Notes under the pieces: model-generated
What the model was told of the DNA's origin: nothing
Databases searched by the model: none
The model's input: the letters and a program-made list of their open reading frames with translations, nothing else
From: an uncultured Ruminiclostridium sp.
GTDB lineage: Bacteria > Bacillota > Clostridia > Oscillospirales > Ruminococcaceae
Length of the DNA: 64,000 nucleotides
Direction: 5' to 3'
NCBI GenBank assembly: GCA_947630175.1
Contig: CANRGJ010000001.1
Location: 124,001 to 188,000, forward strand
Position numbers and translations under genes: made by a program
In this document: positions 1 to 64,000 of the stretch, piece after piece
Layout: each line of letters opens with the position of its first letter
How positions within the stretch are numbered: position 1 is the stretch's first letter

Positions 1-93
1 CAGGCAGATTATCTATGACCACGCCTATTGCAGGACCGTGAGATTCGCCGAAAACAGACAGTGAGATTTTCCCCAGCTCAATCGTTGATGACA
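1..93 (-). CDS. aroC: Chorismate synthase, N-terminal part (runs off window start)
   Basis: Reverse strand reads MSSTIELGKISLSVFGESHGPAIGVVIDNLP; FGESHGPAIG is the chorismate synthase N-terminal motif; next to aroA. Confidence 0.9.
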
Positions 94-1292
94 TCTGTTT
101 TACCTCCCAATGACTTAAAATCTTCAAAGAATTTCGGATAGGACTTGCTTACGCATTCTGCTCCGTTTATTATAACAGGTTCTGTCGCTCTGGTGGAAGC
201 GATTGTCAAAGACATAGCTATTCTATGATCAACATAAGCGTCGCATATTCCGCCGTGCAAAGAGTCCACTCCTTCAATAGTAAGGCTGTCGGAATTTTCA
301 GTTATTTTTGCTCCCAATTTGTTTAATTCCTGAGCAGTAACTGCTAGTCTGTCACATTCTTTCAGCCGTAGCCTGCCACAGTTGGTGATATGGGAAACGC
401 CTTTTGAAAATGTGGCAAGCACGGCGAGTATGGGAACGATATCGGGAATTTGAGAGGCGTCTACGTCAAAAGCGGTTCCTTTTGACTGCTCCACGATGTC
501 AATAATAGCCTTGTCACCCTGCATACTGTCTTTATTCAGCCCATCTATCTCAATATTTGAGCCGATAGCGTTTGCCACAACGTAAAATGCGGCGTTAGAC
601 ATATCCGCTTCAACAAAGGTGTTGCAGGACTTATACTTCTGTTTTCCTTTAACAAAAAAGCCTTTATCTGTTTTTTCTACAATAACGCCGAAGTCATTCA
701 ACGCCTTTACTGTTATGTCAACATATGATTTTGATTGTAACGGCGTTGTGATTACGATCTCGCTGTCTCCGTCAAGCAAGGGAAGTGCGAACAGCAGTCC
801 ACTGATGAATTGCGAGGAAATATCTCCCGCGATCGTGTATGTACCCGCTTTAAGCTGACCTGAAAATTTGTACGGCATTGTTTTTGTTTCAAAGACTATG
901 CCTTTTTTCGATAATTCGGTAAAATAAGGTGTGATAGGTCTTTCAGGAAGCTTAGCCCTTCCTGAAAAAATGGAATCACAGCCCAACGCTGCGGCAACAG
1001 GAATAAGAAATCTTAATGTTGACCCGCTTTCAAAGCAATCGGCAAATATCTGTCGGTTTGCTTTTTTTCCGATACCTTGAACAACGGTATCATCATTTTC
1101 TTTTGTTATTTTTGCGCCCATAGCGGTCAAAATCCCCGCAGTTGCTGCTGTATCGTCACATTCCAACAGATTTTTTATGACCGAAGTCCCGTCGGCAAGA
1201 GCCGAGCATATCAGCATACGGTGGGAAATATTCTTTGCAGAAGGCGCAAGGACCTTGCCTGAAAGCTTTGAAGGTTCTATTCTGATATTCAT
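78..1292 (-). CDS. aroA: 3-phosphoshikimate 1-carboxyvinyltransferase (EPSP synthase)
   Basis: 404 aa ORF; SAKNISHR, ESGSTLRF, GDISSQF, RLRLKECDR and DHRIAMS motifs. Confidence 0.95.
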   Translation of the reverse strand: MNIRIEPSKLSGKVLAPSAKNISHRMLICSALADGTSVIKNLLECDDTAATAGILTAMGAKITKENDDTVVQGIGKKANRQIFADCFESGSTLRFLIPVAAALGCDSIFSGRAKLPERPITPYFTELSKKGIVFETKTMPYKFSGQLKAGTYTIAGDISSQFISGLLFALPLLDGDSEIVITTPLQSKSYVDITVKALNDFGVIVEKTDKGFFVKGKQKYKSCNTFVEADMSNAAFYVVANAIGSNIEIDGLNKDSMQGDKAIIDIVEQSKGTAFDVDASQIPDIVPILAVLATFSKGVSHITNCGRLRLKECDRLAVTAQELNKLGAKITENSDSLTIEGVDSLHGGICDAYVDHRIAMSLTIASTRATEPVIINGAECVSKSYPKFFEDFKSLGGKTDVIND

Positions 1293-2341
1293 ACATTCTC
1301 CAGAAATTTTCTGTATTCGTCAAGTTTGAGAGTTTTTATTTCACATTCCCCCACGTCAGTGCAAAGAATTATTCTTATAGTATCTGACGTTCTTTTTTTA
1401 TCTTCAATTGAAAGGGAATAAATATCCTGAGCCGAAATATCCAGAGTATACGGCAGGGAATTGATCTCAAGACATTTTTTCAGCTCCTGCGTTGTTCCTG
1501 CCTGAACAAGTCCCTGTTTTTCCGCAGCGTTCGTTATCATATACATTCCGATGGATACGGCTTTTCCGTGAGATATCTGCCCGTAACCCAGATATTTTTC
1601 TATTGCGTGCCCGAAAGTATGACCGAAGTTAAGTATCATTCTTTCTCCCGTATCATGCTCGTCCGCCTCCACAACATCACGTTTTATACTGATACATTCC
1701 GTGATGATGTCCTCAAGAATATTATGTGCGTTTTCGCTGCACAGCTTTTGGAACAATGATTTTGAACGGATCATTCCGTACTTTACCACTTCACCCATTC
1801 CGTCGGCAAATATTTCGTCAGATAATGTAGAAAGCACATCGGTGTCCGCTATTACCATAACAGGCTGCTTGAAAGCTCCTACTAGATTTTTTCCGGCGTC
1901 AATGTTGACGGCTGTTTTTCCGCCTACCGAGCTGTCCACCTGCGCCAGAAGCGTTGTGGGTATCTGAACATAATCTATCCCCCTCAGATACGACGCAGCG
2001 CAAAATCCCGTCAGATCTCCCACAACTCCTCCGCCAAGCACAATGATGAAATCTGAGCGAGTAATATCGTTTTCTGAAAGAAAATTATATATTTTTATAA
2101 GCTGTTCGTGGGACTTTGACGTTTCTCCGTTGGGGACTACAAATTTTGCAACGCTGAAGCCACTTTTTTCAAGAGCGCTTGTCGTTTCCTCACCATACAA
2201 CTTGTCCACAATATCGTCTGTCACCACAGCGCATTTGCGTGATCTGACTACTGTTGAGATCAGCTCTCCGCACTGCTCCAACAATCCTTTTCCCACCAGA
2301 ACATCATATTTTGTACTGGTGTTTACCGTTATTTTTTTCAT
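1289..2341 (-). CDS. aroB: 3-dehydroquinate synthase
   Basis: 350 aa; VLGGGVVGDLTGFCAASYLRG, PTTLLAQVDSSVGGKTAVN, LNFGHTFGHAIE. Confidence 0.95.
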   Translation of the reverse strand: MKKITVNTSTKYDVLVGKGLLEQCGELISTVVRSRKCAVVTDDIVDKLYGEETTSALEKSGFSVAKFVVPNGETSKSHEQLIKIYNFLSENDITRSDFIIVLGGGVVGDLTGFCAASYLRGIDYVQIPTTLLAQVDSSVGGKTAVNIDAGKNLVGAFKQPVMVIADTDVLSTLSDEIFADGMGEVVKYGMIRSKSLFQKLCSENAHNILEDIITECISIKRDVVEADEHDTGERMILNFGHTFGHAIEKYLGYGQISHGKAVSIGMYMITNAAEKQGLVQAGTTQELKKCLEINSLPYTLDISAQDIYSLSIEDKKRTSDTIRIILCTDVGECEIKTLKLDEYRKFLENV

Positions 2342-3360
2342 TCCAGAGTACCGACTTTCTTATCCAGGACTGAAGCTATCTGCCTGCACTTGTCCATACA
2401 GCTTGCAAAATGCTTCGGAGTAAGGGACTGTGCGCCGTCGCAAAGCGCCTTCTGCGGATTGTTGTGTACTTCGATTATAAGTCCGTCAGCCCCTGCCGCA
2501 ACAGCTGCCATTGACATAGGCTCTACAAGCTCGTATTTTCCGGTGGCGTGGCTTGGATCTACGATAACGGGCAGGTGAGTAAGAGTTTTCAAAACAGGAA
2601 CAGCGGAAATATCAAGAGTATTTCTTGTCTGCGTTTCAAACGTTCTTATCCCTCTTTCGCAAAGGATTATATTCGGGTTTCCACCTGCAAATATATATTC
2701 CGCAGACATAAGCAGTTCTTCAATGGTATTGGCAAGCCCGCGCTTGAGCAGTATCGGCTTGCTACATTTACCCAGCTCTTTAAGCATTTCAAAGTTCTGC
2801 ATATTTCTTGCGCCGACCTGTATGATATCCACATCGTCAAACAGATCAAGGTGCGACAATGACATAAGCTCGGTAACGATAGGCAGACCTGTTGCCTTTT
2901 TTGCTTTAAGAAACAGTTTTAGACCCTCGTCACGCAAGCCTTGGAAGGAGTAAGGCGACGTTCTCGGTTTGAACGCTCCTCCTCGGAGAAAGTTTGCGCC
3001 TGCCGCTTTTACCTGCATGCAGGTATCTACTATCTGTTCCTCAGTTTCGATAGAACAAGGACCTGCGATAACAGCTACGTTTCCATCGCCTATAAGTGAG
3101 CCGCTGACGTTTATCACCGTATTTTCAGGGTGGAACTTTCTATTAACTCCCTTATAAGGCTCCTGGACACGTTGAACGGATTCAACTATCTCCTGCGCCT
3201 CGATCGCCTCCATATCTACCTTATGGGTATCCCCGATAAGACCGAGAATGGTGGTGTGCGCGCCTTTTACTTCATTTATTCTGATATTCTGCGCTTCAAG
3301 CCCTCGGCAAAGGGCGTCTACCTCTTCTTTAGGCGCTCCGTTTTTAAGAATAATGATCAT
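2338..3360 (-). CDS. aroF: 3-deoxy-7-phosphoheptulonate synthase
   Basis: AGPCSIETEEQI, RGGAFKPRTSPYSFQG, VDPSHATGK; start placed at MIIILKNGAP (RBS gaaagg upstream) rather than the longer ORF start at 3414. Confidence 0.92.
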   Translation of the reverse strand: MIIILKNGAPKEEVDALCRGLEAQNIRINEVKGAHTTILGLIGDTHKVDMEAIEAQEIVESVQRVQEPYKGVNRKFHPENTVINVSGSLIGDGNVAVIAGPCSIETEEQIVDTCMQVKAAGANFLRGGAFKPRTSPYSFQGLRDEGLKLFLKAKKATGLPIVTELMSLSHLDLFDDVDIIQVGARNMQNFEMLKELGKCSKPILLKRGLANTIEELLMSAEYIFAGGNPNIILCERGIRTFETQTRNTLDISAVPVLKTLTHLPVIVDPSHATGKYELVEPMSMAAVAAGADGLIIEVHNNPQKALCDGAQSLTPKHFASCMDKCRQIASVLDKKVGTLE

Positions 3361-3401
3361 TTTGAAATTCCTTTCTATATTTACTTTAAAATTTAACAAA
3401 T

Positions 3402-3429
3402 AAAAAACCTGCACCGTTGAGATGCAGGT
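3402..3429 (-). terminator. Intrinsic terminator (attenuator) between leader peptide and aroF
   Basis: Minus strand ACCTGCA-TCTCAACGG-TGCAGGT followed by TTTTTATTT. Confidence 0.75.
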
Positions 3430-3463
3430 CCATAAGCTCGTATATTACTCGCCGAAATGTCCT

Positions 3464-3568
3464 TTACACCGCAACCTTATTTTTGGCACAGAAAAAATAC
3501 TTGTAGCTAAAGTAAAAGCCCAAGCTGCTAAACCAAAATATAAAGGAAGCAGTAAAAAGGTTCAACAT
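3464..3568 (-). CDS. Aromatic-residue-rich leader peptide upstream of aroF
   Basis: 34 codons with RBS (ggaga) encoding MLNLFTASFIFWFSSLGFYFSYKYFFCAKNKVAV; many Phe/Tyr plus a Trp; followed by an intrinsic terminator before aroF. Confidence 0.7.
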   Translation of the reverse strand: MLNLFTASFIFWFSSLGFYFSYKYFFCAKNKVAV

Positions 3569-3664
3569 AGTTTTCTCCGACAATAAAAAATATTACTTTT
3601 ACATTTTAACGCAGCAGGAGAAATTTGTCAAGCATTTTTTATAAAAATTAAAGTTATCAATACA

Positions 3665-3693
3665 TTGAATTTTGCTTTTATGTATGATATAAT
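3665..3693 (+). promoter_or_regulatory. Sigma-A-like promoter for dnaD-like gene
   Basis: TTGAAT-17 nt-TATAAT. Confidence 0.6.
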
Positions 3694-3725
3694 AATTACA
3701 TAAAATTTTTGAGGCGGAATGTTTA

Positions 3726-4706
3726 ATGGGCTTTAAAATAAATCTTGGCGTTTGGAACGGCATTTTCTGCGTTCCAAACGATGTTGCGGACAATTGCCTG
3801 AAGCTCGCAGGCGGAAATGACCTGAAGGTTTTACTTTATCTTTTGAGGAATTCCGGCAGAGATGAAGATGTAAGCGATATGGCGGGAAAGCTTTTACTGG
3901 ATAAAGAGCAGATAGAGGAAAGCGTGAATTTTTGGGTGCAGCGGGGGATACTTGAAATTAGCGGTACAGGTGAGCTTATTCCTTCACGAACTATGGCTGA
4001 CGGTGCAAGTATTTCTTCTGAACACAGCCATAGAAGCTCATCGCATATAAGAAGGATAGAGCTTGAAAAAACTCCTGATTTTGCGCCTGCGGAAATAGCC
4101 GCAACGATAAAAGACGAAAAGGAAACGGAATATCTTTTCAAGCACTGTGAGGCGCTTTATGGCAGACCGTTAAAGCACAACGAGCAGAGAACGCTTATGC
4201 TTATTCTTGAAGATGCCTGCTTATCGGTTGAAGTGGCAATGATATTGATAGACTACTGCTTTTCTGTCAACAAAGCAACGCCCGCATATATGAGAACACT
4301 TGCTCTGGATTGGGCAAACTCGGATATAGATACTCTTGAAAAAGCTGAGCTTAAAGCGTCAGAGCTTAAAGCCATGAACGACGCCGTAGGCAGATTTAAG
4401 AAAATGTTTGAGGTTTCGTCAGCTTTTTCCAAGCAACAGCGTGAATACATTGAAAAGTGGGCAATTACATACAAATTTAGCGACGAAATGATAAACGAAG
4501 CTTATCAGCGCACAATGGACGGAACAGGAAAGCTGACTTTTAAATATATGGATAAAATACTGGAAAATTGGCATTCAAAGGGCATTATTTCAATGGAGCA
4601 AATACCGTCAGATAATAAATCTGATAAAAAATCTTCAAGCGACAAAGGGGAAAATTCTTCGCTGGATCTGGAAAAACTCCAACGGCTTGTTACAGATGAA
4701 ATATAG
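3726..4706 (+). CDS. DnaD-domain replication initiation protein
   Basis: 326 aa with DnaD-like C-terminal repeats (INEAYQRTMDGTGKLTFKYMDKILENWHSKGI), followed by a DnaI/DnaC-like ATPase. Confidence 0.75.
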   Translation: MGFKINLGVWNGIFCVPNDVADNCLKLAGGNDLKVLLYLLRNSGRDEDVSDMAGKLLLDKEQIEESVNFWVQRGILEISGTGELIPSRTMADGASISSEHSHRSSSHIRRIELEKTPDFAPAEIAATIKDEKETEYLFKHCEALYGRPLKHNEQRTLMLILEDACLSVEVAMILIDYCFSVNKATPAYMRTLALDWANSDIDTLEKAELKASELKAMNDAVGRFKKMFEVSSAFSKQQREYIEKWAITYKFSDEMINEAYQRTMDGTGKLTFKYMDKILENWHSKGIISMEQIPSDNKSDKKSSSDKGENSSLDLEKLQRLVTDEI

Positions 4707-4720
4707 AAACGGAGAAAGGT

Positions 4721-5701
4721 ATGGGTCACTTAAAAAAGTATTACATAATGGCGGAAAATGAGCTTAACCGCCGCCGCACCTTAAATCACGAAATTCAGCA
4801 ATCACACATAGCAGAGGCGGAAAAAGCTATACCCGAGCTTTCCGCTTTGCGAAAGAAACTGTCGGCAAGCGGTGCCAAGCTATCCTCCATATTGATTTCA
4901 GGAGGAGATATTACAAAGAAATTACAGCAGATAGCTGATGAAAATATTTCCGTAAGCAGGCAAATAAAGGAGCTTTTGGTAAAAAACGGATATTCTCCGG
5001 ATTATCTTGAGCCCGTATACAGTTGCACAAAGTGTAATGACACCGGTATTTATGAAAATGAGAGATGTTCATGTTTTTTAAATGATGTGAAAAAGTTTCA
5101 ATGTGCTGATTTAAATGCTTCTTCCGCTATGAATCTATGTTCTTTTGATACTTTTGAACTGAGCTTTTATTCCGCAAAAGCTGACTCCAATGGTGTTGTA
5201 TCTCACGACAGAATGGAAAAAATATTTAATTATTGTACTGAGTATGCACGGGACTTTCATCTCCCTGTCAGCGGGATACTTATGCTTGGAGGAACGGGTT
5301 TGGGTAAGACTCATTTATCGCTTGCCATAGGCAGGGAAGTGATAAATAACGGTTACAGCGTGATTTACGGTTCTGCGCCTGATCTTTTCAACCAGATTGA
5401 AAAGGAACATTTTTCTTCACATGATGAAGATAATGATACTCTTCAACTTCTGAAAGAATGTGATCTGCTGATAATAGATGATCTTGGTACAGAGTTTGAG
5501 TCAAAATTTAATTATTCTACCCTTTATGATTTGATAAATACCAGAATGAACAAAGGAATACCAATCATCATCAATACAAATTATCTTCTTTCTGAAATTC
5601 AGGAAAGATACAGCGGAAGAATAATTTCAAGACTGGCAACAATGAAAATACTGCCTTTTTGCGGCGAGGACATCAGGCTGATGAAAAAAGCTGAATTTTG
5701 A
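4721..5701 (+). CDS. DnaI/DnaC-like helicase-loader ATPase
   Basis: Walker A GGTGLGKTHLS, Walker B LLIIDDLGTE, Cys cluster CTKCNDTGIYENERCSC. Confidence 0.85.
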   Translation: MGHLKKYYIMAENELNRRRTLNHEIQQSHIAEAEKAIPELSALRKKLSASGAKLSSILISGGDITKKLQQIADENISVSRQIKELLVKNGYSPDYLEPVYSCTKCNDTGIYENERCSCFLNDVKKFQCADLNASSAMNLCSFDTFELSFYSAKADSNGVVSHDRMEKIFNYCTEYARDFHLPVSGILMLGGTGLGKTHLSLAIGREVINNGYSVIYGSAPDLFNQIEKEHFSSHDEDNDTLQLLKECDLLIIDDLGTEFESKFNYSTLYDLINTRMNKGIPIIINTNYLLSEIQERYSGRIISRLATMKILPFCGEDIRLMKKAEF

Positions 5702-5712
5702 TAAACATTGCG

Positions 5713-5741
5713 TTTACATTCAACTGCTTTTGTGATATAAT
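5713..5741 (+). promoter_or_regulatory. Sigma-A-like promoter for manA
   Basis: TTTACA-17 nt-TATAAT. Confidence 0.55.
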
Positions 5742-5773
5742 TTATTTATTCTATAATAAACGAGGAAGTTGCT

Positions 5774-6733
5774 ATGAAACTTTACCCAATGAAGCTTATT
5801 GCACCATGTAAGGATTATATATGGGGTGGAAACCGTTTGCGCAGGGAATTCGGAAAGGTGTCTGACGCAGACAAGATAGCCGAGAGCTGGGAGCTTTCCT
5901 GCCATAAGGACGGCGAAAGCGTTATTGCCAACGGCGAGTTTGCGGGAACAACGTTGTCTGCATACATTGAAAAGGCAGGAAAAGAGGTTCTTGGAATAAA
6001 TTGCGAAAAGTTTGAGTATTTTCCCATTCTTATCAAACTGATAGACGCAAAGGACAACCTTTCCGTACAGGTACACCCCAATAATGAATACGCCCTCAGA
6101 GAAGAGGGAGAATACGGCAAGACCGAAATGTGGTATATCGTGGACTGCGACTCCGACGCTGAATTGCTTTACGGCTTTAAAAACAAAATTTCCAAGGAAG
6201 AATTTGAACAGCGCATAAAGGATAATACTCTTCTTGAAGTTACAAACAGCGTCAAAGTACATAAAGGAGATGTTTTTTTCATTGAATCAGGTACTTTACA
6301 CGCCATAGGAAAAGGGATACTTATTGCAGAAATACAGCAGAATTCAAATACAACATACAGAATTTACGATTACGGAAGAGTCGGTGCAGATGGCAAACCT
6401 CGCCAGCTTCACATAAAAAAAGCAGTGGACGTGACCGAGCTTGCTCCTCCAAGATATTCAGGCAAGCCCGCAGGTGAGGAAGTTAAGAAAAACGGCTTTA
6501 CAGAGCAATTGCTTGCAGAGTGTGATTATTTCAGGGTAAAGAAGATATGTGTTGAAGAAAAATGCGAGCTTGAAGCGAACAGTACCTCGTTCAATTCAGT
6601 GCTTGTCATTGACGGCAGCGGTGAGCTTGACGGTATGGAACTTAAAAAAGGAGAAAGCTGCTTTATACCTTCAGGGTACGGCAAATATACGTTTAACGGT
6701 AAAGCAGAGCTCATACTTACCGACATCGGCTGA
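5774..6733 (+). CDS. manA: Mannose-6-phosphate isomerase, class I
   Basis: KLIDAKDNLSVQVHPNNEYA, GKTEMWYIVD, SGTLHAIGKGILIAEIQQNSNTTYRIYDYGR. Confidence 0.9.
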   Translation: MKLYPMKLIAPCKDYIWGGNRLRREFGKVSDADKIAESWELSCHKDGESVIANGEFAGTTLSAYIEKAGKEVLGINCEKFEYFPILIKLIDAKDNLSVQVHPNNEYALREEGEYGKTEMWYIVDCDSDAELLYGFKNKISKEEFEQRIKDNTLLEVTNSVKVHKGDVFFIESGTLHAIGKGILIAEIQQNSNTTYRIYDYGRVGADGKPRQLHIKKAVDVTELAPPRYSGKPAGEEVKKNGFTEQLLAECDYFRVKKICVEEKCELEANSTSFNSVLVIDGSGELDGMELKKGESCFIPSGYGKYTFNGKAELILTDIG

Positions 6734-6747
6734 GAACGGAGTTTGAA

Positions 6748-7695
6748 ATGCGTTATTCACTGGGTATAGACATAGGCGGGACAAACATTGCCGCAGGGGT
6801 TGTAGACGAAAATTACAGAATAATTTCCGAATACAAGGTCAAAACGCACAGCGACAGGAGCTATGACCTTGTCCTCGACGATATAGTTCTGGCGGGGAAA
6901 ACGGCGGTCGCCAATGCGGGAATGACTATGCAAGATATTGATAGAGCAGGACTGGGCTGTCCCGGCACCTGCAACCTTAATACAGGCATAGTAGAATACG
7001 CCAATAATCTAGGCTGGCATAACGTCCCCTTGGTAAGCTATATCAATAAAGCGTTTGGAATACCTGTTTTCTTTGAAAATGACGCAAACGCCGCAGCCTT
7101 GGGCGAATATGCCGCAGGCGCTGCAAAAGACGCAAAAAGCGCAATCGTTATTACGATAGGCACAGGACTTGGCGCAGGGATAATCATAGACGGCAAACTG
7201 TTCAGCGGTTCAAATTACGCAGGAGCTGAAATCGGTCACACTGTTATAAATGTTGACGGAGAACAATGCACCTGCGGACGAAAGGGCTGTTTTGAAGCAT
7301 ACTGTTCTGTTCCTGCTCTTATACGGTCGACAAAACAGGCAATTGAAAAATATCCTGATACTATGATGAAAGAAATATCCGAGAAGGCAGGCAAGGTAAG
7401 CGGACGAACAGCCTTTGCCGCCGCAAAGCAAGGAGATAAGGCGGGGAAAGAAGTGGTTGACACCTTTATAAAAAATCTTTCCTGCGGAATAATAAACACG
7501 ATAAACGTATTTCAGCCCGATGTCTTTTGTATCGGCGGAGGAGTGAGCAACGAGGGCGATTATCTTCTTAATCCGCTGAAAGAAAAAATCAACAGCGAAG
7601 TCTATTCCAAAAACAGCATTCATAACACTAAGATAGTTTTATGCCAGTTGGGAAATAAATCAGGAATTATAGGCGCATCACTGCTTGGTTCATAA
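6748..7695 (+). CDS. ROK-family glucokinase
   Basis: LGIDIGGTNIAAGVVD, FFENDANAAALGE, ROK Cys motif CTCGRKGCFEAYCS. Confidence 0.88.
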   Translation: MRYSLGIDIGGTNIAAGVVDENYRIISEYKVKTHSDRSYDLVLDDIVLAGKTAVANAGMTMQDIDRAGLGCPGTCNLNTGIVEYANNLGWHNVPLVSYINKAFGIPVFFENDANAAALGEYAAGAAKDAKSAIVITIGTGLGAGIIIDGKLFSGSNYAGAEIGHTVINVDGEQCTCGRKGCFEAYCSVPALIRSTKQAIEKYPDTMMKEISEKAGKVSGRTAFAAAKQGDKAGKEVVDTFIKNLSCGIINTINVFQPDVFCIGGGVSNEGDYLLNPLKEKINSEVYSKNSIHNTKIVLCQLGNKSGIIGASLLGS

Positions 7696-7739
7696 AAGAT
7701 AAAAGATATATAATTACATAAATGAAAGGAATGTTGAAT

Positions 7740-9395
7740 ATGAGAAGCGATCTTATTAAAAAAGGTGTTGACAGAACTCCTCATAAGGCTTTGTTAAAGG
7801 CATTGGGAGTTACTGACAGTGAAATGGACAGACCTTTTATTGCGGTAGTATGCGCCGCAAGCGATTATGTCCCCGGGCACAGTCATCTGCACGAGATATC
7901 GCAATGTGTAAAAGACGGTATCAGAAATGCGGGGGGCGTGCCTTTTGAGTTTTTTACAATAGGCGTATGTGACGGACTTGCTATGAATCATAAGGGAATG
8001 AGATATTCCCTTGCTTCAAGAGAACTTATAGCAGACAGCATTGAAGTTATGCTTACAGCTCATCCTCTTGACGGCGTGGTATTTATACCAAATTGTGACA
8101 AGATCGTTCCCGGAATGATAATGGCAGCCGCACGAATGGATCTTCCTTCAATATTTGTAAGCGGCGGTCCTATGAAAGCAGGCTGCGTTCAGGGAAAGAG
8201 AGTTGGATACAGCGAGATATATGAGGCGATAGGTCAGTATTCCAACGGTGAAATAGACGATTCTGTACTTAAAGAATATGAAAACAATGCTTGCCCCACT
8301 TGCGGTAGCTGTTCGGGAATGTACACGGCAAACTCGATGAATTGCCTTACCGAAGCTATCGGACTTGCCTTGCCCTTTAACGGAACGGAACCCGCTGTAA
8401 ATTCTGCAAGAAGAAGAATTGCAAAGGAGGCAGGCGAACGTGTAGTTGAACTGTTCAGACAGTCAATAACCGCAAAGGATATACTTACAAAGAAAAATAT
8501 GCTCAACGCCCTTGCTACCGATATGGCGATAGGCGCATCGTCAAATACCGTGCTTCATTTGCTTGCAATAGCGCATGAGGCGGGAATAGACATTTCCCTT
8601 GCCGACATAGACGCTATGAGCAGAAAAATACCTCAGCTTGCAAAGCTGAACCCTGCAAGCGATATATTTATTGAAGACCTTAACGCTGTGGGCGGAATAC
8701 AGACTGTATTGAAAGAGCTTGCAAAGACAGGGGAAATATTTACGGACGTTCTGACAGTAACAGGCACTCAACAGCAGCGAATAGACAATGCCAGAGACGC
8801 TGACGGAGTTGTTGTTCACAAGGCGGATAACCCTATAAGAAAAGACGGTGGCATAGCCATACTGACAGGCAATCTTGCAGAAAACGGCTCAGTTGTAAAG
8901 CAGGGTGCGGTAAAGCCCGAAATGATGACCACCACCTGCACCGCTAAGGTTTTTGACGGGGAACAGCTTGCAGTAGACGCTATTCTCGGAGGAGAAATCC
9001 AGCCCGGTGATGTAGTTGTTATCAGATATGAAGGACCTAAAGGCGGTCCCGGTATGCCTGAAATGCTTGCTCCAACTGCGGCGATCGTTGGAAAAGGTCT
9101 TGACGGCTCAGTTGCTCTTATCACAGACGGCAGATTCAGCGGCGCCAGCAGAGGGGCGGCGGTAGGCCATGTTTCTCCTGAGGCGGCGGACGGAGGACTT
9201 ATTGCCTTTGTTGAAAACGGCGACAAGATACTTATAGATATTCCAAACAGAAAAATACAGTTGCTTGTGGATGATGCAGAAATAGCAAAGCGCAGAGAAA
9301 AGGGAATAAAAGCGCCGAGAGAGCTTAGCGGTTATATCAAGCGTTATGCCGGAATGGTTACAGGCTCAGATAAAGGTGCAGTATATAAGGACTGA
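7740..9395 (+). CDS. ilvD: Dihydroxy-acid dehydratase
   Basis: [51 protein letters not shown]; start chosen at MRSDLIKKG. Confidence 0.93.
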
Positions 9396-9422
9396 TATTA
9401 TCACACTAAGAGGGCAATACTT

Positions 9423-10145
9423 ATGGCAGATAAAAAAGTGAACCTTCACGAAGGGCACAGACAGCGAATGAAAAACCGCTTTCTGAAGCATGGTGCAGAA
9501 AGCTTTGACGATTATCAGATGCTGGAAATACTTTTATTTTATGCTATTCCCACCAAGGATACAAATGAGCTTGCTCATATTCTTATCAATACCTTCGGTT
9601 CTATTGACAAGGTCCTTCAGGCAGATTATGAAGAACTTATGGAGGTCAAGGGAATCGGAGAAAATGTAGCAAGCCTGCTGAAATTTATTCCGTTGATAGC
9701 AAAAAGGTATATAAATTCAACTTTTACTTCCAATGGCGTAATACTTCTGAATAACGCCGCAAAAATGAAAGAATACTGTATCAGCCTTTTTGTAGGAGAA
9801 GAGAAAAAAGAGTCGGTCTATGCGCTGGCGCTTAACAGTGACCTGACGCTGATATCTCAGATGAAGCTGAATACAGGCATTGTAAGTAAAGTTCTTATAC
9901 CGCTGAGAACTCTGGCGGAGTTTCTGTTCAAATGCAACTGTAGCAGGGTCGTTTTGACGCACAATCACCCAAATGGAACAGTATCGGCGTCAAGGTCAGA
10001 TATTGATGCGACAATAAATGTGGCTGATTTCTTGAGTTCAATTGATGTAGAGCTTGTTGACCATATTATAGTCAGCAGAGGCCGTTCTAACAGTATGCGA
10101 GAAAATAATATTGCAAGCGAAGCGTGGGAAATGATGAATGGATAA
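9423..10145 (+). CDS. radC: RadC-family JAB/MPN domain protein
   Basis: Helix-hairpin-helix-like N-terminus plus [20 protein letters not shown]. Confidence 0.88.
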
Positions 10146-12099
10146 ATTTGAATTGCATTCTGCATATACGCCGACAGGCGACCAGCCTGCCGCAATAGAG
10201 GCTCTTGCAAACGGAATATTAAACGGCGACAAGGAGCAGGTGCTGATGGGCGTTACAGGCTCGGGAAAAACCTTTACTATGGCAAATGTTATTGCAAAGG
10301 TCAACCGGCCGACTCTTGTATTAGCTCATAACAAAACCTTGGCGGCACAGCTTTGCAGCGAGTTGCGAGAATTTTTTCCCAACAATGCGGTAGAGTATTT
10401 TGTATCATATTATGATTATTATCAACCTGAGGCTTATATCCCGTCAACAGACGCATATATTGAAAAGGACAGTGCAATAAACGATGATATTGACCGCTTG
10501 AGGCACTCCGCCACCTGCGCGCTTGCAGAGCGCCGAGACGTCATTATAGTTGCGAGCGTTTCCTGCATTTATTCTCTGGGCAGCCCTGAAGAATACCGTT
10601 CAAATGTAATTTCTATAAGAAAAGGCACAGAGATCGGCAGAGACGAACTGATAAAAAAGCTGGTCGAGATACAATATGAGCGAAACGATGTAAATTTTGT
10701 CAGGAATAAGTTTAGAGTTCGTGGCGACGTAGTTGAGATATTTCCTGCGGGAAATCCTGTTGAAACCGCTTTGAGAGTAGAATTTTTCGGAGATGAAATA
10801 GACAGGATAACTGAGATAGAAGTTGTAACAGGAACGGTAAAGCGTGAGCTTCTTCATGCTGTGGTATTTCCCGCCAGCCATTATATCGTTGACAAGGCTC
10901 ATATGGAGCGTGCGCTGGAAGAAATACGTGAGGAAATGGAGGAGCAGGTAGAAAAATTCACCGCCGAGCATAAGCTTATCGAGGCTCAGCGCATAGCGCA
11001 GCGAACCACTTATGATATGGAAATGCTGAGAGAGATCGGCACCTGCAAGGGAATTGAAAACTATTCGAGAGTTCTGGCGGGAAGACCCAAGGGCAGCACT
11101 CCCCTTACATTGATAGACCATTTCCCCAAGGATTTTCTTCTTTTTGTGGACGAAAGTCATGTTACTCTCCCACAGGTGCGTGGAATGTACGGCGGCGACG
11201 CCGCAAGAAAGAAAAATCTTGTGGAATACGGATTTCGTCTGCCCTCGGCATATGATAACCGTCCTATGAATTTTGATGAATTTTATTCAAAGATAAATCA
11301 GGCGGTATATGTTTCTGCAACCCCAGGACCTTTTGAGAAGGAACACGCCGTCAGAGTAGTGGAACAGCTTATACGCCCCACGGGACTGCTTGATCCGCTT
11401 ATATCCGTAAGACCTGTTGAAGGTCAGATTGAGGATCTTTTGTCAGAGATAAATATAAGGATAGAGCGTAAAGAGCGTGTTCTTATAACAACTCTTACCA
11501 AGAAAATGGCAGAGGATCTTACCTCTTATTTTGAAAAGCTGGGATTAAAAGTACGTTATATGCATCATGATGTTGATACCATAGAGCGTATGGAAATAAT
11601 AAGAGGACTTCGCTTAGGTGAATTTGACGTTCTGATAGGCATTAACCTGCTGCGTGAGGGTCTTGACCTTCCCGAAGTTTCACTGGTAGCGATTCTTGAC
11701 GCCGACAAAGAGGGCTTTTTGAGAAGTGAAACTTCTCTTGTGCAGACAGTGGGACGTGCCGCAAGAAACGCTGACGGTACTGTTATAATGTATGCCGATC
11801 AGGTAACTCCCTCAATGGAAAATGCAATAAACGAAACCAACCGCAGACGTGAGATACAGTCTGAATACAACAAAAAACACGGAATAGTGCCGAAAACCAT
11901 TGTAAAGGAAATCCGCGACGTTATCGACATTGCCGCCAGAGCCGACAAGGGCGGAAAAATAAAGAAACAGCTTTCAAGAGAAGAAAAGCAGTCGCTTATA
12001 AAGCAGTATACTTCTTTGATGAGGGAAGCGGCAAAAGTGCTTGATTTTGAGCAGGCTGCATATTTCAGAGATAAAATAACAGAACTGAAGGAAAAATGA
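10138..12099 (+). CDS. uvrB: Excinuclease ABC subunit B
   Basis: [49 protein letters not shown]-terminal UVR motif. Confidence 0.96.
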
Positions 12100-12100
12100 A

Positions 12101-14917
12101 ATGCCGATAGATAAGATAATTATAAAAGGAGCAAAAGAACATAACCTGAAAAACATCAGTCTTGAGCTGCCCAGGGACAAGCTCATTGTTATGACTGGAC
12201 TGTCAGGGTCAGGAAAGTCGTCCCTTGCGTTTGACACCATATACGCTGACGGACAAAGACGGTATATAGAAAGCCTTTCATCATATGCAAGAATGTTTCT
12301 GGGACAAATGGAAAAGCCTAACGTGGAGAGCATAGACGGTTTATCGCCGGCTATTTCCATTGACCAGAAGACTACATCTAAAAATCCAAGGTCAACTGTT
12401 GGTACTGTAACAGAGATATATGATTATCTCAGGCTTTTGTATGCGAGAATAGGCATACCACACTGTCCTGTATGTGGGCGTGAGATAAAACAGCAGACCG
12501 TGGATCAGATAGCTGACAGGGTAATGGAGCTTGAAACAGGCACACGAGTGCAGATAATGGCTCCTGTTGTAAGAGGAAGAAAGGGCGAATACGCAAAAGA
12601 GCTTGACAGCATAAGAAAGCAGGGCTATGTCCGTGTCAGGATAGACGGAATAATGTACGACCTTTCCGAGCAGATAAAGCTGGAAAAGAACAAGAAACAC
12701 ACTATCGAGGTCATAATAGACCGTCTTTCCATAAAAGAGGAAATTCGCTCAAGACTTACCGAAAGCATTGAAACGGCGGGAACTTTATCGGGAGGAATTG
12801 TGTTTGTTGATGTCGTTGGACAGGAGGAGCTTCACTTCTCCCAGAATTATGCCTGTCCTGAACACGGAATAAGCATAGAAGATTTAAATCCCAGAATGTT
12901 CAGCTTCAACAATCCTTACGGAGCCTGCAAGCGCTGTACAGGACTGGGATTTTACCTGAGCATAGACGCTGACCTGATAATTCCTAACAGAAAGCTGTCT
13001 ATAAGAGAGAATGCAGTAAAAGCAAGCGGCTGGACTTACACCGAAGGCAGTATGGCGCAGATGTATTTTGATGGTATGGCGAAGCATTACGGTTTTTCTG
13101 TGGATACACCTGTTGAAAAACTGCCTGAAAGCGCAATAAATCTTATTCTTTATGGCTCAAACGGAGAGAAATTTCCCGTAAAGCGTCCTTGGGAAGCAAA
13201 TTCAACCCATATGACGGATTTTGAGGGAGTTATCAACAATCTTGAGCGCCGTTACCGTGAGAGCAACAGTCAATATTCCAAAGATGAAATATCCGAATAT
13301 ATGTGTGAGGTGGAATGCCCCGAATGCCACGGCCAGCGCCTGAGAAAAGAGGCGCTTTCCGTCACAGTTGCAGATAAAAATATAAATGAATTCTGCAATA
13401 TGAGCGTGACTCAGGCTCTTGACTTTGTAGAGCACCTTAAGTTGTCAAAAAGGGATAATATGATCGCTGAGCAGATACTAAAAGAGATAAGGTCAAGGCT
13501 TGGATTTCTGCAAAGCGTCGGATTAGATTATCTGAAGTTATCCCGTGCCTCAAGCACATTGTCAGGCGGCGAAAGTCAGCGTATACGCCTTGCAACTCAG
13601 ATAGGCAGTTCGCTTGTAGGCGTACTGTATATTCTTGACGAACCCAGTATAGGACTTCATCAGCGTGATAACGACCGCCTTATCGCTACGCTGAAAAATC
13701 TCCGTGATATAGGAAATACGGTCATAGTTGTTGAACATGATGAAGATACTATGCGTTCTGCCGATTATTTAGTTGACGTAGGACCCGGAGCAGGCGTACA
13801 CGGCGGCGAGATAGTTGCAGCCGGAACGGTAGAGGATATCATTGCTTCCAAACGTTCAATAACAGGCAAATATCTTTCGGGAGAAATGAAAATACCTGTG
13901 CCTTCCAAACGCCGAAAATCGGACGGACGGTATCTGACAGTATACGGAGCAGCTGAAAACAATCTGAAAAATATCGACGTGAAAATCCCTATCGGGCTTT
14001 TCACCTGTATTACAGGCGTTTCAGGCAGCGGAAAAAGCTCTTTGGTAAACGAGATATTATACAAGTATCTTGCGTCTAATCTTAACCGGGCAAGGATAAA
14101 AGCAGGAAAATTCGATAAAATTACCGGGACGGAATATCTTGACAAGGTGATAAATATTGACCAGTCTCCGATAGGACGCACTCCACGTTCAAATCCCGCC
14201 ACATATACAGGGCTGTTCAATGATATTCGTGACCTTTATGCCTCCACTAACGACGCAAAGATGAAAGGATTTTCCAGCGGGAGATTCAGCTTTAATGTAA
14301 AAGGCGGACGATGCGAGGCGTGCGAGGGCGACGGCATTATAAAGATAGAAATGCATTTTCTTCCCGATATTTACGTTCCCTGCGAGGTCTGCGGCGGAAA
14401 GAGATATAACAGAGAAACGCTTGAGGTAAAATACAAAGGCAAAAACATATATGACGTTCTTGAGATGACAGTGGAAGAAGGACTGGACTTTTTCTCAGGA
14501 ATACCGAAATTGCAGAGAAAGCTGCAAACTTTATATGACGTAGGTCTTGGATATGTGAAAATCGGTCAGCCCGCCACTACTTTATCAGGCGGCGAGGCGC
14601 AGCGTGTCAAGCTGGCAACGGAGCTGTCACGCCGTTCCACTGGAAAAACTATATATATTCTTGACGAACCTACAACGGGGCTTCACACAGATGATGTGTC
14701 AAAATTGGTAGATATAATGCAGAAATTGACTGACGGAGGCAACACCGTTGTGGTTATTGAGCATAATCTTGATGTGATAAAGAATGCCGACCATATAATC
14801 GATCTTGGTCCCGAAGGCGGCGATAAGGGCGGTTATATCGTAGTTGAAGGAACCCCTGAACAAGTTGCTTCTAACAAACATTCATATACCGGCAAATACC
14901 TGAAAAAACTTTTGTAA
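12101..14917 (+). CDS. uvrA: Excinuclease ABC subunit A
   Basis: Two ABC ATPase modules ([27 protein letters not shown]), zinc-finger CXXC pairs, [12 protein letters not shown]. Confidence 0.97.
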
Positions 14918-14921
14918 TTTA

Positions 14922-14945
14922 ATGGCACAGAAAAATCTGTGCCAT
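14922..14945 (+). terminator. Intrinsic terminator after uvrA
   Basis: ATGGCACAGA-AAAA-TCTGTGCCAT followed by a T-rich tract. Confidence 0.75.
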
Positions 14946-15039
14946 ATTTTTTATTATTTATATAATAAAATACTTGTCAGATTTTTTTAAATATGGTATA
15001 ATTATCAAATAAGAAATGGAAAAAGCAAGGAGACAGTAA

Positions 15040-16278
15040 ATGATAAAAATTGCAGTTATGGGATACGGTGTGGTCGGTTCGGGAACTGTCGAAGTATTCT
15101 ATAAAAATCTTAAGAGCATTGAGCAAAAAATCGGTGATGATATTGACATAAAATATATCCTCGACTTGCGTGATTTTAGCGATTCACCATATTCAGAGAA
15201 ATTCATAAAAGATTTTGACATTATTTTAAATGACAGTGAGGTAAAAATCGTCGCAGAAGTCATAGGCGGTCTTGACCCTGCATACAGGTATGTAAAATCT
15301 TTGCTGCAAAACGGGAAAAGCGTTGTCACCTCAAATAAGGAGCTGGTTGCTGAGAAAGGCGCAGAGCTTCTTAAAATTGCCCGTGAAAAAAACGTAAATT
15401 TCTTTTTTGAGGCCAGCGTCGGCGGCGGTATACCTATAATTCGACCGCTACATCATTGTTTATCGGCAAATGAAATAGACGAAATAGCAGGAATACTGAA
15501 CGGAACTACCAACTATATCCTTACCAAAATGGCAGAAGAGGGAACGGACTTTTCGGACGCTTTGTCCCAGGCTCAGGCACTGGGATATGCAGAGAGAGAC
15601 CCTTCCGCCGATATAAACGGCGCAGACGCTTGCAGGAAGATTTGTATTCTTGCTTCTCTTGCTTTTGGGAAACACGTTTATCCTAAAAATGTCCACACAG
15701 AGGGTATAACTGCCGTTTCTACGGAAGATGTTCAGTATTGCAAAGACTTTGGCGGAGCGATAAAGCTGGTTGCTTGGGCAAGAAAAGAAGAGGAAAAGGT
15801 AGCAGTTATGGTTTGCCCCGCTTTTATTTCGGAGTCCAGCCAGCTTTCAACTGTAAACGATGTGTATAACGCCATTCTCGTTCGTGGCGATGCAACGGGA
15901 GATGTTATATTTTACGGAAAAGGAGCAGGCAAGTTACCAACCGCAAGCGCAGTTGTTTCAGATATTATAATTGCCGCAAAAATGACAGGCACAAGCAAGT
16001 CGCTTTACTGGGAGGATTCTTCAGAATTATTTACTGTTGATTATAAATCACTCAGCAATAAATTTTATGTCCGTCTTGTTTGCAGCGATAAATCAAAGGT
16101 TTTATCCGAGGCGGAGAAATGCTGGGGTAATTTGAATATTCTTCGCAGAAACGATGAGCTTCCCAACGAAACGGCATTTGTGACGGAAAGTGTCAATGAA
16201 GAAAAATTTGCTGCCGATTGCAGATCAATATCCGAATATGGGGAAATAAAGAATATAATAAGAGTGCTTGATTATTAG
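15040..16278 (+). CDS. hom: Homoserine dehydrogenase
   Basis: AVMGYGVVGSGTVE, VVTSNKELVAEKG, FEASVGGGIPIIRPL, GILNGTTNYILTKM, ACT-like C-terminus. Confidence 0.93.
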   Translation: MIKIAVMGYGVVGSGTVEVFYKNLKSIEQKIGDDIDIKYILDLRDFSDSPYSEKFIKDFDIILNDSEVKIVAEVIGGLDPAYRYVKSLLQNGKSVVTSNKELVAEKGAELLKIAREKNVNFFFEASVGGGIPIIRPLHHCLSANEIDEIAGILNGTTNYILTKMAEEGTDFSDALSQAQALGYAERDPSADINGADACRKICILASLAFGKHVYPKNVHTEGITAVSTEDVQYCKDFGGAIKLVAWARKEEEKVAVMVCPAFISESSQLSTVNDVYNAILVRGDATGDVIFYGKGAGKLPTASAVVSDIIIAAKMTGTSKSLYWEDSSELFTVDYKSLSNKFYVRLVCSDKSKVLSEAEKCWGNLNILRRNDELPNETAFVTESVNEEKFAADCRSISEYGEIKNIIRVLDY

Positions 16279-16324
16279 GAATAAAAAAACAAAAATTGTA
16301 TAAATTTTTAGGAGGAATTGCCAT

Positions 16325-17050
16325 ATGGACCAACCTCAGACCCCAAAATACAGGAGGATACTGCTGAAGCTCAGCGGTGAAGCTCTAGCGGGAGACAAGA
16401 AAACAGGACTGGATACTCCGACTATTGAGAATATCTGTAAAAGCATAAAAAAATGCTACGATATCGGAACAGAAATAGGGATTGTTGTCGGAGGGGGAAA
16501 TTTCTGGCGTGGCCGCACAAGCAGTAATATGGATAAAGTGAGAGCCGACCATATCGGTATGCTGGCAACCACGATGAATGCGCTTGCTGTTGCCGATATG
16601 CTTGAAAATCTCGGCTGTGAGGTGCGTGTTCAGACAGCGATTGAAATGAAGGCAATTGCCGAACCTTATATCAGGCAGAGGGCACTTAGGCACTTTGAAA
16701 AGGGAAGAATAGTGATTTTCGGCTGTGGAACAGGAAGTCCTTTCTTTTCCACTGACTCTGCTGCATCATTAAGAGCAGCAGAGCTTGAAGTCGATGTGCT
16801 TATGAAAGCAACTATGACAGATGGGGTTTACAATAAGGACCCCAACCGATATGACGATGCGGTAAAATATGACCATATCACTCACCATGATATCCTTGCA
16901 GCAGGCTTGGCAGTGCTGGACGGAACGGCTGCAGCGATGTGCTGTGACAACGATATCCCTCTTATCGTGTTTGATGTGCGCCGCCCTGAAAATATTTATG
17001 ACGCAGTGATCGGAAAAAAAGTAGGTACACTGGTAAATAATCAAAATTGA
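16325..17050 (+). CDS. pyrH: UMP kinase
   Basis: RILLKLSGEALAG, VVGGGNFWRG, TDGVYNKDPN. Confidence 0.95.
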   Translation: MDQPQTPKYRRILLKLSGEALAGDKKTGLDTPTIENICKSIKKCYDIGTEIGIVVGGGNFWRGRTSSNMDKVRADHIGMLATTMNALAVADMLENLGCEVRVQTAIEMKAIAEPYIRQRALRHFEKGRIVIFGCGTGSPFFSTDSAASLRAAELEVDVLMKATMTDGVYNKDPNRYDDAVKYDHITHHDILAAGLAVLDGTAAAMCCDNDIPLIVFDVRRPENIYDAVIGKKVGTLVNNQN

Positions 17051-17073
17051 TTTATAAAGAAAGGATCTATATC

Positions 17074-17628
17074 ATGAAAGAAGTTCTTAACAGCGCAAAA
17101 GAAAAAATGGAAAAATGTATTTCTTCACTTGAACACGAATTTTCCACTATTCGTGCAGGCCGTGCCAATCCCGCTGTCCTTGACAAGATAAGCGTTGATT
17201 ATTACGGCTCTCCCACTCAGATCAATGCTATGGCGGCTGTTTCGGTTTCTGAAGCACGCATACTCGTTATTCAGCCATGGGACGCATCAATGCTTAAAGC
17301 AATCGAAAAAGCTATAATGGCAAGCGATATCGGAATAACTCCTACTAATGACGGAAAATGTATCCGTATTGTATTCCCTCAGCTTACCGAGGAACGCAGA
17401 AAAGAGCTTGTAAAGCAAATCTCAAAGTATGGTGAGGAGGCAAAGGTAACAGTCCGCAACATACGCCGTGACGCTATGGACAAATTCAAGGCAATGAAGA
17501 AAAATTCCGAGATCACGGAAGACGATATGAAAAACTGTGAAAAGGACGTTCAGAAGCTGACTGATACTTATTGTGATAAAGTTGATGCAGTATGCAAGGA
17601 AAAAGAAAAGGAAATAATGACTCTTTAA
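17074..17628 (+). CDS. frr: Ribosome recycling factor
   Basis: LEHEFSTIRAGRANPAVLDKISVDYYGSPT, VRNIRRDAMDKFK; start at MKEVLNSAKEKM. Confidence 0.95.
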   Translation: MKEVLNSAKEKMEKCISSLEHEFSTIRAGRANPAVLDKISVDYYGSPTQINAMAAVSVSEARILVIQPWDASMLKAIEKAIMASDIGITPTNDGKCIRIVFPQLTEERRKELVKQISKYGEEAKVTVRNIRRDAMDKFKAMKKNSEITEDDMKNCEKDVQKLTDTYCDKVDAVCKEKEKEIMTL

Positions 17629-18347
17629 TGAATACCGATAATTTGGTCAAGGAACTTGGAATAAATCATATCGGAATAATTATGGACGGCAACGGGCGCT
17701 GGGCTCAGAAAAGAGGACTTCCCAGAAAAGCCGGGCATCCAAAGGGCGCCGAAGCATTTAAGAAATGTCTGGACAGTTGTGTAAAATTAGGCGTTCCGTG
17801 TGTGACTTTCTATGCTTTTTCCACCGAAAACTGGTCAAGGCCCAAGGATGAAGTGGATTCGCTGATGAATCTCTTCCTTTCTTTTATGGACGAGATGATG
17901 AAGCTCAGCTCAAAAAATATACGCTTGAGATTTATCGGCTCCAGAGATGGCGTACCTGAAAAGATATGTGCTAAAATGGATGAAGCGGAATCAAGAACTG
18001 TCGGAAATACAGGAACATGGTGTTGTGTTGCGTTTAACTATGGCGGCAAGGAAGAAATTTTGCACGCTACCAAAAAAATAGCGCTCGAATATAAAAACGG
18101 CAGTATCGGTATTGACGATATTGACGAAACGGCTTTCAATTCCTGCCTGTATACGGAAGGATTGCCTGATGTTGATCTGATAATTCGTCCAAGCGGAGAA
18201 CAGCGACTTTCCAATTTTCTTATCTGGCAGGCGGCTTATGCGGAATTTGTTTTTATGGACGTTCTCTGGCCTGACTTTTCCGAAAAGGATTTGATTGCCG
18301 CTTTGGTCGAATATGGAAAAAGAAACCGTCGGTTCGGCGGTGTTTAG
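17628..18347 (+). CDS. uppS: Isoprenyl (undecaprenyl diphosphate) synthase
   Basis: IIMDGNGRWAQKRGLPRKAGH, YAFSTENWSRP, RPSGEQRLSNFLIWQAAYAE. Confidence 0.95.
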   Translation: MNTDNLVKELGINHIGIIMDGNGRWAQKRGLPRKAGHPKGAEAFKKCLDSCVKLGVPCVTFYAFSTENWSRPKDEVDSLMNLFLSFMDEMMKLSSKNIRLRFIGSRDGVPEKICAKMDEAESRTVGNTGTWCCVAFNYGGKEEILHATKKIALEYKNGSIGIDDIDETAFNSCLYTEGLPDVDLIIRPSGEQRLSNFLIWQAAYAEFVFMDVLWPDFSEKDLIAALVEYGKRNRRFGGV

Positions 18348-18358
18348 AGGATATATTT

Positions 18359-19204
18359 ATGCTTAAACGAATACTTACCGCTGTCATTGCAATACCTATC
18401 GTTGTATTGATTTTGTGGCTTAACAACACTATCGTTATGCTTGCTGCAATGACAGTGATATCGGTTTTGGCGGTGGGAGAGATCCTGCTTGCGACAAAAT
18501 ATTATTCAAACCGCAGTATAGCCGGTGTTTGTATGGTTTTTGTGGCCGTTGCTCCGTCTTTTCTTTCTCTTGATATATTGTATCCGCTTTTCCCGGGCGT
18601 GGCAGCTGCTTTTTTGCTGTTAATGTTTATTATAATGCTGACTGACCACGAAAACGTAAGATTTGAAGAAATTGCTCTGATGACGTTCGTTTCATTTTTA
18701 GTTCCGATATCAATAAGCACTATTGTACTTTTGCAGAAAAACTTTGATTTTGGGATTTTTTATGTGGTCCTTGTCCTGCTTGTGGCTTGGATAAGCGACG
18801 CGGGGGCGTATTTTGTCGGCTCAGCGTTCGGAAAGCATAAAATGGCGCCCAAAATCAGCCCTAAAAAATCATGGGAAGGCTTTTTCGGAGGTCTTGCAAC
18901 TGCAGTAATTTCCGTAATAGTTGTCGGCATAGGTTATCCTTGGGCGAGTGGTTTGTTTGGTGGTCCTACTAATTTTTCTGTCAACGTTTTATTCCTTGTC
19001 GGTATGGCGGTTATCGGAACATGTTTAGGCGTGATAGGCGACCTTTCCGCCTCTTTGTTAAAAAGACAATGTATGGTAAAGGATTTTGGTTCTATTCTTC
19101 CTGGGCACGGCGGCATACTTGACAGATTTGACAGTGTATTGTTTGTAGCTCCTTTTTTCTATATCGTGTTCAAAATCATAGAACCGATAGCGATAATTTC
19201 ATAG
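18359..19204 (+). CDS. cdsA: Phosphatidate cytidylyltransferase
   Basis: Multi-pass membrane protein ending SPKKSWEGFFGG...DRFDSVLFVAPFFY. Confidence 0.92.
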   Translation: MLKRILTAVIAIPIVVLILWLNNTIVMLAAMTVISVLAVGEILLATKYYSNRSIAGVCMVFVAVAPSFLSLDILYPLFPGVAAAFLLLMFIIMLTDHENVRFEEIALMTFVSFLVPISISTIVLLQKNFDFGIFYVVLVLLVAWISDAGAYFVGSAFGKHKMAPKISPKKSWEGFFGGLATAVISVIVVGIGYPWASGLFGGPTNFSVNVLFLVGMAVIGTCLGVIGDLSASLLKRQCMVKDFGSILPGHGGILDRFDSVLFVAPFFYIVFKIIEPIAIIS

Positions 19205-19244
19205 GAGGAAATGCCGATTAAATTCGGCATTGTTTTATTTAATT

Positions 19245-20381
19245 ATGAAGGAAATCGTACTTCTCGGCTCTACCGGTTCAATTGGCGTTCAGACATTGGA
19301 AGTGGCTCTGCTGCATAATATAAAAATAAAAGCGTTGTCCGCCAACAGAAACGTGAAAACTCTCGCTGAGCAGGCAAGAAAATTTTCTCCCGAATATGTG
19401 TGCATTGCTGATGAGAATAAATTTTCAGAAATAAAGCTCTTACTGAATGATACAAATATAAAAATCTTGTGCGGTGAAAGCGGGCTTTGCGAAATTTCTT
19501 CTTTGCCGTGTAATAATGTAGTAAATGCAATTGTGGGTATGGCGGGCTTTATGCCTACGTTATGCGCTATAAATGCACATAACGACGTTGCTCTTTCCAA
19601 TAAGGAAACATTGGTAGTGGGCGGAGAAATCATAACACATCTTGCAAAAGAGAAAAATGTAGATATTTTTCCGATAGACAGCGAACATTCGGCTATTTAC
19701 CAGTCTTTGCTTGCAGGAAAACCCAATAAACCTAAAAAAATCATTCTTACCGCATCAGGCGGACCGTTCAGAGGTTATAATGCTGAGCAACTAAAAACAG
19801 TTACAAAGGAGCAGGCGCTAAAACATCCCAATTGGAACATGGGCGCAAAAATAACCATAGACAGCGCTACAATGATGAATAAAGGGCTTGAACTGATAGA
19901 GGCGGTCTGGCTTTTTAACGTTTCTTCTGAGCAAATTGAAATAGTCGTACACCCTCAAAGCATTCTTCATTCAGCAGTAGAGTTTGAGGATGGAGCAGTG
20001 ATCGGTCAGATGGGCGTCCCCGATATGAGAATTCCCATACAGCTTGCGCTTACATTTCCACAAAGATTTTCTTCAAGCGCAAAACCTCTTTCCCTTACCG
20101 ATATAGGTACGTTAACTTTTGAAAAGCCTGACGAAAATGTTTTTTCTTGTATAGGACTTGCAAGAGCCGCTATAAAAAAGGGCGGCAATATGCCGTGCAT
20201 AATGAATTGTGCAAACGAAGCGGCGGTGGATATGTTTTTGAATGACAGAATAAAATTTTACCAAATTACTGAAATAATTGGAAAAATAATGGAAAAAACA
20301 GAGTATAAAAAGGAACTTACTCCAAAAATTATAATGGAAACTCAAAGAGAGGTAAAAGAACAGATAAAGCTGATTGATTAA
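19245..20381 (+). CDS. dxr: 1-deoxy-D-xylulose 5-phosphate reductoisomerase
   Basis: LLGSTGSIGVQTLEV, NKETLVVGGEII, PIDSEHSAIYQSL, ILTASGGPFRG. Confidence 0.95.
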   Translation: MKEIVLLGSTGSIGVQTLEVALLHNIKIKALSANRNVKTLAEQARKFSPEYVCIADENKFSEIKLLLNDTNIKILCGESGLCEISSLPCNNVVNAIVGMAGFMPTLCAINAHNDVALSNKETLVVGGEIITHLAKEKNVDIFPIDSEHSAIYQSLLAGKPNKPKKIILTASGGPFRGYNAEQLKTVTKEQALKHPNWNMGAKITIDSATMMNKGLELIEAVWLFNVSSEQIEIVVHPQSILHSAVEFEDGAVIGQMGVPDMRIPIQLALTFPQRFSSSAKPLSLTDIGTLTFEKPDENVFSCIGLARAAIKKGGNMPCIMNCANEAAVDMFLNDRIKFYQITEIIGKIMEKTEYKKELTPKIIMETQREVKEQIKLID

Positions 20382-20392
20382 ACGGAGGCAAT

Positions 20393-21454
20393 ATGATAAT
20401 CCTGGCGATCCTTGCATTTTGCGTAATTATCATAATACACGAAATGGGACATTTTTTTGCGGCAAAAGCCTGTGGAATGAAGGTAAGTGAATTTTCCCTG
20501 GGTATGGGTCCCCGCATTTTTAAAAAACAGGGAAAAGAAACTCTTTATACTGTAAAGCTGCTGCCTTTGGGCGGTTCTGTACAGCTTGGCGAAGATGAGG
20601 AAAGCGATGATCCCAGAAGCTTCAGAAATAAGCCTGTCTGGCAGAGGATAATCGTTCTTGCGGCAGGACCGTTTATGAATCTGGTGCTGGGCGTTATAGT
20701 TTGCGCAATTGCAATAATTGTAAGCGGCAGAGTGGTTACGTCCGAGATAGGCGGTTTCAGAGGCGATGAGCCCGTTTCAAGCCAATATCTTCAAGCAGGC
20801 GACGAGATAGTAGAGGTAAACGGTCTTTCAGTGTGGAGCTCAATGGATATTTCATATGCATTACAAAACAGCGCTTCAAAGGCGACACCTGATATGGAAT
20901 ATATGACCTATGATTTCAAAGTAAAGCGCAACGGTGAAATCGTTCCAATTGATAATGTTCAATTTGCTGTTGCAAAAGCCGATGACGGAACTACAAGCGT
21001 TGTCCTTGACTTTTACGTTATTGCTCACAAGCTTGATTTTGGAAACGTATTTGTATATTCTTTTAAAGAGGCGGCTACTTATGGACGGCTCGTTTGGATA
21101 TCACTTATTGACCTTATCAGCGGAACTTATGGGCTTAACGAATTGTCAGGACCGGTAGGCGTGGTTTCTGCCATAACACAGACCGCAACCTCAAGCGCCG
21201 ATATGAGGATAAACTTCACAAACCTGCTGTCAATGATTGCGCTCATTACAATAAATCTCGGAATTTTCAATCTTTTGCCGATACCAGCTCTTGACGGAAG
21301 CAGGATAATATTTCTTTTGATAGAGCTTGTAAGACGCAAGCCGATGAAGCCTGAATATGAAGGAATGGTTCATTTTATCGGGTTTGCAGCGCTGATGATA
21401 TTGATGCTGGTAGTAACCTTTAACGATATAGTCAAGCTTTTTAGCGGGGGATAA
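20393..21454 (+). CDS. rseP: RIP zinc metalloprotease
   Basis: HEMGHFFAAKACGMKVSEFSLGMGP, PDZ-like region, NLLPIPALDGSRI. Confidence 0.93.
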   Translation: MIILAILAFCVIIIIHEMGHFFAAKACGMKVSEFSLGMGPRIFKKQGKETLYTVKLLPLGGSVQLGEDEESDDPRSFRNKPVWQRIIVLAAGPFMNLVLGVIVCAIAIIVSGRVVTSEIGGFRGDEPVSSQYLQAGDEIVEVNGLSVWSSMDISYALQNSASKATPDMEYMTYDFKVKRNGEIVPIDNVQFAVAKADDGTTSVVLDFYVIAHKLDFGNVFVYSFKEAATYGRLVWISLIDLISGTYGLNELSGPVGVVSAITQTATSSADMRINFTNLLSMIALITINLGIFNLLPIPALDGSRIIFLLIELVRRKPMKPEYEGMVHFIGFAALMILMLVVTFNDIVKLFSGG

Positions 21455-21456
21455 TT

Positions 21457-22491
21457 TTGAAAAAAATAGTAAAAGTCGGTAATATCCTTTTAGGCGATGG
21501 AAATATATATATTCAATCTATGCTGAATGTTCCGTCAAACGATGTAAACGGAAATGTGGAACAAGCAAAACGATTGGAAAAAGCGGGCTGTGAGATAATC
21601 AGACTGTCTGTTCCGTCGAAAGATGACGTAAGACTTATCCCTGCGCTTAAAGCTGTTGTATCTGTACCAGTTGTAGCTGATATACACTTTGATTATAAAA
21701 TTGCAATAGAATGTGTTGAGGCAGGAGTAGACAAGCTGAGGATAAATCCGGGAAATATCGGCTCAAAAGATAATGTGAAAAAAGTGGCAGATGTTTGTAG
21801 ACAGCATAACGTCCCTATAAGAATAGGCGTTAATTCGGGGTCGGTTGAAAAGGATATACTGCAAAAATATGGTTCTCCCTGTTCAGATGCACTTGTTGAA
21901 AGTGCGCTCAGGCATGTGCAGATATTGGAAGAACTTGATTTTAATGATATAGTTATCTCGATTAAAGCGTCGTCCGTTCCCGTTATGATAGAATCATACC
22001 GTAAAATACACAATATATGCCCATATCCTTTACATCTGGGCGTTACCGAAGCAGGAACAAAACGTATGGGAATTATTAAATCCTCAGTTGGAATAGGGTC
22101 ACTGCTTTGCGACGGGATAGGGGATACGATCCGTGTTTCTCTTACCGAAGACCCCGTTGAAGAAGTAAAAGCTGCAAAAGATATTCTTACGGCAGTAGGT
22201 AAAGGAAAAAATTCCGTAGAAATAATATCGTGCCCTACCTGCGGCAGAACGCAGATAGATCTTATTTCGCTTGCTCACAAAGTTGAAGATGCTACTGCAA
22301 ATATACATAAAAAGATAAAGGTTGCAGTAATGGGCTGTGCTGTAAACGGACCTGGAGAAGCAAAAGAAGCCGATATAGGAATTGCAGGCGGCAAAGGCGA
22401 AGGTCTGCTTTTTAAAAAAGGCGAAATAATACGAAAAGTAAAAGAAGAGAACTTGCTGAATGTTCTTTTGGAGGAAATTGAAAAATTATGA
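21457..22491 (+). CDS. ispG: 4-hydroxy-3-methylbut-2-enyl diphosphate synthase
   Basis: IQSMLNVPSNDV, ISCPTCGRTQIDL, VMGCAVNGPGEAKEADIG. Confidence 0.94.
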   Translation: MKKIVKVGNILLGDGNIYIQSMLNVPSNDVNGNVEQAKRLEKAGCEIIRLSVPSKDDVRLIPALKAVVSVPVVADIHFDYKIAIECVEAGVDKLRINPGNIGSKDNVKKVADVCRQHNVPIRIGVNSGSVEKDILQKYGSPCSDALVESALRHVQILEELDFNDIVISIKASSVPVMIESYRKIHNICPYPLHLGVTEAGTKRMGIIKSSVGIGSLLCDGIGDTIRVSLTEDPVEEVKAAKDILTAVGKGKNSVEIISCPTCGRTQIDLISLAHKVEDATANIHKKIKVAVMGCAVNGPGEAKEADIGIAGGKGEGLLFKKGEIIRKVKEENLLNVLLEEIEKL

Positions 22492-25400
22492 ATAAGTCAA
22501 AAAAACTGTGTGAATTATTTGATAATATTGAATTTAAAGGACTCGTCGGAAATGGTGAAGTTCTGTCTATGATATACCACAGTATCACAAAGGTTCTTTT
22601 ACTGAATATAGCGATGGAAGATATACCGGAGTCCGAGGAGATTTTAAAGGCGGCTGACCAGATCAAGGGAAAATTACGCATAAATTCGGTTGAGATATAT
22701 CCAAAATATCCCTCTGCTCTTTTTTCCGCTGATAAAATAACGCATGTAATAGAGCTTATGCACGCAAAACCTTATTTTGCAGGGAAGATAAACGGTTATC
22801 TCAAAGATATTGAGATATCGGACGGCGACGGAATATATGAGCTTACTCTGCAAAACGGCGGGATAGATATTCTTACAGAAGGGCATATTGACAGGGAAAT
22901 AGAAAAATATGTTAAAGGTTTTTTTGGCGTTGAAATAAAAGTCAAATTTGACGGTGTGACATCTGTTGATATTCCTGACAGAGATGAAAAGTTTGAAACA
23001 GATGACCCGTCTCTCCCCCCACCTCCACCGGAGGCGTTTATTCCCACTCCTCCGCCTCCCGCAAAGCAAAACTTTGAATATAACAAGGGATATAATAAAT
23101 CTTATAATTCTAACGGACAACCGCCCAAAAGGCAAAGAGGCCTGCAAATACATGCAGAACCGCAAAAAATGCCGCTTTTGTTTGACAGCCCGAATTTTGA
23201 AAAAGAGGCCGAACTGATAGCGGGAAAACCGATAAACGATCCTCCTATATCAATGAAAGAAACGCTTGAAGAGGGACACAACGTAACGTTATGCGGCGAT
23301 ATTTTTAATGTTGAGGAAAAAACGGTAAAAAACGGTGAATTTACAATTCTTACCGCCTATTTTTCTGATTATTCCAATTCTCAGATACTTCGCTTTTTTA
23401 CTCCAAGTGATAAAATAGGCGATTATGATTTTGTAAAAAAGGGAACTACTCTGCTTGTAAACGGCGACGTAAAGTTTGATACCTTTGCTAAGTTTATATA
23501 CATAGATCCAAAGTCCATTATGCGTGTAAAAAGAATAGAGAAAATGGACGAGGCGGCAGAAAAAAGGGTAGAGCTGCATATGCACACCTATATGTCCGAC
23601 CTTGATGCGATAACTCCGGCAGAAGATCTGGTAAGGCTTGCATATAAGTGGGGACATAAAGCTGTCGCTATCACCGACCATGGAAACGTGCAGGCATTTC
23701 CTGAGGCGATGAACACGTTAAACGATATAAGGGCAAAGGATCACGATACTAAATTCAAAATTTTATACGGTGTTGAGGCTTATTTTGTCAACGACGGCAA
23801 TTTGCTGGTCGAAGGCTGCACCAACCATTCTATAAATGATGATATAATTATTTTTGATATCGAAACCACAGGATTATCCCGTGAAACGGACAGGATAATT
23901 GAAATAGGCGCTGTAAAATTGCGCAATATGGAAGTCGCTGAAGAATTTAGCACTTTTGTTGACCCGAAAAAACCTATTCCCGAAAATATTTCCAAGCTGA
24001 CCGGAATAACTGATGATATGGTATCAGGTGCTCCAAAAGAAGCTGAAGCAGTGGCAAGATTTTTGGAGTTTTGCGGCGATGCGCCTCTTATTGCTCACAA
24101 TGCGGACTTTGATACGTCGTTTGTTCGTCTGGCTTGTGAAAGAAACGGCTTGAATTTCAATTTTTCGTATATTGATTCGTTAAAATTATGCAGAGCAGCT
24201 GTTCCTAACAAGAAAAAGCACACTCTTGATGATATGGCCAAAGAGTTCGGATTTGATAATTTTAACCATCACAGAGCAAAAGATGACGCAGCTATGCTCG
24301 CAAAAATTTTTGTCAAGCTGATAGAGCTTTCATCAAAGGGAAGAGCGATTGAAAAATTAGGTGATTTAAATAACGCATTGGGCAATACAGATGTTAAGAA
24401 AATGCCTACATATCATCAGATAATTCTTGTAAAAAACAATACAGGGCTTAAAAATCTGTACAAGCTCATTTCGTTTTCCAATATTGATTATTTTTCGGGT
24501 AAGCCCCGTATACCCTTGTCAGAACTGAGAAATTATCGTGAAGGTCTGATCATAGGAAGCGCTTGCGAGGCTGGCGAACTTTATAGGGCTATTTTGAACG
24601 GTAAGCCTGATGAAAGCATAGAAAAAATAGCCTCTTTCTACGATTATCTTGAAATTCAGCCGATAGACAACAATAAATTTTTGATAAGAGAAGGAAAGGT
24701 ATCCTCTGAGGATATTCTCCAAGAATATAACAAGAAGATAGTATCTATTGGTGAAAAATTGGGAAAGCCTGTCGTTGCGACTTGCGACGTGCATTTTATG
24801 AGAAAAGATGACGCAGTTTTCAGAAAAATCCTCCAGGCGGGACAGGAATATGCCGATGCAGATTTTCAGGCACCACTTTATTTTCGCACTACTGATGAGA
24901 TGTTGGAGGAATTTTCATATTTAGGCGAAGAAAAAGCGTTTGAGGTAGTAGTCACCAATCCGAACCGTATTGCCGATATGATAGACGACATAAATCCCAT
25001 TCCCAACGGTACATATACTCCTTATATTGAAGGCGCAGAGCAGGAGCTTCAGGATATTTGCTGGGCAAAAGCGCATGAATTGTTTGGCGAAGAGTTGCCT
25101 GAGGTAGTTGAACAGCGCCTGAGTAAGGAGCTTAATGCGATCATCAAATACGGATATTCCGTTTTGTATATCATAGCTCAAAAGCTGGTACATAAATCAA
25201 ACGAATGCGGCTATGAGGTAGGCTCAAGAGGTTCTGTCGGCTCATCATTCGTTGCCACAATGGCGGGAATTTCAGAGGTCAATCCTCTTCCTCCGCATTA
25301 CAGATGCAAAAAGTGCAAGCATAGCGAGTTTATTCGTGACGGTTCGGTACAGTCCGGATACGACTTGCCTGAAAAGAACTGCCCGAATTGCGGTATACCT

Positions 25401-26894
25401 ATGGAACGTGACGGACATGATATTCCTTTTGAAACCTTCCTTGGATTTAAGGGGGATAAAGCCCCTGATATAGATTTGAATTTCAGCGGCGAATATCAGG
25501 CTCAATCACATAGATACACGGAAGAGCTTTTCGGACAGGATCACGTGTTTAAAGCGGGAACTATTTCGGCTATACAGGAGAAAACCGCCTTTGGATTTGT
25601 AAAAAAGTATATGCAGGAGCATAATATGTCGATGAATACTGCCGAAACAATGCGCCTTGCTTTAGGCTTTACAGGCGTAAAACGTACCACCTCCCAGCAC
25701 CCCGGCGGTATGGTAGTTGTCCCTGACAGATACGAGATTTATGATTTTACCCCTGTGCAGCACCCCGCAGAAGATAAATCAAAAGGCGTTATCACTACGC
25801 ACTTTGATTTTAATGCAATGCATGATACTATTTTAAAGCTGGACGAGCTTGGTCATGATGTTCCGACGTTGTATAAACATCTTGAAGATATGACGGGAAT
25901 AAAAATCCGAGATGTTCCCGCCACAGACCCTGCGGTACTCAGCTTGTTCGTATCAACTAAAGCGCTGAATTTGCAGGAAGAGGATCCTGCACTTATTCCT
26001 CTTGGAACATACGGGCTTCCTGAATTCGGTACATCTTTCACTATACAGATGCTTAAGGATTCAAAGCCTAAGCTGTTTTCTGACCTTTTACAGATTTCAG
26101 GCTTGTCGCACGGTACAGACGTGTATGTTGGAAATGCGAAGGATCTTATTGCCAACGGTACTTGTACGATTTCGGAAGTAATAGGTACCCGTGATAATAT
26201 AATGGTATATCTTATGCATAAAGGAGTAGAGCCCAGCCTTGCCTTTAAAATAATGGAGTATACCAGAAAAGGCAAAGCAAAAAAGATGTTTGACGATACC
26301 ATTTATAATGCATTTAAAGAAAATAATGTTCCTGATTGGTATGTTGAAAGCTGTAAAAAGATAAAATATATGTTCCCTAAGGCGCACGCTGCGGCTTATG
26401 TAACTTCGGCAGTAAAGCTTGGCTGGTTCAAGGTTCACCATCCTGCAGAATTTTATGCTGCCGTACTCACTAAACATACGGAAAATATTGACGTAAAAAC
26501 TGTATTGCAAGGCAAAGAGGCGGTAAAGGACAGTATGCTGAAGATACAGTCAAATCCCGAAGCAACAGATAAAGAATTGGATACGCTTGAAGCATATTTT
26601 CTTGTATATGAAATGCTTGACAGGGGAATAAAATTTTTGCCTGTGAATTATTTAAAAAGCGACGCCACTAAATATGTGATCGAAGACGGAAATCTTCGTC
26701 TTCCGTTTATGGCGATAGACGGCTGCGGAGAAAATGCTGCTAAGAAGTTGAAGGAAACGATCGATGGACAAGCATTTGTCAGCATTGAAGACATTCAAAT
26801 AGGCAGCGGACTGAGCAAAACAGTTATCAGCAAGCTCGAAGAAATGAATGTTTTTGAGGGTTTGGATAAGACTGCACAAATGACACTTTTCTGA
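22488..26894 (+). CDS. polC: DNA polymerase III PolC-type alpha subunit
   Basis: PHP domain (ELHMHTYMSDLDA), embedded exonuclease (IIIFDIETTGLSRETDRIIEIGAVK), polymerase core (DIDLNFSGEYQ). Confidence 0.95.
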   Translation: MNKSKKLCELFDNIEFKGLVGNGEVLSMIYHSITKVLLLNIAMEDIPESEEILKAADQIKGKLRINSVEIYPKYPSALFSADKITHVIELMHAKPYFAGKINGYLKDIEISDGDGIYELTLQNGGIDILTEGHIDREIEKYVKGFFGVEIKVKFDGVTSVDIPDRDEKFETDDPSLPPPPPEAFIPTPPPPAKQNFEYNKGYNKSYNSNGQPPKRQRGLQIHAEPQKMPLLFDSPNFEKEAELIAGKPINDPPISMKETLEEGHNVTLCGDIFNVEEKTVKNGEFTILTAYFSDYSNSQILRFFTPSDKIGDYDFVKKGTTLLVNGDVKFDTFAKFIYIDPKSIMRVKRIEKMDEAAEKRVELHMHTYMSDLDAITPAEDLVRLAYKWGHKAVAITDHGNVQAFPEAMNTLNDIRAKDHDTKFKILYGVEAYFVNDGNLLVEGCTNHSINDDIIIFDIETTGLSRETDRIIEIGAVKLRNMEVAEEFSTFVDPKKPIPENISKLTGITDDMVSGAPKEAEAVARFLEFCGDAPLIAHNADFDTSFVRLACERNGLNFNFSYIDSLKLCRAAVPNKKKHTLDDMAKEFGFDNFNHHRAKDDAAMLAKIFVKLIELSSKGRAIEKLGDLNNALGNTDVKKMPTYHQIILVKNNTGLKNLYKLISFSNIDYFSGKPRIPLSELRNYREGLIIGSACEAGELYRAILNGKPDESIEKIASFYDYLEIQPIDNNKFLIREGKVSSEDILQEYNKKIVSIGEKLGKPVVATCDVHFMRKDDAVFRKILQAGQEYADADFQAPLYFRTTDEMLEEFSYLGEEKAFEVVVTNPNRIADMIDDINPIPNGTYTPYIEGAEQELQDICWAKAHELFGEELPEVVEQRLSKELNAIIKYGYSVLYIIAQKLVHKSNECGYEVGSRGSVGSSFVATMAGISEVNPLPPHYRCKKCKHSEFIRDGSVQSGYDLPEKNCPNCGIPMERDGHDIPFETFLGFKGDKAPDIDLNFSGEYQAQSHRYTEELFGQDHVFKAGTISAIQEKTAFGFVKKYMQEHNMSMNTAETMRLALGFTGVKRTTSQHPGGMVVVPDRYEIYDFTPVQHPAEDKSKGVITTHFDFNAMHDTILKLDELGHDVPTLYKHLEDMTGIKIRDVPATDPAVLSLFVSTKALNLQEEDPALIPLGTYGLPEFGTSFTIQMLKDSKPKLFSDLLQISGLSHGTDVYVGNAKDLIANGTCTISEVIGTRDNIMVYLMHKGVEPSLAFKIMEYTRKGKAKKMFDDTIYNAFKENNVPDWYVESCKKIKYMFPKAHAAAYVTSAVKLGWFKVHHPAEFYAAVLTKHTENIDVKTVLQGKEAVKDSMLKIQSNPEATDKELDTLEAYFLVYEMLDRGIKFLPVNYLKSDATKYVIEDGNLRLPFMAIDGCGENAAKKLKETIDGQAFVSIEDIQIGSGLSKTVISKLEEMNVFEGLDKTAQMTLF

Positions 26895-27047
26895 TAAAAT
26901 CTTGTTATTATTGAATAAAAAAATAAATTTTTTATTTAAAAAGGCTGTATATCATTACAAAGTTTGTTATTATGCTTGAATTTATTAAAACATTGTGATA
27001 TTATGTTATCACAGCATTACGCTAAAGTGAAATGAAAAGAGCGACTT

Positions 27048-28250
27048 ATGAAAAAGAACGATTTACTCACTCCGGAAGGGACACGTGACCTTTTATTCAA
27101 CGAAAGTATCGCAAGACGGACTATTGAGGAAAAATTGCGTCATTTGTTTGAGAACTACGGATATTCTGAAGTCATTACTCCGGGACTTGAATTTTATGAT
27201 GTTTTCACACTGAAAACAAGATATTTTCCGCAGGAAAGTATGTACAAGCTGTCTGACGCAAAGGGCAGACTAATGGTTCTTCGCCCTGATTCAACTATGC
27301 CTATTGCGAGACTGGCGGCAACTCGTCTGCGTGATGAAATATTCCCGATGAAACTGTTTTATAATCAGAATATTTTCAGGATAAACCCAAAGAACAGCGG
27401 AAGAGATGATGAGATAACCCAAAGCGGTATAGAAATTATCGGCGGCGATACAAAGCGAGCTGATATAGAGGTGCTAAGCCTTGCTGTGGAGGCTTTAAAA
27501 GCCTGCGCTGTCGATGATTACAGAATCGAGATTGGTGACAGCGCCTTTTTCCGTGTACTTATTTCATCAGTGACTGATGATGAAGATGAAGTTGAGGAAA
27601 TACGAGGGTACATAGAAAACAAAAATTATCCCGAGCTTCGTGCTTCGCTTGCAAAATATAATATTTCAAAGGAAGTAAAAGCGCTGGAAGCTTTGCCGAC
27701 CTTGTTCGGAGGAAGCGAAGTGTTTGAAAAGGCTGAGGAAATATTCAGCGGGACTTTAGCAGCCGATATTCTGCGCGATTTTAATCAAATATATGATATT
27801 CTTTGCTCTTTAGGAGTAAAGGATAAAGTATCTGTCGATCTCGGTATGGTCCAGAAAGCGAATTATTATACAGGCATTATTTTCAGAGGCTATATCAGCG
27901 GATATGGTATGGCGGTGCTTTCGGGAGGCAGATATGATACCATTATCGGAGATTTTGGTTCTTCACTTCCTGCAACAGGCTTTGCGGTAAATGTAAATGC
28001 TGCGGCAAACATTTTTTTAAAAAATAACGGTAATCAATTGTCAAAACATTCCGAAGTATTGGTTTATGCGGAAGGAAGCGCTTTGGAGCAGGGATTTGCA
28101 TATTGTAAAAAATTAAATAATGAAGGAATATCCGCCGAATATTCTATAAATTGTTCTTTGGAAGAAGCAAAAGAATATGCATTAAAAAAGGGCATCGATA
28201 GGGTGAAAGTCATCAGGGAAAACGGTGAAAAAACAGAAATCAGTCTGTAA
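27048..28250 (+). CDS. hisZ: ATP phosphoribosyltransferase regulatory subunit
   Basis: HisS-like aaRS fold (TPEGTRDLLF, FYNQNIFR, GGRYD) directly upstream of a short hisG. Confidence 0.88.
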   Translation: MKKNDLLTPEGTRDLLFNESIARRTIEEKLRHLFENYGYSEVITPGLEFYDVFTLKTRYFPQESMYKLSDAKGRLMVLRPDSTMPIARLAATRLRDEIFPMKLFYNQNIFRINPKNSGRDDEITQSGIEIIGGDTKRADIEVLSLAVEALKACAVDDYRIEIGDSAFFRVLISSVTDDEDEVEEIRGYIENKNYPELRASLAKYNISKEVKALEALPTLFGGSEVFEKAEEIFSGTLAADILRDFNQIYDILCSLGVKDKVSVDLGMVQKANYYTGIIFRGYISGYGMAVLSGGRYDTIIGDFGSSLPATGFAVNVNAAANIFLKNNGNQLSKHSEVLVYAEGSALEQGFAYCKKLNNEGISAEYSINCSLEEAKEYALKKGIDRVKVIRENGEKTEISL

Positions 28251-28266
28251 AAAACGGAGTTGCTAT

Positions 28267-28905
28267 ATGAGTGAATGTAATTTAAGAATTGCTTTAACAA
28301 AGGGGCGGCTTGAAAAAGATACGGTAAATCTTTTTGAAAGCCTTGGATTTGACGTTAATGCGCTGAAGGAAAAGGGGAGAAAGCTGATCCTTCCCGTATA
28401 TGGTCAGAATATTGACGTAGTTCTTGCAAAAGCTGCTGATGTTATAACGTACGTTGAACACGGAGTTTGTGATTTAGGCGTTGTGGGCAAGGACACTATA
28501 ATGGAGTATGGCGGCAAATATTTCGAAATTGCTGATTTAGGATTCGGAAAATGCAAATTTGCCCTTGCAGGAAGAAAAGGATACGACTTTTACAAAGGTT
28601 ATGGAGTTAAAACTGTTGCCTCAAAATATACCAATGTTGCACGAGCTTTTTTTGAAAGCAAGGGAATGGACGTTGATATAGTCAAAATTGAGGGTTCGGT
28701 GGAGCTCGCTCCGCTGCTCGGATTAGCAGACGGAATAGTTGATATTGTGGAAACGGGCACTACCTTAAAGGAAAATGGGCTTGAGGTTTACGAAGATGTG
28801 GCTGATGTTTCAGCTCGGCTTATTGTAAACACGGTAAGCATGAAGTTGAAAAAAGAAAAAATAGACAGTCTTGTAAGTATGATAGAAAGTAAGATAAGGA
28901 GATGA
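28267..28905 (+). CDS. hisG: ATP phosphoribosyltransferase (short form)
   Basis: RIALTKGRLEKDTV, DLGVVGKDTIME, GLADGIVDIVETGTTLKENGL. Confidence 0.94.
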   Translation: MSECNLRIALTKGRLEKDTVNLFESLGFDVNALKEKGRKLILPVYGQNIDVVLAKAADVITYVEHGVCDLGVVGKDTIMEYGGKYFEIADLGFGKCKFALAGRKGYDFYKGYGVKTVASKYTNVARAFFESKGMDVDIVKIEGSVELAPLLGLADGIVDIVETGTTLKENGLEVYEDVADVSARLIVNTVSMKLKKEKIDSLVSMIESKIRR

Positions 28906-28909
28906 GATA

Positions 28910-30214
28910 ATGATAAGAAAAATATATGCCGACGGCAGTGAAATGGAATTTATCAAAGAAGTTGAAAAAAGAAGCCGTGATACCAATACAGATGTTGAAA
29001 AAACGGTAAGTTCAATAATTGAAGATGTGCGTGAAAACGGTGATAAAGCAGTCAAAAAGTATACAGAAAAATTTGATTGCTCTGCCCCTTTGTATTATGA
29101 AGTGCCGAACGATGTGATAAACGATGCGCTGACTGAGGCAGACCCGAGGCTTGTAGACGTACTGCTTAACTGCGTTGAGAATATAACTGCTTTTCACAAC
29201 CGTCAAAAGCAGAACGGTTATATGATGACAGGTGAGGACGGCACTATACTTGGACAGCGTGTTCGTGGGCTGGACAGAGTCGGACTTTACGTTCCGGGAG
29301 GAACAGCCGCATATCCTTCTTCCGTGCTGATGAACGCAATTCCTGCCAAAATTGCGGGAGTCAAGGAAATAATAATGGTCACTCCACCGTTGAAAGACGG
29401 AACGCCTAACAAGGATATTTTGTTAGCGGCTGCAATATGCGGAGTGGACAGGATATTTATGTGCGGAGGGGCGCAGGCTGTCGCTGCGCTTGCTTATGGA
29501 ACGGAGACTATTCCGAAAGTGTCCAAAATAGTGGGACCTGGAAATATTTTTGTTGCTACCGCAAAGAAAATGCTTTACGGTGTTGTGGACATTGATATGA
29601 TAGCAGGTCCAAGTGAGATACTTGTGCTTGCCGATGAAACTGCCGACCCGAAATATGTTGCGGCGGATCTGATGTCGCAGGCGGAACATGACAAGTTAGC
29701 AAGCGCAGTTCTTGTTACCATAAGCGACAAACTGGCTGATGAAGTTATATCAGAGCTTGAAAGACAGTTACCGACGCTTTCAAGAAAGGAAATCATAGCT
29801 CACTCTCTTGACAATTACGGAGCAATAATCGTTGCGTCTGATATGATGCAGGCATGCGATATTGCAAACAGGCTTGCTCCCGAGCACCTTGAGGCTGTTG
29901 TGGAAAATCCTCTTGAATACATCGGAAAACTTGACAATGTAGGCTCACTTTTCTTGGGACAATATGCGCCTGAGCCGCTGGGAGATTATTATGCTGGACC
30001 TAATCATGTACTTCCCACCAGTGGAACAGCACGCTTTTTCTCTCCTTTGTCAGTGGACAGCTTTATAAAAAAATCAAGTTATATTTATTATACCAAGCAA
30101 GCTCTCAATGAGGCCGCAGATGATATAATTCTTGTAGCCGAGAGAGAAAAACTGACTGCTCACGCAAATTCAATAAAAGTGAGAGTAAATGATATACGTT
30201 CACGGGAAGATTAA
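28910..30214 (+). CDS. hisD: Histidinol dehydrogenase
   Basis: GLYVPGGTAAYPSSVLMNAIPA, VGPGNIFVATAKK, DMIAGPSEILVLAD, NHVLPTSGTARF. Confidence 0.95.
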   Translation: MIRKIYADGSEMEFIKEVEKRSRDTNTDVEKTVSSIIEDVRENGDKAVKKYTEKFDCSAPLYYEVPNDVINDALTEADPRLVDVLLNCVENITAFHNRQKQNGYMMTGEDGTILGQRVRGLDRVGLYVPGGTAAYPSSVLMNAIPAKIAGVKEIIMVTPPLKDGTPNKDILLAAAICGVDRIFMCGGAQAVAALAYGTETIPKVSKIVGPGNIFVATAKKMLYGVVDIDMIAGPSEILVLADETADPKYVAADLMSQAEHDKLASAVLVTISDKLADEVISELERQLPTLSRKEIIAHSLDNYGAIIVASDMMQACDIANRLAPEHLEAVVENPLEYIGKLDNVGSLFLGQYAPEPLGDYYAGPNHVLPTSGTARFFSPLSVDSFIKKSSYIYYTKQALNEAADDIILVAEREKLTAHANSIKVRVNDIRSRED

Positions 30215-30217
30215 AAC

Positions 30218-31258
30218 ATGTACGAATTAAACAAAAAACTAAAAAATCTATTGCCTTATGACCCTATTCAGGGTGAATATAAAATACGTCTTGACGCAAA
30301 TGAGAGTTTTATTTCAACGGATAGGGAACGGCTTTGTGAAGCGGTTTCAAGCGTTCAGCTGAACCGTTATCCTGATCCATACGCAAAAAGGCTCATATCG
30401 TCTTACTGCGATTTTTACGGTATTGATACCGAGCTTGTAACATCGGGAAACGGTTCGGACGAGCTTATAAGCATTTTGACCGCTTGTTTTCTGGAAAAGG
30501 GAGATAAAATTCTTTGTTTTTCACCTGATTTTTCAATGTATTCGTTTTATTCAAGCCTATATGAACTGAATGTTATAACGATTGACAAAGAGCCTGACCT
30601 TACAATAAATATTGATAAGGCGATACAAAAAATAAATCAGGAAAATATAAAAGCAGTCATTTTTTCAAATCCCTGCAATCCCACGTCCCTTGGCGTTGAG
30701 AAAGCTGATGTGGAAAGGCTTATCACCTCTGTTAATGCTTTGGTAATACTTGATGAAGCATATATGGACTTTTGGGACGAAGAGCAAAGCTTGATCAAAG
30801 ATACTGCAAAGTACGACAATCTGATAGTTTTGCGCACTTGCTCAAAGGCGCTGGGAATGGCGGGTCTGCGTTTGGGATTTGCGGTTTCCGACAAAATAAT
30901 AACCAATAAGCTGAGAGCCGCAAAATCTCCTTATAATGTAAATTCATTGACTCAAAGCGTTGCAGAATATTTCTTGAGCGATAAGCGGGAAATGAAAAAT
31001 CGTATCGAACAGTGCAAAAACGCCAGAAATGAATTATTTGATTTGTTGAACGAACTGCAAATGCCGTGTTTTGAAAAGATATATCCTTCCGTTACGAATT
31101 TTGCCTTTGTAAAAACAACAAAGGCAAAGGAAATATTTGATTATTTGCTGGATAACTCTATTGCGGTGCGCTATATGGGAGATTATTTAAGAATAACAGC
31201 GGGCAGCAGTGAAGAAAATAAAGCGCTATATGATGCTCTGAAAGCATTTAAAGGATAA
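30218..31258 (+). CDS. hisC: Histidinol-phosphate aminotransferase
   Basis: NGSDELI, SNPCNPTSLG, DEAYMDFW, CSKALGMAGLRLG. Confidence 0.93.
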   Translation: MYELNKKLKNLLPYDPIQGEYKIRLDANESFISTDRERLCEAVSSVQLNRYPDPYAKRLISSYCDFYGIDTELVTSGNGSDELISILTACFLEKGDKILCFSPDFSMYSFYSSLYELNVITIDKEPDLTINIDKAIQKINQENIKAVIFSNPCNPTSLGVEKADVERLITSVNALVILDEAYMDFWDEEQSLIKDTAKYDNLIVLRTCSKALGMAGLRLGFAVSDKIITNKLRAAKSPYNVNSLTQSVAEYFLSDKREMKNRIEQCKNARNELFDLLNELQMPCFEKIYPSVTNFAFVKTTKAKEIFDYLLDNSIAVRYMGDYLRITAGSSEENKALYDALKAFKG

Positions 31259-31268
31259 GGAGGAGCGT

Positions 31269-31853
31269 ATGAAAAGAACGGCATTGGTAAATCGCAAGAC
31301 AAAAGAGACGGATATTCAGCTTTCTTTGTGCCTTGACGGAAACGGAACTGCGCAAATCACCACAGGTATAGGTTTTTTAGACCATATGCTTACTTCTTTC
31401 ACTGTTCACAGCGGGTTTGATTTAAGTGTAAATTGCAGCGGCGATCTTGAAGTAGACGGACACCACACTGTTGAGGATATAGGAATTTGCTTGGGAAAAG
31501 CGTTTGCTGAGGCTTTAAAGGATAAAAGCGGTATCATAAGATACAGTTCGGCGTATATTCCTATGGACGAATCCCTCGGCTTTTGCGCAGTTGATATAAG
31601 CGGGCGGTCATTTTTGGTGTTTAACGCCGAGTTTTTCAACGAAAAGATAGGCGGATATGAAACCTGCCTTACAGAAGAATTTATGAGAGCATTTGCTTTT
31701 AATGCAGGAATAACTCTTCATCTTTCCGTTTCATACGGCAAAAACGATCATCACAAGGTCGAGGCGCTGTTCAAGGCATTGGCTTATTCGTTGAAACAAG
31801 CTGTATCTTTTAATTCAACCGGAACAGTCGTTTCATCAAAGGGAGTTATTTAG
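31269..31853 (+). CDS. hisB: Imidazoleglycerol-phosphate dehydratase
   Basis: GIGFLDHML, DGHHTVEDIGICLG, NDHHKVEALFKAL. Confidence 0.95.
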   Translation: MKRTALVNRKTKETDIQLSLCLDGNGTAQITTGIGFLDHMLTSFTVHSGFDLSVNCSGDLEVDGHHTVEDIGICLGKAFAEALKDKSGIIRYSSAYIPMDESLGFCAVDISGRSFLVFNAEFFNEKIGGYETCLTEEFMRAFAFNAGITLHLSVSYGKNDHHKVEALFKALAYSLKQAVSFNSTGTVVSSKGVI

Positions 31854-31872
31854 TTTTTATTATGGAGCGTTT

Positions 31873-32472
31873 ATGATAACTATTATAGATTACGGAGCTG
31901 GAAACCTTTTCAGCGTTCACAATGCTTTGGAATATCTGGGATATGAAAATAAAATATCCTGTGAGCCTGAAGATATAGTTGGCGCCGACCGTCTTATTCT
32001 TCCGGGAGTGGGAGCATTCGGGGACGCTATGGATAAGCTGAAAAAAGCTGGGCTTGTTGATGTTGTCAAACAAGAAGCGCTGAAAAAACCTTTTCTGGGA
32101 ATATGCCTCGGTATGCAAATGCTTTTTGAAAAAAGCTATGAGTTCGGAGAACACGATGGGCTTGGTCTTATTCCCGGAGAAGTAAAGCTGATGGAACCTG
32201 AAGGAAATCTTGTTATTCCTCAGATGGGCTGGAATTCACTTGAATACAATCATCAGTGCGCCCTTTTAAAGGATATTGATAACGGAGCGTATGTTTATTT
32301 TGTTCATTCGTATGCCGCAAAATGTCCTGATGAATTTGTCAGTGCATACTCAAATTACGGCGGAAAAGTGACAGCATTAGTAAACAAAGGCACTGTTTAC
32401 GGCGCTCAGTTTCACCCTGAAAAAAGCGGCGAGATCGGACTGCAAATGCTGAAAAACTTTGCCGAATTGTAA
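31873..32472 (+). CDS. hisH: Imidazole glycerol phosphate synthase subunit HisH
   Basis: IIDYGAGNLFSVHNAL, GICLGMQMLFE, GAQFHPEKSGEIG. Confidence 0.95.
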   Translation: MITIIDYGAGNLFSVHNALEYLGYENKISCEPEDIVGADRLILPGVGAFGDAMDKLKKAGLVDVVKQEALKKPFLGICLGMQMLFEKSYEFGEHDGLGLIPGEVKLMEPEGNLVIPQMGWNSLEYNHQCALLKDIDNGAYVYFVHSYAAKCPDEFVSAYSNYGGKVTALVNKGTVYGAQFHPEKSGEIGLQMLKNFAEL

Positions 32473-32493
32473 AATAAATCGGAGAATGACGAT

Positions 32494-33219
32494 ATGATTA
32501 TTTTACCTGCGATAGATATAAAAAACGGAAATTGCGTGAGGTTGTACAAAGGTGATTTTTCCACCGTTCAAAAGGTCGCCGATGATTATTTGCTTACTGC
32601 AAAAGGCTTTGAAAAAGATGGAGCAAAATGGATACATACAGTTGATCTGGACGGAGCAAAAGAAGGAAAACCTGTAAACAGCGAGATTTTTGTTTCAATT
32701 GCAAAAGAAACTAATCTAAAGGTTGAGCTTGGCGGTGGAATAAGGAGCCTTGATACGGTAGAATATTATGTTTCAAACGGAATATCAAGAGTAATACTCG
32801 GTTCTGTCGCCTTAAAAGATCCTCAGATAGTTAAAGACGCTGTAACGGAATACAAAGAGCGCATAGCGATAGGAATCGACGCCAAAAATGGAAAGGTTTC
32901 GGCTGAGGGCTGGCTGGATGATTCACAGGTGGATTATATAGAGCTTGCTTTGAAAATGGTGGATGTTGGGGTAAAAAACATTATTTTTACCGATATTTCC
33001 AAGGACGGAACTTTGTCGGGGGTAAATGCAGAGCAGCTTGACGCCCTTAACAATGCCGTAAAAGGAAAATGCGACATAACGGCAAGCGGTGGGGTGCATA
33101 ACATTGACGATATATATTTGTGCAGAAAGTTAGGGCTTTACGGGGCTATCTGCGGAAAATCTCTGTACAGCGGCACTCTTGATCTGAAAGAGGCAATCAA
33201 AGTGGGAGAAGGTGGCTGA
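32494..33219 (+). CDS. hisA: ProFAR isomerase
   Basis: [41 protein letters not shown]. Confidence 0.95.
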
Positions 33220-33221
33220 TT

Positions 33222-33977
33222 TTGCTTGCTAAAAGAATAATACCTTGTCTTGATGTAAGGAACGGAAAAGTCGTCAAGGGCGTAAATTTTGAAGGTGTTC
33301 GTGATGTTGGCGACCCTGTAAAATATGCCGAGGAATATAACCGTCAGGGCGCTGATGAGATCGTTTTTTATGATATAACTGCATCTGCGGAAGGCAGAGG
33401 ACTTATGCTTGACGTAGTTCGTGAAACTGCAAAAAGGGTTTTTGTTCCGCTTTGCGTAGGCGGAGGAATAGGCAGTATCAATGATTTTCGTGAAACGTTG
33501 AGGGCAGGAGCAGATAAGGTATCGGTAAATTCACAAGCACTCACAAATCCTGACCTTATAAGTGAAGCGGCGAAAATATTTGGAAGTCAGTGCGTTGTGG
33601 TGGGAATCGACGCTAAGCGTGACGGAAACGGCGGATATACCGTTTACCGCAACGGCGGAAGAATAGATATGAAGTTAGAGCTTGGCAAGTGGGTGAAAGA
33701 GATAGAAGAACGGGGTGCGGGCGAAATTTGCCTTAACTCTATGGACGCTGACGGCACAAGAACGGGATTTGATATTGAAATGCTTGATTATGTCTGCGGC
33801 AAAGTGAATATTCCCGTTATAGCAAGCGGCGGAGCAGGGAAGTTAGAGCATTTTTCAGATGCGCTTATACAAACGGATTGCTCGGCGGTTTTAGCGGCTT
33901 CACTTTTTCATTTCAAAGAACTTACCATTGAACAGGTAAAAACTGATTGCCGCAAAAAAGGTATTTTGGTAAGATAA
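33222..33977 (+). CDS. hisF: Imidazole glycerol phosphate synthase subunit HisF (TTG start)
   Basis: [52 protein letters not shown]. Confidence 0.95.
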
Positions 33978-33994
33978 TTATTTTCGGAGGCAGT

Positions 33995-34342
33995 ATGACG
34001 AATATTGATGTAAATTCTCTGGATAAATATTTTGTAAAATCTGAACTTATTCCTGCGGTAGCGTTTGATGTTGATACTAAAACCGTTCTTATGCTTGCAT
34101 ATATGAACAAAGAAAGTTTGAAAAAAACTCTGGAAACAGGTTATACATGGTATTGGAGCCGTTCGCGTCAGGAGCTTTGGAACAAAGGCGCAACTTCCGG
34201 TCATTTGCAAAAGGTGGTTTCAATTTACAGTGATTGTGATGATGACACATTACTTATAAATGTAAAGCAAACGGGTGTTGCTTGCCATACGGGAAGTTAT
34301 AGTTGCTTTTTCAATAAAATATATGGAGGAAACGATGACTGA
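33995..34342 (+). CDS. hisI: Phosphoribosyl-AMP cyclohydrolase
   Basis: [48 protein letters not shown]; start at ATG 33995 after ggagg. Confidence 0.93.
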
Positions 34343-34661
34343 AGTATTTAACGAACTTTATCAGACGGTTTTGAGCCGTAAATCATCAAAGGAAGAAGGC
34401 TCATATACTTGTTATTTGTTTGAAAAGGGAATTGACAAAATTCTGAAAAAATGCGGTGAGGAATGTACAGAAATGGTTATTGCCGCAAAAAATGCAGATA
34501 ATAAGGAGCTGAAAAACGAGATAGCAGACCTTATGTATCACATAATGGTAATGTGTGTTGAAAGAGGTCTTGACTGGAATGAGGTAGAAGAAGTCCTCGC
34601 TGAGCGCAGTAATAAGTCGGGAAATCTCAAAACTTTTCATCAGGTAGATAAAAATACGTAA
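34335..34661 (+). CDS. hisE: Phosphoribosyl-ATP pyrophosphatase
   Basis: [27 protein letters not shown]; start at ATG 34335 after ggagg. Confidence 0.92.
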
Positions 34662-34722
34662 ATATATTTATTTCCGCAGCAAGATAACTGCGGATAATAT
34701 TTTGTTTTGCATTGTTATATGC

Positions 34723-34751
34723 TTGACAAATCTTTATTACAATAGTATAAT
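34723..34751 (+). promoter_or_regulatory. Consensus sigma-A promoter for ilvBNC
   Basis: TTGACA-17 nt-TATAAT. Confidence 0.75.
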
Positions 34752-34816
34752 TATTAAATACGAATTTTTAAAAAATATATGCGACAGAACAAAAGAGAAG
34801 TAAGGGGTAATTGCAA

Positions 34817-36454
34817 GTGTCAAAGGAAAGGGTAACTGTTGCGAGAGCTATGGTTCTTGCACTTGAGCATGAAGGAATAAAGCACATTTTTGGCTATCCG
34901 GGTGCGGCAATATGTCCATTTTTTGATGAACTTATAAAGTCTGATATACAGAATATATTGGTACGGCACGAGGCAAACAGCGGGCATGCTGCCAGCGGCT
35001 ACGCCAGAGTAACGGGAAAGCCTGCGGTATGCGCCGCAACATCAGGTCCCGGCGCTACAAATCTTATCACGGCAATTGCTACTGCTCATATGGACAGCGT
35101 TCCTATGATAGCGATAACTGGACAGGTATTGAGCAGTCAGCTTGGGCGTGACGCTTTTCAGGAGGCTGACATCACAGGTGCGGCAGAGCCTTTTGTAAAG
35201 CACAGCTTTCTGGTGAAGAATCCAAATGATATAGGAGAAGTCATAAAAAAGGCGTTTTATATCGCCTCAACAGGCAGGCAGGGTCCTGTCCTGATAGATG
35301 TGCCAATGGATATTCAAAAAATGGAAATTGAATTTGAATATCCTGAAAAGGTGGAGATCCGTTCGTACAAGCCCAGTTTTTTTGGAAACAAACTCCAGAT
35401 AAAAAAAGCCGCCGAGGCATTAAAAAACAGCAAAAAGCCGCTTATTTGCGCAGGTGGTGGTATTTTATCGTCAGGCGCTTGCGAGCAGCTTAAAATTCTG
35501 TCAGAAAAATGCGATATCCCTGTTATCGTAACAATGATGGGAATAGGCTCTATTCCTACAAATCACAAAAATTATTACGGAATGTTGGGCATTTTCGGCA
35601 GAAAGATCGCAAATCAGGCGCTCAATGCCTGTGATCTGCTTATTGTGCTGGGCGCAAGAATGAGCGACAGAGCTGTTACAACTCTTGCCTCTTTTGACGA
35701 CACAACGGTTATACATATAGACGTAGACCCTGCGGAAATCGGAAAGAACGCTCCTGTTAATATCCCGATAGTTGGCGATGTAAAAACTATTCTGGAACAG
35801 TTTATAGCAGAAGTCGAGCCTATGACGCACGATGAATGGCAAAGCGGACTGTTTATCAACAAAACGGATTTTGAAGCAAAGGCAAATACTTTCCAAAGTG
35901 ATTATGTAAGCCCTAAGCTTATGATAAAAAGTATTTGCAAGGCGTTGCCGCAAAAACGTGTGATATGTGCAGATGTGGGTTCCAATCAGATATGGACTGC
36001 AAATAACATTGAAATAGGAGAAGAAGGCAAGTTCATCACTTCCGGCGGAATGGGAACAATGGGATTTTCATTTCCTGCTGCAATAGGGGCAAAATGCGCC
36101 GATAAGGACGCTGAAGTTGTTGCAATATGCGGAGACGGAAGTTTTCAGATGAGCTTTATGGAGCTTGCCACTGCCGTTCAGCATGGAATAAATGTAAAGA
36201 TAGTTGTTTTTGTAAACAATAAGCTTGGTATGGTAAGAGAATATCAGACCAACAATTATGCGGGGCGCCACACAATGGTAGACCTCAGCGGAAGTCCTGA
36301 TTTTCTCAAGCTTGCCGAGGCTTACGGAATAAATGGCGAAACTGTTTCCAAAAATGAGCAGATCGTTTCCGCAGTAGAAAATATGGTCAACGCCAACGAG
36401 CCTTATCTGCTTCAGGTAATTGTGGATAAAAACGAAAAGTCACTTATTGTGTGA
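34817..36454 (+). CDS. ilvB: Acetolactate synthase large subunit
   Basis: FGYPGAAICPFFDEL, RHEANSGHAASGYARVTGKPA, ThDP motif CGDGSFQMSFMELATAVQ. Confidence 0.95.
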   Translation: MSKERVTVARAMVLALEHEGIKHIFGYPGAAICPFFDELIKSDIQNILVRHEANSGHAASGYARVTGKPAVCAATSGPGATNLITAIATAHMDSVPMIAITGQVLSSQLGRDAFQEADITGAAEPFVKHSFLVKNPNDIGEVIKKAFYIASTGRQGPVLIDVPMDIQKMEIEFEYPEKVEIRSYKPSFFGNKLQIKKAAEALKNSKKPLICAGGGILSSGACEQLKILSEKCDIPVIVTMMGIGSIPTNHKNYYGMLGIFGRKIANQALNACDLLIVLGARMSDRAVTTLASFDDTTVIHIDVDPAEIGKNAPVNIPIVGDVKTILEQFIAEVEPMTHDEWQSGLFINKTDFEAKANTFQSDYVSPKLMIKSICKALPQKRVICADVGSNQIWTANNIEIGEEGKFITSGGMGTMGFSFPAAIGAKCADKDAEVVAICGDGSFQMSFMELATAVQHGINVKIVVFVNNKLGMVREYQTNNYAGRHTMVDLSGSPDFLKLAEAYGINGETVSKNEQIVSAVENMVNANEPYLLQVIVDKNEKSLIV

Positions 36455-36504
36455 TATGACTATTTTGATATTTCCGTCTGTAATATGACGGGAAAGGAAA
36501 TGTA

Positions 36505-38056
<1,552 letters not shown>

Positions 38057-38086
38057 TTTCAGTAGTGTTTATTTAGAATAATAAAA

Positions 38087-38117
38087 ATACCCTCGGCAAA
38101 TTTTATGCCGAGGGTAT
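38087..38117. terminator. Bidirectional intrinsic terminator between ilvC and the convergent NUDIX gene
   Basis: ATACCCTCGGCA-N7-TGCCGAGGGTAT with flanking A and T tracts. Confidence 0.8.
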
Positions 38118-38146
38118 TTTTATTGTTAGTGTTATGCGCTTTTAAA

Positions 38147-38638
38147 CTACGATTCTGACAACTTTGTAAATTGAACTCCGTCCTTATTGGTAATCCCTAC
38201 ATACATTTCAGAAGTATACCTTCCTGTTTCGCAAAAATGATTCATAACATATTTTGCAGAAATTGGCATTTCAAGTGATAGTGCTTCTTGTAATGAAAAC
38301 CATTGACAAATTCCTTCGTTTGAAACCAAATTGTCACTGACAGTATCTTTTAGTTCAGCGAAAAAGTAATAATTCTGCCTTATTTCTCTGTTTGTCCATC
38401 TTAGCGTTATGTACCTTAGGGATAAGTCATCAATTTCCTGCGAGCTGATACCCAACTCTTCTTGCAATTCTCTTAATGCACAAGCTTTTGCGTCGTTCAA
38501 CTCATAATTCTCAAAATGTCCTCCCGCTGAGGCAACCCAAACATTATTTACTACTTTTCCGCCCTGCCTAAACAAAAGCAAAACTTTTTCGCCCCTAATC
38601 AGGTATAAGGAAGTCATATTTCGCAATTTACCGTTCAT
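38147..38638 (-). CDS. NUDIX hydrolase
   Basis: NUDIX box GGHFENYELNDAKACALRELQEELGI. Confidence 0.85.
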   Translation of the reverse strand: MNGKLRNMTSLYLIRGEKVLLLFRQGGKVVNNVWVASAGGHFENYELNDAKACALRELQEELGISSQEIDDLSLRYITLRWTNREIRQNYYFFAELKDTVSDNLVSNEGICQWFSLQEALSLEMPISAKYVMNHFCETGRYTSEMYVGITNKDGVQFTKLSES

Positions 38639-38662
38639 CTGTGCTGCTCCCACAAGAAGTTT

Positions 38663-40102
38663 TTATTTTTTCAACGCCACAGGCTCAAATCTCACTCTTA
38701 TATTCGGCATTTTTTCAATTACAGAGTAGTAATTCTGATCCCAGTCCTCGCCTTGTGATGGGTCGTTTTCACCGCTTGCCGGAGGAGCAAATATTTTCAG
38801 TGTTAAATCACATTCGCCCTTGAGAGGATTTTCAAAGAATGCGCTCATTAAATCTATTGTTTTTGCTTTTGGAGATTTATAGAACCATCTTCCGTTTATC
38901 TCCATCATAAGGTTCAGCTCTTCTTCAAATGTAACTTCGCAGAATGTAGGGTTGCAGTCAAAATGAATGGGAATTGCAATTCCATCTGAATCCTCAAAGC
39001 TGCCCCAGCGCATCTTGGCAGGGAACTGAGCCTCACCCGTTTCCTCAATAACAGGTGAAAAATATTCGTCGTGGATTATTTCCCTGTAAACCTTCATTTC
39101 AGGCTGAGGTATACCGACTTCGGGGTTGTTTGGATCTTCTATTTCAAGTCCAAGCCTTCCTCTGTCGCGGAACATATAGAAAGTAAACGCTTTGAGCCAT
39201 TCAGCTTTTTCATTTTTTACCTTATCGCAGAACGCCTTAACAATATTTGCCTGTTCATACGGTCCCACAACATCTCCGTCAGCATTCAGCTCGCTCATAA
39301 CCATAGGCTTTTCCACGCCGCCATTAAGGAATTTGAAACGCTCATATGATTTCTTTGTCATATTGAAAACATTTTCCGCATTGTCAACTGTGAAGGAATT
39401 GCCACCCTTTTCAGCAACGTCAAACGGCCAGCCGTAATGCAGTGAAATATATTTATCCACAGACCATATGTCGGTGGCTCTTACCGCTTCAGTAAATTCC
39501 TTTTCCTTTGATATTTCGTCGCTGTCAGCACTTTCACAGCCGCCTATACAAAGAATCGTTGAAACGTTGGGGGCGTATTCCTTGATTATCTTATGAAAAC
39601 GCACATAAAAGTCCGCAACCTCCTGATATGTGCAGCGCTTGTTAAAGCTGAACCAGTTTCCTGTTGCCTCGTGGTTTATTCTCAGCAACATTCTTCCGAA
39701 AGGACGAAGGTCTTTTGCTATTGCGATCAAATGCTCGTCTGTGACGGCGGGATCAATAGTTAATGTGAGGGAAACGTCCTGTCCGTGGCGGCGGACATCT
39801 CTCATACAAGTAAAAGGCTCGTCTTCTGTTGTACCGCCTAAACCGCCCTTATAAGTAAAATAATCATCATAAGGATAGTCCCATTGGAAGCTTACGTCTG
39901 CGTCTTTCATTACCTCAGAAATCCTTCCGGGCCATTCCTTGTCAAAGGGATAGTAGCAGTACATCAGGTTTATGCATCTATGAGGTCTTCCCATTGTTTG
40001 CAGAATATAATCCTGATTTACATATTCGCCTCTTTCGCTCCCGTCGTTCATATCAACGGCGCATTTTGCCGGACCGATATGGATTTTTTTGATCTCCTCC
40101 AT
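38663..40102 (-). CDS. Glycoside-hydrolase-like TIM-barrel protein, function unknown
   Basis: 479 aa from MEEIKKIHIGP (RBS aaggagg); RINHEATGNW and KPMVMSELNADGDVVG resemble acid/base and nucleophile regions of retaining TIM-barrel hydrolases; no signal peptide seen. Confidence 0.45.
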   Translation of the reverse strand: MEEIKKIHIGPAKCAVDMNDGSERGEYVNQDYILQTMGRPHRCINLMYCYYPFDKEWPGRISEVMKDADVSFQWDYPYDDYFTYKGGLGGTTEDEPFTCMRDVRRHGQDVSLTLTIDPAVTDEHLIAIAKDLRPFGRMLLRINHEATGNWFSFNKRCTYQEVADFYVRFHKIIKEYAPNVSTILCIGGCESADSDEISKEKEFTEAVRATDIWSVDKYISLHYGWPFDVAEKGGNSFTVDNAENVFNMTKKSYERFKFLNGGVEKPMVMSELNADGDVVGPYEQANIVKAFCDKVKNEKAEWLKAFTFYMFRDRGRLGLEIEDPNNPEVGIPQPEMKVYREIIHDEYFSPVIEETGEAQFPAKMRWGSFEDSDGIAIPIHFDCNPTFCEVTFEEELNLMMEINGRWFYKSPKAKTIDLMSAFFENPLKGECDLTLKIFAPPASGENDPSQGEDWDQNYYSVIEKMPNIRVRFEPVALKK

Positions 40103-40261
40103 TTTCATCCTCCTTGAAGTTTGATAAAATTCAGTTTGATTTAAGCGGCATATAAACAACTATATAAATTATAACATAGTCGGAAATCGTTTTCAAGGGG
40201 GTTTACAAATTTTGTAATTTGTATTATAATATAGATGATTATATAAAATGGAGAAGTATGC

Positions 40262-40864
40262 ATGACTTCACAGATAATAAAAGATATAACAGACTTTATA
40301 TTTGTAGATCATATGCCTCAAAAATCTGACGTAATTTTTTTACCCGGCGGTTCACACCACGCTCAGCCCGAATATGCCGCTGAGTTATATAAAAATGGTT
40401 TTGCTCCTTTAATTATTCCTTCAGGAGGAGTAGGAATAAAAAATGACAAGTGGCCCGGTGTGAGAGAAAAATCGGATATTTACAACGATAATTATCAAAG
40501 CGACTGCGATTTTTTTACAGATGTACTTATAAAAAACGGTGTTCCGACTGAGGCGATCATTGGCGAAAATAAATCGAGATATACACGTGAAAATGCGTTT
40601 CTTTCACGCAAACTTGTTGATGAAAAGAAAATCAGTTTAAGAAGTGGAATTATTGTATGCAAATCTTTTCACGCCCGTCGTTGTTTAATGCTTTATCAGC
40701 TTGCTTTCCCCGAAATAAAACTTACTGTTTGTACCGTAGATGTTTATGACATTACGAGAGAAAACTGGTTTACTTTTGAAAATGGTATAGACAGAGTTTT
40801 GGGAGAACTTTCCCGCTGTGGGAGTCAGTTTAATGATGATATAAAAAATTATTTGAATTTGTAA
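40262..40864 (+). CDS. YdcF/DUF218-family protein
   Basis: DVIFLPGGSHHAQPEYAAELYKNGFAPLIIPSGG, SRYTRENA, IIVCKSFHARRCLML. Confidence 0.7.
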   Translation: MTSQIIKDITDFIFVDHMPQKSDVIFLPGGSHHAQPEYAAELYKNGFAPLIIPSGGVGIKNDKWPGVREKSDIYNDNYQSDCDFFTDVLIKNGVPTEAIIGENKSRYTRENAFLSRKLVDEKKISLRSGIIVCKSFHARRCLMLYQLAFPEIKLTVCTVDVYDITRENWFTFENGIDRVLGELSRCGSQFNDDIKNYLNL

Positions 40865-40875
40865 TATGTAAATAT

Positions 40876-40995
40876 GACGCTTATTCGGGAACAGTACAGC
40901 CTTGGGGTAGTTGGCAAGGGAATGGGATTCAATATAAATTTGACTATTCTATTGGTTGGTATGAATCTAACGGATATATTATTGAGGTTTACTAA
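40876..40995 (+). pseudogene. C-terminal tip of a TNT-type toxin domain, detached from its carrier
   Basis: In-frame KYDAYSGTVQPWGSWQGNGIQYKFDYSIGWYESNGYIIEVY*, resembling C-termini of TNT/NADase-type polymorphic toxins; no credible start or upstream delivery domains; stop overlaps the next ATG. Confidence 0.5.
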
Positions 40996-41450
40996 TGAAA
41001 AAGTATGTTCCATATACTTTGCACAAATGGAGTGTATATGTTAAAGAATGGTTTCAGGAAAGAATTCGATATGGTATACCCGATAAATTACATTTGATAA
41101 AAACAAATTTTCCCTGCCTTTTAATTTGCAAAAGTATTGATAAAAAGCGTACAAGGGAAACATTAAAAGCAGATTTTCGTTCTAAGGGAATTCCATTTAA
41201 TGCTTATTGCTTAACAGGGGGGAAACCTGAAGACGCATGTGTGTTGTGCAAATTCGGGATTTTTCTTTGGCAATGTTATTATGTAGAAAAAAACATAAAA
41301 TGGGATATAAGAATATTCCTAACTCAAAGTCAAGCTTGTTTTTATTTATATTATTCAGTATTGAGTAATTTTAAAAGAAAGGTTGCATTAACAAAAACTG
41401 AAGAAAAAATTATTAAAGGATTTAAATATGGAGCTAAATGGATAATGTAA
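40995..41450 (+). CDS. Putative immunity protein (orphan)
   Basis: 151 aa ORF whose ATG overlaps the stop of the toxin tip (TAATG); call rests on position. Confidence 0.4.
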   Translation: MKKYVPYTLHKWSVYVKEWFQERIRYGIPDKLHLIKTNFPCLLICKSIDKKRTRETLKADFRSKGIPFNAYCLTGGKPEDACVLCKFGIFLWQCYYVEKNIKWDIRIFLTQSQACFYLYYSVLSNFKRKVALTKTEEKIIKGFKYGAKWIM

Positions 41451-41469
41451 ACAAAGATTTACCAATTAA

Positions 41470-41763
41470 ATGAAAGGAGTTAATATGGAGCAGTATTCAG
41501 AAAAATGGATCAAGGAATTTTCTCATCATGAATTAAGTGATCATGATGCATGTAAAGCTATTTATGAATTTGTGACTTCTTATGATATAAGATGCGGTGA
41601 ATATGAAGGAAACTCCTATGTTATTAAAAAAATTGACAGAGAAAACTTTATTATTTTCTTAGAAAATCAGTATCCTGATGGTCATATAGAAATTCCATGG
41701 GCAATAGCAATATACAAGAATCAACTGTTGAACATTCTTAGTCACCATATATGTCGAAAATGA
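41470..41763 (+). CDS. Small hypothetical protein, possible immunity gene with altered C-terminus
   Basis: RBS gaaaggag then MKGVNMEQYSEKWIKEF...; the 3' end runs out of frame into the next toxin-tip sequence. Confidence 0.35.
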   Translation: MKGVNMEQYSEKWIKEFSHHELSDHDACKAIYEFVTSYDIRCGEYEGNSYVIKKIDRENFIIFLENQYPDGHIEIPWAIAIYKNQLLNILSHHICRK

Positions 41764-41969
41764 TATTATTATGGAAAATCAATGAAGCTTTTTTGAAAAA
41801 GCAAACAGATGCTGGTAAAACAATTATTTTCTCACACAATCCTAATTTTGACTGGGGAGGTAGCGATTTTGCCAAAGAAATTCAGTTTTTAAGAGCAAAC
41901 AATTATAAAATAAGTGAAATACCTAATCCTGATGGATATTTTTATGCTATTCCCAATAGATTGAGGTGA
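41751..41969 (+). pseudogene. Detached C-terminal polymorphic toxin tip
   Basis: WKINEAFLKKQTDAGKTIIFSHNPNFDWGGSDFAKEIQFLRANNYKISEIPNPDGYFYAIPNRLR* resembles the C-terminal end of Rhs/CDI-type effectors. Confidence 0.45.
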
Positions 41970-41974
41970 TTATA

Positions 41975-42052
41975 GTGATTCCTTTAGAAGTATTAACAAA
42001 ATGGTATATGAATGAAGAAGAATGTGATATGCTTTATAATTCTAAATTTTAA
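41975..42052 (+). pseudogene. Truncated cognate immunity gene (25 codons)
   Basis: GTG start 5 nt after the toxin-tip stop; VIPLEVLTKWYMNEEECDMLYNSKF*. Confidence 0.3.
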
Positions 42053-42055
42053 CCA

Positions 42056-42331
42056 ATGGAATTTCCGTGGCTTAGCGAAGTTCGAGAATGGGTCAATATA
42101 ACCTATAATACAAGAGTATTGACAATCGGACTTTCGCCTAAGGGAAAAAGATTTCTTTTTTATTTTTACGACAAGAATAATAATATTCCCCGAATTTATT
42201 TAAAGGACGGTGGCTCTTATGAAGATATGAGTGCCATAAATTATAAAATTGCCGAAGTATCAGGGCTTGACGAAAAAAGTTTGACTCGGTTATTTCAGGT
42301 GATTTTGCTAGCCGATGGAAAGAATATTTGA
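42056..42331 (+). CDS. Small hypothetical protein, possible immunity protein
   Basis: 91 aa ORF between toxin remnants. Confidence 0.3.
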   Translation: MEFPWLSEVREWVNITYNTRVLTIGLSPKGKRFLFYFYDKNNNIPRIYLKDGGSYEDMSAINYKIAEVSGLDEKSLTRLFQVILLADGKNI

Positions 42332-42665
42332 CTAGTGGAATGGTCCCTAAAAATCTTTCGGATCGTATTAACAGTCTCTTTAACGATATTGGTGTTTTTG
42401 AACGCTTTTACTACAAGAAATGCATAATGGAAACAAAAGCAGAAGCAAAACGATTCCTTTTAAGTGAAGAATATTCAGCCATAAAAAAGAAAATATACGA
42501 TTTGCTGAAAAGTCATGACAAGTATGATCTATGGCGGAAAAGGATATTTGTATTTTTGTGGATTACAAAGAAAATATGGAAAAATTCTCAATGTATGGCA
42601 GATGGGTAAACGATATGTCAGACGAAGAAATAAATGAATATGAAAACGAGATTATAAACAGTTAA
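42328..42665 (+). pseudogene. Frameshifted small gene of unknown function
   Basis: ORF 42328-42609 loses a protein-like pattern near 42530; the -1 frame continues as DICIFVDYKENMEKFSMYGRWVNDMSDEEINEYENEIINS*. Confidence 0.4.
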
Positions 42666-42855
42666 AAAGGGGTTGTAAAAGTCATAAAAATGGTCACATA
42701 AATGGGATTATTTTATGTTGAACATAATGTTATTTTTGCCGAAGCAATATGCTTCGGCATTCTTGTTGAAACGCATTTAAAATTTAGGTTAAACTTGACT
42801 ATAACAGCAAAATATTGTATAATATTACCAAAAGCAATGTGGTGAGGGGATAGAT

Positions 42856-43011
42856 ATGCACATCAGCGTCTGTGACGATGATAAAGAAATGGTAGTATAT
42901 ATAGCAAACCTTGTCAAAAAATCCGCTCCCGAATACAACATCTAAATCTTCACCTCCGGCGAAGAGCTTCTTGCGTGCGACACCAAAACTGACATCGCTT
43001 TCCTTATTTGA
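42856..43011 (+). pseudogene. Remnant of a response-regulator receiver domain (LytTR/AgrA-type N-terminus)
   Basis: MHISVCDDDKEMVVYIANLVKKSAPEYNI*IFTSGEELLACDTKTDIAFLI*; in-frame stop and truncation after the expected FLD position. Confidence 0.65.
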
Positions 43012-43097
43012 ATTTACAGCTTAAGGAGCAGAAAAATATGTAAAAAGAGACAACAAATTATAAATTATACTTGCAAATAAGAAAGGAAAGATAAAAA

Positions 43098-44210
43098 ATG
43101 CTTGAATACGATGAACTCAGACTTGAAATGGAGGCTTTGGAGCCTCAGCTTGACGAACTTGAAAAAGCTATGAATATGGAACAGCTTGAAAAGGAAACGG
43201 CTGAATTGGAAGCTAAGTCCTCAGAGCCTGATTTTTGGAACGACGCTGAAAATTCGCAAAAGATAATGCAAAAAATAGGCAGTATGAAAAATAAGATAAG
43301 TACATTCAAAAAGCTGCGTGAAAGCTATGATGATGTGCTCACAATGATTGAGATAGCAAATGAGGAAGAAGACATTTCGATGCTTGCAGAAATCAAGAAT
43401 TCAGCAGTGACTGTAAAATCCGATTTGGAGGAGCAAAAGCTGATAACCTTGCTTTCAGGAGAATATGACAGCAAGAACGCAATTCTGACATTCCACGCAG
43501 GCGCAGGCGGCACAGAGGCTCAGGACTGGGTGGAAATGCTTTATAGAATGTACAACAGGTGGGCGGAACGCCACAACTTCAAGGTGGAGCTTCTAGATTA
43601 TCTCGACGGTGAAGAAGCGGGAATAAAAAGTGCATCTATTCTGATAAAAGGCGAAAACAGCTACGGTTTTTTAAAATCTGAAAACGGTGTTCACCGTCTT
43701 GTGCGTGTAAGCCCGTTTGACGCTTCAGGACGCCGCCATACCAGCTTTGCCAGCCTTGAGGTAATGCCTGAGATCGATGAGGATACCAACGTTGATATAA
43801 GACCTGAGGATATTGAAATGGAAGTATATCGTTCCAGCGGCGCAGGCGGTCAGAAGGTAAACAAGACGAGCTCCGCCGTTCGTCTTATCCATAAACCCAC
43901 AGGCATAGTCTGCGCCTGTCAGACGCAGCGCAGTCAGTTGCAGAACAGAGAGTACGCAATGCGTATGTTAAAATCCAAGCTGATAGAAATAAAAGAGCGT
44001 GAACATCTTGAAAAAGTCAGCGATATCAAGGGCGAACAGCTTAAAATAGAGTGGGGAAGTCAGATACGCTCTTATGTGTTTATGCCCTACACTCTTGCAA
44101 AGGATCACCGCACAGGCTTTGAAACTGGCAATATTCAAGCGGTAATGGACGGAGATATTGACGGGTTTATTAACGCTTACCTCACAGCAAAGAGCAGAAA
44201 CGAGATATAA
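43098..44210 (+). CDS. prfB: Peptide chain release factor 2
   Basis: GAGGTEAQDWVEML, SSGAGGQKVNKTSSAVRLIH; single uninterrupted frame. Confidence 0.95.
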   Translation: MLEYDELRLEMEALEPQLDELEKAMNMEQLEKETAELEAKSSEPDFWNDAENSQKIMQKIGSMKNKISTFKKLRESYDDVLTMIEIANEEEDISMLAEIKNSAVTVKSDLEEQKLITLLSGEYDSKNAILTFHAGAGGTEAQDWVEMLYRMYNRWAERHNFKVELLDYLDGEEAGIKSASILIKGENSYGFLKSENGVHRLVRVSPFDASGRRHTSFASLEVMPEIDEDTNVDIRPEDIEMEVYRSSGAGGQKVNKTSSAVRLIHKPTGIVCACQTQRSQLQNREYAMRMLKSKLIEIKEREHLEKVSDIKGEQLKIEWGSQIRSYVFMPYTLAKDHRTGFETGNIQAVMDGDIDGFINAYLTAKSRNEI

Positions 44211-45560
44211 ATGAACAAAAATGATATTTTTACCGCCGAGATCGTTGATCTTACAAATTTAGGTTCAGGAGTTTGCAGGATAGACGGAATGGCGGTATTT
44301 GTTCCTAATGCCGCAATAGGTGATGTTTGCAGGATAAAAATATTGAAGGTCAAAGACAGGTACGCTTATGGGAAGATCGAGGAGCTTATCGTGCCTTCTC
44401 CTGACAGAATTGAAACAGATTGCCCCGTGTTTGGAAAATGCGGAGGCTGTTCATTCCGTCACATAAATTATGAAGCGGAGCTTTCGGTAAAAGAGCACTT
44501 TATAAAAGAGTCCTTTACAAAAGCAGGTTTGTCTTCTGAATTTCTCCCTATAATTGGGAATGACAATATTATCAGTTACCGAAACAAAGCACAGTATCCG
44601 CTTGGACGTGATAAGGACGGCAATGCGGTCTACGGATTTTATGCTAATAATAGTCATAGGATAGTGCCTTGTGCAGATTGTCTTTTACAGCCTGAGATTT
44701 TTTCCGAAATAATGGAGCATATTCTTGATTTTATCCGCACGCATAAGCTGAGCATATATAACGAGGAAGAAAATCAAGGCGTTATTCGGCACATATGCCT
44801 GCGAAAAGGGCATTACAGCGGGGAAATAAATGTAACGATAGTAGCCCGTCGCAATATTCCCGAATTTAAAAAGCTGTCAAAAGAGCTTATTTCTGCTTTT
44901 CCCTCAATAAAGGGCATAGTCGTAAATATAAACAAGGCAGATACCAATGTGATTATGGGGGAAGAAGAGATCCTTCTTGAAGGAAAGATGGATATTCAGG
45001 ATAAAATGTGCGGCAACAAAGTTTTGATTTCTCCCCAATCATTTTATCAGGTCAACACGCCAATGGCTGAAAGGCTTTATTCAATTGCGAAAAATTTTGC
45101 GGAGCCGACGGGAAAAACCGTTGCCGATATTTACTGCGGCATAGGCACGATAGGATTGTCTTTTGCAAAGGAAGCTAAAAAGCTGATTGGCGTTGAAATT
45201 GTGGACAGCGCTGTGAAAAATGCAAGACAAAATGCAGAGCTGAACAAAATTTCAAATGCAGAATTTTATTGTTCCGACGCTGATAATGCGGCAGGAATTA
45301 TAAAAAATGCAGGAATATCTCCCAATGTGATAATTCTTGACCCAGCTCGCAAAGGCTGTCAAAGGCAGACTTTAACAAATATTGCTTCACTGAGAGCAGA
45401 CCGAATTGTGATGATAAGCTGCAATCCTGCTACCGCTGCCCGTGATTGCGCAATTTTAAAAGAATTTGGTTATGAAACAGTAAAGGTACAGGGGGTTGAT
45501 TTGTTCAGCAGGACGCAGCATGTGGAGACAGTGGTCTTGATGTCGCGCCGAAGCCCTTAA
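44211..45560 (+). CDS. rlmD: 23S rRNA (uracil-5-)-methyltransferase RlmD/RumA family
   Basis: TRAM-like N-terminus, CPVFGKCGGCSFRHINYEAEL, IYCGIGTIGLSFA, LDPARKGC, MISCNPATAARD. Confidence 0.9.
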   Translation: MNKNDIFTAEIVDLTNLGSGVCRIDGMAVFVPNAAIGDVCRIKILKVKDRYAYGKIEELIVPSPDRIETDCPVFGKCGGCSFRHINYEAELSVKEHFIKESFTKAGLSSEFLPIIGNDNIISYRNKAQYPLGRDKDGNAVYGFYANNSHRIVPCADCLLQPEIFSEIMEHILDFIRTHKLSIYNEEENQGVIRHICLRKGHYSGEINVTIVARRNIPEFKKLSKELISAFPSIKGIVVNINKADTNVIMGEEEILLEGKMDIQDKMCGNKVLISPQSFYQVNTPMAERLYSIAKNFAEPTGKTVADIYCGIGTIGLSFAKEAKKLIGVEIVDSAVKNARQNAELNKISNAEFYCSDADNAAGIIKNAGISPNVIILDPARKGCQRQTLTNIASLRADRIVMISCNPATAARDCAILKEFGYETVKVQGVDLFSRTQHVETVVLMSRRSP

Positions 45561-45838
45561 AAAAGGATTTTTTGGATATATCCAAATGAAACACTCGATC
45601 CAAAGTGTGTTTTATTGCAAGAGGAAACAAGTCAATTACAACTATGTATAACAGGTTGAGTTAGTGATTTTGATATTGATATATTAAGACGGTGGATTGA
45701 ATGTCAATAATGTACATACATTAGAAAAGAAATCACATATGAATAATTTATTAGTTTAAATAGTGATTTAAAAAGTATTCAATAATGTCTTTCAGATAGA
45801 GACGAAAAAACTGAAAAAATCCATTGGAGGAGCAAAAC

Positions 45839-47264
45839 ATGGAAATGAATGAATTTATTGAGAAGGTTAAAAGTCAAAGTAAAAATTTTGGATTTTGTTT
45901 TGAATCTCAGCCAAGGAAAGTAAAGAACGCTGTATGGCGGAAAAATATCCATCCGGAGAAAGAAGAAGACTTTAGAAAAGGTGCTTATTTTGGATTGGTA
46001 AATGCTGATGAAGAATCAGCGGGGGGCATATAGTGATTTTAGCTTGGTTATCTTTCCAAATGCTGAGTGTTCCCATTTTGTTGTTGCTCTAGGCGTTGGT
46101 TCTTTAGGATTCAACAAAGATTTTACTGTTGCCACTTTGCCGTGGCTAAGACGATTATTCTCTAGGCTCAGAGACGATAAGTACGCAGGAAAACAATTCT
46201 TTAAGGTAGATTTTTCTGATATTGAATCACCATCTTCTATTTTGAATCACATGGAAGGTATAGAAGATTTGCGAGAGGTAATGAGCAAATATTCCACGGT
46301 TCTTCCTGCTTGTCAGATTGTCGAAGTTGAAAAAGGCTCTGAAGAAGAAGCATATGGCATAGTTTGGCAATGGTTGACAACCTATGCAGCTTTCAGAGAG
46401 GTTGAAAATAATAAGACGCAGAGAGATGAAGTTCGAAAATATTTGCCTCATGCTAAGGACTTAGACGATTATTCTGAGGACGCCATTTACAGACAATTAC
46501 TTGAGGAGCGATTCATTGTTCTTCAAGGAGCTCCCGGAACTGGCAAAACTTGGACCGCAAATAAAATTGCAAAACAGCATTTTAATGGTAGTGAAGGAAA
46601 GACTTTTTTCGAGCAGTTCCATGCGGAAACTACGTATTCTGATTTTGTTTATGGAATTAAGCCCAAAATGGATGGGACAGGTTTGGCCTATGAGGAGCAT
46701 TATGGAATCCTCATCAATGCCATAGACTATGCAGCTTTAGGCAATCCTACGTTATTGATTATTGATGAGATTAACAGGGCAAATCTATCAAGTGTTCTTG
46801 GTCCTGTTTTCTATCTGTTTGAGAAAAATGCTGATGAAAGGTCAAATAATATAAAAATCGGAGCTCGAGAAATAACAAAGCTACCTAACAACCTATACGT
46901 AATAGCTACGATGAACACGGCTGACCGCAGCTTGGCTGTCGTTGATTTTGCGCTTAGGCGAAGATTTTCATGGATTACATTACGACCTCATTCAATAGAA
47001 GCAAACGAAGGACAACTATTTATGAATGATGAATTTGAATATTTCTCAAACTTATTCAGTAAATATGCTTCGAGTGAGGAGTTAAATTTGCAGCCGGGTC
47101 AGTCATACTTTATCGTTGAAAGCGTAGAGGCTTGGAATCGACGGTTAAGATATGAATTGGTTCCTTTGATGAAGGAGTATTTTAATGAAGGATACTTAAA
47201 AAATGCAATTTCTGAATTCAGCGACTACGTATATAACAAATTAGGGATTGATTTATATGAATAA
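45839..47264 (+). pseudogene. mcrB: McrB-like AAA+ GTPase of an McrBC restriction system, frameshifted at a G6 tract
   Basis: ORF 45839-46033 ends just after GGGGGG (46021-46026); the next frame carries GAPGTGKTW, IIDEINRANLSSVLG, MNTADRSLAVVDFALRRRF; removing one G gives ...EESAGAYSDFSLVIFPN... Confidence 0.75.
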
Positions 47265-48573
47265 TGATACGGTTTTGACGCTCCAGGTTCTTAGTAGCAA
47301 TATCTTTACGATGGATAAGCTGAATTTTTTATTATCTGGAGACAAACGAAAATTTGAGAGGGATATTCAGAAGTTGATAAGCTTAAATAAAAAAACTTTT
47401 GACTACCTGGGAATAGATGCTCACGGACAATATGATGATAGCTTTAATTTTTTTCTTTGTTTAAGATCATCGGAGTATTCTGGAGCAGTACCTCTTCGCT
47501 CTGCTGGAACTGGGCTAGTATGTGGATATTTGAAAGTAGTGGGACGCTATGGTGAAGATATAGATGGAGTATTACCGCTTCTAAAGGATGAAGACTTTAC
47601 TCCGGAATTTGATAACACGATGTTGATCGGCTCTGATATGGCTGTGGCGCCACCTAAATATATAGAATGTGCTAAATATGTGGATAAGTATGTGCAGGCG
47701 GATCGTTTTCAGTGGCAGAAATTTACAAATAGAAAAATCACTCAAACAAAGCCGAGGAATACAGATTGGGCAACGTATTATCTGAAATCATATGATCCGA
47801 GCAACGTTTTTAAATACCCCAATAGCATTAATGAATTAACAACAGAACATTCTGAATGGGCTGCGCTAAAATATGTGTTGTCACTTGCGATTTCAGAATT
47901 AAGAGCAGGTACAACGCCTAAATCAATTAAATCGCATTATGCGGATATTATCAGACGCCTTGAACGTGTATGCTTTGGAGACGATTTGCAGATAGTAGAT
48001 CATATAGATGTTCACTCTTCTGATCCAATTATTATTAAGGAACTGAAGGCCATAGCAAATCTAATTCTTAAAAATACATCAGATATTCGTTGTGCTTGGA
48101 GAATTGATTACTCACGCTTCTTTGAACGTTATGTTCAATACATCTTTGCACAGCTGGCATATAAAAGAGGTTATCGGGCTTTTAATAACCCTCATTTTGG
48201 AATCAGCGGCCAAAAACCGGCTTGGGCATTAAAATACCTAGAACCAGATTTAGTGATGATTAAAGATGGTGATCAGGTGGTTGTAGATGCAAAATACAAA
48301 TCTCATATGTATAACTTTGACAGTAATTTTACCGAATTACATGACGTTTTTAGAGATGATTTTCATCAAGTGCTTGCGTATTCGTCATTTAGCTCTGCGC
48401 AACAAAAAAGAACCATTATTGCATATCCTTATAAGGAATTTAAATGTTATGCTACAACCGTGCACAGTAGTTTGAATGAATGTGAGAATAAAACATTCCT
48501 TATAGGCTTGCCGATATCTAAAGCAGCTATTATTGATGTCATAGACTCCCTGAATAAGATACTTTTATATTAA
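47257..48573 (+). CDS. mcrC: McrC-like nuclease subunit
   Basis: Downstream of mcrB; PD-(D/E)XK-like LEPDLVMIKDGDQVVVDAKYK; WRIDYSRFFERYVQ. Confidence 0.75.
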   Translation: MNNDTVLTLQVLSSNIFTMDKLNFLLSGDKRKFERDIQKLISLNKKTFDYLGIDAHGQYDDSFNFFLCLRSSEYSGAVPLRSAGTGLVCGYLKVVGRYGEDIDGVLPLLKDEDFTPEFDNTMLIGSDMAVAPPKYIECAKYVDKYVQADRFQWQKFTNRKITQTKPRNTDWATYYLKSYDPSNVFKYPNSINELTTEHSEWAALKYVLSLAISELRAGTTPKSIKSHYADIIRRLERVCFGDDLQIVDHIDVHSSDPIIIKELKAIANLILKNTSDIRCAWRIDYSRFFERYVQYIFAQLAYKRGYRAFNNPHFGISGQKPAWALKYLEPDLVMIKDGDQVVVDAKYKSHMYNFDSNFTELHDVFRDDFHQVLAYSSFSSAQQKRTIIAYPYKEFKCYATTVHSSLNECENKTFLIGLPISKAAIIDVIDSLNKILLY

Positions 48574-49092
48574 AAACGTATTCGTGTTGACTTTATATCG
48601 CGTTACTATATTTTCTATGACAATAAGATCATATGATATCAAAATAGATGTATCAAGCCATATGGAAACGTTTGTTCAATTTTCAAAGGGATGAACCCAG
48701 TCAATGAAAATCGGGGTTTATCTCTATGGAGAATATTGATTTGAACAGCAAATTATAATTTAGCCTTTAGCCGGAAATCGTTGCATTTTTCTTCCCCTTA
48801 GGGTGAATAATGCAGTGGTTTTTTTACTCTGCTCAACTGATACTCAAAATGCCTGCATCACAGTTTGGGCACTCACTAGCGAAATGATGAGTTTATTTTT
48901 ATAGAAAAATTGTTTAATATGCTGACATAGCACATGTTCAGTTGAACCATTTTTGCTTTGAAACATTTCAAATAAATGTGTAAAAATATTATTATATTTT
49001 GTCAATTTTACTGATTTTATTTTTTGTTTTTATTTAAAATAACGATTTTTTGATTTACAGTCCCAAAAATTGTACACTTATAAGAACGGCGG

Positions 49093-49122
49093 TTGACAGG
49101 GAGTATAATAAAGTATTATAAT
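49093..49122 (+). promoter_or_regulatory. Candidate cas9 promoter upstream of the tracrRNA locus
   Basis: TTGACA-18 nt-TATAAT. Confidence 0.55.
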
Positions 49123-49144
49123 TTAAATATCACTTATGAGATAA

Positions 49145-49267
49145 AATAAAAACCTTGCTTAAAAAGCAAGGTCATTGCACAACACTTGTGCGAACGGTTT
49201 TACCGAACGATTTGAAAAAATATTTATTTGAACTCGTAGTGTAAATTTATAGGGTAGTATATCCTAT
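49145..49267 (-). ncRNA. tracrRNA
   Basis: 24-nt identity (49236-49259) to the CRISPR repeat on the opposite strand = anti-repeat; GAGU bulge then UCAAAU lower stem; hairpins CGGTAAAACCG and GCACAAGTGTTGTGC; terminator ACCTTGCTT-TTT-AAGCAAGGT plus T tract. Confidence 0.85.
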
Positions 49268-49273
49268 AAACAT

Positions 49274-49303
49274 AGTATAACACATTTATGGAGGAATTGT
49301 CAA
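49274..49303 (-). promoter_or_regulatory. tracrRNA promoter overlapping the cas9 RBS/start region
   Basis: Minus strand TTGACA (49298-49303)-18 nt-TATACT (49274-49279); abuts the cas9 GTG at 49304. Confidence 0.7.
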
Positions 49304-52300
49304 GTGGTGGACGAAAAAAATTTTTGGGGTCTTGATATTGGTACAAATTCTGTCGGTTGGGCTGTTACTAACGAACAATATAATTTAAAAAAATTCCATA
49401 ACAATCTTGTGTGGGGAGTTCATCTTTTTGATGAAGCAGAGCAATCTGCGGAAAGGAGAACGTTTCGTACTGCGCGCCGCCGTCTGGAGCGACGCAAGCA
49501 AAGAATTTCCTTGTTGCAGGAATTTTTCGCAAAAGAAATTTTGAAAGTGGAAAAAACCTTTTTCATGAGGTTAAAGGAAAGCTCGTTGCTCCCTGAGGAC
49601 AGTGAGCATCGTACCAATAATATATTTTTTGGTGATGAAGATTTTACAGATAAGAAATATTTTGAAAATTACCCTACCATACATCACCTTATATGTGAAC
49701 TTATGCAGGATAAGAGCGAACACGATGTAAGGCTGGTTTACCTTGCATGCGCATATATTCTGGCGCACAGAGGACATTTTTTGTATTCCGTCGATAAAGA
49801 CAGCGCAGAGAAAATAACCGATTTTACTCCCTTGCATGAGGGTTTCATAAACGCTTTGACAAATATCTGCGAAACAATACCGTTTGACAGTGATCCCGAT
49901 AAAATGTCGGAAATTTTAAGATCAGACCGATCTGTTACAGAGAAATCAAAACGTCTGACAGAATTATGGTTCGCAAAAAATAAGCCTAAAAATGATTTGT
50001 GCAGCGGTCTGCGTTTTGACTGCTTGATAAAGCTGTTGAGCGGCGGTACAGTCAAATTGTCAGACCTTTTTTTGAACGAAAGCTACAAAGACCTTGACAA
50101 AAACTCCATATCGGTATTGTCTGCCGATTTTACAGATACGTTAGATTCGATCTATGGCATGTTGGAAGATGATCAGTGGGAGCTTCTTGATGCTGTAAAA
50201 AAGCTGTGCGATCAGTCATTGCTTGTGCGGTCGCTTGGAGAATGCAGTAGCATTTCGGCTGCCAAGGTTGATGTTTATAAAAAGCACCAAAAAGATCTGC
50301 ATGATCTGAAATACATATGCAAAAAATACCTTACCCAAAAGCAGTATTACGAAATTTTTAAGGATACACAAGGAAAAAGCAACTATGCCGCATATGTTTA
50401 TAATGGCGCTGTTAAAAAGTGCGGTCAGGATGACTTTTGCAAATTCGTTCTTAAATTTCTTGAAAGCGTAAAATCTGAAAGTTCAGACAAACCTTTATTA
50501 GATGAACTGATAGATAAATGTAAAAATTTAAAGCTCTGCCCAAAACAAAAAACTACGGACAACAGAGTCATACCATATCAGTTGTATTATGCGGAGTTGA
50601 AACAAATACTTGAAAACGCGTCAGCCTATCTTCTTTTTCTCAATGACAATGATGAATACGGTACTGTTGCCGACAAAATACTGAGCATAATGGAGTTCAG
50701 AATACCGTATTATGTCGGACCGCTCGTAAGCAGTGAAAAAAGCAGCTTTGCCTGGATGGAAAGAAAAGCCGAAGGCAAAATCTATCCGTGGAATTATCAC
50801 GAGAAAATTGACCTCGACAAGACGGAAAACGCCTTCATCAGAAGAATGACCTGCAAATGCATGTATCTTGCAGGAGAGGACGTTTTGCCTAAAAACTCTC
50901 TGCTGTATTGCAAATTCAGCGTTCTTAACGAAATAAATAATATTACCGTTGACGGCAACAAAATTTCCGTAAGTGCCAAACAGAGGATCTTCAACGAGCT
51001 GTTTGTGAAAAAACAGCGGGTCACTATAAAAGCAATTGAAAATTGTCTGAAAGTGTGCGGTGAATTTAAGGACGGACAATCCGTCGGAGGAATAGATGTA
51101 AGCATCAAATCTTCTTTAAAGTCTTATCACGATTTTAAAAGATTGCTTGAATCGGGAGCTCTCAAAGAAACTGACGCTGAAAGGATTATTGAAAGAATAA
51201 CTGCGACCACAGATACCGCCAGACTTAAGAAATGGCTGAAAAACAATTATATCAGTTTAAGCGATGCAGATCTGAAGTATTTGTCAAGCCTTAATTATAA
51301 AGATTACGGCAGACTGTCACGCAAGCTTCTTGAAGAAATATTGGAGATCGACATAAACGGTGAGGCACAAAGCGATAGGAATATTATAAATGCACTTTGG
51401 GAAACAAATGATAATTTGATGCAGATACTCGGCTCCAAATACAGATACGGGAATGTCATTGAGAAATACAACGCTGATTTCTATTCCGACCCCACTAATC
51501 ATAAAACGATCGAAGAAAGAATGAAGGAAATGTATATTCCCACAGCCGTAAGACGTTCAGTGACAAGAACAATGGATATTGTAAAAGAAGTAAAAAGCAT
51601 TATCGGAAAAGATCCTGACAAGATCTTCATAGAAATGGCGAGGGAAAGTAATCAGAACAACAAGGGAAAACGCACGAAATCACGGCGAGAGCAGATAAAA
51701 GAATTATATAATTCCACAAAAGATATGGCGGATAAAGAGCGTCTGAACGAATTGTACTCGCAGCTTGACCGCACCGACGACGGCAGGCTGCGGAGCGAAA
51801 AATATTATTTGTACTTTATTCAGTTGGGAAGATGTATGTATACAGGACACGCTATTGATTTTGAGAGGCTGGGAAATGATACATATTACAATATTGATCA
51901 TATATATCCGCAGGCAAAGGTCAAAGACGACAGCCTTGAAAATAAAGTTCTTGTGGAATCTGAGGCAAATGGCGCAAAAGGCGACAAATACCCTATCTCT
52001 GCTGATATAAAGAAAAAAATGCGCACTTTCTGGAACGCTCTGAGAGATAAAGGACTGATAGGCGAAAAGAAATATCAGCGTCTTACCAGAAATACAAATT
52101 TTACTGAGGAGGAGCTTGCAGGATTTATTTCAAGGCAGCTGGTAGAAACAAGGCAATCGACAAAAGCTGTTGCAGAGCTCATCAAGGAGATATGTCCCAA
52201 CTCAAAGATCGTATATGTAAAAGCCGGTCTTACATCTGAATTCCGTCAGGAAATGGATATGCTCAAATGCCGGGAAGTGAACGATCTTCACCACGCAAAA

Positions 52301-53404
52301 GACGCATACCTTAATATAGTCATGGGGAACGTATATAACACACAATTTACCGAAAATCCGCTTAATTTTATAAAAAGCGGAGAGCAATATTCACTAAAGA
52401 TATTCAAGCGCTCTAAAGACGGCAAGGAAAGCGGGCTGCTTACCCGCAGAGTTGTGCGCGGAGAAAATATTGCGTGGGATCCATCCATTTCTTTTGACAT
52501 AGTAAAAAAGATGATGAGCAAAAACAGTATAAGATTTGTAAGATACTGTTACAGGCGAAAAGGCGGATTATTCAACCAACAGCCTGAACGAAAAAGCGAG
52601 GGACTTGTTGAAAGAAAGCAAGGACTTGATACAGCAAAATACGGCGGCTATAATAGCACCACCGCGTCATATTTTTCTTTGGTGAAGTATGGCGGAGCTA
52701 TTACTTTTATTCCTGTGGAGCTTATGTATGCGGAAAAATATTCTTCAAGCAAAGAGTATGCTGAAAATTATGCCGCAAAACAACTTTCAATTATTTTAAA
52801 TCAGGAAATCAATGCAAACGAAATAAAATTTCCGTTGGGCGACCGTGCTGTAAAAATCAATACTCTGCTTGAAATTGACGGCTTCAGGGCAAATATTACC
52901 TGTAAATATTCAGGCGGCAAAAATTTAGGTATTTCTTCTGCTGTTTCACTTATACTCGATAAAAAGCATTACGACTATGCGAAAAGGATAAGTTCATTTA
53001 TGGCAAAGTACAAGACGGATAAAAGCAACAAAGCTGAAAATAATTCCGGAATAAGCTGTGAAAATAATATTGAATTATTTGACGTTCTTGTAAACAAAAT
53101 GCTGTCAGCGCCGTTTAAAGTAAAACTTGGTGATGTGGGCGCTAAAGTAAGTTCCGGCAGAGAAAATTTTGAAAAACTATCTCTTACTGAACAGATCGTC
53201 ACGCTCGCCAACATATTATCTTTGCTCAAAACAGGCAGATCCACGGGTTGCGATCTTAAATCTATCGAAGAAAGCGGGCAGGCGGGTGTCCTGACTATCA
53301 ATTCTACCATTTTAAAAATAAAAGGCATAAATTCTATATACATTGTAGATCAGTCGCCGACAGGTCTTTATGAAAAAAGATCGCCTAATCTTTTGACGTT
53401 ATGA
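49304..53404 (+). CDS. cas9: CRISPR-associated endonuclease Cas9, type II-A-like
   Basis: 1366 aa; RuvC-I WGLDIGTNSVGWAVTNE, Arg-rich bridge helix, RuvC-II IFIEMARESNQNNKGKR, HNH YNIDHIYPQ...NKVLVESEANGAKGDKYP, RuvC-III HHAKDAYLNIVMGN; catalytic residues appear present. Confidence 0.95.
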   Translation: MVDEKNFWGLDIGTNSVGWAVTNEQYNLKKFHNNLVWGVHLFDEAEQSAERRTFRTARRRLERRKQRISLLQEFFAKEILKVEKTFFMRLKESSLLPEDSEHRTNNIFFGDEDFTDKKYFENYPTIHHLICELMQDKSEHDVRLVYLACAYILAHRGHFLYSVDKDSAEKITDFTPLHEGFINALTNICETIPFDSDPDKMSEILRSDRSVTEKSKRLTELWFAKNKPKNDLCSGLRFDCLIKLLSGGTVKLSDLFLNESYKDLDKNSISVLSADFTDTLDSIYGMLEDDQWELLDAVKKLCDQSLLVRSLGECSSISAAKVDVYKKHQKDLHDLKYICKKYLTQKQYYEIFKDTQGKSNYAAYVYNGAVKKCGQDDFCKFVLKFLESVKSESSDKPLLDELIDKCKNLKLCPKQKTTDNRVIPYQLYYAELKQILENASAYLLFLNDNDEYGTVADKILSIMEFRIPYYVGPLVSSEKSSFAWMERKAEGKIYPWNYHEKIDLDKTENAFIRRMTCKCMYLAGEDVLPKNSLLYCKFSVLNEINNITVDGNKISVSAKQRIFNELFVKKQRVTIKAIENCLKVCGEFKDGQSVGGIDVSIKSSLKSYHDFKRLLESGALKETDAERIIERITATTDTARLKKWLKNNYISLSDADLKYLSSLNYKDYGRLSRKLLEEILEIDINGEAQSDRNIINALWETNDNLMQILGSKYRYGNVIEKYNADFYSDPTNHKTIEERMKEMYIPTAVRRSVTRTMDIVKEVKSIIGKDPDKIFIEMARESNQNNKGKRTKSRREQIKELYNSTKDMADKERLNELYSQLDRTDDGRLRSEKYYLYFIQLGRCMYTGHAIDFERLGNDTYYNIDHIYPQAKVKDDSLENKVLVESEANGAKGDKYPISADIKKKMRTFWNALRDKGLIGEKKYQRLTRNTNFTEEELAGFISRQLVETRQSTKAVAELIKEICPNSKIVYVKAGLTSEFRQEMDMLKCREVNDLHHAKDAYLNIVMGNVYNTQFTENPLNFIKSGEQYSLKIFKRSKDGKESGLLTRRVVRGENIAWDPSISFDIVKKMMSKNSIRFVRYCYRRKGGLFNQQPERKSEGLVERKQGLDTAKYGGYNSTTASYFSLVKYGGAITFIPVELMYAEKYSSSKEYAENYAAKQLSIILNQEINANEIKFPLGDRAVKINTLLEIDGFRANITCKYSGGKNLGISSAVSLILDKKHYDYAKRISSFMAKYKTDKSNKAENNSGISCENNIELFDVLVNKMLSAPFKVKLGDVGAKVSSGRENFEKLSLTEQIVTLANILSLLKTGRSTGCDLKSIEESGQAGVLTINSTILKIKGINSIYIVDQSPTGLYEKRSPNLLTL

Positions 53405-53583
53405 GTTGGAGAACGGTGATCGTTACCCAAAGGGCAAAGCTTGATCTAAAAACAGGGTATCTTGTGATAAGAACAGAAGAAGCCGTCAAAAAAATTTATC
53501 TTGATGAGTTGTCTGTTCTTATCATTGAGGATCCTGCTGTTTCAATTACAGGATGTCTGATTGCTGCCCTTACAGCTGTTTGA
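53401..53583 (+). pseudogene. cas1: Truncated Cas1 (N-terminal 60 codons)
   Basis: MSWRTVIVTQRAKLDLKTGYLVIRTEEAVKKIYLDELSVLIIEDPAVSITGCLIAALTAV*, a Cas1 N-terminus; ATGA overlap with cas9; +1 frame continues LQLFDANIGN* resembling the next Cas1 segment. Confidence 0.85.
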
Positions 53584-53631
53584 CGCAAATATAGGTAATT
53601 GATCAATGATTTGTGCATAATATAACTGCTG

Positions 53632-53659
53632 TTGACTTTATTTCAAAATATGTTATACT
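53632..53659 (+). promoter_or_regulatory. CRISPR leader promoter
   Basis: TTGACT-16 nt-TATACT about 55 nt upstream of the first repeat. Confidence 0.55.
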
Positions 53660-53714
53660 TAATATATCCTGTAGATTTGCACTGATGAGTAGTGTCATTA
53701 TCTCAAAATTTGAG

Positions 53715-53816
53715 GTTTGAGAGTAGTGTAAATTTATAGGGTAGTAAAACTCACCCTTGAGTGAACGACTTCTGACTTGGGTTTGAGAGTAGTGTAAATT
53801 TATAGGATAGTAAAAC
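53715..53816 (+). CRISPR. Minimal CRISPR array: two 36-nt repeats, one 30-nt spacer
   Basis: Repeat GTTTGAGAGTAGTGTAAATTTATAGGGTAGTAAAAC (53715-53750), spacer TCACCCTTGAGTGAACGACTTCTGACTTGG, repeat with one mismatch (53781-53816); matches the tracrRNA anti-repeat. Confidence 0.93.
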
Positions 53817-53840
53817 AAACATCATCAAGGAGCCCTCAAA

Positions 53841-54176
53841 ATGTATATTGCAGGGATAATCGAAACAATAATTACATTACCAATAGGTATCATATTTATT
53901 ATACTTGGTTTCCTTTTGTGGAAAAAACAAAAAATACAACTGATACATGATTATCACCATATAAATGTAAAACCGCAGGATATTAAGGCATATACCTCCT
54001 TGTGGGGAATTGCATTGATTATTCTTGGTGTATGTGCTTGCCCCGTAGGGATCATTGATTGTATTTTTCACACTTGGGTCGGGTGGGTATTATTCGTCGC
54101 AGGTTTTGTGGTTTGTTTTATAATTGGAAATAAGGCACAAAAAACATATAATGGTTCATGGTTTCGCTTTAATTAA
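53841..54176 (+). CDS. Small membrane protein (DUF3784-like)
   Basis: 111 aa with several hydrophobic helices. Confidence 0.45.
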   Translation: MYIAGIIETIITLPIGIIFIILGFLLWKKQKIQLIHDYHHINVKPQDIKAYTSLWGIALIILGVCACPVGIIDCIFHTWVGWVLFVAGFVVCFIIGNKAQKTYNGSWFRFN

Positions 54177-54225
54177 AAGTTAGAAATAATTGAGCGCAGA
54201 TATTTTTTACTGAAAGGATAAGCAT

Positions 54226-54816
54226 ATGGAAAAATCAAAAGAATATATTTGCTCCAACTGCGGAGCGGCGGTCACATCTGAAATATGCCCATATTGCGGC
54301 AGCGTTACAAGCGTAAAGACAATCGAAGCGTATATGGAATATCCTGTAATCGATTGTAAAGAAGCAGCGTTGGGATTCTGGACAACTGTGTTCCCGTTGA
54401 TATTTGCCGTAATGTTTACCATAGCAGGAATAGCAATGTTGACAATTGCAATTTCGGGTATGGCCGAAGATGGTGCGATGCCGCTTATTATATTGATGTT
54501 CATACCGTTCTTCCTGATTGGTATAGCTGCGACTGTAACAGTTTTAAAGAATGTTATAAGATACATAACTCTGAAAAGAAAGGGAAAACATATCACAGGA
54601 ATGTTTTACGGTTATGCTGGCGACAATGTGCGGATCAATGGACGGCCTGCGCAGGTGGCAAAGATTTTGGTGGATACGCCGCAAGGAAAACGGTTTATAA
54701 TGTACCAGCTTGGCAGTACCGAAAAGAGTATTACCGTTAATCAAGAAGTACGTCTTCCGGTTTACAATGATATTTTTATGATTGAGAAAAATCGGGATAA
54801 AATAACAAATTGGTGA
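54226..54816 (+). CDS. Zinc-ribbon membrane protein
   Basis: N-terminal CSNCGAAVTSEICPYCG plus two hydrophobic segments. Confidence 0.55.
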   Translation: MEKSKEYICSNCGAAVTSEICPYCGSVTSVKTIEAYMEYPVIDCKEAALGFWTTVFPLIFAVMFTIAGIAMLTIAISGMAEDGAMPLIILMFIPFFLIGIAATVTVLKNVIRYITLKRKGKHITGMFYGYAGDNVRINGRPAQVAKILVDTPQGKRFIMYQLGSTEKSITVNQEVRLPVYNDIFMIEKNRDKITNW

Positions 54817-54848
54817 AAAATCCCTCCTATACAGGAGGGATTTTTTAT
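54816..54848. terminator. Bidirectional terminator between convergent genes
   Basis: AAAAATCCCTCCT-ATAC-AGGAGGGATTTTTTATTT. Confidence 0.8.
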
Positions 54849-55414
54849 TTGCAGCACAATTGATTGTAAAGCTGTTTCATTTGCATAATTCCTCTTTTTT
54901 GAGAAGAAATTATGTTTTTCAGTATAGGTGTAAGTTCACAGCATATGTCGTATTGAAGAGCATTTTCGCACAATCTCACTGCACCCATATGATGAGGTAT
55001 CATTTCTCTGATAAAATTGCAGTCTATATTATTTGTACTCTCCGCACAACTCATTTGAGAAAACATAGTTTTTAATATTTCGTCTGTTTTAGCCTTGTAT
55101 TTACATAAGCACTGCCTTGAATTGCGTTCTTGAGCGCAGCAGCAAAGTATTATTCTCATTCTTTCTATGCTTCTTGTCTGCTCGCTTATGATGTTATTTG
55201 CAATATTCTGTAACGCTAAATTTGTTGTATATTTAAGAAGATTTTTTGACATCTGTATAGCCGCTTCATGGTGCGGTATCATTTGAACGATAAAGTTATG
55301 AGAAATGCTGTTTGTGAGTCTGGCATTATTTATTCCGTTTATCATTTGATTAAGTATGCAGCTGTATTCATCTAAATATTTTTTTGTATTGCAACTTAAA
55401 TCACAGTTATACAT
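54845..55414 (-). CDS. Cys-rich protein with two DUF305-like HH units
   Basis: FIVQMIPHHEAAIQMSKNLL and FIREMIPHHMGAVRLCENAL, internal duplication; many Cys. Confidence 0.7.
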   Translation of the reverse strand: MYNCDLSCNTKKYLDEYSCILNQMINGINNARLTNSISHNFIVQMIPHHEAAIQMSKNLLKYTTNLALQNIANNIISEQTRSIERMRIILCCCAQERNSRQCLCKYKAKTDEILKTMFSQMSCAESTNNIDCNFIREMIPHHMGAVRLCENALQYDICCELTPILKNIISSQKRGIMQMKQLYNQLCCK

Positions 55415-55501
55415 AAAATCACCTCTTTATTCATTATATTCCTGTTTAATAAAAAGGTGAGAACAAAACAAAACGCTTGCGTTTTACGCAAGCGTTTAAA
55501 T

Positions 55502-57166
55502 TTATTTTATAATTTCGCTGAGATTAAGTGCGCTGAGCAGACCTCTTACCGATGATGTGATGATGTCGCTGTGTACTCCTGCGCCCCAGGTTATTACACC
55601 GTCTTTATCAGCTATCTCAACATAAGTTATCGCTTTTGATTTTGAACCTGTATTCAGTGCATGCTCGTTATATGAACAAAGAACAAACTTCAAATTAAGG
55701 CATTTTCTCAGCGCATCGCTTACAGCGTCAAGTCTGCCGTTGCCTGAGCCGGTGATCGTTCTTTCCTGACCGTTTTGTATAATCGTGAGCTTTGCCTCAA
55801 TTTCTTCGCCTTGGACAAAATGTACTTCCTTGTATTTTATCTTGCTTTCCACATTGACGAATTTTTCGTTGAAAGCCTCATAAATTTCATCGGGCATAAG
55901 CTCTTTATGCAGCTTGTCAGAAATGTCCTTGACAGCGTAGCCTACAGTTTCTCTGAATTTAGGCGGCAGGTCAATGCCGAATTTCTTTTGCAGAAGATAA
56001 CCGATACCGCCTTTTCCACTCTGGCTGTTGATCCTGATGACATCTCCGTCATATTGACGTCCTATATCCTTCGGGTCAATGGGAAGATAGGGAACTGTCC
56101 AGTGTGGAACGTCCTTTTCCTCTCTCCAGCGCATACCCTTTGCGATAGCGTCCTGATGAGAACCTGAAAATGCGGCAAATACCAATGCTCCGCTGTAAGG
56201 CTGCCTGTCGTAGACCTTCATACAGGTCATTTTTTCATATATTTCAATTATCTGGGGAATATTGCTGAAATCAAGCTCCGGATCAACGCCATGTGAATAC
56301 ATATTCAGTCCGAGAGTTACAATATCCACATTTCCAGTTCTTTCGCCGTTCCCGAACAGCGTACCCTCAACACGATCAGCGCCTGCAAGAAGTCCCATTT
56401 CTGTGTCAGCCACAGCGCAGCCTCTGTCGTTGTGCGGGTGAAGGGAAACGATGACATTTTCCCGCTTATAAAGGTTTTCGCACATATATTCGATCTGACT
56501 TGCGTAAACATGGGGCATTGACAACTCCACCGTTACAGGAAGGTTGATTATGACCTTATTTTCATGAGTAGGCTCCCATATTTTCAGCACTTCGTTGCAT
56601 ATTTCCAGAGCAAACTCCATTTCGGTTCCCGTAAAGCTTTCGGGAGAATATTCAAATTTGAAGTTTCCCTCAGTATTTTTTGCAAAATCCAACAGCATTT
56701 TAGCGCCGTCGGTTGCAATTTTGATAATTTCTTCTTTCGGTTTTCTGAAAACCTGTTCTCTTTGCGCAACGGAAGTGGAGTTGTACAAATGTACAACTGC
56801 ATTTTTTGCACCTTTCAACGCCTCAAAAGTTTTTCTAATGATATGCTCACGGGACTGCGTCAATACCTGAATAGTTACATCATCAGGAATAAGGTCTTTT
56901 TCGATCAAAGCACGGCAAAATTCGTACTCTGTTTCAGACGCGGCGGGAAATCCTATTTCTATTTCCTTAAAACCGATTTTAACAAGGAATTTAAAGAATT
57001 CCAGCTTTTCCTCCAGGTCCATAGGCACAATAAGCGCCTGGTTGCCATCACGCAGGTCAACGCTGCACCAAATTGGAGCCTTGTCGATGTACTCCTTTTC
57101 CGCCCACTTATAGCAGGGATAAGGAGGCATAAAATAATTTCTTGTGTACTTTTCTGTGTTTTTCAT
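55502..57166 (-). CDS. leuA: 2-isopropylmalate synthase (LeuA type 2)
   Basis: WCSVDLRDGNQALI, VSLHPHNDRGCAVADTEMGLLAGADRVEGTLFGNGERTGNVD, C-terminal LeuA dimer region. Confidence 0.94.
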   Translation of the reverse strand: MKNTEKYTRNYFMPPYPCYKWAEKEYIDKAPIWCSVDLRDGNQALIVPMDLEEKLEFFKFLVKIGFKEIEIGFPAASETEYEFCRALIEKDLIPDDVTIQVLTQSREHIIRKTFEALKGAKNAVVHLYNSTSVAQREQVFRKPKEEIIKIATDGAKMLLDFAKNTEGNFKFEYSPESFTGTEMEFALEICNEVLKIWEPTHENKVIINLPVTVELSMPHVYASQIEYMCENLYKRENVIVSLHPHNDRGCAVADTEMGLLAGADRVEGTLFGNGERTGNVDIVTLGLNMYSHGVDPELDFSNIPQIIEIYEKMTCMKVYDRQPYSGALVFAAFSGSHQDAIAKGMRWREEKDVPHWTVPYLPIDPKDIGRQYDGDVIRINSQSGKGGIGYLLQKKFGIDLPPKFRETVGYAVKDISDKLHKELMPDEIYEAFNEKFVNVESKIKYKEVHFVQGEEIEAKLTIIQNGQERTITGSGNGRLDAVSDALRKCLNLKFVLCSYNEHALNTGSKSKAITYVEIADKDGVITWGAGVHSDIITSSVRGLLSALNLSEIIK

Positions 57167-57223
57167 ATGTATACCCTTTCCTTCCTGTGTGTATGCAGGT
57201 GAAAAAGCCTTTGCACCCTAAAA

Positions 57224-57478
57224 AAATAAACCCCGCCTCTTAGTAAAGAGACGGGGATAAAATTCCTCGCGGTACCACTCTTCTTAGCGCCGTTTGCGCT
57301 CACCTTAGCTACACATCAATCAATGCGCTACTCTATAACGGGAGAACCCGGTCAAGCCTACTGCAAATTCAACCGACTGCTCAAGGGTGAGCTATAACAG
57401 AATCGTTTTACCGTTTCGCACCTTACAACGGCTCTCTGAAAAACTCAACTGCTTTTTTCCCTATCATCGCATTTCAAC
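57224..57478 (-). ncRNA. T-box riboswitch leader of leuA
   Basis: T-box motif AAGAGTGGTACCGCGAG on the minus strand (57266-57282); terminator CCCCGTCTCTTTACTAAGAGGCGGGG + T run; candidate Leu CTC specifier in TTATAGCTCACC. Confidence 0.9.
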
Positions 57479-57867
57479 GTTTTTATTATATTTGATTGTT
57501 TTTGTTTTGTCAAGTGTTTTTCCGAATTTTTATGAAAAATTTCTTTTGTACCCACAAAAATCAAGAGGGAAGCGAACAGTTTCTGAAGAAAGTCTGTCTG
57601 GATATTTGATGAAAGCCACGTTCCTACCGCTATTCCCAGGAGTCCGCCCGGTATAAGATACAGAAGTTTTTTCCATTGAATAAGTTTATTTTTCTGATGA
57701 ATGACAAGCGAAACCAACGCCGTGGGAAGAAAAAACAGCAGGTTGACTCCCTGAGCAGTGATCTGTTCCACTCCCGCAAAGGCGGTAAGGTAAATGATAA
57801 GTATGAAGCCTCCTCCAAATCCCATGGAGGCGGCTATTCCCGATAATAATCCGATTATAATTTCCAT
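57445..57867 (-). CDS. TauE/SafE (TSUP) family half-transporter
   Basis: IIIGLLSGIAASMGFGGGFILIIYL...GAQ(GVN), hydrophobic; pairs with the next half protein. Confidence 0.7.
   Translation of the reverse strand: MEIIIGLLSGIAASMGFGGGFILIIYLTAFAGVEQITAQGVNLLFFLPTALVSLVIHQKNKLIQWKKLLYLIPGGLLGIAVGTWLSSNIQTDFLQKLFASLLIFVGTKEIFHKNSEKHLTKQKQSNIIKTLKCDDREKSS
57485..57513 (-). promoter_or_regulatory. leuA promoter
   Basis: Minus strand TTGACA-17 nt-TATAAT. Confidence 0.7.
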
Positions 57868-57874
57868 ATTTATA

Positions 57875-58216
57875 TCATTTCAAAAAAATTCTTATTGCCG
57901 CTGCCAGCATAACTGCGCCGAAAATCCTTCTTAATACAGAATTTGGCACTTTTTTCAAAAAAAATGCTCCTATAACTGCACCGATAATTCCGTACGGAAT
58001 GTATGCCGCCGCCATATTAAAGTCCAGCTTGTCGCCCAGCAGATAGCTTATCGTTGTGGCGGTGCTTAATATAAAAATAAATGCGACGGAGGTTGCATGA
58101 CTTTTTCTCGGTTCAATGCCGGAGGATTCCAGCATTGGAACCGCAGCTATCCCGCCGCCTGATCCGAAAAGACCATTTAAAAGTCCGCATATTACACCCA
58201 TAAGATGTTTTTTCAT
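57875..58216 (-). CDS. TauE/SafE (TSUP) family half-transporter
   Basis: GVICGLLNGLFGSGGGIAAVPMLESSGIEPRKSHATSVAFI. Confidence 0.75.
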   Translation of the reverse strand: MKKHLMGVICGLLNGLFGSGGGIAAVPMLESSGIEPRKSHATSVAFIFILSTATTISYLLGDKLDFNMAAAYIPYGIIGAVIGAFFLKKVPNSVLRRIFGAVMLAAAIRIFLK

Positions 58217-58284
58217 TTTTCACCTTTTTTATTTTATTTTGCATTTTTATATTTCATTTTATACTGTATGAAAAACATAAAAAT

Positions 58285-58310
58285 ACGGAGCTTTCTTTCG
58301 AAAGCTCCGT
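58285..58310 (-). terminator. Terminator of the probable 6S RNA
   Basis: ACGGAGCTTTCGAAAGAAAGCTCCGT followed by ATTTTTAT on the minus strand. Confidence 0.75.
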
Positions 58311-58312
58311 TT

Positions 58313-58494
58313 ACCGCTGCGCCGTCGCATGATGAATAAAAACCCGCTTTTGAGCAGGGTGGGTAAAGATCTCCTTGCAGGTTCACGCTCCCTTCGTCCG
58401 CAGTGCGGGAGGTCTGCAATCCGCTGCAACCGAGAAATCCCTTTTAACTATGTGTTGGATTTTATAAACCACCACACTAACTAAACGTAGCAGT
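58313..58494 (-). ncRNA. ssrS: Probable 6S RNA
   Basis: ~182 nt ORF-poor unit; 5' ACTGCTACGT pairs with 3' GCGCAGCGGT as closing helix; internal helices and central open region; intrinsic terminator follows. Confidence 0.55.
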
Positions 58495-58536
58495 GATATT
58501 ATTATTTATTGACCAAGTTGAATAAATACCTGTATA

Positions 58537-58863
58537 TTATTGGCAATGTCCGCATTCGCAGTTATCATCACATTCGCTGTCACCGTAAACTGAATTCAAA
58601 TGCTCAATGAATGCCTGACCTACCTCATCATAAAGTTCATCATCGTCAACAGTGGACAGCATATACTCTCCGTTTTGTTCAACTTCTTTCAAAACGATGA
58701 ATTCAACGTCGTCTTCTTCAAGTTCGTCAGATTCGGTGTAGGGAACAAGCGCAACATATTTTTGATCATCATAGCATATCGCATCGATAACTTCAAACTG
58801 TTCTCCGTCAAGATCTACTATCTGAGGCTCGTATTCTTCAAAATCTTCGTTTTTATCAGCCAT
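58537..58863 (-). CDS. DUF1292 family acidic protein
   Basis: IVDLDGEQFEVIDAICYDDQKYVALVPY...EFIVLKEVEQNGEYMLSTVDDDELYDEVGQAF. Confidence 0.85.
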   Translation of the reverse strand: MADKNEDFEEYEPQIVDLDGEQFEVIDAICYDDQKYVALVPYTESDELEEDDVEFIVLKEVEQNGEYMLSTVDDDELYDEVGQAFIEHLNSVYGDSECDDNCECGHCQ

Positions 58864-59058
58864 ATTTTATCAGCCTGTTTACATTAAAAACAAGCTACTC
58901 CTTTCATTCAAACTACCTTTTTATTATACCTTATATAGCTATTTATGTCAATAGAAAATAAATTCCTTTTGCTACAAAATTGAAAATTATGTGTAAAATG
59001 CTACAAAAATATTTCTCAACAGTTGAAAAATATATACAAAAACACCATTAAAAAATTA

Positions 59059-59087
59059 TTGACATTATTCTTTACATATGATATCAT
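59059..59087 (+). promoter_or_regulatory. Strong sigma-A promoter of the large ncRNA
   Basis: TTGACA-17 nt-TATCAT. Confidence 0.7.
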
Positions 59088-59093
59088 ATAAAC

Positions 59094-59775
59094 AAGGAAA
59101 GAGGAACAGAAAACCTCAGGAAACAAAGTTCAAATCGACTGACGAATGACAGGATTGACGTTAAGAGTTTCCATGAGTGGGCGGAAAAAAGGATTTATCA
59201 TAACCGCAATGTTATTATTTCCTACGACGAAACGACAGAATAAAGTGACTTTTATCATAACATCAAAAAGCGACGCTTTAAGTATGAAGTTTCAATGTGC
59301 AGTGTGACAACTGCACAAATCTTATCGGGAAAGGAAGCGAGTCCAATGGAAATAATTGAATCACAGAATCACGAATTGCGGCTCGTGACTGTAATTGCCT
59401 GAAAAAAAGCGGAGTAAAACCGCAGAACAGTTTATTAAACAGCGTTTCTGCCGGTACTCAAATCAGAACGATTTGTTCAAAACAAAACAGCGCTTTATGG
59501 CTGCACCGCAATTCAAATGTGATTACGCCTCGGACGTAAATCCGAGTGTATAGCAGGTCACATTAAACTGCTTTTATATATTTAATCCCGTGCAGGAGTG
59601 ATTTAAATTGAAATTCACAAAATTTCGTGTATTCTTTAAAATCGGTCCAAGCGAATGACAGAAAGGGATTAATCCAATGTACTACTTAATTTACAATTGA
59701 ATATCATCCTGCAGGTAAATCTGCGAAGAAAAGGATAGTTAAACCTCTTACAGTGAAAACTGTAAGAGGTTTTTA
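59094..59775 (+). ncRNA. Candidate large structured non-coding RNA (~680 nt), family unassigned
   Basis: No ORF of 60 aa or more in any frame; consensus promoter upstream; terminator at the end; hairpins such as GTGCAGT/ACTGCAC, nested AATGTGA..CTCGGA/TCCGAG..TCACATT, GCGG/CCGC, CACGA/TCGTG. Confidence 0.6.
59742..59775 (+). terminator. Intrinsic terminator
   Basis: CCTCTTACAGT-GAAA-ACTGTAAGAGG-TTTTT. Confidence 0.9.
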
Positions 59776-59846
59776 GCGTATTGTATTGACAAATAATTTA
59801 TTTAGCTGTATTTTATTTATTGATAACTTTTTTCGGGAGAATTCAT

Positions 59847-60758
59847 ATGATTTATACTGTCACACTAAATCCGGCGATAGACTATGTTGTTGAGCTTTCC
59901 GCCTTTAAGGAGGGAGCAGTTAACCGTTCCGTTTCAGAGAAATATTTTTGCGGCGGAAAAGGGATAAACGTATCATTGGTGCTTAAACAGCTTGGGATTG
60001 ATTCAACGGCTATGGGTTTTATTGCCGGATTTACAGGGGACGCTATCGAGGAAAACATAAAAAAGCAAGGCGTTAAAACAGAATTTACACATATTAAAAA
60101 CGGGATCTCTCGTATAAATATAAAGCTGAAAGCAGAGTGGGAAAGCGAAATAAACGGACAGGGACCTGAAATTATTCGATCAGAGACGGATGCTTTTCTT
60201 ACAGGATTTGACCATATAAAAAACGGCGACATTATCGTTCTTTCAGGGAGCATTCCGTATTCTGTTGATAAAGATATATATGAAAGAATACTGGAGCGTC
60301 TGAGTGGTAAGGATATTTTGTCAGTAATAGATACATCGGGGAAAATACTCACAAACACGTTGAAATACCATCCTTTTTTAGTAAAGCCCAATCATATAGA
60401 GCTATCTGAAATATTCGGCGTTGACATTAACACACCTGAACAGGCAATAAAATACGCAAAAGAATTGCAAAAACAAGGCGCAGTCAATGTTATGGTCTCT
60501 ATGGCGGAAAAAGGAGCAGTCCTTGTCGATGAAAACGAAACTGAACATATTTCTGATTGCCCACAGGGAATTGTTGTTAATTCGGTAGGAGCAGGGGATT
60601 CAATGGTTGCCGGATTTCTGGCAGGATATATTGAAAAAAAGGATTATGATTATGCTCTTAAGCTTGGTACAGCGGCAGGAAGTGCAACTGCGTTTTCGAC
60701 TGGACTTGCGGACAGGGAAAAAATAAATGAAATTTTTAACCGACTGAGCATAAATTAA
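59847..60758 (+). CDS. 1-phosphofructokinase / PfkB-family hexose kinase
   Basis: VTLNPAIDYVVEL, GGKGINVSLVLKQLG, VNSVGAGDSMVAGFLAGY. Confidence 0.9.
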   Translation: MIYTVTLNPAIDYVVELSAFKEGAVNRSVSEKYFCGGKGINVSLVLKQLGIDSTAMGFIAGFTGDAIEENIKKQGVKTEFTHIKNGISRINIKLKAEWESEINGQGPEIIRSETDAFLTGFDHIKNGDIIVLSGSIPYSVDKDIYERILERLSGKDILSVIDTSGKILTNTLKYHPFLVKPNHIELSEIFGVDINTPEQAIKYAKELQKQGAVNVMVSMAEKGAVLVDENETEHISDCPQGIVVNSVGAGDSMVAGFLAGYIEKKDYDYALKLGTAAGSATAFSTGLADREKINEIFNRLSIN

Positions 60759-60878
60759 TCTTTCTTGACAAATAGAAGGTATATATGATATAATGTTTTT
60801 TGTATAATTATATTTTAATTTCAAATAGCTTTATGATAAAATATTTTTATTGCGCAAAGCGGAAAGGATAATATTACA

Positions 60879-61226
60879 ATGGCTTTGATTGAAGAACTGA
60901 ATAAACTGGGTGTAAATACAAACGAGGCGCTACAAAGATTCAGCGGAAACAGCGCTTTATATGAAAGGATGATAGGAAAATTTCCTGCGGCGGCTCAGGG
61001 ACTTGAGGTGCTGAAATTTCTTGAGGAAGGCGATTATGCCACCGCATTGGAAAATGCTCATACATTAAAGGGAGTAACTGGTAACCTTTCCCTAACTCCT
61101 CTTTATAAGGGATATACCGAAATAGTTAATCTGTTAAGAGCAAATGACCCTGAAAAGGCAAAGGAAACCCTTTTAGAATTGATTCCTGTTCAGGTAAATA
61201 TAATTGAATGTATAGAAAAAAATTAA
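60879..61226 (+). CDS. Stand-alone HPt domain phosphotransfer protein
   Basis: 115 aa; ALENAHTLKGVTGNLSL contains the phosphoacceptor His context. Confidence 0.8.
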   Translation: MALIEELNKLGVNTNEALQRFSGNSALYERMIGKFPAAAQGLEVLKFLEEGDYATALENAHTLKGVTGNLSLTPLYKGYTEIVNLLRANDPEKAKETLLELIPVQVNIIECIEKN

Positions 61227-61250
61227 GATTTTTGTCTTTTGGAGGAAGCT

Positions 61251-62285
61251 GTGGAAAAAGCAACTATACTTATCGTCGACGATATGGAAATAAATCGTGT
61301 ACTGCTGGCCAACGGCTTTGGTGATGATTATAATATCATGGAGGCTGAAAACGGGGAACAGGCCGTAAAAATACTAGACAGCGGTGAAAAAATATCGGCC
61401 GTTTTGCTGGATATGATGATGCCTGTAATGAGTGGTATCGACGTATTGCAGCATATGAACAAAAACAATTCGATAAAGCGTATTCCTGTTTTCATTATAA
61501 CGGCTGCCGAGGGTGAGGATATATTGATGGCAGCGTATGAGCTTGGCGCCGTGGACGTTATTTCCAAGCCTTTTATGATGCAGTTTTTGAAATGCCGAAT
61601 CGGTAACGTAATTGAACTTTACCGCCATAGAAATGACTTAGAAGCATTGGTGGAAGAAAAAGCCAACCGCCTGGAGATAATAAATAAATCAATGGTAGAG
61701 GCGCTTGCCAATATCATAGAATTCCGTGACTGTGAATCTGGGGAACACGTAAAGCGCATAAGCGGTCTTACAAAAATACTTATGACTGAGATCAGCGGTA
61801 TGTACTCTGAATATTATCTGACCACGGATGAAATAGAAAAGGTTTCTACTGCATCAATTCTGCACGATGTGGGAAAGATAGCTATTCCCGACAATATACT
61901 TAATAAGCCGGGCAGACTTACAAAAGAAGAATTCGAGTTTATGAAATTACATACCGTTAAGGGTTGTGAGATACTCTCGAATATTCCGAATATCATTGAC
62001 GAAGATATTTATAATTATTGCTATGATATTTGTCGTCACCATCATGAGCGTTGGGACGGAAGAGGTTATCCTGACGGGATAAGCGGAGATGATATTTCTA
62101 TCTGGGCGCAGGTGGTTGCTGTTGTTGACGTTTATGACGCCCTCATCTCTCCCAGGGTTTATAAATCTGCATACGATCATGAAGTTGCTGTAAAGATGAT
62201 ATATAACGGAGAGTGCGGTACGTTTAATCCGAAGGTGCTCAAAGCATTTGACAAAGCAATAGGAAAAACGGGTTGCTTTGATTAA
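61251..62285 (+). CDS. Response regulator with HD-GYP domain
   Basis: Receiver (ILIVDDMEINRVLL, VLLDMMMPVMSG, FIITAA, SKPF) + HD-GYP (ILHDVGKIAIPD, HHERWDGRGYPDG). Confidence 0.92.
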   Translation: MEKATILIVDDMEINRVLLANGFGDDYNIMEAENGEQAVKILDSGEKISAVLLDMMMPVMSGIDVLQHMNKNNSIKRIPVFIITAAEGEDILMAAYELGAVDVISKPFMMQFLKCRIGNVIELYRHRNDLEALVEEKANRLEIINKSMVEALANIIEFRDCESGEHVKRISGLTKILMTEISGMYSEYYLTTDEIEKVSTASILHDVGKIAIPDNILNKPGRLTKEEFEFMKLHTVKGCEILSNIPNIIDEDIYNYCYDICRHHHERWDGRGYPDGISGDDISIWAQVVAVVDVYDALISPRVYKSAYDHEVAVKMIYNGECGTFNPKVLKAFDKAIGKTGCFD

Positions 62286-62300
62286 ATTATTTCTATAATG

Positions 62301-62336
62301 AAATCTCCTCAATGCAAATTTGCATTGAGGAGATTT
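62301..62336. terminator. Bidirectional intrinsic terminator
   Basis: AAATCTCCTCAATGCA-N4-TGCATTGAGGAGATTT. Confidence 0.8.
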
Positions 62337-62352
62337 TTATTTGTGTTTAACT

Positions 62353-63648
62353 TTATGAATCATCTGCGTCGGCCGGTTTTGCCGATATGCGAATATCAAC
62401 TTTATATTCTCCTGTTATCCATGCCCGTACCTTTTGTCCTGCAATTCGCATAGTGACAGTATATGTTTTTACACTTTCTTCCGCCTGCACTCCAAGCAGG
62501 TTGACTGTACCGATTATATCGTCATGCGAAAGATTGTGAAGGACGTCAGACGGTCCTATGGCGGTAACGTTTATGTTGTTTGTCACAAATGTATAATCAT
62601 AGTTTGAATCGCCGTTAAGTATTGTAAAATTCTCAGTTGAAACAGTGAATTCCAGGTTGCCATAGCTGTCTATATTTTCAAATGTGACCTGCGCCCTGCC
62701 GATGTTTGACAGATTTTTATATCCGTCGGGAAGGGAAATAGCAAGATTTATTCCTTGCAAGTCTTTTGATGTGATATTTGATAAGTTAATTTCTCCCACG
62801 TCGATTTTTTCAAGATTTTCTATGCTTGCGTCATTCGCGGGTGCGGCAATGGTTATCTCATTTGGGAGTATTGTGTAAGACAGACTCTTATCATTAAAAT
62901 TATCAGGATAAATAATGGAAACGTCAAGTGGAAGTGTTTTGACCCTATATACAGGAATTGTTACAGTATAGTTGTCGGCTCTGTATTCCAGATTTGGATT
63001 TTCAATTTTGTTGCCTGACGCATTGTAAAGACTTACAGTACCTTGTACTTCGGTGGTTTCTGTCATTACTCCGTCAAAAACAGGCTCAATAACCGCTTTT
63101 GCAACGGATTTGACAAGCGACTCTTCACCTGTCACCGTTATCTTATCAGATGACAGCAAAATGTCATCTGTTTGTATTTGCAATTCATCGGCTACCGAAA
63201 GATTGTCTGTATTTACTTCAATTGCAATATCTTCGCTTATAATACGTTCAATAGTAACTTTAGATGTAAGACCTGATGAAATGATTTCATAGTCGTTGCT
63301 TGATTCGACCTTGTTAAGTATTACGTTGACCGTATGCGTGCCGGGAGTAGTTATACCCGAAAGATCAAGAGTTGCAGAAAAATCCTCTGCCGTAAGAGAA
63401 CCGATAATATATCTTTTTCCCTGTATATGGATCGTAACAGACGGTTCATAGTCTGTGATCTGCAAATTTTCTTCTTTCATATACTGGGTTGGCTCTGCGA
63501 TTATTGCTACATCGTCGATATGGTCCGTTACATTTGGGAACAGCTGAATGGAGATAGCAAACCATATGATTATTGCAAAGATTACCGATAAAATTATCGT
63601 CTTCAGGTTTTTAACAAAGTAATGGGCAATTTTTTTAAGAAAGGTCAT
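62353..63648 (-). CDS. cdaR: CdaR/YbbR-domain regulator of diadenylate cyclase
   Basis: N-terminal TM helix plus repeated YbbR-like domains; adjacent to cdaA. Confidence 0.85.
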
Positions 63649-64000
63649 TTTTTACCCTCCTTTGTCTTTTCGGCGGGGCGGTGCTGTTTGTTAGACTTGC
63701 TTTTCTTTTGCGTTTCGGAAGAGGAATGTATAAGGCGTTCGGTCAGATATTGCTTAAGCGTTGCTCCGGAAAAATTCCTTGTAAGCTCTCCGTTTTCAGC
63801 AACAGAAATCACACCCGTTTCTTCGGATACGACTACAACGATGGCGTCCGATACTTCGCTTATTCCTATCGCCGCACGGTGTCTTGTGCCCAGTTCCTTG
63901 GGAACAAGCTCTTCTTTTGCAGGCTTTGGCAGGTAGCAGGCAGCGGCGTGTATCATTCCGTCTCTTATGATCACTGCTCCGTCATGAAGAGGAGTGTTAG
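63645..64000 (-). CDS. cdaA: Diadenylate cyclase CdaA, C-terminal part (continues past window end)
   Basis: [51 protein letters not shown] (DGA and RHR motifs of the DAC domain). Confidence 0.93.

Follow-up and report, generated by a model that had tools for sequence, protein, structure and literature searches.

Among the RNAs closest in kind to the one described here are ROOL, OLE and GOLLD. Like them it is predicted to be an autonomous structured RNA of at least 0.6 kb from Bacillota-type gut bacteria with an unclear function, and it is set apart from them by a tandem array of micro-ORFs led by Shine-Dalgarno (SD) sequences. A distant parallel may be seen in the OLE complex, which was reported in 2025 to contain the ribosomal protein bS21 (PMC12054373). 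The raiA/ModT RNA, which acts in trans and has a sigma-A promoter in Bacillota and Actinomycetota (PMC11706538), shares both promoter type and range with our RNA, but is ~209 nt long and unrelated in sequence. Dual-function RNAs and micropeptide mRNAs likewise join a structured RNA to a short ORF, whereas the class described here has many evenly spaced SD-led ORFs, several of them of 1–3 codons, and family-wide conservation. Leader-peptide attenuators also have short-ORF translation overlapping alternative helices, but our RNA has its own terminator and no conserved downstream gene. The bar minigenes of phage lambda are of the form AUG-x-stop and thus share SD-led ORFs of 1–3 codons with this class, although here these stand in tandem arrays within a conserved host RNA. 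Such an RNA was not found described in the literature searched (open-licence papers), and we think it on balance probable, judging from sequence comparisons, that it represents a so far undescribed class of RNAs that are both structured and translated, and whose likeliest role would be to engage ribosomes in series.

The locus lies at 59059–59775 of the window (the whole 64,000-nt stretch of DNA that was analysed), where an original prediction had placed an ORF-free transcription unit encoding a candidate large structured RNA. The following features were recognized:

58537–58863, minus strand: divergent gene for a DUF1292 protein (PF06949, 53 bits), a conserved neighbour
59059–59087, plus strand: sigma-A type promoter TTGACA-17-TATCAT, 11 of 12 consensus matches
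59094–59121, plus strand: putative transcript start and conserved 5' block CAAGGAAAGAGGAACAG...CCTC
59218–59223, plus strand: UUUCCU strand (helix 1), pairing with GGGAAA at 59327–59332, which overlaps the SD of ORF A
59296–59317, plus strand: hairpin UGUGCAGU/ACUGCACA, recognized by covariation
59328–59348, plus strand: core, consisting of SD AAAGGA, GCGAGTCC and the ATG of ORF A; the most conserved block, found by models R1 and R2
59337–59386, plus strand: helix GCGAGUCC(AAU)/(AUU)GCGGCUCGU, eight pairs, closing around the start of ORF A
59346–59402, plus strand: ORF A, MEIIESQNHELRLVTVIA, 18 aa, acidic class, recognized by frame conservation
59420–59452, plus strand: covarying hairpin of 13 pairs (helix 4), with double changes in eight pairs
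59466–59478, plus strand: small conserved hairpin GAAC/GUUC (helix 5)
59583–59671, plus strand: helix UAAUCCC (59583–59589)/GGGAUUA (59665–59671) (helix 6)
59595–59648, plus strand: helix GGAGUGAUUU (59595–59604, SD of ORF B)/AAAUCGGUCC (59639–59648) (helix 7), 93% of cells paired
59608–59658, plus strand: ORF B, TTG start, MKFTKFRVFFKIGPSE, 16 aa, basic class, read from sequence
59677–59700, plus strand: ORF C, MYYLIYN, 7 aa, SD AAAGGGA
59744–59774, plus strand: intrinsic terminator with 11-bp stem, GAAA loop and U tract, read from sequence

This anatomy is almost certainly correct, and the transcription-unit signals, structure, frame conservation and SD array can all be read from the sequence itself. 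Promoter and terminator were found as predicted, the latter as CCTCTTACAGT-GAAA-ACTGTAAGAGG-TTTTT; it was missed by a simple scan and was flagged by the terminator search in the near-identical homologue L059. The transcript start, placed ~7 nt past the −10 box, would be at 59094, and the predicted 682-nt transcript folds to −173 kcal/mol compared to −144.2 ± 6.2 for 20 dinucleotide shuffles (z = −4.7), which agrees with the dense hairpins that had been described. The helices GTGCAGT/ACTGCAC and CACGA/TCGTG named at that time are present as well, and the former covaries. A 10-nt direct repeat, CGAATGACAG, does occur at both positions given for it (59143–59152 and 59652–59661) but is not conserved: the first copy falls within a conserved block, and the second forms the final codons of ORF B, where relatives read GTGAATAACAG or GCGAATAACAA. 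The longest ORFs inside the segment are of 53 and 52 aa, so that the stated lack of any ORF reaching 60 aa holds; "ORF-free" is nevertheless misleading, as conserved SD-led micro-ORFs, overlooked in the first reading, sit below that threshold. Likewise, the reading as a "large structured non-coding RNA" holds in part: the RNA is structured, conserved and autonomous, but it carries these micro-ORFs.

Comparison with known RNA classes gave no Rfam family for the segment at the cut-off and nothing relevant even at E ≤ 10. The sole above-cut-off match in the window is an ordinary T-box leader elsewhere (57244–57476, minus strand, 109 bits), before a 2-isopropylmalate synthase gene (55502–57166, minus strand). 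ROOL, OLE and GOLLD gave no gathering-score match in the window or in 18 homologous loci, and membership in any of them, which the original prediction had offered as one option, is rejected by the Rfam covariance models; its other option, a new class, stands. A raiA/ModT identity, considered for its similar range, was rejected: RF03072 matched nothing in the genome of the window at E ≤ 10, real raiA sequences are unrelated, and none of the genomes of this order that are listed in the class-wide sample had a raiA. 6S RNA (RF00013) was rejected as well, as the 6S-like match lies near the segment and does not overlie it. This match is probably a 6S RNA gene (58307–58499, minus strand; 34.7 bits, E = 1.3e-5, below the Rfam cut-off of 46.4) downstream of the DUF1292 gene; 6S RNA exceeds the cut-off in L026, L044, L045, L047 and L067, where it likewise lies close to this pair of genes. 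Beyond it, a TauE/SafE-type exporter is encoded by two adjacent half-size genes (57445–57867 and 57875–58216, minus strand) in swapped order, the upstream gene matching the C-terminal half of PF01925 and the downstream gene the N-terminal half. A phage origin was also discarded, as nine viral-contig matches to the core pattern were chance matches inside long coding frames.

To collect homologues of the segment, 99 relatives were searched at the DNA level. Fifteen genomes matched, the window's own among them, and all belong to its genus. Two of the matches span the entire length, at 98% and 71%, and the rest are confined to conserved blocks; elements follow the constant order of promoter, CAAGGAAAG start, hairpin, core GGGAAAGGAAGCGAGTCCAATGGA, 3' block and terminator. 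R1, a covariance model of the core whose weak matches under ~28 bits were left out, and a scan of GTDB genomes with AAGGVRGCGAGTCCVATGG extended the set to many genera. A further model, R2, matched 59 of 299 family genomes and 27 of 126 genera at E ≤ 0.001, with one match per genome. On a class-wide sample of 392 genomes, few of which are listed as family members, it matched four: two of the window's genus, one from another family of the order, whose locus has the promoter and ORF A, and one marginal. The E-values of both models are rough. The members come from metagenome assemblies, and some were picked by eye on the basis of their context; the statistics below handle them as independent although they share ancestry. 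The start-block element (T)CAAGGAAAG was found in nearly all Oscillospirales members, and in most members the start block is preceded by a sigma-A type promoter.

In the 31 members whose terminator was located, transcript length is mostly ~430–1170 nt (433–1171 nt); one outlier of 1648 nt among these was probably read beyond its true end. Shorter forms (~300 nt) on Collinsella and Coriobacteriaceae contigs share this core and, close to the 3' end, carry a GGTGAGTCC-like element. Among these short relatives (L127, L119, L144, L151, L161), ORF A reads, for example, MGTEDIAQAFGLVAWGLEA; the one searched against Rfam, L144, had no match at a relaxed threshold. A ~220-nt unit in L147 (~4990–5210), whose contig also holds a 5S gene and whose host appears to lie outside Oscillospirales, has promoter, core and terminator-like hairpin, and an ORF A of just MGH-stop. 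L121, labelled Bacteroides sp., has a member of Ruminiclostridium/Oscillospiraceae type, and the assembly is probably mislabelled.

Gene neighbourhoods bear on whether the locus is a cis-regulatory leader, i.e., an attenuator for the downstream gene, as its short ORFs overlapping helices and followed by a terminator would resemble a leader-peptide attenuator. We regard this as hardly credible, as the downstream gene differs among members (pfkB in the window by Pfam; Sir2-like and DnaD-like frames elsewhere by eye), and the conserved neighbour is the divergent DUF1292 gene upstream, present in 48 of 57 members; the nine others are mostly Coriobacteriaceae, other Clostridia or truncated contigs. 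The comparisons indicate instead a gene for a structured RNA that is conserved and autonomous.

Seven helices were obtained from the RNAalifold consensus of eight close full-length members. In these, 93.9% of cells are paired compared to at most 45.5% when slid by 1–3 columns, a control that favours the helices as they were drawn from the same alignment, and 17 pairs have changed on both sides compared to 7.6 ± 1.8 in shuffles, which leave relatedness in. The hairpin at 59296–59317 has compensatory changes in six of seven pairs among 15 homologues, and in five of eight pairs in the eight-member alignment; the UUUCCU/GGGAAA helix has little covariation because it is nearly invariant. The helix GCGAGUCC/GRCUCGC is conserved in 32 diverse members (87% paired, at most 42% when slid). 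Because the search pattern fixes its 5' strand, covariation is impossible there; its 3' strand lies at a nearly fixed distance (+30 to +45 past the AUG in most members), and pairing there exceeds that of shuffled windows by about ten standard deviations. Covarying helices, whose absence among homologues would have counted against the original prediction, were found, and by these alignments the locus has a real RNA structure. A frameshifted or decayed protein gene, considered on account of protein-like stretches in two frames, was rejected because, instead of a single broken frame, the homologues have separate ORFs, each led by an SD, along with helices that covary.

Among close relatives, conserved helices take up the SDs of all three ORFs (A, B and C). 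The SD of ORF B pairs with a strand lying within that ORF, and that of ORF C with a strand before ORF B, in helix 6, which surrounds ORF B. Initiation may therefore be gated by RNA folding, and for this close group we think it likely. Across distant members, no excess of SD sequestration was found at non-core sites. A 3-bp SD/UCC hairpin at all sites was tried and set aside, with the excess of complementarity (20 vs 11.7) modest after composition control and no covariation claimed.

The micro-ORFs were then compared across members. In each of the 57 non-redundant members, the ORF A frame stays open for 15–30 codons, a tightly bounded length (in one it continues past the edge of the contig); at least 12 open codons are seen in 25 and 22 members for the other two frames. 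Among 20 new members found by R2, which does not score the frame, 18 agree on ORF A, including one (L210) in which GTG replaces the ATG; the remaining two are a locus truncated at the contig edge and a match that was misplaced. Codons with a single change are synonymous in 37% of cases in the ORF A frame and in 25% and 20% out of frame, which points to a weak constraint on the peptide.

Beyond ORF A, the 31 terminator-bearing members contain 138 SD-led ATGs, compared to 35 ± 5.5 in shuffles and five antisense, and 52 occurrences of GGA-N5/6-UCC-N1/2-AUG, compared to 0.4 expected in shuffles; these counts include one pattern-selected core site per member, and the excess persists without it. Relative to flanking DNA (417 kb, both strands, 31 loci), SD-led ORFs of up to 16 codons have a 16-fold higher density, and the GGA..UCC.AUG motif a 190-fold higher one. 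Non-core SD-led ORFs have at most 16 codons in 95% of cases, compared to 62% for non-SD ATGs of the same RNAs (p = 4e-12), and 28% stop within three codons. The SDs match the 16S 3' end GGATCACCTCCTTTCT of a complete same-genus genome. The window's copy is minimal, with three sites, and its ORF B begins with TTG where relatives have the ATG-started MRVIRIGPSE and MRIVFRIGPSE. In L093 (~607–803 of the transcript), three near-identical tandem SD-led units (MEGEYLPL, MESEYLPL, MEGEYLLL) suggest that the array can grow via tandem duplication. Frame and SD conservation together make it very probable that the SD-led sites are translated.

Some repeats have the SD hairpin without an AUG (e.g., GGTGAGTCCAAAGG in L055), and start codons are therefore not required at every site. 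These copies, the repeated GGA..UCC hairpins and the covarying helices would suit a structured trans-acting RNA (a scaffold or CsrB-like sponge) whose SD-like hairpins bind protein and whose AUGs are incidental; such an RNA would hardly keep the ORF A frame in every non-redundant member, bias ORF length downstream of SD-led ATGs or accept GTG for ATG in L210, and we consider it quite improbable.

Intervals between sites are 48–65 nt in 55 of 160 cases (~14 expected), and 12–47 nt in 16 (33 expected). Ribosome docking at an SD can protect RNA from 5'-3' decay by RNase J (STAB-SD), and the spacing of the array would permit simultaneous occupancy of such docks, guarding a non-coding RNA whose function lies elsewhere in it. 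A single SD near the 5' end would be enough for this, and the conserved length of ORF A would go unexplained; this reading is slightly less probable again than a protein-binding RNA.

The main rival to ribosome engagement is a micropeptide operon, i.e., an mRNA for acidic (ORF A) and basic (ORF B type) peptides whose structure tunes translation. ORF A peptides contain 195 D + E and 91 K + R, and ORFs of 7–16 aa contain 130 K + R and 42 D + E; some peptides are conserved group-wise (MCAL.., MSDK.., ..IGPSE), and the synonymous-change excess in ORF A points the same way. Between genera, however, the peptides hardly align, many SD-led ORFs have just 1–3 codons, and peptide function leaves the even spacing and the SD-containing helices unexplained, so we find this reading unlikely. 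We favour ribosome engagement over peptides as the function, since a functional peptide would not fit into many of the ORFs, conservation of the peptide sequences is weak, and site spacing is near ribosome length; it is a serious candidate, at somewhat less than an even chance.

Under ribosome engagement, we propose that a single-copy gene yields a ~680-nt structured transcript whose conserved content would be tandem ribosome entry sites, and not a protein or a passive fold. Each site comprises a strong SD, often UCC 1–2 nt before the start codon, an AUG and a micro-ORF of 1–30 codons, with ORF A always present and sites ~50–60 nt apart, about one ribosome length. Several sites could then be bound by ribosomes simultaneously, and the RNA may hold initiating ribosomes, or use occupancy as a switch or as protection of the RNA. 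More tentatively, and with some doubt, it might titrate ribosomes, its serial high-affinity initiation sites with immediate stops capturing or cycling several small subunits and so tuning translation globally; this would be a translational counterpart of 6S RNA, whose gene is nearby in the window and in several relatives.

An RNA of this kind would escape gene callers, as its ORFs are too short, and RNA databases, as it has no Rfam family. Public metagenomic ribosome-profiling data from MetaRibo-Seq (PMC7324362) may already answer the translation question. If the reading is right, a bacterial family with many representatives in gut and rumen conserves an RNA that has ribosome entry sites as its content.
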